Shown here piece after piece: positions 1-45,356 of a stretch of 45,356 nucleotides of DNA (positions are counted from its first letter, which is position 1; every line of letters starts with the position of its first letter). Source of the DNA: Clostridia bacterium. Its GTDB lineage: Bacteria > Bacillota > Clostridia > Christensenellales > Aristaeellaceae. The stretch lies in NCBI GenBank assembly GCA_017549335.1, contig JAFYVB010000033.1, positions 1 to 45,356 on the forward strand, read 5' to 3'. Below the pieces are notes generated by a model, which did no database searches, was not told the DNA's origin, and saw nothing but the letters and a program-made list of their open reading frames with translations. A program made the translations under genes and the position numbers.

Positions 1-74
1 CCAGTAACACCCATGAAAAGATTGGCTTTATTATCAGGATCTTTTAAAAATTGAGTAATAGGGTCTCTTCGCAT
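1..74 (-). CDS. Hypothetical protein, N-terminal fragment at left edge (archaeal segment)
   Basis: An open frame starts with ATG at 74 on the minus strand and runs off the left edge after about 24 codons (begins MRRDPITQFL). An AGGTGAT sequence a few bases upstream can serve as ribosome binding site. It starts 11 bases after the stop of the glutamine amidotransferase gene, so it is probably the third gene of the murT-gatD transcript. Too little is visible to assign a family. Confidence 0.5.
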   Translation of the reverse strand, partial: MRRDPITQFLKDPDNKANLFMGVT

Positions 75-84
75 ACAAATCACC

Positions 85-858
85 TTAATCGCTTAATAAT
101 CTTTTCATCATCATATTATGTGCATTTATCTCTATTGAATCATTTAAATCTTCAATTTCACTAATGGAATATTTTCCATTCAATGCATTGAAAATCATAT
201 AATCTGCAATGTGTGGATTCTTTGGCAAGAATGGACCATGAAGATAACTGCCTATAAAGTTCTTATAAACCATTCCTTCCTCTTTATCCTCGCCATTGTT
301 TCCATAACCTACCTTAACATAGCCTAAAGGGTCATGATTATGATATGTTCTTCCACCATGATTTTCAAATCCTACCATGTTTTCCAATTTGAAATTGAAA
401 TCCTTATTGATTACATTCTTGGAATCGTTAATTGCATTGGAAATTACAATGTCTCCAATGAGCCTGTCAGCTGCACTTTTGGTTTCTATGTCAAAGACTT
501 CAAGGCATGGTATGTCATTGCCATCCACATCAACGTATACATTCCCAAACATCTGATAGCTTCCACAAATGGCAAGGAGCACTCCACCATTTTCGACAAA
601 CTCAACCAATTCCTTTCTCTGCTCTAAAAGGTGATTTGATACAATGGATTGATTGTTGTCTGAACCACCTCCAATCAATATAATGTCAATGTCTTCCCAA
701 TTGAAGTCATCATCCTTATCAATGGTACATTCCTGAATATTTAAACCAATATTTCTCCATCTGATTCTTTGATTGATGCATGTGAAGTTTCCTATGTCCC
801 CATATGTATTTAAAATATCAGAATACATATTCATTACTGTTAATTCCATGTTTTCCAT
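85..858 (-). CDS. gatD: GatD-type glutamine amidotransferase (MurT partner), archaeal
   Basis: 257 aa class I glutamine amidotransferase of the CobB/CobQ type. The N-terminus (MYSDILNTYGDIGN) matches the start of bacterial GatD. The nucleophile is Cys98 in LAICGSYQ and the catalytic His is His207 in SYLHGPF. In bacteria GatD releases ammonia from glutamine and passes it to MurT, which amidates the glutamate of lipid II. In a pseudomurein-walled methanogen the likely role is amidation of a cell-wall peptide precursor, but this is inference. It lies 53 bases downstream of murT on the same strand, as in bacteria. An ATG at 849 is an alternative start. Base composition is AT-rich like the rest of the left segment. 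Confidence 0.85.
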   Translation of the reverse strand: MENMELTVMNMYSDILNTYGDIGNFTCINQRIRWRNIGLNIQECTIDKDDDFNWEDIDIILIGGGSDNNQSIVSNHLLEQRKELVEFVENGGVLLAICGSYQMFGNVYVDVDGNDIPCLEVFDIETKSAADRLIGDIVISNAINDSKNVINKDFNFKLENMVGFENHGGRTYHNHDPLGYVKVGYGNNGEDKEEGMVYKNFIGSYLHGPFLPKNPHIADYMIFNALNGKYSISEIEDLNDSIEINAHNMMMKRLLSD

Positions 859-911
859 AATAATTACCTATTTAGAATAATATGCTAAATTTAATAATAT
901 TAAGCAATAAT

Positions 912-2279
912 TTAGAATCCCTCTTTCTCCTTTTTCAATAATATTTTACGAGCTTCAGGCATTGCTGTAAATGTTCCAATCACATAAGACTTAATATTTT
1001 CGTTTAAAATAGTGTCCACTGCCTCATTAATGTCAAACTGATCTTTAGCAGGATAAATCTCAAGAATGCTTTCATCCACACCGGCATACTTTAATCTCAA
1101 TGCAAGGTCTTCAGCACGAGTTCCCACACAATAGAATTTTGTGAGATTTGGAATATTGTTGATCTCTTCAAAGTTTGCATCCCAAATCCAGGACACATCC
1201 TTTCCATCAGGAGCATAATCATTTAAAATGAACATTACTGACTTCTCATTCTCATCATATGTTATTGTATTGAATACTTCAGACAATCCGACAGGATTTT
1301 TGGAAAGCACCAATACCAAATCCTTATTGGAATAGTGGAACGTTTCCATTCTTCCCAATCGGTATTCAAAATTGTCTATTCTCTCACGAATGAGATTATA
1401 ATCAAGACCAATCTCTTTAGCCAAGCTGATAACACCTAATGAATTGTATAAATTGTATAATCCCATCAGATTAAGCACATAATCTTCCGTGGATTCATTG
1501 TTTTTAACTGTAAATTCATAGGAACCATTGATCAAATCAGCAGTTTCCAGGAAGTAATCACAGTCATGATTGCTTGTTCCACACTTATCGCAATGGTATT
1601 TGCCTACATTTCCATAGTAAATGTAATCATAGCTTAACCTGTTTCCACATTTAGGGCAGAATATGGACTCTGCAACATTAATGTCATGCTTTGCAAATTT
1701 AGTTTGGTTAAATCCATAATACACTTTTCTATTAGGCAAGTCATCAAAACGCAAAAGTGATGGTTCATCTGAATTGATGATTAAAGTGGTTTCGGGAGTA
1801 ATAGCATCATGAACAGTTTTAATGGTCATTTCCACTTCACCATATCTATCCAATTGATCCCTAAAGAAATTGGTTATAATGAAGTAATCCGGTTTAAGAA
1901 ACTCTGAAACAACTGGCACAGAACCTTCATCAACTTCAAAGATACCTACATCGTAATGGTCCTTAAAATCAGTTATAAAAGGTGTCAATACACCTTGAAT
2001 CATGTTGGAACCGTTTAAATTGGATAGAACATCTTTAAAACCGCCTTTAAGCACATGGGTTGAAAGATTGTTGGTTGTTGTCTTTCCATTGGTTCCTGTG
2101 ATAAAAACTACCTTATCACATTTGGAAGATACCTCACCAAGCAAATTGGGATTGAATTTAAGTGCCACTTTACCTGGAAGGGCTGTACCTTTTTTTCCAA
2201 ACTTCTGAGCAACTAAAAAAGATAATTTCCCCATAAAAATAGATAATTTTGAAGTTAAAATTAAAATTCCTCCATTCAA
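912..2279 (-). CDS. murT: MurT-type Mur ligase (DUF1727), archaeal
   Basis: 455 aa. The Mur-ligase ATP loop GTNGKTT is at residues 62-68. The central zinc ribbon of MurT is present as CPKCG and CDKCG (Cys208, 211, 230, 233). The C-terminal DUF1727 part has the DGKDVSWIWD motif. Residues before the P-loop (KKGTALPGK) also match bacterial MurT. MurT activates the glutamate carboxylate of a lipid-linked peptide for amidation with ammonia from GatD, encoded next door. In a methanogen the substrate would be a pseudomurein precursor (inference). The start is uncertain: TTG at 2279 gives a family-like N-terminus, and ATG at 2234 is the alternative; a GGAGG lies inside the first codons. Upstream is a repetitive AT-rich stretch. 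Confidence 0.88.
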   Translation of the reverse strand: MNGGILILTSKLSIFMGKLSFLVAQKFGKKGTALPGKVALKFNPNLLGEVSSKCDKVVFITGTNGKTTTNNLSTHVLKGGFKDVLSNLNGSNMIQGVLTPFITDFKDHYDVGIFEVDEGSVPVVSEFLKPDYFIITNFFRDQLDRYGEVEMTIKTVHDAITPETTLIINSDEPSLLRFDDLPNRKVYYGFNQTKFAKHDINVAESIFCPKCGNRLSYDYIYYGNVGKYHCDKCGTSNHDCDYFLETADLINGSYEFTVKNNESTEDYVLNLMGLYNLYNSLGVISLAKEIGLDYNLIRERIDNFEYRLGRMETFHYSNKDLVLVLSKNPVGLSEVFNTITYDENEKSVMFILNDYAPDGKDVSWIWDANFEEINNIPNLTKFYCVGTRAEDLALRLKYAGVDESILEIYPAKDQFDINEAVDTILNENIKSYVIGTFTAMPEARKILLKKEKEGF

Positions 2280-2610
2280 TAAGCAATAATATATTTCTAT
2301 ATATATTCTGTATTAAATTATATATAAATCATTATATGATTTAAGTTATTTTGAATTTAAAAAAGAATTTAAATTAATAAAAAAAAGAATTTGAACAAAT
2401 TAATAAAGAATTAGAATAATTATAATAGAATTAGAATAAATAAAAAAAGAATTAAAATTTATAAAAAAAGAATTAAAATTAATAAAAAAAGAATTAAAAT
2501 TAATAAAAAAAGAATTTGAATTAATGTAAAATATTTTAAAGATTTATTAAAAGAAAAATAGTTAGGAAAGTAATATTATAACATTGTTATAAGAATGTTT
2601 TATAAAAAAA
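2280..2610. repeat. AT-rich intergenic region with 21-bp tandem repeats
   Basis: No gene is seen in this 331-base stretch. It contains four adjacent 21-base copies of the pattern AATAAAAAAAGAATTAAAATT at 2439-2459, 2460-2480, 2481-2501 and 2502-2522; the last copy has TTTGAATT at its end. Degenerate copies extend leftward to about 2350. It looks like slippage-prone methanogen intergenic DNA. The murT promoter should lie in its left part, but I cannot single out a box A. Confidence 0.75.
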
Positions 2611-2682
2611 TAGTCCCGAGCGGAGTCGAACCGCCGTCTCCGGGTCCAAAGCCTAGAAGGATTACCACTACCCCACGGGACT
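2611..2682 (-). tRNA. tRNA-Gln (anticodon TTG)
   Basis: 72-base minus-strand tRNA. The 7-bp acceptor stem is AGTCCCG/CGGGACT with discriminator A at 2611. The D-arm contains GGGGTAGTGGTAATCC. The anticodon loop CTTTGGA gives anticodon TTG, and the T-arm is GGCGG-TTCGACT-CCGCT, slightly irregular at its closing pair. CCA is not encoded (TTT follows), as is usual in archaea. The anticodon stem as written (CTAGG/CCCGG) has one A-C mismatch and one T-G pair. It is the last clearly archaeal feature before the join. Confidence 0.88.
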
Positions 2683-2704
2683 ATACAACATACTATATTA
2701 TGTA

Positions 2705-2720
2705 ATACATATGTATCTTT
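2705..2720. other. Junction between archaeal-type and bacterial-type DNA
   Basis: Left of here the DNA is AT-rich and carries archaeal genes. Right of here it is GC-rich and bacterial without transition. The palindrome ATACATATGTAT (2705-2716) sits at the boundary. The first bacterial gene is already deep inside a conserved family sequence (RIPDM.RTF.YHGAEHK), so its 5' end is missing. There is no integrase, target duplication or inverted repeat. A misassembly (or cloning chimera) is the best explanation. Confidence 0.8.
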
Positions 2721-3238
2721 GCGGCCGCATCCCCGATATGAACCGCACCTTCCGCTATCATGGCGCCGAACATAAAACGGTGTACTGCAACGAAGCAGGG
2801 CTGGATCTGACGGTGGAAAACGCCCGCCCCTTCACCACCCTCCATCCCCGCTGCGGCACCAGCTTCATGCTCATCACCTTCATTCTTTCCATCGTCTTCT
2901 ATTCCGTTTTCGACGTGCTTGTGCTCTCCCTCACAGGCTTTGACCTGGGCGCCCATTACTTCCTGCGCGTGATCACCCGCCTGCTGCTCCTGCCGCTGGT
3001 GGCCGGTCTCAGCTACGAAGTGCTCAAGCTCCTGGCTCACAAAGAAAACAAATGCACCGTGGCGCTGCGCAAGCCCGGCATGATGCTTCAGAAGCTCTCC
3101 ACCGCCGAGCCCGATGACGGCATGCTGGAAGTGGCCATCGTGGCCATGAAGGCCGCTCTGGGCGATATGCCCGAAGGCCCGGTAACGGAGGAAGGCTACA
3201 TCATCGCCTCTCCCGCGCCCGAAAAGAAGGAAGCATAA
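2711..3238 (+). CDS. DUF1385 (YqhQ-like) membrane protein, 5'-truncated at the junction
   Basis: 175 codons remain. The sequence contains the DUF1385 hallmark blocks YHGAEHKTVY, ENARPFTTLHPRCGTSF and a following hydrophobic stretch. Full-length family members are around 300 aa and have a large region before YHGAEHK that is absent here. The ATG at 2711 is therefore only where the open frame enters the bacterial DNA, not a real start, and no ribosome binding site precedes it. The gene ends one base before prmC. DUF1385 genes sit next to prmC in many Firmicutes, which supports the call. The biochemical role of the family is not established. Confidence 0.85.
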   Translation: MYLCGRIPDMNRTFRYHGAEHKTVYCNEAGLDLTVENARPFTTLHPRCGTSFMLITFILSIVFYSVFDVLVLSLTGFDLGAHYFLRVITRLLLLPLVAGLSYEVLKLLAHKENKCTVALRKPGMMLQKLSTAEPDDGMLEVAIVAMKAALGDMPEGPVTEEGYIIASPAPEKKEA

Positions 3239-3239
3239 T

Positions 3240-4067
3240 ATGACGGTCCGTCAGCTGCTCAAAAGCGCAGCGGATCGGCTGCAGGGGGTCGGTATCACCG
3301 ACCCCCTTGTTGACGCGTCGCTGCTGTTATCCCATGTAACGGGAATCGCCCCGCTGATGCTCCGCGCCGACGCATGGCGGGAGGTATCAGACAAAGAACT
3401 TTCCTCCTTTGAAGCATTGCTCCTGCGCAGGCTTTCCCGCGAGCCGCTGCAGTATATTTTAGGCTCGGTTGAATTCATGGGGCTGCAGCTGCGCACCTCA
3501 CCCGATGCGCTGATCCCCCGCTACGATACGGAGATCCTGTGCGAAGAAGCGCTGCGCCGCGTGCAAAAGGGCTTCAAGGTGCTTGATCTGTGCACGGGCA
3601 CGGGCGTGATCGCGCTGACGATGAAGAAGCACGCGCCCTCCTGCGAGGTTTGGGCCGTTGATATCAGCGAAAATGCCCTGGCTTTAGCCGGGAAAAACGC
3701 AAAAAGCAACGCCCTTGACGTTACTTTCCGGCAAGGCGATCTCTTTGCGCCGCTGCAGGGAGAATCCTTTGATATGATCGTGAGCAACCCTCCCTACATT
3801 TCGGATGCGGATATGCTTTCCCTTTCTCCCGAGGTGCTTTCAGAGCCCCGTCTGGCGCTGGAAGGCGGAAAAGACGGGCTGGATTTCTACCGCCGCATCG
3901 TGTCGGAGGCGCCTGCTTATCTCCGCCGCGGCGGCTATATGCTGTTTGAGATCGGCTGTGATCAGGCGCAGGCGGTATCCCGTATGATGGCCCGGGATTT
4001 TGAAGACGTTACTGTCTGCAAAGATCTTGCAGGTCTTGACCGCGTCGTCCTCGGCCGGGTGAAATAA
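3240..4067 (+). CDS. prmC: Peptide chain release factor N5-glutamine methyltransferase
   Basis: 275 aa SAM-dependent methyltransferase that methylates the Gln of the GGQ motif in release factors RF1 and RF2. An N-terminal helical domain (about 1-85) is followed by the Rossmann methyltransferase domain, with DLCTGTG at 116-122 for SAM binding and NPPY at 183-186 for the glutamine amide. The length is normal for PrmC. The start ATG follows the upstream stop by one base, indicating translational coupling. The usual neighbour prfA is not present; a promoter for the next gene follows. Confidence 0.93.
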   Translation: MTVRQLLKSAADRLQGVGITDPLVDASLLLSHVTGIAPLMLRADAWREVSDKELSSFEALLLRRLSREPLQYILGSVEFMGLQLRTSPDALIPRYDTEILCEEALRRVQKGFKVLDLCTGTGVIALTMKKHAPSCEVWAVDISENALALAGKNAKSNALDVTFRQGDLFAPLQGESFDMIVSNPPYISDADMLSLSPEVLSEPRLALEGGKDGLDFYRRIVSEAPAYLRRGGYMLFEIGCDQAQAVSRMMARDFEDVTVCKDLAGLDRVVLGRVK

Positions 4068-4097
4068 CAGGTTTTACATTCCTCCCGGCCTCTGTCA

Positions 4098-4125
4098 TTG
4101 ACACACCCTTTTTTATCGGTATAAT
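4098..4125 (+). promoter_or_regulatory. Sigma-A promoter of the vanW-like gene
   Basis: TTGACA (4098-4103), 16-bp spacer, TATAAT (4120-4125). Both hexamers are perfect consensus. Transcription would start near 4132, with the AAAGGAGG ribosome binding site at 4151-4158. Confidence 0.85.
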
Positions 4126-4166
4126 ATAAGCATACCAAAGTTTATTTTGCAAAGGAGGTGCCGCCC

Positions 4167-5939
4167 GTGCAATCGAATCCCCAGCCCCGCCAGCGCCGTT
4201 CGCAGCGCTACCGCGCCCAGTATCCCGAAGATACGCAGGGGCAGCCGTCCTATCCCGTATATCCCGATTATAATGCGCCCTCCCAGCAGCCGGGCTATCC
4301 CCAGGAGCCCTATCAGCCTTATCAAAGGCCCCGGCAGCCCGCTTATCCGCAGGAGCAGTATCCGCCCTATCCCCAGTATCAGCCCTATACCCAGCCCTAC
4401 CGGCAGCCCGATCCTTACGCTCCCGTCACGCCGCCTCCGCCCCGGGGCAACAACTATGATTCTCCCCGTCCTCCCCGTAAAAATCATTCAGGCGACGGCA
4501 AATGGCTGCTGCTCATCATCCTGTGCATCGCCCTCCTTGCAGGCGGCGGCTTTTGGATATCGGGCATCTATTCCGCCAATTATCCCGTCTTTGAAGAAAA
4601 GCTCAAAGCCATGGCAACCGATCGCTTCTACAACGGCGTTCACGTGGACGGCGTGCATCTGGGCGGCATGACCATGGAGGAAGCCCGCATCGCCGTGCGT
4701 CAGCATGCCGATTACAGCGACGAAGCCTACGCCATGAATGTGACGGTGGACGGCAAAACGTGGCGCATCACCCAAAATGAACTGCCCCTCAAGCGCAATA
4801 CCGAGGCCGTGCTGAAGGAGGCCTTCACCATCGGCCGTCAGGGGACGCTGTCCACGCTGGGCACCGACACCACGCCCTTTGAAATGCGCTATCAGCACGC
4901 GCTGCAAACCAACCGTCAGGGCGCCTTCCTGTACACCGAAATTACTTACGATAAATCCACCGTGCGCGCCCTGGCTGAGACCATCGCCGCCCGCGTGTAT
5001 GTGGAGCCCCGCGACGCTTCGGTGCATTCCTTTGACGCAAATGCCCGTTCCTTTAAATTTAATCCCGAGCAGGTGGGTGCTTATATCAACGCCGAGGACA
5101 TCTACAACAACATTGTAGCCAATATGGACGCCCGCAACTACAACGCCTCCATCGCGCTGAGCACCCGGCAGATCATCCCCAATACCACCGCAGCCACCCT
5201 CAGTCAAAGCTTCGGTCTGGTAGCCAGCTACACCACAAACACCACCGCAGAATACAACCGCAACGTCAACATCCGCATCGCTTCTCAGGCCATCTCCAAG
5301 GAAGTCAAAAACGGCGAAACCTTCTCCTTCAATGAAACCACGGGTCGCCGCACGGTGGATAAGGGCTACCTTGACGCCGGCGTCATCATCAGCGGCGCCA
5401 GCGACACAGGCATCGGCGGCGGCATCTGTCAGGTGTCCTCCACCCTCTTTAACGCCGTGGTGCTGGCCAATATGGAGATCACCGACCGCGATCCCCACGC
5501 CTGGCCCAGCAATTATGTGGATCCCGGCCGGGATGCCACGGTGGACTGGCAGTCCTACCAAACCCTTGCCCAAAGCGTTGACTTCAAGTTCAAGAATACT
5601 TCGGGTCATCCCATTTACATCGTTGCCTATCTTTCGGGCAGCAATCTGAACCGCGCCTGCAAGTGTACGGTGGAGATCTACGGCGTGGCTTTCAATCCCG
5701 GCATCACCATCGGCGTCACCACCGAGCTGGTATCCTCCACCCCCACTCCCACCGAGGAGGAAAGGGTATTCAATCCCGAACTGCCCTACGGCCAGGAAAA
5801 GGAAGTCCGCAAGGCGCGTCCCGGCTATCAGTACAATACCTACCGCGTTTATTACATGAACGGTGTGGAAACGGGCCGCGAGCGGGTATGCCGCTCCAAC
5901 TACCGCACCTACACCCGGAAGGTCGAATACAATTATTAA
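4167..5939 (+). CDS. VanW family protein with Pro/Tyr-rich cytoplasmic tail
   Basis: 590 aa starting at GTG 4167, eight bases after AAAGGAGG. Residues 1-105 are low complexity, rich in Pro, Tyr, Gln and Arg with YPQ/YP-type repeats. One membrane segment (about 113-132) follows. An extracellular region resembles the putative peptidoglycan-binding domain that precedes VanW. The VanW domain lies around residues 355-490, with NGETFSFNETTG and GIGGGICQVSSTLFNA blocks. A short C-terminal tail resembling a G5-like extension ends the protein. The function of VanW proteins is unknown; wall association is inferred. The gene has its own strong promoter and is 14 bases upstream of a TetR gene that probably shares the transcript. 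Confidence 0.88.
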   Translation: MQSNPQPRQRRSQRYRAQYPEDTQGQPSYPVYPDYNAPSQQPGYPQEPYQPYQRPRQPAYPQEQYPPYPQYQPYTQPYRQPDPYAPVTPPPPRGNNYDSPRPPRKNHSGDGKWLLLIILCIALLAGGGFWISGIYSANYPVFEEKLKAMATDRFYNGVHVDGVHLGGMTMEEARIAVRQHADYSDEAYAMNVTVDGKTWRITQNELPLKRNTEAVLKEAFTIGRQGTLSTLGTDTTPFEMRYQHALQTNRQGAFLYTEITYDKSTVRALAETIAARVYVEPRDASVHSFDANARSFKFNPEQVGAYINAEDIYNNIVANMDARNYNASIALSTRQIIPNTTAATLSQSFGLVASYTTNTTAEYNRNVNIRIASQAISKEVKNGETFSFNETTGRRTVDKGYLDAGVIISGASDTGIGGGICQVSSTLFNAVVLANMEITDRDPHAWPSNYVDPGRDATVDWQSYQTLAQSVDFKFKNTSGHPIYIVAYLSGSNLNRACKCTVEIYGVAFNPGITIGVTTELVSSTPTPTEEERVFNPELPYGQEKEVRKARPGYQYNTYRVYYMNGVETGRERVCRSNYRTYTRKVEYNY

Positions 5940-5953
5940 AAGGGGGGCTTTGC

Positions 5954-6637
5954 ATGCGCAAAGGCGAAGTCCGCAGGCAGTCCATTCTGGACGTTTCCGA
6001 GCATCTTTTCTGCCGCAAGGGATATTCCGAAACCACCGTGGACGATATCCTCCGTGAGCTACAGTGCAGCAAAGGCAGCTTTTACCACTACTTTGAGAGC
6101 AAAATCAGCGTGCTTTCCGCTATCTGCGAAGCAAAGGTGCAGAAGAATTTTGACCTGTACAAACAAAAGCGTTTTGGCAGCACCCGCGAAAAGTTCAACG
6201 CTCTTTTGTATCACGCCCAGTGGTTCAGACCCGAGGAGGAAGAGTTTCTTTTCCTCATGCTGCGCCTGCGCGGCAGAGAGGAATGCGCCGTGATCGACGG
6301 TGCGCTGCGCGCCGCCATGCGAAGCACCTTCAAGGATGAATTTACCGAGGTCATGATGATCCTGAGCGAAACAGGCGCTGCGCACCTTGCCCGCATGGGG
6401 CTTGAAAACCTGGTTTTTGAAACCTTCACCGCCTTCTATGATGAGATCTGCGAGGTGATCCTCCGCTGCGTCCGCGAAGGCGTCAGCGTGGCTGATCCCT
6501 TTACCGAGGCCGTTTCCGCCGCCCGTTTTCTCTTTGAGCGCACGCTGGATATGGATTACGGCAGCGTGGAGATCGTGCATCTTCCCGAAGCCATCCCCAT
6601 GGCAGAGCGTATCGCCCAGCAGCTTCGCTCCAAATAA
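5954..6637 (+). CDS. TetR/AcrR family transcriptional regulator
   Basis: 227 aa. The N-terminal TetR DNA-binding domain covers about residues 5-55: RQSILDVSEHLFCRKGY, TTVDDILRELQ and the recognition-helix block SKGSFYHYFESK. The remainder is the helical ligand and dimer domain, whose ligand cannot be predicted. The ATG at 5954 has an AGGGGGG purine run seven bases upstream, and longer in-frame extensions would run inside vanW. The gene follows vanW by 14 bases and is closed by a strong terminator, so the two form a unit. The TetR protein may autoregulate or control the downstream two-component genes (inference). Confidence 0.9.
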   Translation: MRKGEVRRQSILDVSEHLFCRKGYSETTVDDILRELQCSKGSFYHYFESKISVLSAICEAKVQKNFDLYKQKRFGSTREKFNALLYHAQWFRPEEEEFLFLMLRLRGREECAVIDGALRAAMRSTFKDEFTEVMMILSETGAAHLARMGLENLVFETFTAFYDEICEVILRCVREGVSVADPFTEAVSAARFLFERTLDMDYGSVEIVHLPEAIPMAERIAQQLRSK

Positions 6638-6644
6638 AACACAC

Positions 6645-6672
6645 AAAGCGTGTACTTCAGGTACACGCTTTT
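6645..6672 (+). terminator. Intrinsic terminator after tetR-type gene
   Basis: A perfect 11-bp stem, AAAGCGTGTAC (6645-6655) with GTACACGCTTT (6661-6671), encloses a 5-base loop and ends in TTTT. It separates the vanW-tetR unit from the two-component genes. Confidence 0.85.
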
Positions 6673-6691
6673 GCACAGAGGAGGTACCGCC

Positions 6692-7366
6692 GTGTTCAAA
6701 GTCCTTGTGGTAGAAGACGACCGCGAGCTGCGGGAGCTGTTCACCCGCGTGCTCACCCGCCACGGCTATAAAACGCTGGAAGCCGGCAACGGTCAGGAAG
6801 CGCTGAATGTGCTGGACAGCGAATATATCGACGTGATCATTTCGGATATCATGATGCCCGTGATGGACGGCTACGAGCTGGTGCGTTCGCTGCGGGAAGC
6901 CAGCATCAACATTCCCGTGCTGATGATCACCGCCAAGGACGCCTTTTCCGATATGGAACGGGGCTTCCTCTCCGGCACAGACGATTATATGGTCAAGCCC
7001 GTCAACGTCAATGAAATGGTTTTGCGGGTCAGCGCCCTGCTGCGCCGCGCACAGATGATCTCCGAGCGCCGGGAAGTGCTGGGCAATACCATCCTTGAAT
7101 ATGACTCTCTGTCGGTGGTCACCGCGGACAGCCGCACCCAGCTGCCGCAAAAGGAATTTTTGCTGCTGTATAAAATGGCGGCGGCGCCCGGACGCATCTT
7201 CACCCGCCAGCAGATCATGGATGATATCTGGGGCATGGACACCGAAACCGATCCCCATACCGTGGACGTGCATATCGGCAGGCTCCGCGAGCGCTTCCGC
7301 GATAACGCCGATTTTGAGATCGTCACCATGCGCGGTCTGGGATACAAGGTGGTGAAAAAGCAGTGA
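6692..7366 (+). CDS. OmpR/PhoB-family response regulator
   Basis: 224 aa from GTG 6692, which has GAGGAGGT at 6678-6685. The receiver domain (about 1-118) has the acidic pair ED near the start, the phosphorylated Asp in IISDIMMP, the Thr of MITAKD and the Lys of MVKPVN. The C-terminal winged helix (about 130-224) has the RIFTRQQIMDDIW, TVDVHIGRLR and GLGYKV blocks typical of OmpR/PhoB. It overlaps the histidine kinase gene by 4 bases (GTGA), so the two are translationally coupled cognate partners. Targets are not evident. Confidence 0.93.
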   Translation: MFKVLVVEDDRELRELFTRVLTRHGYKTLEAGNGQEALNVLDSEYIDVIISDIMMPVMDGYELVRSLREASINIPVLMITAKDAFSDMERGFLSGTDDYMVKPVNVNEMVLRVSALLRRAQMISERREVLGNTILEYDSLSVVTADSRTQLPQKEFLLLYKMAAAPGRIFTRQQIMDDIWGMDTETDPHTVDVHIGRLRERFRDNADFEIVTMRGLGYKVVKKQ

Positions 7367-8388
7367 AGGGCAAAAAGCGCATCAGCGTAAAAACGTATTT
7401 TGTTATTTACACCTTCCTTTTTCTGTGCGTGGTATCGGCGCTTTCCGCCGTGGCCACCGAGGCGGTCAAATTCATCACCCGCAATTTCTTTGAATTGCCC
7501 AGCGTGGTGTGGATGTTTATCATCTCCATCCCCCTGGGCATGGCGCTCAACACCCTCTCCAGCCGCTTTTTCACCTCGCCTCTCACCCGTCTTAACCACG
7601 CCATGCGCGAAGTGGCCAAGGGCGATTTCTCCCTGCGCCTTTCCTCCCCCGGCTTCATCAGTGAAATGCGCGAATCCTACGAAAACTTCAACGTCATGAC
7701 CCACGCCCTGAGCACCACCGAAACGCTGCAGACCGATTTTATCAGCAACGTTTCCCATGAATTCAAAACGCCCATCAACGCCATTGAGGGCTACGCCACG
7801 CTCCTTCAGGACGAAAGTCAATCGCCGCTTGAACGCCAGCAGTACGTGGATAAGATCCTTCTGAACACCCGCAGGCTGAGCGAGCTGGTAAGCAATATCC
7901 TGCTTTTGTCAAAGGTAGATAATCAGGGCATTCAGGCAGGCGGCAAAAGCTACCGGCTGGACGAGCAGCTGCGGCAGGCCGTCATGATGCTGGAAAACAA
8001 GTGGACGGAAAAGGAGATCGATCTGGACGTTGATCTGGATCCTGCCACCTACACGGGCAACGAATCCCTGATGATGCACGTGTGGACCAACCTGATCGAC
8101 AACGCCATCAAGTTCGATCCCGTGGGCGGCAAGCTGATCCTCCGTCTGCGCAAGCGCGGCGATACCCTCACCGTGACCGTCCGGGACAACGGCTCGGGCA
8201 TCTCCAAAGAGGCGCAGGAGCATATCTTTGAGCGCTTCTATCAGGCCGACGGCTCTCACCGCATGGAGGGCAACGGCCTGGGGCTGGCGCTGGTCAAGCA
8301 CATCCTCCGTCACTGCGGCGGAGAAATTTCTCTTGAAAGCGAAGAAAACAAAGGCAGCTGCTTTACGGTGACGCTGCCGGTAAACTGA
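7363..8388 (+). CDS. Sensor histidine kinase with minimal extracellular loop
   Basis: 341 aa from GTG 7363. Two membrane segments (about 10-30 and 45-65) are separated by only about 15-20 residues, so there is no real extracytoplasmic sensor domain. A HAMP region follows. The HisKA H-box FISNVSHEFKTPINAIEGYA carries the phospho-accepting His. The ATPase domain shows the N-box (NLIDNAIKF), G1 (DNGSGIS), F-box and G2 (GNGLGLAL). Such short-loop kinases usually sense within the membrane or through a partner protein (family knowledge). It phosphorylates the response regulator encoded upstream. Confidence 0.92.
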   Translation: MKGKKRISVKTYFVIYTFLFLCVVSALSAVATEAVKFITRNFFELPSVVWMFIISIPLGMALNTLSSRFFTSPLTRLNHAMREVAKGDFSLRLSSPGFISEMRESYENFNVMTHALSTTETLQTDFISNVSHEFKTPINAIEGYATLLQDESQSPLERQQYVDKILLNTRRLSELVSNILLLSKVDNQGIQAGGKSYRLDEQLRQAVMMLENKWTEKEIDLDVDLDPATYTGNESLMMHVWTNLIDNAIKFDPVGGKLILRLRKRGDTLTVTVRDNGSGISKEAQEHIFERFYQADGSHRMEGNGLGLALVKHILRHCGGEISLESEENKGSCFTVTLPVN

Positions 8389-8396
8389 ATACACTG

Positions 8397-8425
8397 CTCG
8401 CTGTTCCCATAACAGCGAGTTTTTT
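8397..8425 (+). terminator. Intrinsic terminator of the two-component operon
   Basis: A perfect 9-bp stem CTCGCTGTT/AACAGCGAG (8397-8405 with 8411-8419), a 5-base loop, then TTTTTT. Confidence 0.87.
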
Positions 8426-8507
8426 GTACCGATTTTTCCCGCAACCTGTTCATCCGCCGCTGCGTATTGCGTTTCGCTGCATATTTGACCAATTTATTGC
8501 ACAGCAT

Positions 8508-8536
8508 TTGACTTTTTCCTCCTGTTTGGTTATAAT
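8508..8536 (+). promoter_or_regulatory. Sigma-A promoter of the phage-like regulator cassette
   Basis: TTGACT (8508-8513), 17-bp spacer, TATAAT (8531-8536). The predicted start of transcription (about 8543) falls inside the LexA-type box immediately downstream. Confidence 0.82.
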
Positions 8537-8541
8537 TTATA

Positions 8542-8555
8542 CGAACATATGTTCT
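8542..8555. promoter_or_regulatory. LexA (SOS) box overlapping the transcription start
   Basis: CGAACATATGTTCT matches the Gram-positive LexA consensus CGAACRNRYGTTYC at 13 of 14 positions, with a perfect 12-bp palindrome GAACATATGTTC at 8543-8554. It begins 5 bases after the -10 hexamer, a standard repressing position. This implies that the downstream genes are DNA-damage inducible. Confidence 0.72.
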
Positions 8556-8585
8556 CATTATATGAATGACCAAGGAGGCCTGAAC

Positions 8586-8810
8586 ATGGAAAACAGCAAA
8601 ATCGTATACCGCAAACTCGCCGCGCGCATGGCGCTGCTGGGGGTAAAGAAAACCGAGGTGGCAAGGCGCCTTGGGATGAGCTATTCCTCGCTGCACAATA
8701 AGCTGCGGGGCACCACGGAATTCACCCTCAGCGAGGTGCTCACGCTCAAAGACCTTTTGTGCCTGTCCACGCCCATCGAGGACGCCTTTGAAAAGTACGA
8801 GGGGGCTTAA
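8586..8810 (+). CDS. Small helix-turn-helix (Cro/C1-type) protein, SOS-controlled
   Basis: 74 aa. A Cro/C1-like helix-turn-helix spans roughly residues 20-60: KTEVARRLGMSYSSLHNKLRG, then the TEFTLSEV block typical of phage-type XRE proteins. The start ATG 8586 is preceded by AAGGAGG (8572-8578). There is no additional domain. It sits directly behind a promoter with a LexA box, and its stop is two bases before the next gene. The likely role is a small repressor or activator of prophage ancestry (inference). No integrase or structural phage genes are nearby, so it is either a remnant or domesticated. Confidence 0.8.
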   Translation: MENSKIVYRKLAARMALLGVKKTEVARRLGMSYSSLHNKLRGTTEFTLSEVLTLKDLLCLSTPIEDAFEKYEGA

Positions 8811-8812
8811 CG

Positions 8813-9268
8813 ATGAAACGCACCCGCTTTGGCCCGTCGCCGCAGCAGCGGCGCACGAGTGATTACCTTTCCCGTCTGCAGCGCATGGAGGAAGAAGTGA
8901 ATTTCAAGCTTCAATATCTCCATACCCTGCGCACCCAGATGCCCGCCGCCCGCACAGAGGAGCGGGTAACAGGCGGCGATATCGCCGATTCCACCGCCCG
9001 CCGCGCCATCAAAATACAGGAATTGCAGCAGGAGATCGGGCAGCTTTACGCACACATGGACGCCGTTCGCCGCGAAACGGAAATGTTCATCCGCACCCTG
9101 CCCGATCTGCGCTTGCGCAGCCTGCTTGAAATGCGCTACCTTTCGGGATTCAAGTGGGAAACCATCGCCGAAACCCTGTTTATGACGCCGCGCTCCGCCA
9201 TGCGGCTGCATCAGCGGGCGCTGCAAACGGCGCACATCCTTTTAACCGAACGCCGCGCTTTGTCATAG
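8813..9268 (+). CDS. DUF1492/sigma-region-4-like phage-type regulator
   Basis: 151 aa. Residues about 15-100 are mostly charged helix with coiled-coil character (EEVNFKLQYLHTL, KIQELQQEIGQLYAHMDAVRRETE). The C-terminal part, about 105-145, is a sigma-70 region-4-like helix-turn-helix: LLEMRYLSGFKWETIAETL followed by SAMRLHQRALQ. This layout matches DUF1492 and related phage late-gene activators. It lies 2 bases after the small HTH gene and is preceded by GAGGGGG. Together they form a SOS-controlled regulatory pair. The target promoter is unknown. Confidence 0.75.
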   Translation: MKRTRFGPSPQQRRTSDYLSRLQRMEEEVNFKLQYLHTLRTQMPAARTEERVTGGDIADSTARRAIKIQELQQEIGQLYAHMDAVRRETEMFIRTLPDLRLRSLLEMRYLSGFKWETIAETLFMTPRSAMRLHQRALQTAHILLTERRALS

Positions 9269-9311
9269 TTCCGTCCCCCCGCGCATAGCGTGAAGCGGAG
9301 GGCGAAGCTGC

Positions 9312-10604
9312 ATGAAAAAGCAATCCGTACGCACGCAAGCGTTTATCCTCACCTGCGCCAATGCGCTGACCCGCGGGCTGGGATTTATCCTGCGCATCCT
9401 TTTAAGCCGCCTGATGGGCGCTGAGGCGCTGGGCGTGATGGAACTGTCCCACTCGGCGCACATTTTATCCATCACTCCCGTCACAGCGGGCCTTCCCATG
9501 GCGGTCAGCCGCATGACGGCCCGGGAGGGGAATGACCGCCCGCTGCGGGCAGGCATAAAGATCGCTTTGCACATCAGCCTCATGATGATGCCTGCATGGC
9601 TGCTTTTATCGCCGCTGACGGCGCGGTTTCTCCGCGATGCGCGGGTATTGCCCTCGCTGATCCTCTTTACGCCCTGCATTCTGATACTGGGCTTGTCCGC
9701 CGTACTCAACGGCTATTGCTACGGACAGGGGAACACGCTTCCCCCCGCGCTGAGCGAACTAATCGAGCAGCTGCTCCGCTTCGGTATTTCGGCAGCGATC
9801 CTTTCGTCCCTGCCCCGTCTTTCCATTGCATACCGCGCTGCCGTTCCTGCTCTGTCCACCGCGCTGGCGGAGGGCACGGGACTTGCGCTGGTGATGCTCC
9901 TTATCAGAAACCGCCCCCGCAGCGCAGGCGATATTTCACCGGCGCGGAAAGAGCTGCTGGCATTATCCGCGCCGCCCGTGGCGTCAAGACTTCTCACTAC
10001 GCTGCTTCGTACCCTCTCGGGCGCGCTGATCCCCGTGCGCCTTGCATCGTCAGGGCTCTCAAACGCCCAATCCATGGAGCTGTACGGCATGTATCAGGGC
10101 ATGGTGATGCCGCTTTTGTTTCTGCCCGGCATCGTCACCGGATCCCTGGGCACGGTGGCCACCTCCGCCGTGGCCTCCCGCCGCGGCGCAGCGCAAAAGC
10201 ACATGGCGATCCGCTTGTTTTCCTCTGCGCTTTTGTGCGGCATCTTCGGCATGCTCCTGCTGCGCGTGCTTTCCCCCTTTCTTGCCGTCCGCCTATATGG
10301 GCTGCCGGAGCTGTCTTCGCTGATCACTGCCGCCGCGCCGCTGACGCTGCTTTTCTCCCTGCAGCACGCGGTAAACGGGGTGATGAACGGCCTTGGATTG
10401 CAAAAAAAGCTGCTGCTTCCCGCGGTGAGCAGCACGGTGATCTCCCTGATCTGCATGTATGTGTGGGCTGCCATGCCCACGCTTCGCATCACAGGCGTGA
10501 TCCGCGCCATGCAGCTGGGGCAGACAGCCGGCCTTCTCTGGGGGCTTTTTTTGACCTATCAGGAGATCAAAAGAGCATACAAAACCGCCGGATCACAAAA
10601 CTGA
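9312..10604 (+). CDS. SpoVB-like polysaccharide/lipid flippase (MOP superfamily)
   Basis: 430 aa integral membrane protein with about 12 hydrophobic segments. The N-terminus (ANALTRGLGFILRILLSRLMGAEALGVMEL) and the AGLPMAVSRM block are typical of the SpoVB/polysaccharide-biosynthesis family. Relatives flip lipid-linked glycans across the membrane, and SpoVB itself acts in spore cortex formation; the substrate here is unknown. The ATG 9312 has GGAGG at 9297-9301. No promoter is visible in the 43-base gap after the DUF1492-like gene, so it is probably on the LexA-controlled transcript. Its stop codon lies inside the bidirectional terminator. Confidence 0.85.
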   Translation: MKKQSVRTQAFILTCANALTRGLGFILRILLSRLMGAEALGVMELSHSAHILSITPVTAGLPMAVSRMTAREGNDRPLRAGIKIALHISLMMMPAWLLLSPLTARFLRDARVLPSLILFTPCILILGLSAVLNGYCYGQGNTLPPALSELIEQLLRFGISAAILSSLPRLSIAYRAAVPALSTALAEGTGLALVMLLIRNRPRSAGDISPARKELLALSAPPVASRLLTTLLRTLSGALIPVRLASSGLSNAQSMELYGMYQGMVMPLLFLPGIVTGSLGTVATSAVASRRGAAQKHMAIRLFSSALLCGIFGMLLLRVLSPFLAVRLYGLPELSSLITAAAPLTLLFSLQHAVNGVMNGLGLQKKLLLPAVSSTVISLICMYVWAAMPTLRITGVIRAMQLGQTAGLLWGLFLTYQEIKRAYKTAGSQN

Positions 10605-10617
10605 TCCGACGGTTTTT
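10582..10617. terminator. Bidirectional terminator between spoVB-like and ferredoxin genes
   Basis: A 14-bp stem, AAACCGCCGGATCA (10582-10595) with TGATCCGACGGTTT (10602-10615), has one mismatch and a 6-base loop. T-runs lie on both strands (TTTTT on plus, TTTTG on minus). It serves the two convergent operons. Confidence 0.83.
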
Positions 10618-10622
10618 ATGGG

Positions 10623-11465
10623 TTATTCAGGCTTTTCCGTTGTTCTGTCCGCCATCAGGTCCTTGGCTCCGATCGCGGGATGATGATAGCGTTTGCGCTT
10701 TTCGGGCAGCCGCAGCATTTTGGAAACGATGGTGTTCAGTTCCCGATAAGCCTGCGGCTTTTTGAATTGAATGGCCTTTACCGGGCAATAGACCACGCAG
10801 GCGTTGCAGCCGTGGCAGTTGTGATGCCACTCAGGACGTTTATCCTTCAGGGTGATGTTTTGCGTGGGGCACACCTTTGCGCAGATCCCGCAGCCCTTGC
10901 AATTGTCAGCGGTATAAAATCCCTTGTCGTACTCATGCTCAATGGCTAAATAGGGCCCCATCACCTTGTCATAGCGCCGCCGCGTCAGGGGCGACATACG
11001 GGGATACGCCCGCTTTTGCCTTTGACAGAGTTCCTCTGCCACCTTCCGCAGCTGCCTGTCCGTATAGGGAAGCATCCATTTTTCGGGCGGGAAGGGCGGA
11101 TAGGCAATGCACTGGCTGGCTACGCACCTTACGGCACGCCCATAATGCAGCTGCGCGCCTTTTTCCTCCAGTATTTTCGCCGCCGTTTCAAAGCTTTTTC
11201 CCGCAACGGCGATATAGGTGGCGATCATGAAAATATAGGCCTTGGGATTGACGGACAGCTTCTCCATAAACGCCTTGAAGCTCCCGGGCATATCCCATTC
11301 ATACACGGGGCAGACAAAGCCGATCACGTCCGCATCCTCTGCAGATACGCTTTGAGGATCGCAGCGAACGGAGATCAATTCCGCGCCGCCCAGCGCGCGG
11401 GCTATTTTCTTTGCAGCATACAGGCTGTTTCCCGTTCCGCTGAAATAGTAGATCACCTTTTTCAT
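10623..11465 (-). CDS. EFR1-type flavodoxin-ferredoxin fusion protein
   Basis: 280 aa. The N-terminal flavodoxin-like domain (about 1-150) begins with the FMN-phosphate loop YYFSGTGNS. The C-terminal domain (about 185-245) has two 4Fe-4S motifs, CKGCGICAKVCP and CHGCNACVVYCP. This is the EFR1 ferredoxin arrangement, a likely single-protein conduit of electrons from FMN to low-potential clusters. It starts one base after the stop of the nitroreductase gene and is the last gene of the five-gene operon, so the two flavoproteins may work together. The physiological partner is not known. Confidence 0.9.
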   Translation of the reverse strand: MKKVIYYFSGTGNSLYAAKKIARALGGAELISVRCDPQSVSAEDADVIGFVCPVYEWDMPGSFKAFMEKLSVNPKAYIFMIATYIAVAGKSFETAAKILEEKGAQLHYGRAVRCVASQCIAYPPFPPEKWMLPYTDRQLRKVAEELCQRQKRAYPRMSPLTRRRYDKVMGPYLAIEHEYDKGFYTADNCKGCGICAKVCPTQNITLKDKRPEWHHNCHGCNACVVYCPVKAIQFKKPQAYRELNTIVSKMLRLPEKRKRYHHPAIGAKDLMADRTTEKPE

Positions 11466-11466
11466 A

Positions 11467-11997
11467 TTACTCCATTTCGCTCACCAGTTCGGTGAGTTCC
11501 TTTCTTTTCTTGGGTCGCAGCTGCTCCCCCGCCTTGGGATAGCCCAGCGTCACCGCCAGCCGCACGGGATGCTTCACGCCGCACAACCTGCGCAGCTCCT
11601 CCTCGTCAAACCAGCCAAGGATGCAGCTGCCCAGCCCTTCGGCTGTCGCCTGCAAGGTGATATGAGCCGCCAGAATGCCGATATCCATGGAACGGTAATC
11701 GTTGTTTTTATGCTTTGCGCCAAAGGCAGCCGTGGCCACATAGGGCATTTCGGAGATCACCAGCAAAATGGGCGCCTGCACGGCAAACTTATTCAGCCCC
11801 ATGCCCTGAGTCAGCTTTGCCGCCGCCTTGGCTTTTTCGCCGCGGCATACGGTGATATGATAGGGCTGACCGTTGCAGGCCGAGGGCGCAAGCCGCGCCG
11901 CTTCCAGAATGCGGCTCAGCTTTTCCTCCTCCACCTGCTTTGTTTCGTCATAGCCGCGGCAGGACTGCCGCTCATGGGCAAGCTGCAAAAAATCCAT
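11467..11997 (-). CDS. Nitroreductase-family flavoprotein
   Basis: 176 aa from ATG 11997, seven bases after AAGGTGA; a GTG at 12006 overlapping the previous stop is possible but poorly spaced. The RQSCRGYD N-terminal block, APSACNGQPYHI and the GLGSC..GWF region are those of the FMN-dependent nitroreductase fold. Such enzymes reduce a substrate with NAD(P)H; the substrate cannot be read from sequence. It lies 5 bases downstream of the amidohydrolase gene and 1 base upstream of the EFR1 gene, giving a redox pair at the end of the operon. Confidence 0.88.
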   Translation of the reverse strand: MDFLQLAHERQSCRGYDETKQVEEEKLSRILEAARLAPSACNGQPYHITVCRGEKAKAAAKLTQGMGLNKFAVQAPILLVISEMPYVATAAFGAKHKNNDYRSMDIGILAAHITLQATAEGLGSCILGWFDEEELRRLCGVKHPVRLAVTLGYPKAGEQLRPKKRKELTELVSEME

Positions 11998-12002
11998 CTG
12001 TC

Positions 12003-13601
12003 TCACCTTTCAAATACGGTTTTTCCGCCAAGAACGGTCTTTTCCACGGTGATCCGGCTGATCTGATCCGCCGGCACCTCCAGCGGGCTGTCCGAGAGGA
12101 TGACAAAGTCCGCCAGCATCCCCTCCCGGATCCTGCCCTTGATATTTTCTTCAAAGGCGGCATGGGCGCCCTCGGCGGTATAGGACAAAAGCGCCTCCTC
12201 GGGGCTGATCGCCTCTTCGGGGCGGTACGGCCCTTCGCCCGACAGCGTGCGGCGGGTCACCGCGCACTGGATGCACTTCATCACATGGGGCATTTCCACC
12301 GGGCAATCGGTGCCGTTGGATACATGCACGCCCATCTCCTTGAGGGTACGGAAGGCATAGCTGGTGCTTGCCAGCTTTTCCCCCGCCCGCTGACGGACGA
12401 TGCGAATATCGTAATCCAGAAAAATGCTCTGCACATAGGCATGCAGTTCCATCTCCCGCATCTTTTCCAATTGATCGGGACGGGTCAGTTGCAAATGCAC
12501 GATGCCGCTGCGGTGATCCGGTCTGGGACGGGCGGCAAAGGCCTTTTCGTAGGACAGAAGGATCCTGTCCAGAATGCCGTCGCCGATGGCGTGCACGGCG
12601 ATCTGCATGCCGTTTTCGTGGGCGGTCATGATCAGCTCATCCAGCTGCTCCTGTGTAAAGATCGCCAAACCTTTTTCGCCGGGAGCGTCGGCATATTCGC
12701 CGCTGAGATAGGCCGTTCTTGCGCCCAAAGACCCGTCGCCCAGCAGCTTCAGCGGGCCGATCTTCAGCATATCGCTGCCCACGCCCGTCTTATAACCGGC
12801 GTCCAGAAACTCCCGCAGGGTTTTCATATCAGGCAATTGGCTCTGCTCGTAAATGCGCACAGTGAGCAGGCCCTCCTTTTCCAGTTCGCGGAAAGCCTCC
12901 CACACCTCCTGCCACGGCACGTGCTCGAAATCACACAGGTCATCGGTATGCGCGCTTGTAACGCCATGGGCATTGAGTCCCTTGCAGGCGCGCAGGATCA
13001 GCCCCTTGATCTCCTCACGGGTGGGCTGGGGCAGGCGACCGTACACCAGCGCCATGGCGGTGTCAAAGAACGCGCCCGTTTCCAGATCGTACGCGCCGCC
13101 CTCAAAGGTTTCGCCCTCGCGGATCCCCAGCATTTTCAGCGCCATGGTGTTCACCACCATGGCATGCCCGCAGCAGCGCACGATGCAGATGGGATGCCGA
13201 TCGGACACCGTATCCAGCTGCTGTCTGGTGGGAAGGGCATGATCGCCCTCAAAATAATCGTGATTCCAGCCCCGTCCCCGCACCCAATGGCCTTCGGGGA
13301 TGTTTTCCTCCTGAATAAACGCCCGCAGCGCGGAGAGGATATCCTCCACCGATTTTGTGTGCTTCATCAGATCGCAGCAGCGCATGGCATTGCCGTAGCT
13401 GACCACGTGCATATGGGAATCGATAAAGCCCGCGCATACGAACTTGCCATGAAGATCCTGCACGCTGTCTTCGGGGGCAGATGCAGCAAGCATCGCCTGC
13501 GCGCTGCCCACCGCCGCAAATTTTCCGTTTTCCACAGAAAAAGCCTCGCATATTGCGCCGTCGCCCGTGAACACGCGACCGTTTACATAAATCTGTTTCA
13601 T
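12003..13601 (-). CDS. Amidohydrolase (YtcJ-like, metal-dependent)
   Basis: 532 aa. The ATG 13601 has AAGGAG upstream; longer in-frame readings lack a site and would run into the preceding gene. A small beta domain at both ends (MKQIYVNGRVFTGDG; ADFVILSDSPLEV) surrounds a TIM barrel. The metal-binding HxH is in GFIDSHMHV, and further ligands are likely in AVHAIGDG, SGIVHLQL and NGTDCPVE. YtcJ-type enzymes hydrolyse exocyclic amide or ester bonds of unknown physiological substrates. It sits in an operon with a ribulokinase and a TIM-barrel isomerase, so a sugar- or nucleoside-derived compound is a plausible substrate (inference). Confidence 0.9.
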   Translation of the reverse strand: MKQIYVNGRVFTGDGAICEAFSVENGKFAAVGSAQAMLAASAPEDSVQDLHGKFVCAGFIDSHMHVVSYGNAMRCCDLMKHTKSVEDILSALRAFIQEENIPEGHWVRGRGWNHDYFEGDHALPTRQQLDTVSDRHPICIVRCCGHAMVVNTMALKMLGIREGETFEGGAYDLETGAFFDTAMALVYGRLPQPTREEIKGLILRACKGLNAHGVTSAHTDDLCDFEHVPWQEVWEAFRELEKEGLLTVRIYEQSQLPDMKTLREFLDAGYKTGVGSDMLKIGPLKLLGDGSLGARTAYLSGEYADAPGEKGLAIFTQEQLDELIMTAHENGMQIAVHAIGDGILDRILLSYEKAFAARPRPDHRSGIVHLQLTRPDQLEKMREMELHAYVQSIFLDYDIRIVRQRAGEKLASTSYAFRTLKEMGVHVSNGTDCPVEMPHVMKCIQCAVTRRTLSGEGPYRPEEAISPEEALLSYTAEGAHAAFEENIKGRIREGMLADFVILSDSPLEVPADQISRITVEKTVLGGKTVFER

Positions 13602-13644
13602 TCTGAAACTCCTTTCGGGAGGATAGCGGTTTTCGCCTTCTGTT

Positions 13645-14484
13645 TTACAGCGCTTCCAGCATCCGGGCAATGCGCTGCAGCCGCTCATGGCACCGGGCAA
13701 AATACACTTCCAGCGGCAAAGCGGCGTATGCATCGTTTTCGTGCCTGCCGGGCTTAGATTTGACGTTCATTTCCATGGTGAGGGCGCCCCGATAGCCGCA
13801 CCGATGCAGCCTGCTTGCGGCATCCTGCCAGTTAATCACCCCGTCAAAGGGCAGCAGGTGCAGATCGTCCAGCCATGTGATGCTGCCCTCCGGATCGCTG
13901 ATGCCAAGGTTATCGTTGATGTGGGTGCAAAGCAGCCGGTCACCGTACTTTTTCAGCAGATCCTGCCCGCGGTTGTAGCACACCTCATGCCCCGAATCCC
14001 AGCAAAATCCCACCCATGGGTTGCCGCGGAAGGCTTCCATCAGGGCGTCCAGATATTCCTCGCCCTCAGTATTTTCAAAGGCCAGCAGCACCTTTTCTTT
14101 TTCCGCTGCCGCTGCCAGTTGCCCAAAGCGCTCAAGCCCCTCCGCCGTGGGCGTATGATCCTCAAAGCCGATGAAGGCGTGCACCACCATCAGGGGGATC
14201 CCCTCCTCAGCGCACAGATGCAGGCAGTGAAGCAGTTCATTCAGGGCGATCTGCGCCTTTTCCTCATCCTTCTCCCACATATCCTTCATTTTGGTGAAGG
14301 GCGCGTGAAGGGATTGAAACGCCATGCCCGTTTCCCTTCCGTAGCGGGCGCAAAGGCGCACGTCCTCGTCCCCGCGCCAGGAGATAAAAAAGCCGTCAAA
14401 GCCCGTTTTTTTCAGCAGATCGATCTGCTCAGTCAGCGGCGCGTCAAAGCCCTTTCCAATGTTCATGCAATGCAGGCGTTTCAT
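13645..14484 (-). CDS. Sugar phosphate isomerase/epimerase (xylose isomerase-like TIM barrel)
   Basis: 279 aa AP-endonuclease-2-type TIM barrel. Likely metal and catalytic residues are in LLAFENTEG (Glu), GFCWDSGHE (Asp, His), LLCTHINDN (His) and ALTMEMNV (Glu). It overlaps the ribulokinase gene by 4 bases (ATGA). A role as an epimerase or isomerase acting on a ketose or ketose phosphate, for example ribulose/xylulose interconversion, is suggested by that coupling, but the family is too broad to fix the substrate. Length is normal. Confidence 0.87.
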   Translation of the reverse strand: MKRLHCMNIGKGFDAPLTEQIDLLKKTGFDGFFISWRGDEDVRLCARYGRETGMAFQSLHAPFTKMKDMWEKDEEKAQIALNELLHCLHLCAEEGIPLMVVHAFIGFEDHTPTAEGLERFGQLAAAAEKEKVLLAFENTEGEEYLDALMEAFRGNPWVGFCWDSGHEVCYNRGQDLLKKYGDRLLCTHINDNLGISDPEGSITWLDDLHLLPFDGVINWQDAASRLHRCGYRGALTMEMNVKSKPGRHENDAYAALPLEVYFARCHERLQRIARMLEAL

Positions 14485-16124
14485 CTTTTTTCTTCCCTTG
14501 CGATTCTCCGCAATTTCATCATCACAGGGTTGACGCCGCGGCCGAAAACGTCGTGGAGGGTGAGATACTCCTCATACAGCCTGTCATATGCCTGCCCCCG
14601 CGCTTCATCGGGATACACCATGCCCTCGCTGAGGCAGTGCATTTTGTCCATGGCGTCATAAATACTGTTATATTCCCCTGCCGCCACCGCCGCCAGCATA
14701 CACGCGCCCACAGCGGGTGCGGGCACGTTTTTACTCATGCGCACAGGCAGGTGAGTGATATCGCTGAGCATCTGCACCAGCAGCGGATTTTTGAAGGCGA
14801 TGCCGCCGCAGGCGCACAAAACCCTGAAATCAAAACCCTTTTCGCGGTAGGAATCCACCATGCGCCGCATTCCGAAGGAGACGCCTTCCAGCAAACCGCG
14901 ATAGATATGCACAGAGGTGGTGGTCAGCGTCATGCCCATCAACATTCCGCTCAGATCGCCGTTTTGCAGGCAGGAGCGGTTGCCGTTCCACCAATCCAGC
15001 GCCAGAAGTCCCGTTTCTCCGGGCGACAGTTTTTCCGCTTCCCGGGTCAGATAGGCGTGAATATTCATGCTTTCCTTCTCCGCGGCTTTGCGCGTATCGG
15101 CGGATACCCCATGTTCCACGAACCAGCCCAGCGTATCGCCGAAAGCCGGCTGACCGGAAGCATAGGAATAATGCTGCGGCAGGATCGTTCCCCACAGTGC
15201 ACTGGCAGCGCCCTCCACATTTTCAAAATGTCCGGCGGCGTACACCAGACCCGAGGAAGTACCCAGGCTCATCAGCGCCTGCCCTTCTCCGCGGATGTTC
15301 AGCGCGTAGGTGGCTGCATGGGCATCGTAATGTCCGCCTGCCACGGGAATACCTGCGGAAAGCCCCAGCTTTTCCGCCATTTCTGCCGTAAGACAGCCTG
15401 CTTTTTCAAAAGGACGGCACATTCTGCCCCGAAGCAGCGTCTTTTCGGGATGGGCAAAGGCGGGATGCAGCACTTCAAGGTAATCAGGATACCCTTTATC
15501 CGGACGCCAAAGTCCCTTGACCGCCGCCATAGAGGTATTACGCACAATTTCGCCGGTGAGGAGCAGCAGCATATAATCCGACGCTTCCATATACAGATCG
15601 GTCTGCGCAAATATTTCGGGATCCTCGCGGCTGGTTTTCAGCATTTTACAGTGGAGCATTTCGGGGGCAACGTGTCCGCCGTAGCCCTGCAAAAGCGCAG
15701 GCTCATGCTCACTGATTACTTTTTCGATCTCGCCCGCTTCCCTTTGGGTGTTGCGCTGCTTCCACATATTCACATAGGCATAGGGATGGGACGGAAATTT
15801 ATCGCACAGAGGCCTTCCGTCTTTGTCCAGCGGCAGCGCCGTGCAGCCGGTAAAATCAATGGCCATGGCGATGATCTCTGTCTTTTTCACCCCGGCCTTC
15901 TCCGTTGCGCCGCGGACGCAGTTTTCCAGCGCGAATACATAATCGGCAGGATGCTGCAGAAAGAAGCCCTCACCCAGCTTCGTGCCGTCGGGGAGAACAT
16001 CGGTCATCACGCCGTGAGGATAGGCCGTTTCCTGCTGCGAGAGGATCAACCCGTCCCGCACACGGCAAATCACCGCTCTTGCCGAAAGTGACCCAAAATC
16101 AATGCCCAGCGTATACTTTTCCAT
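14481..16124 (-). CDS. araB: Ribulokinase-like FGGY sugar kinase
   Basis: 547 aa, the size of ribulokinases. The N-terminal ATPase loop is LGIDFGSLSARAVI and the catalytic Asp lies in GGHYDAHAATYA. The C-terminal half has LDWWNGNRS and RGLLEGVSFGMRRMVD, a signature pair of AraB-type kinases, followed by CACGGIAFKNPLLVQML. The expected reaction is phosphorylation of L-ribulose or a similar ketose at C5. There is no araA or araD in the window. It heads the operon, with ATG 16124 after GAAGGAG, and is driven by the promoter at 16154-16182. A relative acting on another sugar is possible. Confidence 0.85.
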   Translation of the reverse strand: MEKYTLGIDFGSLSARAVICRVRDGLILSQQETAYPHGVMTDVLPDGTKLGEGFFLQHPADYVFALENCVRGATEKAGVKKTEIIAMAIDFTGCTALPLDKDGRPLCDKFPSHPYAYVNMWKQRNTQREAGEIEKVISEHEPALLQGYGGHVAPEMLHCKMLKTSREDPEIFAQTDLYMEASDYMLLLLTGEIVRNTSMAAVKGLWRPDKGYPDYLEVLHPAFAHPEKTLLRGRMCRPFEKAGCLTAEMAEKLGLSAGIPVAGGHYDAHAATYALNIRGEGQALMSLGTSSGLVYAAGHFENVEGAASALWGTILPQHYSYASGQPAFGDTLGWFVEHGVSADTRKAAEKESMNIHAYLTREAEKLSPGETGLLALDWWNGNRSCLQNGDLSGMLMGMTLTTTSVHIYRGLLEGVSFGMRRMVDSYREKGFDFRVLCACGGIAFKNPLLVQMLSDITHLPVRMSKNVPAPAVGACMLAAVAAGEYNSIYDAMDKMHCLSEGMVYPDEARGQAYDRLYEEYLTLHDVFGRGVNPVMMKLRRIAREEKR

Positions 16125-16153
16125 GCCCGACTCCTTCTGCAGCTGTTTTTTCC

Positions 16154-16182
16154 ATTGTACCGCCGATTGGGAAAAATCTCAA
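16154..16182 (-). promoter_or_regulatory. Sigma-A promoter of the ribulokinase operon
   Basis: On the minus strand: TTGAGA (16182-16177), 17-bp spacer, TACAAT (16159-16154), about 30 bases before the ATG. Confidence 0.75.
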
Positions 16183-16387
16183 CAAAAAAGCAAAAATATC
16201 GCAAGTATTTCAGCAGAGAGTAAAGAGGGGCGCCAGCGCCCTCTTTTTTAATCCGCAGGGGTGGCTTTGCCGCCCCGGGGCCCGCAGCGCTCGAAAAATG
16301 ATCCGGTGGATCATTTTTAGCGAGGGCGGGTCGGAAGACCAAGGGCAGGCAGTTGGAATACTGCTTCCTCTATCAATTTCCGGCCGT

Positions 16388-16427
16388 AAAAAAGAGCTTG
16401 CGGCAAAATTGCCGCAAGCCTTTTTTT
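16388..16427. terminator. Bidirectional intrinsic terminator
   Basis: A perfect 11-bp stem GCTTGCGGCAA/TTGCCGCAAGC (16396-16406 with 16409-16419) is flanked by an A-run (16388-16393) and T-run (16421-16427). It can end the glgC-glgD transcript on the minus strand. Confidence 0.8.
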
Positions 16428-16478
16428 ACAGGAAATGGATGCCTCGGTGAAAAAACTGCTTCAGCTGATTTTTCACCG

Positions 16479-16504
16479 CAGTGTGCCGATTTTTCGGCAC
16501 ACTG
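16479..16504 (-). repeat. Perfect hairpin just downstream of glgD
   Basis: CAGTGTGCCGA (16479-16489) and TCGGCACACTG (16494-16504) form an 11-bp stem with a TTTT loop. No long T-run follows on the minus strand, so it is more likely a 3'-end stabilising or protein-binding hairpin than a stand-alone terminator. Confidence 0.6.
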
Positions 16505-16507
16505 ATA

Positions 16508-17629
16508 TCAAATGATCATATTCTTGCCGATCACCGTGGGATAGGTGGCGGGAGCGATCAGGCGGGTGCCTTCGCGGACGATGACGCCCTTATCCAGCAC
16601 GCAGCCCTCCAGTTCGGTATTGCTCATGATGTAGCCGTCCTGCATCACGATGGCATTGCGGACAACAGCGCCCTTCTGCACGCGTACGCCGCGGAAGATG
16701 ATGCTGTTTTCCACCGTGCCTTCGATGACGCAGCCATCAGCCAGCAGAGAGTTCTTCACCACAGCACCGGGGGCATAGCGGGTGGGCATATCGTCGCGCT
16801 GCTTGCCCCAGACGGGACGTTCGGTGTTGAACAGTTCCTTGCGGACTTCGGGCTTGAGCAGATCCATGGAGCAGTTGAAGTACGCCTGTACGCTGTCCAG
16901 CTTCCACACCTTGCCGGGATTGCGCCAGCCGTAGATCTTCAGGCTGCCGTCACGCAGCGCGCTGATGAGCACGTCGCGTACGAAGTGATACTGCGCGCGG
17001 GACAGAGCGCGGTCCACCAGGTCGATGAGCAGCTCGCGGCGGATCAGGAAGCACTCCATGAAGGTGTTGCAATAGTGCGCCAGAGAGGGCTCCACTTCGA
17101 TATCCTTCACGCGGCCGTTGACGTCCACATCCAGATAGCGGCCGGAATTGCCGCTGCGGACAACGCCGGGATCGTCGGTGTACATCAGCGTTACGTCCGC
17201 GCCGGTGCTGACGTGCTGCTTGAGCATATCGTCATAGCGGGCGTTGTACACCATGCCGGTCTCGGTGACCAGAACATAGCGTTCGCGGCTCTGACGCAGG
17301 TAGGTCAGGTTGCTCTTGACGGCATCCATGAAGCCCGCATACACGCCCACATTGTCATGGGTGAGGAAGGGGGGCAGGATAGCCAGACCCTGATGCTTGC
17401 CATGCAGGTCCCATTCCTTACCGGAGCCCAGATGCTCCATCAGGCTGTGGTAGTTCTTCTGCATAATGATGCCCACGTTGCGGGCACCGCTGGATACCAG
17501 GGAAGAAAGGATAAAGTCGATCACGCGATAGCGCGCGCATACGGGAAGCGCAGCCGTGCCACGGACGGAAGTCAGTTCGCCCAGGGGCTCGTTGGCATTG
17601 GTGTAGATCAGACCCATCATGTTATTCAT
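16508..17629 (-). CDS. glgD: Glucose-1-phosphate adenylyltransferase subunit GlgD
   Basis: 373 aa. A nucleotidyltransferase domain is followed by left-handed beta-helix repeats (VIEGTVENSIIFRGVRVQKGAVVRNAIVM). Compared with GlgC next door, the N-terminal glycine-rich loop is degenerate: the AGGQGSRLG motif is replaced by NANEPLGELT. This is typical of GlgD, the regulatory or non-catalytic partner of GlgC in Firmicutes. It starts 14 bases after glgC. Together they make ADP-glucose for glycogen. No synthase, branching enzyme or phosphorylase gene is in the window. Confidence 0.93.
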   Translation of the reverse strand: MNNMMGLIYTNANEPLGELTSVRGTAALPVCARYRVIDFILSSLVSSGARNVGIIMQKNYHSLMEHLGSGKEWDLHGKHQGLAILPPFLTHDNVGVYAGFMDAVKSNLTYLRQSRERYVLVTETGMVYNARYDDMLKQHVSTGADVTLMYTDDPGVVRSGNSGRYLDVDVNGRVKDIEVEPSLAHYCNTFMECFLIRRELLIDLVDRALSRAQYHFVRDVLISALRDGSLKIYGWRNPGKVWKLDSVQAYFNCSMDLLKPEVRKELFNTERPVWGKQRDDMPTRYAPGAVVKNSLLADGCVIEGTVENSIIFRGVRVQKGAVVRNAIVMQDGYIMSNTELEGCVLDKGVIVREGTRLIAPATYPTVIGKNMII

Positions 17630-17643
17630 AACTGCTGCCTCCT

Positions 17644-18819
17644 TTACTCCGCCGCCCGCTGTTCGCCGGGCTGAACGGTATCGCCCTGCGGAACGGAGGT
17701 ATTGTTGCCCACAACGGCAATCTCGCCGTCAGCGCTGCCGACCACGGCATTTTCGCCGATCACGGCATTTTCCGCGATGATGGTGCGGTATACCTTGGCG
17801 CCGGCGCAGATGCGGGAGCCGGGCATGATCACGCTGTCCACAACTTCGGCACCGGCTTCCACGATAACGCCGGTGGAGAGCACGCTGTGCTGTACCTTGC
17901 CGTACACTTCGCAGCCCTGAGAAACCAGGCTGTTGTTGACCTCAGCTTCGGCGGCGATGTACTGAGCGCCCGCGCCTACGTTGCGGGCATACACGCGCCA
18001 CTTCTTGTCGTGCAGGTCAATGGGCAGGGGCGTAGTCAGCAAGTCCATGTTGGCTTCCCACAGGCTCTCGATGGTACCTACGTCCTTCCAGTAATCGTTG
18101 AAGGAGAACGCGAACATACGCAGACCGTCACCCAGCATGGCGGGGATCACGTTCTTACCGAAGTCCTTGTTGCTGTTGGGATCGGCTTCGTCGCGGGTGA
18201 GGTACTCCTTGAGCACTTTCCAGGTGAAGACGTACACGCCCATGGAAGCGTTGTTGGACTTGGGCTGCTTGGGCTTTTCTTCGAACTCGGTAATGCGGTC
18301 TTCCGCATCGGTGTTCATGATGCCAAAGCGGCTGGCTTCTTCCCACGGAACCTGACGAACGGCGATGGTGGTATCGGCATTCTTTTCAATGTGGTAGCGC
18401 AGCATGGCGGCATAGTCCATCTTATAGATGTGGTCGCCGGAGAGCATCAGCACATAGTCGGGATCATACTGCTGAATGAAGGGAATATTCTGATAAATGG
18501 CGTTGGCGGTACCGGAATACCATTCGCCGGAAGCGCCGGTCTGGTAGGGAGGCAGGACGCACACGCCGCCGTTATTCAAGTCCAGATCCCAGGGAGCGCC
18601 CGAGCCGATGTAGGCGTTGAGCTCCAGAGGACGGTACTGTGTGAGCACACCGACGGTATCGATGGCGCTGTTGGCGCAGTTGGACAGGGGGAAATCGATG
18701 ATGCGGTACTTACCGCCGAAGGGAACGGCGGGCTTGGCCATATTCTTGGTCAGCACACCCAGACGGCTGCCCTGACCGCCGGCCAGAAGCATGGCGACGC
18801 ACTGCTTTTTATGAAGCAT
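17644..18819 (-). CDS. glgC: Glucose-1-phosphate adenylyltransferase, catalytic subunit GlgC
   Basis: 391 aa. It has the pyrophosphorylase loop [14 protein letters not shown] with [20 protein letters not shown], the GTANAIYQN block and the [10 protein letters not shown] metal-binding site. The sugar-phosphate region is [11 protein letters not shown], and a C-terminal beta helix ends the protein. The reaction is ATP + glucose-1-phosphate to ADP-glucose + PPi, the committed step of bacterial glycogen synthesis. The Ala/Glu-rich last 15 residues are a nonconserved tail. It is first in the glgC-glgD operon behind the promoter at 18899-18926. Confidence 0.95.
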
Positions 18820-18898
18820 GGTGAATCCTTCCTTCCTGATGCGTGTCTTGCACGCTGTTTATTCATAATGACACAGGCATTATCAACCCATTACTTTT

Positions 18899-18926
18899 AT
18901 TATACCATTGATTTATTTGCTGTCAA
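18899..18926 (-). promoter_or_regulatory. Sigma-A promoter of glgC-glgD
   Basis: Minus strand: TTGACA (18926-18921), 16-bp spacer, TATAAT (18904-18899), both perfect consensus. The roughly 75-base leader shows no recognisable riboswitch. Confidence 0.85.
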
Positions 18927-18982
18927 TGCCGCAAACGGCAACGAAACGCAATTTAGATGGTTTTTTCTGTCAGACGGCAGCT

Positions 18983-20290
18983 TCAGTATATCAACACAAA
19001 CTTCGACTGAATGAATCCATGGATCCCCTTGTAATACACCTCGCACCAATCGCCGCTTTTTGCGATCACCGCCACCGTTTCGCCCGTTTTCACGCTGGTC
19101 AGCACTTTGCTTGACAGTGACTGTCCCGCGCGGATATTCACGGTGGTTTTTCCTTCCATGCTGCCGTTCACATGAACGCGTCCCACCGTGCCCTGCAAGG
19201 TGCTGAAGGGGGTTAAGGGATACTGGGTGCGGAGGCTTATGTAGCGGGAGATGTTGGCATCGTATTCTTCCTTTGTCAGCATCTTTCCGGAAGGATGCAT
19301 ATATTCATAGGTATCCGATTGCCAGTAGGGTGCATTGGGAGAATAATCATATTCAATCATGGTGACTTCGATATAATCCAGCGCGTTATCCTTATTCAGA
19401 TACATCAGGGCAGAAAGTCCGGAGCCTGCGCTGTTTGAGCCGTCATGACCGATCACTTTATCCCTGCACGTATAGAAGGTGGATCGCTCCCAGCTTCTTG
19501 CCACTTCCACCGGCGTGCCGCTGTGGAGGGTGTACATGGCAAAGAGCGTCTTTGCCGTGTAGCCCTCCGTCAAGGAGCCGATCAGCAATTCGGGAACGCC
19601 GTCATCATTCATATCTTCCAGCATGTAGCCAACGGTCGACAGCGCATTTTCCCCGTAATGACCCACGCACATCTCACTCAGCTCGTTATCAAAGACCTTT
19701 TCCAGATCCCACTTTTCGGTCAGCGCCAGATAATACTTCTGCAAAACCGGCATATAGGGGCTGCTCAGCGCAACGGTGGGGGCGCCCGCAGCACTTACCT
19801 TGCGATCAACGCTTTCCACAGACAAATATTTTGTCCTGATATATCCGACATCCGCGCCTTCGCAGATATAGTACCAATGGCTGTTCGTTTCGCCCAGAAC
19901 GCGGGTGGTTTCCCCCGCACTGATTGAAAAAACGAAATCCACACCGTCCTTCGGTTCTGTCAGCACTCTGACGTAATCCGGAACGTTTTTCACCCTTCCC
20001 ACCATTTCGAAGCCGGCTTCGTCCGCAGTGGAAAGGAACTTCGACATCATATAGCCGCTTTGAGCGCCGATCTTCACCTTTATCCAGGTTTGATTGGGGG
20101 CGGAGAAGCAGGTGACAGGCGTTCCCGTGAAAAACAAGCCCAGCGATTCGCTGTCGGTGGAAGGGGCTTTTCGCAGGTGGACGCGATCCGCCGTTTTACC
20201 GTTGACAAAGGCGAGATATCCATCTTCATCCGCCCATGCACACAGCGGCAGAACCATCAGACACAAAATGATACAAAAGAATTTTTTCAT
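18983..20290 (-). CDS. Secreted SH3-domain protein
   Basis: 435 aa from ATG 20290. A signal peptide is clear (MKKFFCIILCLMVLPLCAWA). Three bacterial SH3-like repeats are visible: about residues 25-85 (VHLRKAPSTDSESLG), 90-155 (VRVLTEPKDG) and at the C-terminus 375-435 (VNIRAGQSLSSKV, WCEVYYKGIHGFIQ). Between them is a region of about 180 residues with a DMNDDGVPELLIGS segment, which resembles a calcium-binding-type loop seen in FG-GAP-like extracellular proteins. The likely place is the cell wall, but enzymatic function is not apparent. The GTGGTGAAG before the ATG is a weak ribosome binding site. The gene is 52 bases downstream of recA and may receive read-through. Confidence 0.8.
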   Translation of the reverse strand: MKKFFCIILCLMVLPLCAWADEDGYLAFVNGKTADRVHLRKAPSTDSESLGLFFTGTPVTCFSAPNQTWIKVKIGAQSGYMMSKFLSTADEAGFEMVGRVKNVPDYVRVLTEPKDGVDFVFSISAGETTRVLGETNSHWYYICEGADVGYIRTKYLSVESVDRKVSAAGAPTVALSSPYMPVLQKYYLALTEKWDLEKVFDNELSEMCVGHYGENALSTVGYMLEDMNDDGVPELLIGSLTEGYTAKTLFAMYTLHSGTPVEVARSWERSTFYTCRDKVIGHDGSNSAGSGLSALMYLNKDNALDYIEVTMIEYDYSPNAPYWQSDTYEYMHPSGKMLTKEEYDANISRYISLRTQYPLTPFSTLQGTVGRVHVNGSMEGKTTVNIRAGQSLSSKVLTSVKTGETVAVIAKSGDWCEVYYKGIHGFIQSKFVLIY

Positions 20291-20309
20291 TTTCTTCACC
20301 ACGCAAATA

Positions 20310-20335
20310 CGCCCGACAGGCAAGGCCGTCGGGCG
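20310..20335 (-). terminator. Hairpin after recA, weak terminator
   Basis: An 8-bp stem CGCCCGAC/GTCGGGCG (20310-20317 with 20328-20335) lies just after the recA stop on the minus strand. Only a short TATTTG follows, so termination is probably partial. Confidence 0.5.
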
Positions 20336-20342
20336 CAAAAAA

Positions 20343-21443
20343 TCAGTTGATATCGTCCAAATCGTCAAAATCTTCGGGCATTTCGGGGATCTCGCCGTTG
20401 TCTTCCTGCACTTCGGTGGGCTGGAAGGTCATGCGGATGGCGGCCTCGATCTCCTCGCGGATCTCGTCATGCTCTTTCAGGTACAGGCGGCAGTTTTCAC
20501 GGCCCTGGGCGATGCGCTCATCCTTATAGGAGAACCAGGCGCCGCTCTTGTGGATGATGTCGCGCTCCACAGCCATATCGAGGATGGTGCCTTCACGGCT
20601 GATGCCTTCGCCGTAGAGCAGGTCGAACTCCGCCACGCGGAAGGGCGGGGCCACCTTGTTTTTGACCACCTTGATCTTGGTGCGGTTGCCGATGACGATG
20701 GAGCCGTTCTTCAGCTGCTCGCCGCGGCGCACGTCCAGACGCACGGAGGCGTAGAACTTCAGCGCACGGCCGCCGGTGGTGACTTCGGGGTTGCCGTACA
20801 TCACGCCCACCTTTTCACGCAGCTGGTTGATAAACACCGCCACGGCGTTGGTCTTGTTGACCACGCCCGCCAGCTTGCGCATGGCCTGGCTCATCAGGCG
20901 CGCCTGCAGACCCACGAAGCTGTCGCCCATTTCGCCGTCGATCTCGGCGCGGGGAACCAGAGCGGCAACAGAGTCCACCACCAGAATATCCACAGCGCCG
21001 GAACGCACCAGCGCTTCGGCGATCTCCAGCGCATCTTCACCGGTGGAGGGCTGGCTGACGTACAGCTCTTCGATGTTTACGCCCAGCTTCTGGGCATAGG
21101 CGGGATCCAGCGCATGCTCGGCGTCGATAAACGCGGCAATGCCGCCCCGCTTCTGGCACTCAGCCACCAGATGCAGCGCAACGGTGGTTTTACCGGAGGA
21201 TTCGGGGCCGAAAACCTCGATGATGCGGCCCTTGGGAATGCCGCCTACACCCAGCGCCATATCCAGCTCCAGACAGCCCGTGGGGATCACGTCCACCTTC
21301 ATGTGCGCCTGATCGCCCAGCTTCATCACCGTGCCCTTGCCGAACTGCTTTTCAAGGGAAGCCAGCGTGGTTTCCAATGCACGGGCGCGTTCGTCCATCA
21401 CTTTCTGCGCCGCGGCCGTTTCTTTCGCCTTTGCCTTTGCCAT
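20343..21443 (-). CDS. recA: Recombinase RecA
   Basis: 366 aa. Walker [10 protein letters not shown] is at residues 79-87; the [26 protein letters not shown] (Walker B) and [17 protein letters not shown] blocks are all intact, and the acidic C-terminal tail is present. RecA forms filaments on single-stranded DNA, drives strand exchange and activates LexA self-cleavage. It is the last gene of rimO-pgsA-cinA-recA, 16 bases after cinA, with no LexA box of its own immediately upstream. The LexA-type box lies at the head of the operon (23830-23843). Confidence 0.97.
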
Positions 21444-21459
21444 GGTATATACCTCTCTT

Positions 21460-21915
21460 TTATAAAATCAAATATTCCTTCAAAATCTCCAGCGCCGCTT
21501 CCGCGCTCTGCCGGCGGATCTCCCCCCGGTCACCCGAAAAACGGCATTCGCGGCTCTCGCACCTGTCCTTCGACGCAAAGCCGATATACACCAGCCCCAC
21601 GTCCTCGCCGTCGGGGCCTGCATAGCCCGTGGCGGACAGGGCATAGTCTGCGTTCATCAGTTTTCGCACGCCGCTTGCCATTTCCCGGGCTGTTTCGCCG
21701 CTGACCGCGGTATGCCGCTTCAGCGTTTCCGCGCTGACCCGGAGCACCTTTTCCTTGATGCCCTCGTCATAGCTGACCACACCGCCGAGAAACACTTTGC
21801 TGGCTCCCGGTACGGATACGATGCGGTCGCTGATCAGCCCGCCGGTGAGGCTTTCCGCCGCTGCCAGCGTTTGCTGCCGCTCCGTGAGCAGCTGCACGAT
21901 CTTTTGCGCGTTCAT
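21460..21915 (-). CDS. cinA: CinA C-terminal-type nicotinamide-nucleotide amidohydrolase
   Basis: 151 aa. This is the stand-alone C-terminal (PncC) domain of CinA, with [35 protein letters not shown] and [18 protein letters not shown]. It lacks the N-terminal molybdopterin-binding-like domain found in full CinA. PncC deamidates nicotinamide mononucleotide to nicotinate mononucleotide. It overlaps the stop of pgsA by one base (TGATG) and precedes recA, the classical pgsA-cinA-recA order of Firmicutes. Confidence 0.92.
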
Positions 21916-22433
21916 CAGCCCTTGAGATCCTTTTTAAACAAGTCTTTGAGCTGCACGAAATATTCAATGCCGGAATAGATCGTCAGCGCAGCCACGATGA
22001 TGCTCAGGATCAGCCCCAGCACGTTTTGGAACACGCAGCAATAGATGATGGTGGTCATCTGCATGGCAGTCTTGATTTTGCCGCTCATGCCGGCCGCCAC
22101 CACCTTGCCCTGTTCCACGGCGATCAGGCGCAGGCCGTCCACCGCCAGCTCACGCACCGCCACAATGATGGGCAGCCATACGGGCAAAAGCCCCTTTTGC
22201 GCCATGAGGATCATCATGCTCAGCGTGAGGATCTTATCGGCAATGGGATCGGCAAACTTGCCGAAGTTGGTCACCAGATTATCCCGGCGGGCCAGATAAC
22301 CGTCCACAAAGTCGGTAATGGAAGCCGCCGCGAACACCAGCGCCGCGGGGATACTCCACCCCAGCGCCAGCATGATCAGACAAACCGGCACCAGAGCAAT
22401 GCGAATAAGCGTCAGTTTGTTGGGAAGATTCAC
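21915..22433 (-). CDS. pgsA: CDP-diacylglycerol-glycerol-3-phosphate 3-phosphatidyltransferase
   Basis: 172 aa membrane enzyme. It has the CDP-alcohol phosphotransferase signature DG-x2-AR-x8-G-x3-D-x3-D (DGYLARRDN...GKFADPIADK) and several membrane segments. The N-terminal MNLPNKLTLIRI is typical of PgsA. It makes phosphatidylglycerol phosphate, the precursor of phosphatidylglycerol and cardiolipin. It lies 15 bases after rimO. Confidence 0.94.
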   Translation of the reverse strand: MNLPNKLTLIRIALVPVCLIMLALGWSIPAALVFAAASITDFVDGYLARRDNLVTNFGKFADPIADKILTLSMMILMAQKGLLPVWLPIIVAVRELAVDGLRLIAVEQGKVVAAGMSGKIKTAMQMTTIIYCCVFQNVLGLILSIIVAALTIYSGIEYFVQLKDLFKKDLKG

Positions 22434-22448
22434 AGTGTTTCCTCCTTA

Positions 22449-23750
22449 TCAGTCGGCCAGTTCGCCGTACAGATCGTAAGTATCAGCCCGGGTGATGCGC
22501 ACGTTTTCGAACTGACCCACCGTCAGCTCACGGGGAGAGAAAATGTGCACCTCGCCGTCGGAATCGGGGGCTTCCATCTCGGTGCGGCCGATGTAGGTCA
22601 GCCCGTCGTGCCCCGTGATCAGCGTTTTGTAGGTTTTGCCGATGCGCTCTTCGTTCAGCTCCCGGCTGATCTGCGCCTGCAGCGCCATGAGCCGGTCCAG
22701 GCGCTCCTGCTTGATCTCTTCGGGAATCTGATCGGGCATTTCGGCGCCGGGGGTGTCCTCCTCGGCAGAGTAGGCGAAAGCGCCCATTCGGTCAAAGCGA
22801 ACTTCACGGGTGAAGTCCATCAGTTCTTCAAAGTCCTCCTCCGTTTCGCCGGGGAAGCCCACAATGAAGGTGGTACGCAGCGTGAAGCCCATTTCACGGG
22901 CCTTGAGCAGCATGGCCTTGGCGTCTTTGATATCGCCGCGGCGGTTCATGCGGCGGAGCATCTTCATGGATGCGTGCTGCAGGGGCAGGTCAAGATACTT
23001 GCACACGTTTTCGTGGGCAGCCATTTCCTCGATCAGCGCCATGTCCGTTTCATCGGGGTACATATACAGTACGCGCAGCCACTCAACGCCGGGAACCTTG
23101 GCGGCCTTTTGCACCAGTTCCTGCAGGCTCTTGCCCATATCGCTGCCGTAGCGGGTGGTATCCTGGGAAATGAGGATCTGCTCTCTGGCGCCCTTTTGCG
23201 AAAGCTCCTGCATTTCGGAGAGGATCTTTTCTTCATCGCGGGAGCGATAGCCGCCGCGGATCAGCGGGATGGCACAGTAGGAGCAGCGGTTATCGCAGCC
23301 CTCGCCGATGCGCACATACACCGAATACTCCGGCGTGGTCAGCACGCGTCCGCACTCGGGCATTTCGTTGTGACGGGCGCGGAAATCGGGCTTTTCACCC
23401 TGAAGCGCCTGATCCAGCGCCTCTGCGATGCGCTCGCACTGGCTGACGCCCACCAAAGCGTCGATCTCGGGCATTTCTTCCTTCAGCGCGTCGCCGTAGC
23501 GCTGGGCAAGGCAGCCGGTGACCAGCAAAACTTTGCACTTGCCCGTCTGCTTATACTGCGCCATTTCCAGAATGGTTTCAATGGATTCTTCCTTGGCGGG
23601 ATCGATAAAGCCGCAGGTATTGACCAGCAGTACCTCAGCCTCCTCCACCTCCGCCGTGATTGTATGGCCTCGCTGCGTCAGAACATAGAGCATCTGCTCG
23701 GTATCCACTCTGTTTTTGACGCAGCCCAGCGATATCACACCGATTTTCAA
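22449..23750 (-). CDS. rimO: Ribosomal protein S12 methylthiotransferase RimO
   Basis: 433 aa from TTG 23750, chosen because GGAGGA lies eight bases upstream and the resulting N-terminus MKIGVISLGCVKNRVD is family-like; a 25-residue upstream extension would run through the promoter. It has an N-terminal methylthiotransferase domain with cluster cysteines Cys10, Cys46 and Cys80, a radical SAM motif CDNRCSYC (Cys152, 156, 159), and a C-terminal TRAM domain. It methylthiolates an Asp of ribosomal protein S12. It heads the operon rimO-pgsA-cinA-recA. Confidence 0.94.
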   Translation of the reverse strand: MKIGVISLGCVKNRVDTEQMLYVLTQRGHTITAEVEEAEVLLVNTCGFIDPAKEESIETILEMAQYKQTGKCKVLLVTGCLAQRYGDALKEEMPEIDALVGVSQCERIAEALDQALQGEKPDFRARHNEMPECGRVLTTPEYSVYVRIGEGCDNRCSYCAIPLIRGGYRSRDEEKILSEMQELSQKGAREQILISQDTTRYGSDMGKSLQELVQKAAKVPGVEWLRVLYMYPDETDMALIEEMAAHENVCKYLDLPLQHASMKMLRRMNRRGDIKDAKAMLLKAREMGFTLRTTFIVGFPGETEEDFEELMDFTREVRFDRMGAFAYSAEEDTPGAEMPDQIPEEIKQERLDRLMALQAQISRELNEERIGKTYKTLITGHDGLTYIGRTEMEAPDSDGEVHIFSPRELTVGQFENVRITRADTYDLYGELAD

Positions 23751-23781
23751 AGGCGTGTCCTCCGATAAAATAATCTGAATT

Positions 23782-23810
23782 ATTATAGCATATCTGCAGC
23801 GCGCATACAA
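23782..23810 (-). promoter_or_regulatory. Sigma-A promoter of rimO-pgsA-cinA-recA
   Basis: Minus strand: TTGTAT (23810-23805), 17-bp spacer, TATAAT (23787-23782), about 32 bases before the TTG start of rimO. Confidence 0.72.
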
Positions 23811-23829
23811 GGTGTTTGACGCCAAAATG

Positions 23830-23843
23830 CGAACAAATATTCC
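23830..23843. promoter_or_regulatory. LexA (SOS) box upstream of the recA operon
   Basis: CGAACAAATATTCC matches CGAACRNRYGTTYC at 13 of 14 positions (A for G at position 10). It lies about 20 bp upstream of the -35 hexamer of the rimO-recA operon and after the terminator of the neighbouring gene. The upstream position is less usual than an overlapping one, but the operon contains recA, a canonical SOS gene. Confidence 0.62.
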
Positions 23844-23854
23844 CTAATCGATTT

Positions 23855-23889
23855 CAAAAAAGATCCGGAGGGGTGTTTCCCTCCGGATC
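23855..23889 (-). terminator. Intrinsic terminator of the five-SH3 protein gene
   Basis: An 11-bp perfect stem GATCCGGAGGG/CCCTCCGGATC (23862-23872 with 23879-23889), then TTTTTT on the minus strand. Confidence 0.87.
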
Positions 23890-23904
23890 GGTGCTCTGTT
23901 TGAA

Positions 23905-26349
23905 TCAGTAGGTGATGTCTTCGCCCGTCAGGTCTTTCCACGCATCGCGCAGAACCTCCTGATTTCTCACGCCGTAGCTGGGGTCATTGGCCTGGGCTTC
24001 GGACATGGTGCGCAGGAAGTGCACGCAGTTCTGACCGCCAAAGCCGTTATCCACAATGTTATACACATGGTGCGCACGGTTATGCATGGTGGCCATGCAC
24101 CAAACGTTGTTGGGCAAAAGCACGTATACCACCTGAATATCCCAGCTCATGCCGTCAAAGGCCTTGCGCATCAGCAGCGTATCCCGCAGCGTTTCGGGCT
24201 CCACGTCCCAGTGACGTCCCTGCGAGAGATTTTTCAGCTTGAAGCTCAAGCCCGTTTCGGGGTGGTACACCGTCAGCGAATCGCCGTTGCCGATCAGCGC
24301 CTTTACTTCATCCGCCCAATGCAAAAGTCTGACGGAGGTGGGGATCACCTCGTTAAAGCCTGCGTTGTTTTCCAGATAATAGCGGGCGGGATAAGAGGCA
24401 TCCTTGGCATTGGCAGATTCCAGCATCACCTGCGTGGGGATATCCAGGAAGCCGTTGGCCACCAGATCGTTTCGCAGCTGGAAGTCCACGATGGCGTCGT
24501 GGGTGAGCTCTTCAAAGTCGCCGTCGATGGGGCACAGATAGCCCAGCTCGCGCAGCCTTGTCTGCGCCTTGGTCACCGTGGCGATCTTCTGCGCGCTGCC
24601 CATGCTGCTGGAAGAATTATAGCGGATGACTTCTTTATGGTAATCCTTGGCATTTGCCACATAGGGGAAAGCGCCGATGCCAAAGAGGATCTTGAAGGTC
24701 TGCGAACCGGCCTTGCCGTCCACGTCCAGACTGTGCTGGGTTTGGAATTTCTTTACGGCTTCCACCGTAGCGGAGTCATAGGTGCCTGTTACGGAAGAGA
24801 GGAAATTCAGCTCCTTGAGTCTGGTCTGCACCAGCAGCACGTCTTCGCCGGTATGACCGGATTTGAGGGTGCGGTCGAGGATAGCGGTATCGTACTTGGT
24901 GGACAGATCCACATAATCGCCCTTGGAGGGATCGATATTCAGGTAGGATGCATCCACATAGCCCACCTTATCGCCCCAGTAGACATTGCACCAGCCGTTA
25001 CTCTTGGCGCGGACAACGATGCGCGTGCCGTTGGGGATCTCTGTGACTTTGCCATAGCCGGTGCCCGGGCCCTTGCGAAGCTTGAGGGTGCCGTTGGCAG
25101 AGGAAGTCACCACTGTGGCAAAACGGTATTCGCCAAAACGGATACTACCGTCGGAGGGAATGGCGCCGCCGTTGCCGTTGCCCGTTACGCTGCCTGTGAT
25201 ATTGCTGCTGCCGTTGGGCGCAGAAGGCTGGCTGGGCGTGGAAGGCTGAGAAGGTTCAGAGGGCTGCGAAGGCGCTTCAGCCTCGGAAATGACCAGATAT
25301 TTGGTCATCACGTAGCCCGTATATTTACCGAAGGAAACCTTGGTCCATGTACCGTAATTCTCCAGCACGGTAACAATGGAAAGGTTGGGGATCTGATATT
25401 TTACCTTATAGCTCGTGCCGCGGCCGGAGCGAAGGTTCAGCTTGCCGCCGTCCTGGGTTTTGACCAGAGCGCTGCCGGCAGGGGCTTCGGAGGGCGTATC
25501 GGGCTGGGTAGCGGGAGGCGTTTCAGGCTGGGTGGGCTTGGGAGTAGGCGTGACGCTGCCTGCAAAGCGCAGGTACTTGGTCATCACATAGCCTTCCTTG
25601 CCGCCGTAGGTGGTTTTGCACCAGGTGGTGCCCTTATCGATGATGGAAAGCACGGTACCGGTGGGGATCTGCTTGAGAACGCCGGCGCTGGCGCTGGCCT
25701 TCTTGCGCAGGTTCAGCTTGCCGCCGTCGGCACAGTATACGGTAGCCTTGATGCCCGAAGAGCTTTCGGGGGCGGCGGTGGGCTTGGGCGTCTGCGAGGG
25801 CTGGGAGGGCGTTGTGTCAGAGGCGCCGAACACCAGGAATTTGGTCATCACATGACCGGTCTCGCCGGCATAGCGCACCTTGCACCATTTACTGCCCTTG
25901 CTGAGCACTTCGATCTCTTTGCCGTTGGGGATCAGCTTGAGCACTCTGGCAGTGGAGGAGGCCGTTTTGCGCAGGTTCAGCTTGCCCCCGTCGGCGCAGT
26001 AAACGGTGGCCTTTTCGGAAGAGGACGAGGAAGTGTTTTGGGAGGGCGCGGACGTTTCCCCGAACTTGAGGAAGGAGGTCATCACATAGCCCCATTCGCC
26101 GCCGTAATTGGTATAGCACCATTTGCTGCCCTTTTCATAAATCGTCAGCACTTCGCCGGTAGGGATCTGATCCAGCACCGTGGCGCTTGAGGAGGCGCGC
26201 TTGCGCAGGTTCAGCTTGCCCCCGTCGGCACAGCTGACCACTGCTTTCAGCTCGCTCCCTTCCTGAGATGCTGCCAATACAAAAGCCGGTTGCGCCATGA
26301 AAATCAGGCACAGCGCAGCCGCTAAAATCCGTCGTAAAACAGAGTGCAT
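23905..26349 (-). CDS. Secreted cell-wall protein: five SH3 repeats, two peptidoglycan-binding domains, C-terminal domain of unknown function
   Basis: 814 aa from ATG 26349 (AAGGAGG seven bases upstream). A signal peptide at about 1-27 is followed by five SH3-like repeats, near residues 35-90, 105-170, 197-262, 290-355 and 405-475. The first three share CADGGKLNLRK. Linkers are rich in Ser, Pro, Thr and Gln. Two PG_binding_1 domains follow at about 495-560 and 580-650 (HTGEDVLLVQTRLKELNFL; VTKAQTRLRELGYL). The last 150 residues hold conserved-looking blocks GRHWDVEP, MATMHNRAHHVYNIVDNGF and GQNCVHFLRT, similar to an unnamed domain often attached to wall-binding modules. A wall or spore-coat location is inferred. 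Confidence 0.85.
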   Translation of the reverse strand: MHSVLRRILAAALCLIFMAQPAFVLAASQEGSELKAVVSCADGGKLNLRKRASSSATVLDQIPTGEVLTIYEKGSKWCYTNYGGEWGYVMTSFLKFGETSAPSQNTSSSSSEKATVYCADGGKLNLRKTASSTARVLKLIPNGKEIEVLSKGSKWCKVRYAGETGHVMTKFLVFGASDTTPSQPSQTPKPTAAPESSSGIKATVYCADGGKLNLRKKASASAGVLKQIPTGTVLSIIDKGTTWCKTTYGGKEGYVMTKYLRFAGSVTPTPKPTQPETPPATQPDTPSEAPAGSALVKTQDGGKLNLRSGRGTSYKVKYQIPNLSIVTVLENYGTWTKVSFGKYTGYVMTKYLVISEAEAPSQPSEPSQPSTPSQPSAPNGSSNITGSVTGNGNGGAIPSDGSIRFGEYRFATVVTSSANGTLKLRKGPGTGYGKVTEIPNGTRIVVRAKSNGWCNVYWGDKVGYVDASYLNIDPSKGDYVDLSTKYDTAILDRTLKSGHTGEDVLLVQTRLKELNFLSSVTGTYDSATVEAVKKFQTQHSLDVDGKAGSQTFKILFGIGAFPYVANAKDYHKEVIRYNSSSSMGSAQKIATVTKAQTRLRELGYLCPIDGDFEELTHDAIVDFQLRNDLVANGFLDIPTQVMLESANAKDASYPARYYLENNAGFNEVIPTSVRLLHWADEVKALIGNGDSLTVYHPETGLSFKLKNLSQGRHWDVEPETLRDTLLMRKAFDGMSWDIQVVYVLLPNNVWCMATMHNRAHHVYNIVDNGFGGQNCVHFLRTMSEAQANDPSYGVRNQEVLRDAWKDLTGEDITY
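25430..26245 (-). repeat. Repeated SH3-coding DNA segments
   Basis: Near-identical stretches around CGCAGGTTCAGCTTGCC(C/G)CCGTCGGC (plus-strand reading) recur at about 25700-25740, 25966-26005 and 26202-26240, with a diverged copy near 25432. They encode the start of SH3 repeats 3, 2, 1 and 4. The high identity suggests recent duplication or gene conversion within the gene. Confidence 0.75.
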
Positions 26350-26377
26350 AATCAAGCCTCCTTATGTACTGTATTTC

Positions 26378-26406
26378 ATTTTATCACATTATTTCATTCA
26401 TGTAAA
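26378..26406 (-). promoter_or_regulatory. Promoter of the five-SH3 protein gene
   Basis: Minus strand: TTTACA (26406-26401), 17-bp spacer, TAAAAT (26383-26378), about 29 bases before the ATG. Confidence 0.7.
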
Positions 26407-26468
26407 CACTTGTTGCAAAATTGTTACACGCGTCCGGAAAATTAATACGGCAAAAATACACATTTTTT

Positions 26469-26498
26469 TTGCACACGTTCTCCGGGTTATGTTATAAT
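26469..26498 (+). promoter_or_regulatory. Promoter of the ABC exporter operon
   Basis: TTGCAC (26469-26474), 18-bp spacer, TATAAT (26493-26498); AAGGAGG follows at 26531-26537. Confidence 0.72.
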
Positions 26499-26546
26499 CA
26501 TTTATATTGGAAACAATTCTGAAGCCACACAAGGAGGCACTCTGCC

Positions 26547-28259
26547 TTGAAACTGATTTTGCAATACGTCAAGCCCTATTGGCGGCGGGTGGCGGCAGGC
26601 ATGTCCGTAAAGCTGCTGGGCACGGTGATGGATCTGCTGATCCCCTATATTCTGGCCTACATCATCGATACCGTCACACCCCGCGGCGATATGCGGGGCG
26701 TGCTCCTTTGGGGCGGATTGATGATCTTCTGCTCGGCTGCAGCGCTGATTTTGAACGTGCTGGCCAACCGCTCGGCTGCGGTGGTGTCCAGAGACTGTAC
26801 CCGCAGGCTGCGCCACGATCTGTTCGGTCATATCGTGCGCATGACCTCCCGGGAGATCGACCGCATCACCATCCCCTCGCTGATCTCCCGCATGACCACC
26901 GATACCTTTTATATTTACCGCACGCTGGGCATGACGCAGCGCTTGGGCATACGCGCGCCCATCATGCTGCTGGGCGGCATTCTGATCACCCTCACGCTGG
27001 ACCCCGTGCTGTCGCTGATCCTTATCGTCATGCTGCCCTTTATGGCGGGTATCGTGGTATTTATCTCCCGCAAGGGCATTCCCATGTATGAAAACCTGCA
27101 GCGGCGGGTGGATATGCTGGTGCGCACCGTGCGCGAAAACGCCTCCGGCGTGCGCATCATCAAGGCGCTGGGCAAGGGCGAGGACGAGAAAAAGCGTTTC
27201 CATGAGATCAACAAGGGCGTTGCCCAGCAGGAAACGAAGGCCTCCGCCATCATGGCTGTCAACAACCCCACCATGCAGTTCCTGCTGTATTTCGGTCTGG
27301 TGCTGGTGGTGCTGGCAGGCGCAAAGCGTGTGGATTCGGGGCTGACCCAGCCGGGCAAGATCATGGCGTTCCTCAGTTATTTTACCATCATTCTCAACGC
27401 CATGCTGTCCGTTACCCGCTTCCTGACCATGTTTTCCAAGGCGCTGGCCTCTGCCAACCGCATTGAAGAGGTCATGGCTACTCCCGTTGAAACCGAAAAA
27501 ATGCTGGATGCCGCCGCGGAAAGCGACGCTCCCCACATCGAATTCAAAAACGTCACCTTCTCCTACGGCGGCGTGCAGCCCAGTGTGGAGAACATTTCCT
27601 TCCGTCTTGAGCGCGGACAGACGCTGGGTATTTTAGGCCCCACGGGTGCCGGAAAATCCACGCTGATCCGCCTGCTGCTGCGCTTTTACGACACCGATGA
27701 AGGGGCCGTGCTGGTAAACGGCCGGGACGTGCGCGCCCTGCCCCTGAAAGAGCTGCGCCAAAGCGTGGGCGTGGTGTTCCAGAGCGATGCGCTGTTCCGC
27801 GGCACCATCGAAGAAAACATCCGTCTGGGCCGCGAGATCTCCATGGAGGAGATCCATGACGCCCTCTCCCGCGCCCAGGCAGAAGCCTTTGTTTCCGAAA
27901 AGGGCGGCACGGACAGCGAAGTGCATTCCCACGGCTCCAACTTCTCCGGCGGTCAGCAGCAGCGGCTGCTCCTCGCCCGTGCGCTGGCAGGAACGCCCGA
28001 TATTCTTTTGCTGGACGACGCCACCAGCGCTCTGGACTTCAAGACCGAAGCCGCCTTCCGCAAGGCGCTGCGGGAAAAGAGCGAGGACATCACCACCGTG
28101 ATCGTCGCCCAGCGCATCAGCGCCGTGATGCACTGCGATCAGATCCTGGTGATGGAAGACGGCCGGTGCATGGGGCTTGGCACCCATGAAGAACTGATGA
28201 AATCCTGCGATCTTTACCGCGAGATTGCTGCGCTGCAGATCGGAGGTGAGGCGGTATGA
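26547..28259 (+). CDS. ABC exporter half-transporter, degenerate-site subunit
   Basis: 570 aa from TTG 26547, nine bases after AAGGAGG. Six membrane helices in the N-terminal half are followed by a nucleotide-binding domain. Walker A is GPTGAGKST, the signature is FSGGQQQR, and Walker B is ILLLDDATSALD. The catalytic Glu after Walker B is Asp, and the switch His is Gln (VIVAQRIS). These changes are typical of the degenerate-site partner in heterodimeric exporters of the TM287/288 or BmrCD kind. The stop overlaps the start of the second subunit (ATGA). The substrate (drug, lipid or peptide) is unknown. Confidence 0.92.
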   Translation: MKLILQYVKPYWRRVAAGMSVKLLGTVMDLLIPYILAYIIDTVTPRGDMRGVLLWGGLMIFCSAAALILNVLANRSAAVVSRDCTRRLRHDLFGHIVRMTSREIDRITIPSLISRMTTDTFYIYRTLGMTQRLGIRAPIMLLGGILITLTLDPVLSLILIVMLPFMAGIVVFISRKGIPMYENLQRRVDMLVRTVRENASGVRIIKALGKGEDEKKRFHEINKGVAQQETKASAIMAVNNPTMQFLLYFGLVLVVLAGAKRVDSGLTQPGKIMAFLSYFTIILNAMLSVTRFLTMFSKALASANRIEEVMATPVETEKMLDAAAESDAPHIEFKNVTFSYGGVQPSVENISFRLERGQTLGILGPTGAGKSTLIRLLLRFYDTDEGAVLVNGRDVRALPLKELRQSVGVVFQSDALFRGTIEENIRLGREISMEEIHDALSRAQAEAFVSEKGGTDSEVHSHGSNFSGGQQQRLLLARALAGTPDILLLDDATSALDFKTEAAFRKALREKSEDITTVIVAQRISAVMHCDQILVMEDGRCMGLGTHEELMKSCDLYREIAALQIGGEAV

Positions 28260-30106
28260 TGGGTCCCATGGGCAGAGGCGGCGGCCGGTACGGCGGACGC
28301 AACAATTCCGCCAATCCCCGCATGCAGGAAGAATTCAAAAAGCCCCGCCGCGGCGTACTTTTGCGCCTTGGCAAGTACATCTGGCAGTTCAAGTGGCTCA
28401 TGCTGCTGGCGCTGATCCTGACCATCGGCAGCAATTCCTTTGCGCTGGTGGGCCCCACGCTGTCGGGCAAGGCCATCGACTGCATCGGCACCGAGGCCGG
28501 CAAGGTGGATTTTGCAGGCGTGGGACGCTACGCGCTTCTCATGCTGCTGTTCTACTTCGGCTCGTCGGTGATGAGCTATCTTCTTTCCATTCTGATGGTG
28601 TACATCAGCCGCAACGTTACCCTGCGGATGCGCCGGGATATGTTCAACCGCCTGTGCGATATGCCGGTGGGCTATTTTGACACCCATCCCGTGGGCGACG
28701 TGATCAGCCGCCTGTTTTACGATACCGACACCATCAATACCTCCCTGTCCACCGATATCGTATCCATCCTCGCTTCCTCCATCACCATCGTGGGCTCTCT
28801 GGGCATGATGTTCAGCATCTCCCGCGTGCTGGTGCTGGTGTTTGTGGTCACCGTACCCCTGTCCATTCTCCTCACCCGCTTTGTCACCAGCCATACCGCG
28901 CCCCTTTTCCGCAAGCGCTCCCGCAAAATGGGCGAGCTGAACGGCTTTGTGGAAGAAAAGATCTCGGGCATGAAGACGCTGAAGGCCTATCACCAGGAAG
29001 GCAACGTGCTGTCCGATCTGGATGACATCAACGAGCAGGTGGTGCAGGCCTACTACAAGAGCGAGTACTACGGCAGCCTCATGGGCCCGTCGGTCAGCTT
29101 CATCAACAACCTGTCCCTGTCGCTGATCAGCGTGCTGGGCGGCATTCTGTACATGACGGGCGGCTTCAATATCGGCCCCATTGCCGTTGCAGGCATGACC
29201 ATCGGCGGCATCTCTTCCTTTATTATGTACAGCCGCAAGTTCGCCGGCCCCATCAACGAGATCGCCAACATCTACGGCGAACTGCAGTCCGCGCTGGCGG
29301 CGGCAGACCGCGTATTCACGCTGCTGGATGAACCCCTGGAAGGCGCAGACGCGGAAAACGCCGTTGAACTCCATGACGCAGAGGGCAACGTGGCCATGCA
29401 GGACGTATGCTTTGGCTACACCCCTGAAAAAACGGTACTGAAAAATCTGTCCCTCACGGCAAAAAGCGGCAGCCTGATCGCCATCGTCGGCCCCACCGGC
29501 GCCGGCAAGACCACGCTGATCAACCTGCTGATGCGCTTTTATGACATCCACTCGGGCAAGATCACCGTGGACGGTCATGACATCCGCACCCTCACCCGCC
29601 GCAGCCTGCGGGGCGCATACTCCATGGTCTTGCAGGATACCTGGCTGTTCTCGGGCACCATCTACGAAAACATCGCCTATGCCAATCCCAACGCCACCCG
29701 CGACGAGGTGATCGCCGCCGCCAAGGCCGCCCGCATCCACCGTTATATTATGAGTCTGCCCGAGGGCTATGACACTGTGATCACCGACGACGGCGCCAAC
29801 ATCTCCAAGGGTCAGAAGCAGCTGATGACCATCGCCCGCGCCATGCTGGTCAACGCCAATATGCTAATCCTGGACGAAGCCACCAGCAACGTGGATACCC
29901 GTACCGAAGCCCATATCCAGCAGGCCATGCGCCGCCTGATGCAGGATAAAACCTGCTTTGTGGTCGCACATCGCCTGTCCACCATTCAGAACGCCGACCT
30001 CATCCTCGTGGTGCGCGACGGCAACGTGGTGGAAAGCGGCACTCACAAAGAGCTGATGCAAAAGGGCGGCTTCTACCGGGAAATGTACGACGCGCAGTTC
30101 TGTTGA
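28256..30106 (+). CDS. ABC exporter half-transporter, catalytic-site subunit
   Basis: 616 aa; a second ATG follows directly at 28259. A short Gly/Arg-rich N-terminal extension (MGRGGGRYGGRN) precedes the six-helix membrane domain and the nucleotide-binding domain. Walker A is GPTGAGKTT, Walker B is LILDEATSNVD with the catalytic Glu, and the switch His is in VVAHRLS. The signature is altered to ISKGQKQ. This is complementary to the first subunit: the active ATP site would use this Walker B with the partner's FSGGQ, and the other site is degenerate. The genes overlap by 4 bases, so a heterodimer is expected. Confidence 0.93.
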   Translation: MMGPMGRGGGRYGGRNNSANPRMQEEFKKPRRGVLLRLGKYIWQFKWLMLLALILTIGSNSFALVGPTLSGKAIDCIGTEAGKVDFAGVGRYALLMLLFYFGSSVMSYLLSILMVYISRNVTLRMRRDMFNRLCDMPVGYFDTHPVGDVISRLFYDTDTINTSLSTDIVSILASSITIVGSLGMMFSISRVLVLVFVVTVPLSILLTRFVTSHTAPLFRKRSRKMGELNGFVEEKISGMKTLKAYHQEGNVLSDLDDINEQVVQAYYKSEYYGSLMGPSVSFINNLSLSLISVLGGILYMTGGFNIGPIAVAGMTIGGISSFIMYSRKFAGPINEIANIYGELQSALAAADRVFTLLDEPLEGADAENAVELHDAEGNVAMQDVCFGYTPEKTVLKNLSLTAKSGSLIAIVGPTGAGKTTLINLLMRFYDIHSGKITVDGHDIRTLTRRSLRGAYSMVLQDTWLFSGTIYENIAYANPNATRDEVIAAAKAARIHRYIMSLPEGYDTVITDDGANISKGQKQLMTIARAMLVNANMLILDEATSNVDTRTEAHIQQAMRRLMQDKTCFVVAHRLSTIQNADLILVVRDGNVVESGTHKELMQKGGFYREMYDAQFC

Positions 30107-30110
30107 TCAA

Positions 30111-30158
30111 AAAAAATCATCCGTGTAAAAAAATTTTTATTTTTCATGGATGATTTTT
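30111..30158 (+). terminator. Intrinsic terminator of the ABC exporter operon
   Basis: An A-run and ATCATCC (30111-30122) pair with GGATGAT followed by TTTTT (30148-30158), around an AT-rich loop. The long stem is also readable in the other direction. Confidence 0.75.
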
Positions 30159-30221
30159 CCTTTCTGTTCCGTTGTATAGGCAGAACCGCCCATGTACGGA
30201 GGATCAAAGGAGGAAATCATT

Positions 30222-30944
30222 ATGATTTTTAAGAAGCACCGTCGTATCTTCATGCAGATTGCAGCCGTTTTGCTGCTTCTTGTTTCGCTCACCGGCTTTG
30301 CTGCGGCGGCAGAACTCCCTGTCCTTCTGCCCACCGAAGGAGAGTTTTTCAACACCGACGTTTATGACGGCATGAACGAATGGCCGCATTACAGCCCCGA
30401 CGGCGAGCATTACGGCTTTGATGAAGATTTCTGGGATGGCTGCTCGGTCTATTGCGCCGTTGAAAAATCCAGCGTGACCGCCAAGAGCAGCAGCACCCTG
30501 GATCCCCAGAGCAAATACACCTACGGCGCTGCCCATCTGGTGGACGGCAAGCGGGATACCGTATGGTCGGAAGGCGCCAAGGGTCACGGTATCGGCCAGA
30601 GCGTGACCATCACCGAAAACATCAAACTGCACAGCGATGAAAAGAAGATCGATTACCTGTCGCTGTGCATCGTCAACGGCTATATCCGCACCCCTGAAAC
30701 GTGGAAAAACAACAGCCGCGTAAAGACGATGACCCTCTCCGTCAACGGAAAGGAACTGTGCCGGCTGCAGCTGAACGACACCATGAAGCCCCAGTATTTT
30801 GATCTGACCTCCCTTGGCATCACAAACAGCTCGGGCAAAAACATCACCTTCCGCCTCACCATCAAGGACGTGTATCCCGGCGAGAAATATCAGGATACCT
30901 GCCTGACCGGCGTGGAATTCCAGTTCTTCGCCCCCAGCCATTGA
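30222..30944 (+). CDS. Secreted discoidin/NADase-type glycan-binding-like protein
   Basis: 240 aa from ATG 30222, eight bases after AAAGGAGG. A signal peptide (about 1-34) ends AAAA. The body contains SSTLDPQSKYTYGAAHLVDGKRDTVW, a pattern of discoidin-like or NADase-type glycan-binding domains in which a folded beta sandwich begins with an Asn/Ser-rich strand and has a DG.RDT.W turn. FDLTSLGI and ITFRLTIKDVYPGEKYQDTCLTGVEF complete the sandwich. No catalytic domain is present. The protein probably binds a surface glycan; this is inference. The gene stands alone between two terminators. Confidence 0.72.
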   Translation: MIFKKHRRIFMQIAAVLLLLVSLTGFAAAAELPVLLPTEGEFFNTDVYDGMNEWPHYSPDGEHYGFDEDFWDGCSVYCAVEKSSVTAKSSSTLDPQSKYTYGAAHLVDGKRDTVWSEGAKGHGIGQSVTITENIKLHSDEKKIDYLSLCIVNGYIRTPETWKNNSRVKTMTLSVNGKELCRLQLNDTMKPQYFDLTSLGITNSSGKNITFRLTIKDVYPGEKYQDTCLTGVEFQFFAPSH

Positions 30945-30971
30945 TCCCGTACATCCGCAACAAATAAAAGC

Positions 30972-30999
30972 CCGGGAGCCGATTTGCTCCCGGTTTTTT
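30972..30999 (+). terminator. Intrinsic terminator
   Basis: An 8-bp stem CCGGGAGC/GCTCCCGG (30972-30979 with 30986-30993), a 6-base loop, then TTTTTT. It closes the secreted-protein gene and faces the convergent ECF gene. Confidence 0.86.
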
Positions 31000-31000
31000 G

Positions 31001-31558
31001 TTATCTCATTTTTTCCAGTATTCCCGCGCTTTTCAGCATGGGGTAGATGGCCCGCAGCAGCACGGGAGCGGCGATCATGGCGAAAACGGCGTTGATCAGC
31101 GAGGGGATGAACTTGCTGAGCATGGTGGCCCACACCGCGTCCATGGGGAAGGCGTACACATACGCCTGAAAAACAAAGGTTTTCAGCATATACAGCGCCA
31201 CATAGGTCAGCGCGCCGATGACGCCGGCCACGCAGCTGCGCAGAAAAGGCGTAAAGACTTTGACCTTCCACATGATCAGGCCGCACACATAGGCCATAGC
31301 GCCCTTTGAAACAAAGGTGATGATGGCGTCAATAAAGGTGTAGCCGTTAAAAAGATCGTACAGCGCCGAGCCCAGACCCGCGGTCACGCCGCCCATGGCA
31401 GGGCCGAACAGCATACCCGACAGCAGGCACATGGCGTTGGCAAAATGTACCTTAGAGCCCAGGAAGGGGAAGCGGAACATGGTGACCACATAGATAATGG
31501 CGATCATCACGCCCATAAAGGTGAGGTTGTATACGTTCAGTTTTTGCTTGCGATGCAT
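31001..31558 (-). CDS. ECF transporter S component (vitamin uptake)
   Basis: 185 aa hydrophobic protein with about five to six membrane segments. The N-terminal block TFMGVMIAIIYVVTMF, the FANAMCLLSGMLFGP turn and the GLGSALYDLF motif are characteristic of S components of energy-coupling factor vitamin transporters. It needs EcfA, EcfA' and EcfT, which are not in the window, so it would use the shared module. It is divergent from a MocR regulator and the two share an inverted-repeat operator. MocR neighbours often concern vitamin B6, so a pyridoxine-type ligand is a reasonable guess, not a demonstrated one. ATG 31558 has AAGGAG upstream. Confidence 0.85.
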   Translation of the reverse strand: MHRKQKLNVYNLTFMGVMIAIIYVVTMFRFPFLGSKVHFANAMCLLSGMLFGPAMGGVTAGLGSALYDLFNGYTFIDAIITFVSKGAMAYVCGLIMWKVKVFTPFLRSCVAGVIGALTYVALYMLKTFVFQAYVYAFPMDAVWATMLSKFIPSLINAVFAMIAAPVLLRAIYPMLKSAGILEKMR

Positions 31559-31570
31559 TCATTTCACTCC

Positions 31571-31599
31571 TTGCCGTTTCGGTGAAAATAGTGTACAAT
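31571..31599 (+). promoter_or_regulatory. Promoter of the MocR-type gene
   Basis: TTGCCG (31571-31576), 17-bp spacer, TACAAT (31594-31599). Transcription would start near 31606, inside the left half of the inverted repeat. Confidence 0.62.
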
Positions 31600-31602
31600 A
31601 CT

Positions 31603-31651
31603 ATCTGGTGATATAAAATAACCACTTGCGGAGAAAATAATATAACCAGAT
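31603..31651. promoter_or_regulatory. Inverted-repeat operator between ECF S and MocR genes
   Basis: ATCTGGTGATAT (31603-31614) is repeated in inverted orientation as ATATAACCAGAT (31640-31651), 11 of 12 bases matching. The left half covers the start of the mocR-type transcript and the right half covers its start codon. MocR proteins bind spaced repeats next to their own gene, so this is the likely autoregulatory site controlling both divergent genes. Confidence 0.65.
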
Positions 31652-32738
31652 GAAATACGTGATCGATAAAAACAACCGTCCCGTCTATCTGCAGCTGTAT
31701 CGGCAGATCCGGGACGATATCATCCAGGGCGTGTATCCTTTGGGGAGCAAGCTGCCCTCCAAGCGGCTGCTGGCGGGCGAGCTTGCTGTCAGCACGGTGA
31801 CCGTGGAGCACGCCTATGCCCTTTTGTGCGACGAAGGTTATGCCGAAGCCCGGGAGCGCAGCGGCTACCTTGTGATTTTCAGACCGTCGGACGGCTTTGC
31901 CGCCTCCGCTTCAGTGGAAAAGACCGCCCCCACGCCCCACGCTGTTTCGTCCTATCCCGAGTTTTCGGTGTCCATCCTCAGCAAAACCATCCGGAAAGTG
32001 CTCAGCGATTACAGCAGCCTGATCCTTGAAAAATCCCCCAACACGGGGTGCGAAGCACTGCGGGAGACCATCTGCGCTTATCTTAACCGCAACCGGGGCA
32101 TCCATGTAAGCACCGATCAGATCGTCATCGGCTCGGGAGCGGAATACCTGTACGGCTTGATCGTCGACCTGCTGGGCAGGAATAAAATCTATGCCATCGA
32201 AACGCCCTCCTATGAAAAGATCGAAAAGATCTACCGCGCCGCCGGCCTGGCCTGCGAGCTTCTGCCCTTTTCGGAGGACGGCATCGACAGTCAGGCGCTG
32301 GCTGCATCCAAGGCCGACGTGCTGCACGTTACGCCCTACCGCAGCTATCCCACAGGCATCACCGCCTCGGCCTCCAAGCGTCACGAGTACATCCGCTGGG
32401 CGAGCACAGGCCATCGCTTCATCATCGAATCGGACTACGGCTCGGAGTTTTCGGTCTCCTCCCAGCCCATGGAGCCCTTGTTCGTGCTCTCCGAATGCGA
32501 TAACGTGATCTACCTCAACACCTTTTCCCGAACGATCTCCCCCTCCATGCGTATCGGATACATGGTTTTGCCCCGGCAGTTGATTGCTCCCTTCCGCGAG
32601 AAGCTGGGCTTTTATTCCTGCACCGTGCCCACCCTTGAACAGTACGTGCTCACCGAGCTGATCGGCAGCGGCGACTTTGAGCGGCACATCAACCGTGTGC
32701 GCCGCGCCAAGCGAAAAGAGCTGAGCACCCAGCGATAA
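31650..32738 (+). CDS. MocR/GntR-type regulator, C-terminally truncated and lacking the PLP lysine
   Basis: 362 aa; MocR proteins are usually about 450-500. The N-terminal GntR winged helix (about 10-78) is intact (PVYLQLYRQIRDDIIQG; LPSKRLLAGEL; STVTVEHAYALL). The aminotransferase-like domain starts near 105 and keeps YPTGIT and ESDYGSEF. In the segment that normally reads TFSK, with the lysine that binds pyridoxal phosphate, it reads TFSR: Arg294, codon CGA at 32529-32531. The protein ends shortly after RRAKRKEL, so about 90-100 residues are missing. No continuation is seen, and a promoter for the next gene begins within 7 bases. ATG 31650 has no close Shine-Dalgarno site. Confidence 0.85.
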   Translation: MKYVIDKNNRPVYLQLYRQIRDDIIQGVYPLGSKLPSKRLLAGELAVSTVTVEHAYALLCDEGYAEARERSGYLVIFRPSDGFAASASVEKTAPTPHAVSSYPEFSVSILSKTIRKVLSDYSSLILEKSPNTGCEALRETICAYLNRNRGIHVSTDQIVIGSGAEYLYGLIVDLLGRNKIYAIETPSYEKIEKIYRAAGLACELLPFSEDGIDSQALAASKADVLHVTPYRSYPTGITASASKRHEYIRWASTGHRFIIESDYGSEFSVSSQPMEPLFVLSECDNVIYLNTFSRTISPSMRIGYMVLPRQLIAPFREKLGFYSCTVPTLEQYVLTELIGSGDFERHINRVRRAKRKELSTQR

Positions 32739-32744
32739 CCCCGC

Positions 32745-32773
32745 TTGCCAAGCCCCATCTGATATGCTAAAAT
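32745..32773 (+). promoter_or_regulatory. Promoter of small secreted protein gene
   Basis: TTGCCA (32745-32750), 17-bp spacer, TAAAAT (32768-32773); AAAGGAG follows at 32792-32798. Confidence 0.68.
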
Positions 32774-32806
32774 AAGAAAAAGCGATACCCCAAAGGAGCC
32801 GTACCA

Positions 32807-33226
32807 ATGAAAAAGCTTTTATGCCTTCTGCTTTTATGCTGCCTGTGCCTGACGGCCTTTGCCGAAACGGCCGGCGAATATACCCGGCTTTATCACTCCC
32901 GCGCCGCCTCCCGCGCAGGCGAAACGGTGACCTTTTCCAAGCCCTTGGCACAGCTGACAGGAACCGACGCATGGCCTGCACAGGTCGATCCCTTCTCTCT
33001 GGGCGCGGGCAACACCTTCGTGCAGCTGCAGCAGGGCATGCTCATCATTGAGCATACCGCCCAAAGCAAGGGCGACAGGTTCGACGTTTCCTTCCGCACC
33101 GAAGATGAAACGGGCGCTCCCGTGTTTGAGCTTCTGCTGGAGCAGTTTGCCAAGGACGGCGCCGCCACCCTCCGCGCCCTGTACTGCTACGCAGACGGCG
33201 AATGGGAACTGGAGTTTTTGCCCTGA
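32807..33226 (+). CDS. Small secreted protein of unknown function
   Basis: 139 aa. A strong signal peptide (MKKLLCLLLLCCLCLTAFA) is followed by about 120 residues with no family I recognise. The hydrophobic core contains several Cys, and a lipoprotein reading is less likely than cleavage after AFA. The mature part alternates short beta-like strands (TFVQLQQGMLIIEHTA; RFDVSFRTED; LRALYCYADGEWELEFL), compatible with a small beta domain. ATG 32807 is eight bases after AAAGGAG. It has its own promoter and terminator, a single-gene unit. Confidence 0.7.
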   Translation: MKKLLCLLLLCCLCLTAFAETAGEYTRLYHSRAASRAGETVTFSKPLAQLTGTDAWPAQVDPFSLGAGNTFVQLQQGMLIIEHTAQSKGDRFDVSFRTEDETGAPVFELLLEQFAKDGAATLRALYCYADGEWELEFLP

Positions 33227-33233
33227 TAACAAT

Positions 33234-33261
33234 AAAAAAACGCCCGGTCGGGCGTTTTTTT
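33234..33261. terminator. Bidirectional intrinsic terminator
   Basis: CGCCCG/CGGGCG (33241-33246 with 33249-33254) is flanked by seven As and seven Ts, giving a near-perfect 13-bp stem that works for both convergent genes. The stop codon of the minus-strand gene lies in the T-run. Confidence 0.87.
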
Positions 33262-33763
33262 ATTTCAGCTTCCCCAGATATCTTTTCAGCAGCAGTTCAA
33301 ACCTTGGCACCACAAAATCATAGCAGACAAAGGTGAGATTGAACAAAACCATAAAGGCGATGAACATCCCCGCGCCCATGCTTTCAGGCACGAGAACGAA
33401 AATCACCAGCGCTTCCACAGCAGCGATCACCAGATTGAAATAAATCAGCTTCACCGCCATGCGCAGGGGCTTTGCCTGAATTTTTTCAAACTGCGGGCGC
33501 AGCATGGGATAGCAGCCGAAAAAGCACAGGAACATCAGGTTCTGCTCCATGTCGGCCACCGTGATCAGGCTCACGGCGCACACCGCCAGATACATGGTCA
33601 TATGATATTTTATGCCGTATTTTTTGCCGGGCGAGATCAGCAAAAGGCCTGCGATCATGGGCGAAATATACAGCCCCAGCCCCATGATATTGCCCACGAT
33701 CATGATCACCACGCACAGCGCTGTCATCATGCCGCACTCGGCGATCCGTTTTGATTGCTTCAT
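33260..33763 (-). CDS. Small integral membrane protein of unknown function
   Basis: 167 aa from ATG 33763 (GGGAGG at a good distance; a longer reading from 33778 would put that site inside the gene). About five hydrophobic segments are separated by short loops: AECGMMTALCVVIMIVGNI, LYISPMIAGLLLISP, YHMTMYLAVCAVSLITV and two near the C-terminus. The opening MTALCVVIM and early LISPG resemble ECF S-component-like or related small membrane proteins, but the match is weak. It is divergent from the MATE gene with overlapping promoters. Confidence 0.65.
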   Translation of the reverse strand: MKQSKRIAECGMMTALCVVIMIVGNIMGLGLYISPMIAGLLLISPGKKYGIKYHMTMYLAVCAVSLITVADMEQNLMFLCFFGCYPMLRPQFEKIQAKPLRMAVKLIYFNLVIAAVEALVIFVLVPESMGAGMFIAFMVLFNLTFVCYDFVVPRFELLLKRYLGKLK

Positions 33764-33784
33764 TTGTTTTCCTCCCATGCAAAC

Positions 33785-33813
33785 AGCATATCACGTTTTG
33801 TTTCCTTTGACAA
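33785..33813 (-). promoter_or_regulatory. Promoter of the small membrane protein gene
   Basis: Minus strand: TTGTCA (33813-33808), 17-bp spacer, TATGCT (33790-33785). Its -35 hexamer overlaps the -35 hexamer of the divergent MATE promoter by five bases. Confidence 0.68.
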
Positions 33814-33835
33814 CTTTCTGTATAAATGATAGAAT
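33807..33835 (+). promoter_or_regulatory. Promoter of the MATE transporter gene
   Basis: TTGACA (33807-33812), 17-bp spacer, TAGAAT (33830-33835). Confidence 0.72.
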
Positions 33836-33866
33836 ATTTTTATTCTTTTTTAACGAGGCGCATTGT

Positions 33867-35288
33867 ATGGCAAGGCAGAAGATCGACCTGACAAACGAGA
33901 ATCAATCCATTATCAAAGTCATTTTATGGCTGGCGTGGCCGCTGTTTTTAGAGCAGGTGCTGTCCACGCTGGTCAGCTTTGTGGATACTGCCATGGTGGG
34001 CTCGCTGGGCGCCGCCGCCACGGCTTCGGTCTCCATTACCAATTCCTTCGTTTTTCTGATCAACGGCGTGGTGATCTCGCTGGGCATCGGTATCACCGCC
34101 TATGTGGCCCGCAGCGTGGGCGCAAAGGATTATGAGGCTGCCAGGGCGTATATCCGCCACGCGCTGCTGCTGCTTTTGATCATTGGTCTGCCCATCGCCG
34201 CTGCGCCCGTGATCCTGCATAAGCAGATCCCTCTGTGGATGGGCGCGGGCGAGGATTTTCTGGAAGACGCCCAAAGCTATCTGCTGATCACCTCCTCCAT
34301 GCGTATTTTCACCATGGCCATGATGGTGCTGGGCTCGGTGTACCGCGGCCGCGGCGATACCAAAACACCGCTGAAGGTGAATATCATCGTCAATCTGGTA
34401 AACGTCGTGGGCAACTATCTGTTGATCCACGATCCCCACACCCTTTCCTTCAGCCTCTTTGGCGCGGATCTTTCCATCCCCATGTGGGGCGCGGGGCTTG
34501 GCGTACAGGGCGCGGCCCTCTCCACGGGCTTTTCGTGGCTGCTGGGCGGCACGGCGCTGCTCGTCATGCTCTTTACCAAAGAGGATCCCACCAAACTGTC
34601 GGTGCGTGATTCCTTCCGGCCCGATCCCCAGGTCATCCGCCGCGTGGTAAAGCTCTCCGTTCCCGCCATGCTGGAGCGGCTGTGTATGTCGCTGGCCGGC
34701 ATTGTCGTCGCCAAGTCCATTGCCACGCTGGGCACCACCGCCGTAGCCGCCAATGCGGTATACAACACCGCCGAATCCCTTTCCTATATGCCTGCCTTTG
34801 CATTTGCAAACGCCTGTACCACGCTGGTGGGTCAGGCGCTGGGCGCAAAAAAGATATCTCTGGCCAAGCGCTATGCCTATACCACGGTAGGCACCGGTCT
34901 GGCGGTGATGTTCCTGACAGGCATCGGGCTGTACCTGTTTGCCAATCCGCTGGTGCGCATTATCAACCAGGATACCGAAGTGGTGGCCCTTGCCGAAAGA
35001 TGCCTGAAGCTGGTGGCCTTCATCCAGCCCGTACAGGTCATTGCCTGGACCTTCGCCGGCGGTCTTCGCGGCGCAGGCGATACCAGATGGCCCTTCTACT
35101 CCACCGCCGTCAGCACATGGCTCTTCCGCGCACTGGGCGCGATTTTGTGCATCCGCGTGTGGGGCATGGGGCTGTATGAATCGGTCATCTGTATGTGCTT
35201 TGACTTCGCCTTCCGCAGCACGGTCATGTTCCTTCGTTTCCGTTCGGGCAAATGGGCAAACGTCCTCCGCGACAAAAAAACAGCATAA
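33867..35288 (+). CDS. MATE-family efflux transporter
   Basis: 473 aa from ATG 33867. About twelve membrane helices in two homologous halves. The first half has LAWPLFLEQVLSTLVSFVDTAMVG and the second LSVPAMLERLCMSLAGIVVAK. The RGRGDTKTP and RGAGDTRWP cytoplasmic-loop motifs of the NorM/DinF superfamily are both present. It exports cationic compounds or metabolites in exchange for Na+ or H+. Only GAGG precedes the ATG, a weak ribosome binding site. It is a single-gene unit with its own promoter and terminator. Confidence 0.93.
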   Translation: MARQKIDLTNENQSIIKVILWLAWPLFLEQVLSTLVSFVDTAMVGSLGAAATASVSITNSFVFLINGVVISLGIGITAYVARSVGAKDYEAARAYIRHALLLLLIIGLPIAAAPVILHKQIPLWMGAGEDFLEDAQSYLLITSSMRIFTMAMMVLGSVYRGRGDTKTPLKVNIIVNLVNVVGNYLLIHDPHTLSFSLFGADLSIPMWGAGLGVQGAALSTGFSWLLGGTALLVMLFTKEDPTKLSVRDSFRPDPQVIRRVVKLSVPAMLERLCMSLAGIVVAKSIATLGTTAVAANAVYNTAESLSYMPAFAFANACTTLVGQALGAKKISLAKRYAYTTVGTGLAVMFLTGIGLYLFANPLVRIINQDTEVVALAERCLKLVAFIQPVQVIAWTFAGGLRGAGDTRWPFYSTAVSTWLFRALGAILCIRVWGMGLYESVICMCFDFAFRSTVMFLRFRSGKWANVLRDKKTA

Positions 35289-35290
35289 GC

Positions 35291-35317
35291 AAATCCCGGC
35301 AGAGCTGCCGGGATTTT
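35291..35317 (+). terminator. Intrinsic terminator of the MATE gene
   Basis: A 12-bp stem AAATCCCGGCAG/CTGCCGGGATTT (35291-35302 with 35305-35316), then Ts. It also faces the end of pflA and may serve both directions. Confidence 0.83.
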
Positions 35318-35319
35318 TC

Positions 35320-36033
35320 TTATCCGCCGTACCCGGAAATGCATTTCCGGAGCGCGGCCATTTTTTCGCTGTCGGGTTCGGGAAGGTGGGCAAAAGGAAA
35401 GGCCATGCCCATCATATCGTATTTGGTTTGGCAGATCTTGCGGAAGGGCAGCAGCTCGATTTTGTCCACACAGCCGTGGCTTTGGGCAATGCCGCGCAGC
35501 CGCAGAACGTTTTCCTCCGTATCGTTGAGGGTGGGGATGATCACCTGCCGCAGCGTGACGGGGATCTTGTTTTCATTCAGATACGCAAGGAACCGCAGCG
35601 GTTTTTCCATATCGCAGCCCACAAATTTTTGATACTGCTCCGCCGCGGTATATTTAAGATCCAGCAGCACCCGGTCGGTGTTTTTCAGCACCTCCCGGCA
35701 GCTTTCGGGAGCAAAGCAGCCCGACGTATCCAAACAGGTGTGGATCTTTTTTGCATGGCACAAACGGAAAAGCTCCGCGGCAAAGGCCTTTTGCAGCAGC
35801 GGTTCGCCGCCCGAGAGCGTGACGCCGCCCTCCCTGCCCCAGTACGCACGGAAACGCTCCGCACGGGAAATCACTTCCTCTGCGGTGTATGCGCTGCCGC
35901 CCGCCGCATCCCACGTATCGGGATTATGGCAGCACCCGCAGCGCAGCGGACACCCCTGCAGAAAAGCGACAAACCGCACGCCGGGACCGTCCAGCGTGCC
36001 CATGCTCTGAAAAGAATGGATCCGGCCCGTCAT
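35320..36033 (-). CDS. pflA: Pyruvate formate-lyase activating enzyme
   Basis: 237 aa radical SAM enzyme. The cluster motif is C-x3-C-x2-C (Cys28, Cys32, Cys35 in CPLRCGCC), and the [13 protein letters not shown] block binds SAM. It abstracts a hydrogen from the glycine of PflB to create the glycyl radical. It overlaps the end of pflB by 4 bases (ATGA), giving coupled synthesis of enzyme and activase. Length and order are standard. Confidence 0.95.
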
Positions 36034-38261
36034 ACGGCCTCGTGGAAGGTTCGGCTGATGACCTCCCGCTGCTGCTCGCGGGAAAGCTTGTTGAAATTCA
36101 CCGCATACCCCGATACGCGGATGGTCAGGTTGGGGTACTTTTCGGGATTTTCATAGGCGTCCATCAACGTTTCGCGGCTGAGCACGTTCACGTTGATGTG
36201 ATGCGCCATCTGTCCGAAGTAGCCGTTCAGAATGTTCACAAGGTTGTCGGCGCGCTCCCCGCGGTCGCGTCCAAGAGCTTCGGGGGTGATGGAGAAGGTG
36301 TTGGAAATGCCGTCGCGGCAATCATCATAGCGGATCTTCGCCACGGAATTCAGCGACGCCAGCGCGCCGTTTTCCTCGCGGTTGTGCATGGGATTGGCGC
36401 CGGGAGCAAAGGGCTCGGCGTTCCTGCGGCCGTCGGGCGTGGCGCCGGTGTTCTTGCCGTAGGTCACATTGGAGGTGATGGTCAGCACGCTGAGGGTATG
36501 CTCGGCATTGCGGTAGGCCGGCGTTTTGCGAAGCTCGGTGATCATGCGGTGGGTCAGATCCCTGGCGATCAGATCCACACGGTCGTCATCGTTGCCGTAC
36601 TTGGGGAAATCACCCTCGGTGATAAAATCGCTGATGTATCCCCGGGCGTTGCGCACGGGGTGGACTTTGGCATATTTGATGGCGCTGAGCGAGTCCGCCA
36701 CCACCGAAAGTCCTGCCACGCCGAAAGCCATGAAACGGCCCACGTTGGTATCGTGCAGCGCCATCTGGGTCTTTTCGTAGGCGTACTTATCGTGCATATA
36801 GTGGATAACGTTCATGGTGTTGACGTACAGATGGCTCAGCCAGGCCATGTAGGTTTCCATGCGGCGCATCACTTCGTCATAGGAAAGGGTATCGCCCTGC
36901 ATCACTTCCGTCTGCGGGCCGATGGCCATATCAGAGGAGGTATCGTAGCCGCCGTTGACAGCGATCAGCAGAAGCTTGGCCAGATTGCATCTTGCGCCGA
37001 AAAACTGCATCTGCTTGCCCACCTTCATGGCGGATACGCAGCAGGCGATGGCGTAATCGTCGCCGTAAATGGGGCGCATGAGATCGTCGTTTTCGTACTG
37101 GATGGAATCGGTATCGATGGACACCTTGGCGCAGTATTTTTTGAAGCCCTCGGGAAGCGCCTGCGCCCAGAGCACGGTGAGGTTCGGCTCCGGCGAAGAA
37201 CCCAGGGTGCAGAGCGTATGCAGCATACGGAAAGAGGTTTTCGTCACCAGCGTGCGTCCGTCCTCGCCCATGCCGCCCACCGCTTCGGTGATCCACATGG
37301 GATCGCCGCCGAACAGTTCGTTATATTCGGGCGTGCGCAGATGGCGGGCCATGCGCAGCTTGATCACAAAGTCATCCAGCAGCTCCTGCGCACCCTCCTC
37401 GGTGAGAATGCCCCGGGCGATGTCCCGCTCCATATAAATATCAAAGAACGTGCTGACTCTGCCCAGGGACATGGCGGCGCCGTTTTGCTCCTTGATGGCT
37501 CCCAGATAGGCAAAGTACGTCCACTGCACAGCCTCACGGGCATTCTCCGCGGGGCGGGAAATATCGTAGCCGTACATTTCCGCCATCTCCTTGAGATAAC
37601 CCAGGAAGGCGATCTGCTGATACAGTTCCTCGTCCAGACGAATGGTTTCGGTATCAAAGGCGCCGTCTGCCAGCTTGGCCTTGTCCTTTTTCTTTTCGGC
37701 GATCAAACGGTCCACGCCGTAGAGCGCCACGCGGCGGTAATCGCCGATGATGCGTCCGCGTCCGTAGGCGTCGGGCAGACCCGTGATCACATGGCAGCGG
37801 CGCGCCTGACGCATTTCATCGGTATAGGCGCGGAATACGCCGTCGTTGTGGGTGGTGCGGAAGCGGAATTCCTCCTCCACCTTGGCGCTGAGCTTGTAGC
37901 CGTAGGCTTCGCAGGCCTGCCGCACCATGCGTATGCCGCCAAAGGGATTGACGCCGCGCTTCAGAGGGCGGTTGGTCTGCAGACCCACGATGATCTCGTG
38001 CTCTTTGTCAATATAGCCGGGAGAATAGGTTTTAAGCGAAGACACGGTGGCGGTATCGATATCCAGCACGCCGCCGAACTGACGCTCCAGAGCAAAGAGC
38101 GCCTGTACCTTTTTCATCAGCGCCTTTGTGCGCTCCGTCGCCTGCGCAAGGAAACTTTCATCTCCCTCATAGGGGCTGTAATTGCGCTGAATGAAGTCGC
38201 GCACGTTGATCTCCTGCTGCCATGCGCCGCCCGCAAAGCCCTGCCATGCATTCATTTCCAC
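36030..38261 (-). CDS. pflB: Formate C-acetyltransferase (pyruvate formate-lyase)
   Basis: 743 aa from GTG 38261, seven bases after GGGAGG. The active-site pair Cys407-Cys408 (IACCVSA) and the glycyl radical site Gly718 in RVSGYAV are present. It converts pyruvate and CoA to acetyl-CoA and formate without oxygen, feeding fermentation and formyl-tetrahydrofolate synthesis. It is controlled by a promoter at 38409-38437 and a ZTP riboswitch in the leader. pflA follows in the same transcript. Confidence 0.97.
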
Positions 38262-38282
38262 GGTAAAACCTCCCTATTGGCT

Positions 38283-38332
38283 GAATTGCCAAACAAAAAA
38301 GGGCAATTCAACTTACATCAAGTGAATTGCCC
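38283..38332 (-). promoter_or_regulatory. Terminator/antiterminator expression platform of the pflB riboswitch
   Basis: In the minus-strand RNA, GGGCAATTCACTT (38332-38320) pairs with AAGTTGAATTGCCC (38314-38301, one bulged base) and is followed by TTTTTT (38300-38295): an intrinsic terminator. A second GGCAATTC copy lies just downstream (38290-38283) and can instead pair with the GAATTGCC arm, forming an alternative hairpin. The terminator's 5' arm uses the GGGC that ends the aptamer, so ligand binding should prevent termination. Confidence 0.83.
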
Positions 38333-38400
38333 AGACGGTCGGCTTTCAAAGCATTCACACTCCCCCGCGGTGACCCGCGAAATCCGTCAGTCATGTGAAT
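38329..38400 (-). ncRNA. ZTP (pfl-motif) riboswitch aptamer
   Basis: The minus-strand leader of pflB shows the conserved parts of the ZTP riboswitch in order. P1 is ATTCACA (38400-38394) with TGTGAAT (38359-38353). ATGACTGACGG follows the 5' strand. The P2 hairpin is CGCGG-GTCA-CCGCG (38379-38366), and GGGGGAG comes before the 3' P1 strand. A linker hairpin GCTTTGAAAGC (38352-38342) is followed by the signature GCCGACCGTCTGGGC. ZTP riboswitches sense ZMP/ZTP, which accumulates when 10-formyl-tetrahydrofolate is short, and turn genes on. Control of pyruvate formate-lyase, a formate source, is a known use. Confidence 0.93.
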
Positions 38401-38408
38401 ACATCCCC

Positions 38409-38437
38409 ATTGTACCAAAGACCCGTCCGTTTTGCAA
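38409..38437 (-). promoter_or_regulatory. Promoter of pflB-pflA
   Basis: Minus strand: TTGCAA (38437-38432), 17-bp spacer, TACAAT (38414-38409). The transcript would begin almost directly with the riboswitch P1 stem. Confidence 0.75.
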
Positions 38438-38478
38438 GATGCCTGCGGGGATTTTCAGCGGTTTCCCTTGATTCCTGC

Positions 38479-38508
38479 TTGACAAAACCCTGCCTTTGAA
38501 TCTATTCT
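38479..38508 (+). promoter_or_regulatory. Promoter of the sugar transferase gene
   Basis: TTGACA (38479-38484), 18-bp spacer, TATTCT (38503-38508); AAGGAG precedes the ATG at 38546. Confidence 0.68.
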
Positions 38509-38545
38509 GTATGTATAGCGATTTACTTTTCAAGGAGATGCACAG

Positions 38546-39922
38546 ATGAATCCTGCTATTCCCGGGCAGCATATTCCGCAGCGCTCCCATTCCGTTCTGA
38601 ACATCTGCAAGCTGGCCTGTCTGCTGGTGCAAACGGGGCTGTTTGCTTTCTTCTGGCTTCGCGTGCAGCAGCAGTACTCCTTTTTTGCCGCCACTTCCCT
38701 TGTTCTTTACGGCATTTATGCTGTGATCCTGTACTGTCTGCACCGCGTTTACGGCAGCCTGCGCATCGGCAAGGAAAGGCTGTTTAATCTGTGCACGGGA
38801 CAGCTTCTGACGCTTCTTTTCTGCGACGGATTTATTTATCTGATCGCCGCGCTGACGCTGCATTGTCTCCCCCGCATTCCCTTCCTCGCACTGGTATATG
38901 TCCTGCAGGTGCTTTTCTCCGTGGGCTGGTGCTACTGTACCAACAAACTGTATTATCGCATCACCCCGCCCGAAGCCGCCGTTATCCTTTACAACACCGA
39001 AAAAGAGCTGTCCCTGATGGAAACCATCTGCGGCGAATACCATCATTACGACGTTTTCCGGCGCATTTGTCTTGATGATCTCACCGATGAAGCAGAGGAT
39101 CTCATCAGCGATCTGCCCGAAACCGTTCAGGCTGTTTTTCTGGGCAAAACAGCGCTCCCGCTGCAGGAAACGGTGCTGCGCCGGTGCGCGCGCAAAGGCA
39201 TCACCGTATTCATCCGCCCCACCTTCGGCGATATCCTGCTGAGCACCTCGCACCGCCGTTTTATGTCCCACACCCCCATGCTCAAGGTAACGCTGCAGGC
39301 GCCGCCCATGTATTACAGCACCGTCAAGCGCGTTATGGACATTCTCATTTCGCTGCTGCTGCTCCTGCTGACCGCTCCTGTGTGTCTGCTGACGGCGCTG
39401 CTCATTCACTGTGAAGACGGCGGCCCCGTGCTTTATCGGCAACAGCGGCTGACCAAGGACGGCAAGATTTTTGAGATCCTCAAATTCCGCTCCATGCGCA
39501 CCGACGCCGAAGCAGACGGCGTTGCCCGTCTTGCCGCCGAAGGTGATACGCGCATCACCCGCGTCGGCGAGATCCTCCGCGCCGCCCGTCTGGATGAGCT
39601 GCCGCAGCTTATCAACGTCCTCCGCGGCGATATGTCGCTGGTGGGCCCGCGTCCCGAGCGTCCCGAGATCGCCGAGCTGTATGCGCAAAAGCTGCCCGAA
39701 TTCCACACCCGCCTGAGCGTAAAAGCAGGGCTCACCGGCTATGCGCAGGTGCACGGCAAGTATAACTCCACCCCCGCCGAAAAGCTGCAGATGGACCTGA
39801 TGTACATTTCCGGCATTTCCTTTTCCATGGACGTAAAGCTTATTCTGCAGACCATCCACACCATGCTGAAAAGAGAAAGCGCCGAAGGCGTTCCCCCCAA
39901 CACCAAGGATCCTGCCGCCTGA
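38546..39922 (+). CDS. Polyprenyl-phosphate sugar-1-phosphate transferase (exopolysaccharide initiation)
   Basis: 458 aa. Four N-terminal membrane segments (about 15-120) are followed by a nucleotide-fold-like region and a fifth membrane helix (about 262-288). The catalytic bacterial sugar transferase domain has YSTVKRVMDILISLLL, GPVLYRQQRLTKDGKIFEILKFRSMR, LDELPQLINVLRGDMSLVGPRPERPE and GLTGYAQVHGKY. This is the WcaJ/CpsE architecture that transfers a sugar-1-phosphate to undecaprenyl phosphate as the first step of a capsule or exopolysaccharide. No other glycan cluster genes surround it, so it is an isolated initiator. Confidence 0.92.
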   Translation: MNPAIPGQHIPQRSHSVLNICKLACLLVQTGLFAFFWLRVQQQYSFFAATSLVLYGIYAVILYCLHRVYGSLRIGKERLFNLCTGQLLTLLFCDGFIYLIAALTLHCLPRIPFLALVYVLQVLFSVGWCYCTNKLYYRITPPEAAVILYNTEKELSLMETICGEYHHYDVFRRICLDDLTDEAEDLISDLPETVQAVFLGKTALPLQETVLRRCARKGITVFIRPTFGDILLSTSHRRFMSHTPMLKVTLQAPPMYYSTVKRVMDILISLLLLLLTAPVCLLTALLIHCEDGGPVLYRQQRLTKDGKIFEILKFRSMRTDAEADGVARLAAEGDTRITRVGEILRAARLDELPQLINVLRGDMSLVGPRPERPEIAELYAQKLPEFHTRLSVKAGLTGYAQVHGKYNSTPAEKLQMDLMYISGISFSMDVKLILQTIHTMLKRESAEGVPPNTKDPAA

Positions 39923-39961
39923 CGAGCAGATGGGCAGCTGATCACTCCCGAACATACACTG

Positions 39962-39992
39962 CAGGCACGGTCTCGCATCCGTGCCTGTTTTT
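39962..39992 (+). terminator. Intrinsic terminator of the sugar transferase gene
   Basis: A 9-bp stem CAGGCACGG/CCGTGCCTG (39962-39970 with 39979-39987), an 8-base loop, then TTTTT. Confidence 0.85.
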
Positions 39993-40019
39993 AATATCCT
40001 TTTAAATAATTCCGCCGTC

Positions 40020-40049
40020 TTGCGCCGCCGATCGGAAGAATGCTATAAT
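40020..40049 (+). promoter_or_regulatory. Promoter of the tyrosine phosphatase gene
   Basis: TTGCGC (40020-40025), 18-bp spacer, TATAAT (40044-40049). Confidence 0.68.
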
Positions 40050-40091
40050 GGATCTGGTAAAAAATTCTATCAAAGAAAGGACCGATCCGCT

Positions 40092-41192
40092 ATGAAGAAG
40101 TTCGTTTCCCTGCTGCTGTGCTGCATGATGGCGCTTTCCTTCGCCTGCGCCGAAGCCCCCGCCTCCGTCACCGGCAAAGTGACCGAAATCGAAAAATACG
40201 GCCACGCGCTGCTGGACGTAAAGATCGCCGATTTCCTCGCCGCAGGCTTCACGCTGGGCGACGTGGTCACCGTGACCGCCGGCACCTACAACGATGATAT
40301 GCCCTTCTTCGACGGCTACTACGTGGACAAGGGCGCTTACATGGTACGCGCCTACCCCGGTCATGAATACATCGCCGTATGCATCAACTACGGCAAGTTC
40401 GCCGAAACCGCCGGCATCGGCGTTGGCGACAGCGTCACCATCACCCTGAAGGAAAAGGCCGGTGCGCTGGACGTGCAGGTAATGAACTCGCTGGTGTACA
40501 CCGATGATCGCGCCGACTACGCCACCGATGAAGTTTTCGCCAACTTCCGCATGGTGACCGCAGGTCAGATCGGCGAAGGCAAGCTCTACCGCTCCGCCTC
40601 CCCCATCAACAACGAGCACAAGCGCGCCGCCGTCTCCAATGCGCTGGCGGAAACCGCCAAGATCAAAACCGTGATGAACCTGGCTGACACCGACGATGAG
40701 ATCGCCGCCTACGTGGCCGCCGAGGATTTCAACTCCGCCTACTACAAGAGCCTGTATGACAACGGCAGCGTCATCGTGCTGAGCATGTCCATCGACTATT
40801 CCTCCGATGACTTCGCCGCGGGCATCATCAAGGGCCTGAATTTCCTGGCCGGCAAGGAAGCCCCCTATCTGCTGCACTGCACCGAGGGCAAGGACCGCGC
40901 GGGCTTCACCTCCATGCTGCTGTCCGCGCTGATGGGCGCCACGCAGGAAGAGATCGTGGCTGATTATATGCTCAGCTACGTCAACTACTACGGCATTGAT
41001 CCCGTGGCCGAGGCCGACAAGTATAACATGATCGCCGAAAAGAACGTCATGGATATGCTGCGCACCGTGTGCGGCGCTAAAAAGGGCGCTGCCCTCAACG
41101 ACGCCGACATCGCCGCCGCTGCCGAAAAGTATCTCACCGATCACGGCATGACCGCCGACGCCATCGCCGCCCTGAAGGCCAACCTGAAGTAA
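40092..41192 (+). CDS. Secreted tyrosine-phosphatase-family protein with N-terminal beta domain
   Basis: 366 aa from ATG 40092 (GAAAGGA upstream). A signal peptide (about 1-20) is followed by a region, about 25-135, whose pattern GKVTEIEKYGHALLDV...GVGDSVTITL resembles the C-terminal barrel of SAM hydroxide adenosyltransferases; this resemblance is tentative. The phosphatase domain (about 145-345) has NFRMVTAGQIGEGKLYRSASP and the C-x5-R loop HCTEGKDRAG (Cys263, Arg269), as in the Y_phosphatase3 family. It would remove phosphate from phosphotyrosine or phosphoinositide-type substrates outside the cell. The gene stands alone. Confidence 0.85.
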   Translation: MKKFVSLLLCCMMALSFACAEAPASVTGKVTEIEKYGHALLDVKIADFLAAGFTLGDVVTVTAGTYNDDMPFFDGYYVDKGAYMVRAYPGHEYIAVCINYGKFAETAGIGVGDSVTITLKEKAGALDVQVMNSLVYTDDRADYATDEVFANFRMVTAGQIGEGKLYRSASPINNEHKRAAVSNALAETAKIKTVMNLADTDDEIAAYVAAEDFNSAYYKSLYDNGSVIVLSMSIDYSSDDFAAGIIKGLNFLAGKEAPYLLHCTEGKDRAGFTSMLLSALMGATQEEIVADYMLSYVNYYGIDPVAEADKYNMIAEKNVMDMLRTVCGAKKGAALNDADIAAAAEKYLTDHGMTADAIAALKANLK

Positions 41193-41210
41193 TCCAATCC
41201 ATACAAAAAG

Positions 41211-41233
41211 CCCCGCCTCACAGCGGGGTTTTT
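41211..41233 (+). terminator. Intrinsic terminator of the phosphatase gene
   Basis: CCCCGC/GCGGGG (41211-41216 with 41223-41228), a 6-base loop, then TTTTT; flanking AAAAAG lengthens the stem. Confidence 0.85.
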
Positions 41234-41245
41234 CTTATGTAAAGA

Positions 41246-41274
41246 ATTCCCCTTCTTATATCAAGAAGGGGAAT
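41246..41274 (-). terminator. Hairpin after the convergent lipoprotein-like gene
   Basis: A perfect 12-bp stem ATTCCCCTTCTT/AAGAAGGGGAAT (41246-41257 with 41263-41274) just beyond the stop codon at 41280. On the minus strand it is followed by TCTTTAC, a modest T-run. Confidence 0.65.
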
Positions 41275-41279
41275 ATATA

Positions 41280-41933
41280 TCACAGTCCGCCGAGGTTAAA
41301 CGGCGATACGGTGATGGTCGGCTCCTCCGGATCGGCAAAGGCGTCGGTCTTGCCGTAGACGATCTTCATGCCATAACTTTTCGACAGACACACAGCTGTA
41401 TTGTTTGCGCCCCGCTTGATGTACCGCTCGCGCGAGGAGGTATACCCCGAACGGGAATAGGAAAAGATGCTGTTTGGCGCCTGCGTGGGCGCGGGCTCAC
41501 ATTCGTTTTCGCCGTACACCTGGATGAGCTTTTGCTCAAGGTCATCCAGCGTTTGTTCTTTATCGTATTTGGGGTCGATCGTCACATGAACCGTAGCCAG
41601 CGCAGGCTTTCCGCCCACGGTATCAAAACAGAAGTAAAGCTCTCTCACATCATAGCCCGCCGCCTGAAATTGAAATGCGGAATCGGATTGCGCTATGACA
41701 TTCTTCACGCCCTCCATAATCTTAAAGGTGTGTTTGCATTCAGCATCCAGGCACGTGAGAATTCCAGAAGTGTCAAGCACGCTCTTGAATCCCTGCTGTT
41801 TCACCCACTTTTTCACCGTTTCCACGCTGCTGCCCCACGGGATGCCCTGATAGGTGATCTCCGCCGTCTCATCCGCATACGCGCAGGCGGTCAGCATCAG
41901 TAAAGCAAGCAAAAACGCCAGAACTCTTTTCAT
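41280..41933 (-). CDS. Exported protein of unknown function, possible lipoprotein
   Basis: 217 aa. The signal peptide MKRVLAFLLALLMLTACAYA contains LTAC, which fits a lipobox, though cleavage after AYA is also possible. Residues about 27-50 (ITYQGIPWGSSVETVKKWVKQQGF) look like the start of a domain often seen in exported Clostridial proteins. A Tyr/Ser-rich segment (SIFSYSRSGYTSSRERY) lies near 160. No enzyme motif is visible. ATG 41933 has AAAGGAG upstream. It is a single-gene unit with its own promoter. Confidence 0.7.
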   Translation of the reverse strand: MKRVLAFLLALLMLTACAYADETAEITYQGIPWGSSVETVKKWVKQQGFKSVLDTSGILTCLDAECKHTFKIMEGVKNVIAQSDSAFQFQAAGYDVRELYFCFDTVGGKPALATVHVTIDPKYDKEQTLDDLEQKLIQVYGENECEPAPTQAPNSIFSYSRSGYTSSRERYIKRGANNTAVCLSKSYGMKIVYGKTDAFADPEEPTITVSPFNLGGL

Positions 41934-41962
41934 GGGAAAATCTCCTTTGCGGTGTTTTCTTT

Positions 41963-41991
41963 ATTCTACATAGATAAAGCCGGTTTGTAAA
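41963..41991 (-). promoter_or_regulatory. Promoter of the exported protein gene
   Basis: Minus strand: TTTACA (41991-41986), 17-bp spacer, TAGAAT (41968-41963). Confidence 0.65.
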
Positions 41992-41992
41992 G

Positions 41993-42025
41993 AAAAACCT
42001 CCCTCCAAACGGAAAGAGGTTTTTT
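41993..42025 (-). terminator. Terminator after the lipobox/LPXTG-like gene
   Basis: AAAAACCTC (41993-42001) pairs with GAGGTTTTT (42016-42024), with partial pairing inside. T-runs lie on both strands. It separates the two minus-strand exported-protein genes. Confidence 0.7.
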
Positions 42026-42036
42026 ATTGTTCTGTT

Positions 42037-42630
42037 TTACGCTTCGTTCTTTCTGCGCAGAAGCACCGTCATGCCGATCATCCCCGCCGCAGCGAGAACC
42101 GCCAGAAACGCAAAGTTCATGCTGTCGCCCGTTGCGGGAATTTCGGGAACGGGGGTGGGTGTTGCCGCCCGTCTTACGGGGATGAACCTCATATCAGGTA
42201 CAATAACAGGAACTGCATTCTCTTCGGCAACCGGCGTATCGCCTTCCAGGGCAATTCTGAGGTTTTCCATACTGACGTTGTATTCCTTGCCCAGCTTAAG
42301 CCCTTCATAAGGCACGTTGAAAATGACGTTGGAATCCTTTTCCTCCGCCTTGATCTCTGTCGAATGAACGGAGAATTTATCCGCAGGAATGCTCAAGGAG
42401 GTTTCGTCGTTGTAGAACTTTATGCTGCCAAAGAAAACGACGCGCTTCGCCGCTTCCATTTGTTCTTTGGTAAAATACGCCGTATCCTCCGACGCTCCTC
42501 TCCATACGTTCATTAACTTGATCTGCAGCACGTCGCTGGTGGCAAGATTTTCAGGGTTTTCAATATTTCCAACGCAGCCTGTCAGGCACAGCATGGCAGC
42601 CAGGAGAAATAATACAAGCAATTTTTTCAT
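42037..42630 (-). CDS. Surface protein with lipobox and LPXTG-like sorting signal
   Basis: 197 aa. The N-terminus MKKLLVLFLLAAMLCLTGC is a classical lipoprotein signal with lipobox LTGC (Cys19). The C-terminus has IPATG (164-168), a hydrophobic helix and an RRKNEA tail, the layout of a sortase substrate (LPXTG-like). The middle, about 30-150, is a beta-rich region of unknown family, with a Pro/Thr-rich spacer (TPTPVPEIP) before the sorting motif. Having both anchors in one small protein is unusual. ATG 42630 follows a purine-rich AAAGGGG at a somewhat long distance. Confidence 0.78.
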   Translation of the reverse strand: MKKLLVLFLLAAMLCLTGCVGNIENPENLATSDVLQIKLMNVWRGASEDTAYFTKEQMEAAKRVVFFGSIKFYNDETSLSIPADKFSVHSTEIKAEEKDSNVIFNVPYEGLKLGKEYNVSMENLRIALEGDTPVAEENAVPVIVPDMRFIPVRRAATPTPVPEIPATGDSMNFAFLAVLAAAGMIGMTVLLRRKNEA

Positions 42631-42666
42631 CTTCCGTTTCCCCTTTCGGATACTTTCTCTTTTTCA

Positions 42667-42695
42667 ATTATATTCCTTGCGCCGCATTTTTTCAA
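42667..42695 (-). promoter_or_regulatory. Promoter of the lipobox/LPXTG-like gene
   Basis: Minus strand: TTGAAA (42695-42690), 17-bp spacer, TATAAT (42672-42667). Confidence 0.73.
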
Positions 42696-42783
42696 TAGGA
42701 TTGCATAAAAAACTCCTTCTCCGAAAGGATCTGTTTGCGTTTTTTTATAATGAACGGCCTGTGGGACGTCAATGCTCCGATAA

Positions 42784-42824
42784 AACAAAAGCCCTCCCGT
42801 CTGCCCGAAGGCAGACAGGAGGGC
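42784..42824 (-). terminator. Intrinsic terminator of the 5'-nucleotidase gene
   Basis: A 15-bp stem (42791-42805 with 42810-42824, one mismatch) with a CGAA loop, followed on the minus strand by TTTTGTTTT. Confidence 0.85.
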
Positions 42825-42863
42825 GGATGATTGATTAATCAGCTCAGCGGGAGAGAATGCGGA

Positions 42864-44621
42864 TTACTCCACAACCTTCGCGCCGGCAGCAATGGCGTCT
42901 TCCTTGGTCATGAAGAACTTCCAGGTGCTTTCCACGGTGGGCTCGATGACCTTCTGATCGCGGATGTACTGCGCGACGATGTTGCGAACCTGACCGTTAT
43001 CGTTGCCCAGGGTGTCGCCGGTGTACAGATCGGTCAGAGAATAATCTTCGGGGGTCAGGCCGGCAGCCTGCATGAAGCCGGCGCCGCCGGTGAAGCGATA
43101 GTTGTTCATCGCCACGGAGAACACCTGATCAGGCGCGACAGGCTGACCCTGATACTGCATGTTCTGGATGCGCTGACCAACGGGAGCGTAGTAGTGGATC
43201 TCGTAGTAGAGGCCGTAGATTTCGTCGGTGTAGTAACCGGCGCCGAAGTAGCCGGGATTCCAGTCGCTGGTGTAGTTCTGGGTGGCATGCTCCATCCACA
43301 GACGCAGCTGGTCGCCGGTCATCTGCACACGGTACAGCCAGTTTTCAAACACGTACAGCTGGTACAGCAAACGCATGGGGATGCCGCCCTCGGGGATCAT
43401 ATCGCGGATGGTGTCGCCGCTGGTCAGAGGAGCGCAGATGGACAGCTGGGCGGGGATCGCAGCCAGCTGAGCCTTGTTCAGCAGATCCATCAGAGCGGTG
43501 GGACGCAGGGAAACGCCTTCATTGGAGAAGCCGCCCTTGGCAACGCCCAGAGGCTGATCCAGATACTTCTGCAGTTCATCGTTGTAGGGAGCCAGAGCCG
43601 CGGCAACCTTCTCGTTTTCCTTGATGTCCTTCTGATCAGCCAGGAAACGGAAGCCGTTTTCCGCCGTCACAGGGGTCACGGTCTTGGTGGCGGGATCGTA
43701 GGAAAGCTTCATGAAGCCCAGACCTTCACCGCCGCCGCCGCCCAGAACGGGCACGACCTTGCCTTCGGCATTGAGGATGTCCTCACGGTACACCGTATCA
43801 TGGAAGTGGCCGTACACCACCGCGTCGATGCCGGTGGTCAGGTTGATCAGAGCGCGGGCCTGATTCTCGTATTCAACGGGGTTGTTGCCGTCGGTGGTGA
43901 TGCCGTCTTCCACACCGGTGTGGACCACAGCGATAACCACGTCGCAGCCTTCCTGGTCACGCATGATCGGAATGAAATGCTCGGCAGTGGGCACCAGATT
44001 GCGGAACTCGATGCCCTCATAGTGGGATTCCACTTCCCAGGCAGGGATGTTGGGGGTGTTCATGCCGATGACGCCCACCTTCACGCCGTCAAATTCCTTG
44101 ACGATGTAGGGCACGCCCATCCAGGAATCCCACTCGGTGCCTTCCGCTACCAGGTTGGCAGCAGACATGGGCACGGAATGTTCATCGCCGCTGTCGGCGC
44201 TCATCACGTACTCGATCTGACGCTTGAGAATGGGCAGATCGTTGTTGAACTCATGGTTGCCCAGGCACCACATATCGTAGTCCATCAGGCGCAGAGCCTT
44301 CATCATGGGATCGTCCTTCTCAGGAGCGAAGTAGGAATAGTAGTAGGTCAGGGCAGAACCCTGAACGGTGTCGCCGCCATCCACCAGAATGACGTTCTCT
44401 TCCGTCGCACGCACCTGTTCAATCATGGAGGCGATCATCGACAGACCGACATTGGGGGTCGCTGCGTTGGTAGCATAGTCAATGGGCAGGACTTTGCCGT
44501 GCACGTCGCTGGTGGCGATGAGGGTGATCTCAATGGGTTCTGCGGGTTCTGCGAAGGCCATGCCGCCCAGCAGGGGGAGCATCATGCTCAGCGTCAGCAG
44601 AAGGGAAATGAGCTTCTTCAT
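42864..44621 (-). CDS. Secreted 5'-nucleotidase / 2',3'-cyclic phosphodiesterase family protein
   Basis: 585 aa from ATG 44621 (AGAGGTG six bases upstream). A signal peptide ends at AFA near residue 24. The metallophosphatase domain has LIATSDVHGKV, VDGGDTVQGS, LGNHEFNND, VVHTGVED and GHFHDT, the complete two-metal ligand set. The C-terminal 5'-nucleotidase domain (about 330-560) has TALMDLLNKAQL and NYRFTGGAGF-type substrate blocks. Such enzymes recover nucleosides and phosphate from external nucleotides (UshA, YfkN and CpdB relatives). There is no wall-anchor motif at the C-terminus, so it is probably released or loosely bound. Confidence 0.92.
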   Translation of the reverse strand: MKKLISLLLTLSMMLPLLGGMAFAEPAEPIEITLIATSDVHGKVLPIDYATNAATPNVGLSMIASMIEQVRATEENVILVDGGDTVQGSALTYYYSYFAPEKDDPMMKALRLMDYDMWCLGNHEFNNDLPILKRQIEYVMSADSGDEHSVPMSAANLVAEGTEWDSWMGVPYIVKEFDGVKVGVIGMNTPNIPAWEVESHYEGIEFRNLVPTAEHFIPIMRDQEGCDVVIAVVHTGVEDGITTDGNNPVEYENQARALINLTTGIDAVVYGHFHDTVYREDILNAEGKVVPVLGGGGGEGLGFMKLSYDPATKTVTPVTAENGFRFLADQKDIKENEKVAAALAPYNDELQKYLDQPLGVAKGGFSNEGVSLRPTALMDLLNKAQLAAIPAQLSICAPLTSGDTIRDMIPEGGIPMRLLYQLYVFENWLYRVQMTGDQLRLWMEHATQNYTSDWNPGYFGAGYYTDEIYGLYYEIHYYAPVGQRIQNMQYQGQPVAPDQVFSVAMNNYRFTGGAGFMQAAGLTPEDYSLTDLYTGDTLGNDNGQVRNIVAQYIRDQKVIEPTVESTWKFFMTKEDAIAAGAKVVE

Positions 44622-44669
44622 GGTGGACACCTCTTTCTTTTATTTCCTGTATAAAACAGGATTCGATTT

Positions 44670-44697
44670 ATTATATCGGACATTTTTCCCGCTGCAA
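44670..44697 (-). promoter_or_regulatory. Promoter of the 5'-nucleotidase gene
   Basis: Minus strand: TTGCAG (44697-44692), 16-bp spacer, TATAAT (44675-44670). Confidence 0.72.
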
Positions 44698-44752
44698 ATA
44701 GCTGCCGGATATGTATATAGCATATGCTTATATACTTATTCATATCATAAAA

Positions 44753-44782
44753 CCCCTCTCTCCTTGCGGAAAGAGGGGAAAA
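44753..44782 (-). terminator. Intrinsic terminator of gap
   Basis: An 11-bp stem with one mismatch (44753-44763 with 44768-44778), loop TTGC, then TTTT on the minus strand. Confidence 0.8.
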
Positions 44783-44816
44783 TGTGATTACATTTTATAC
44801 TTGCGGCAGGGTTTAA

Positions 44817-45356
<540 letters not shown>

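Follow-up and report, generated by a model that had tools for sequence, protein, structure and literature searches.

Introduction

Inter-reference chimeric contigs, in which DNA of two genomes is joined, have been described for short-read metagenome assembly (PMC11261854, PMC10174551). In a mock-community benchmark, 22.15 chimeric contigs per genome were reported for MEGAHIT against 2.63 for SPAdes, and inter-reference misassemblies were commoner at lower coverage (PMC11261854); elsewhere, interspecies translocations were included among the labelled misassemblies (PMC10174551). A second described system that bears on this work is the murT-gatD locus of pseudomurein-containing Methanobacteriales (PMC11915815).

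We analysed a window of 45,356 bases, the entire contig C31 of a 41-contig bacterial metagenome-assembled genome (MAG, G000) that is 86.33% complete. It resembles the inter-reference chimeras described in these sources: it has the same two-genome flanks, its bacterial half continues at the broken end of another contig in the bin, and the overlaps between contig ends are of the MEGAHIT type. It shows no difference of substance from them; in this case the contig that carries the rest of the interrupted gene was identified as well. Like the locus described for pseudomurein-containing Methanobacteriales (PMC11915815), the window has adjoining murT and gatD homologues of Methanobrevibacter type, and the anomaly lies only in their attachment to a bacterial contig. 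The original prediction had explained this attachment by a misassembly or library chimera, not by gene transfer. This is supported by the half-gene found on another contig (C30), the cut archaeal promoter, the absence of the arrangement from relatives and the 141-base overlaps between contig ends. We put the probability that the contig is an inter-genome chimera, an artefact of assembly or library preparation, at about 95%.

Results

The contig changes from archaeal to bacterial DNA within a few bases

An abrupt switch between archaeon and bacterium inside a gene had been proposed, and it was confirmed by GC content, alignments and a 4-mer likelihood score, far beyond what chance would give. 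In 1-kb windows, GC content ranged from 0.29 to 0.35 as far as position 2500, and windows wholly beyond 3000 had values of 0.49-0.62. The 4-mer score, trained on Methanobrevibacter loci versus the contigs of the bin and of its nearest relative (G008), was archaeal for each 250-base block to 2750 and bacterial for all blocks listed for 2751-6000. Among 422 later windows of 500 bases, the highest score was still -36.1, on the bacterial side. Composition of positions 1-2,700 therefore differed from that of the rest in the direction anticipated, archaeal before the join and bacterial after it. When the two halves were searched separately, the left one matched Methanobrevibacter and the right one a bacterium of the same genus as the MAG. 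Judged by these similarities, Methanobrevibacter DNA extends from position 1 to about 2710, and from about 2711 onward the DNA belongs to the bacterial MAG itself.

To place the join we compared the limits of homology on both sides. Against one rumen Methanobrevibacter locus (L002), archaeal homology ended at 2710. Of the 14 matching archaeal genomes, 10 had their last matching base at 2710 or 2711, while the best match ended at 2685-2707 in G069, G070, G071 and G078. A second piece in G069 (32 bases, 91% identity, one gap) reached 2716, and the end of the archaeal sequence can therefore be placed only approximately. Bacterial homology to G008 started at 2709 and was unbroken from 2712. The join therefore lies within 2709-2716, with no more than about 5 bases ambiguous. 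Each side aligns to a different organism, the alignments overlapping hardly or not at all, and the switch, originally placed within about 15 bases, is at least as sharp as that (archaeal alignment to 2710, bacterial from 2709). Judged from relatives of both organisms, at most about 5 bases appear to be common to both sides. A palindrome of 12 bases (2705-2716), seen by eye and not listed in the repeat search, spans the join; it could be due to chance, belong to the archaeal sequence or stem from a fold-back event.

The archaeal segment is ordinary methanogen chromosome cut at a tRNA promoter

The segment 1-2710 aligned in three pieces, with 84-91% nucleotide identity, to the genome of rumen Methanobrevibacter sp. 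RUG11428 (L002/G060). It was also colinear over 12-2710, again in three pieces, with a 2,937,203-base contig of another genome (G063). The genes gatD, murT and tRNA-Gln, and the 5'-truncated DUF1385 gene beyond them, were all found where they had been predicted. The gatD homologue, encoding the glutaminase subunit of lipid II isoglutaminyl synthase, occupies 85-858 on the minus strand (Pfam GATase_3, E 8.3e-36; NCBIfam GatD model, E 7e-65, under its curated cut-off). The murT homologue, at 912-2279 on the minus strand, is open throughout and has the Pfam domains MurT_C and Mur_ligase_M, with E about 1e-96 against the NCBIfam MurT models, also under the curated cut-off. Among the best 80 of 129 relatives, the closest MurT was that of the RUG11428 MAG (94% amino acid identity), and the next-closest matches in the genome contig scan had only 33-38% identity. 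An A+T-rich repeat with a period of about 21 bases (2358-2576) lies between murT and the tRNA gene, and G060 holds similar stretches at many places.

Some part of 1-2300 was matched by 14 of the 19 genomes in the genus set of the RUG11428 MAG, with murT matched at length in only five of those 14 (G060, G063, G069, G070 and G078). Positions 2600-2716 were matched in 14 of the 19 Methanobrevibacter genomes. In this set murT-gatD looks like a block that some genomes have and others lack, placed between tRNA-Gln and the gene that follows. It sits between tRNA-Gln and the homologue of window positions 1-75 in G060 and G063. In seven genomes (G061, G062, G065, G067, G075, G076 and G077) that homologue is 143-252 bases from the tRNA-Gln match, and a MurT search of these seven gave weak Mur-ligase matches, none stronger than E 2e-13. 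The L002 locus has about 1.7 kb extra between tRNA-Gln and murT, so the spacing of these two genes varies. The murT-gatD-tRNA-Gln stretch is ordinary methanogen chromosome, and the adjacency should not be given a functional meaning.

The archaeal tRNA-Gln(TTG) gene was identified with ARAGORN and Rfam at 2610-2683 on the minus strand. A TATATAA motif was found upstream of tRNA-Gln at all 15 places read in relatives (18 places were listed; two of the 15 come from one genome), and it stands further from the tRNA gene in L246-L248. The motif is absent from window positions 2690-2760. The join therefore cuts the archaeal tRNA-Gln promoter, severing the gene from its TATA box. We also considered integration at the tRNA gene. 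Such integration usually uses the tRNA 3' end, and as the join lies some 27 bases before the 5' end this origin was rejected.

The front half of DUF1385 lies at the end of contig C30

The bacterial part of the window opens with the 3' part of a DUF1385 gene (2711-3238, plus strand), which covers only positions 91-225 of the 227 in the Pfam profile. The loss of its 5' part exactly at the join had been predicted and was borne out, with the reading frame starting at 2711 and the first approximately 165 codons missing. Directly 3' of it is prmC, encoding the release factor glutamine methyltransferase (3240-4067, plus strand; NCBIfam TIGR03534, above cut-off), and a VanW/G5 protein is encoded beyond prmC. 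The DUF1385 fragment had matches in 59 genomes out of the 60 searched, one of them the MAG. The best non-self match (94% identity) was in G008, of the same genus, where a full-length DUF1385 gene is likewise followed by prmC. In all 19 genomes that were read, out of 58 other matching genomes, the frame is unbroken across the join site; in one of the 19 (L086) the N-terminal motif was not found. Further along the window, a ZMP/ZTP riboswitch (38322-38404, minus strand, 64.3 bits) lies just upstream of a 743-aa open reading frame (36030-38261, minus strand) that by eye looks like pyruvate formate-lyase. A ZMP/ZTP riboswitch ahead of pyruvate formate-lyase is the usual pfl arrangement.

When the MAG was searched with the front part of the G008 DUF1385 protein, codons 1-158 were found at G000:C30:26862-27335, 89% identical to the query; the only other match was the window's own piece. 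Contig C30 has 27,337 bases, and its end falls two bases past codon 158. In the alignment to G008 the last base of C30 corresponds to position 5363, and the bacterial part of the window starts at 5381 (5384 counting from 2712), leaving a gap of 17-20 unassembled bases. No archaeal sequence was present at the C30 end. With the front half on C30, free of archaeal DNA, and a gap of this size, the cell probably carries an intact DUF1385 gene. The expected continuations across the join were thus found elsewhere, on C30 for the gene or in relatives for the TATA box. The strongest evidence for an artefact is that a single gene is interrupted by the end of one contig and that its other half is joined to foreign DNA.

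A recent transfer agrees poorly with both contig ends

The same evidence bears on a recent real transfer, in which at least 2.7 kb of Methanobrevibacter DNA (murT-gatD and tRNA-Gln) would have entered DUF1385 with the loss of about 20 bases, either fixed or in part of the population. The two DUF1385 halves could indeed flank the archaeal piece in the correct order and orientation, and the two organisms presumably share a habitat. However, an insertion present in all cells should make C30 run into archaeal DNA, and an insertion in some cells would be expected to leave k-mer overlaps like those at the other branch points of the bin, of which the C30 end has none within the bin. The two ends of an insert were not both visible in host DNA, and the first base of the window itself lies within archaeal DNA.

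The original prediction had also reported neither a mobile element nor a target duplication, and this held for the five proteins around the join and the last 80 bases of C30. No recombinase or transposase was found in the five proteins searched, and only murT, gatD and tRNA-Gln were identified on the archaeal piece. No word of at least 7 bases from the last 80 bases of C30 recurs in 2680-2760, so no target duplication was seen; one 7-base word is common to those 80 bases and to window positions 1-80. The piece also retains archaeal composition by 4-mers and the gene order of G063, both of which speak against a transfer. We consider a real transfer very improbable, and hold it just as improbable that a bacterium living beside methanogens acquired the piece by illegitimate recombination into DUF1385 in part of its population.

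The archaeal genes and the join are absent from the other genomes searched

At the DNA level, the archaeal genes were found in none of 299 other genomes of the family, a sample from a larger group; the MAG alone matched among the 300. This again argues against transfer. Ten of ten other genus members matched only the bacterial part of 2560-2960, a 28-base pattern across the join had no exact match in viral_contigs, and the adjacency was absent from the independent genomes searched.

Other origins for the piece were also tried. With positions 2300-3240 as the query, which excludes murT-gatD, three plasmid records gave short matches of 60-80% identity, none covering 80% of the query; with 1-3240, four phage records gave matches of the same kind, again with none covering 80%. 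These short plasmid and phage matches lie in tRNA-Gln, in the region of DUF1385 and in a part of gatD, and both origins were rejected. Archaeal contamination of the whole bin was also rejected; MCR alpha (PF02249) was not found in it. We further scanned the composition of the 3 kb at either end of each of the 40 other contigs. The blocks of 1-2500 were more archaeal-like than any of the 880 windows of 500 bases at these ends. The highest scores, weakly archaeal-like, were those of the C24 end (20.6), the C16 end (19.2), the C4 end (14.6) and the C17 start (11.4); these ends are low in GC (0.36-0.44 per 500 bases) and could be mobile elements or intergenic regions.

Overlaps between contig ends point to MEGAHIT

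We compared the ends of the 41 contigs in the bin with each other. Four pairs of ends overlap by exactly 141 bases, and six further pairs by 113, 91, 74, 58, 36 and 19 bases. Neither the C30 end nor the C31 start overlaps any other contig end within the bin. MEGAHIT at its default largest k leaves 141-base overlaps at branch points, so the four exact overlaps point to MEGAHIT as the assembler. Separately, window positions 44817-45106 are 89% identical over 290 bases, in the same direction, to about 311-600 of C4 in the same MAG, as would be seen where two strain variants or two copies of a repeat meet.

The assembler could have produced such an artefact by itself, by way of a shared k-mer and with no chimeric molecule involved. 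The MEGAHIT method includes small k and local assembly, which counts for such a join, but the shared bases at the join, judged from relatives, are far fewer than the smallest usual k of 21. The benchmark data also describe MEGAHIT as prone to inter-reference misassemblies (PMC11261854). We regard a join by the assembler alone as possible but doubtful, and count it within the probability given above for a chimera.

Discussion

The inter-genome chimera that we favour may have arisen as follows. A Methanobrevibacter piece of about 2.7 kb would have been attached at an assembly gap inside the DUF1385 gene, its donor presumably being a fragmented, low-coverage member of the same sample. The archaeal piece ends at the TATA box of the tRNA-Gln promoter; the position is plain from the alignments, and the process that cut it there can only be suggested. 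The likeliest bridge would be a chimeric library molecule or read, produced by ligation or PCR template switching and taken up at the coverage gap. A pure k-mer error appears a less likely bridge than a chimeric molecule, because the two sides seem to have so few bases in common.

These results matter for quality control, as 2.7 kb of archaeal DNA in a MAG contig could pass for an archaeon-to-bacterium transfer of cell-wall amidation genes. A cheap check, which could be applied to other suspected transfers, is to look through the remaining contig ends of a bin for the missing half of a broken gene. For this bacterium, the chimera would assign a false archaeal murT-gatD pair and mask a DUF1385 gene that is probably whole.
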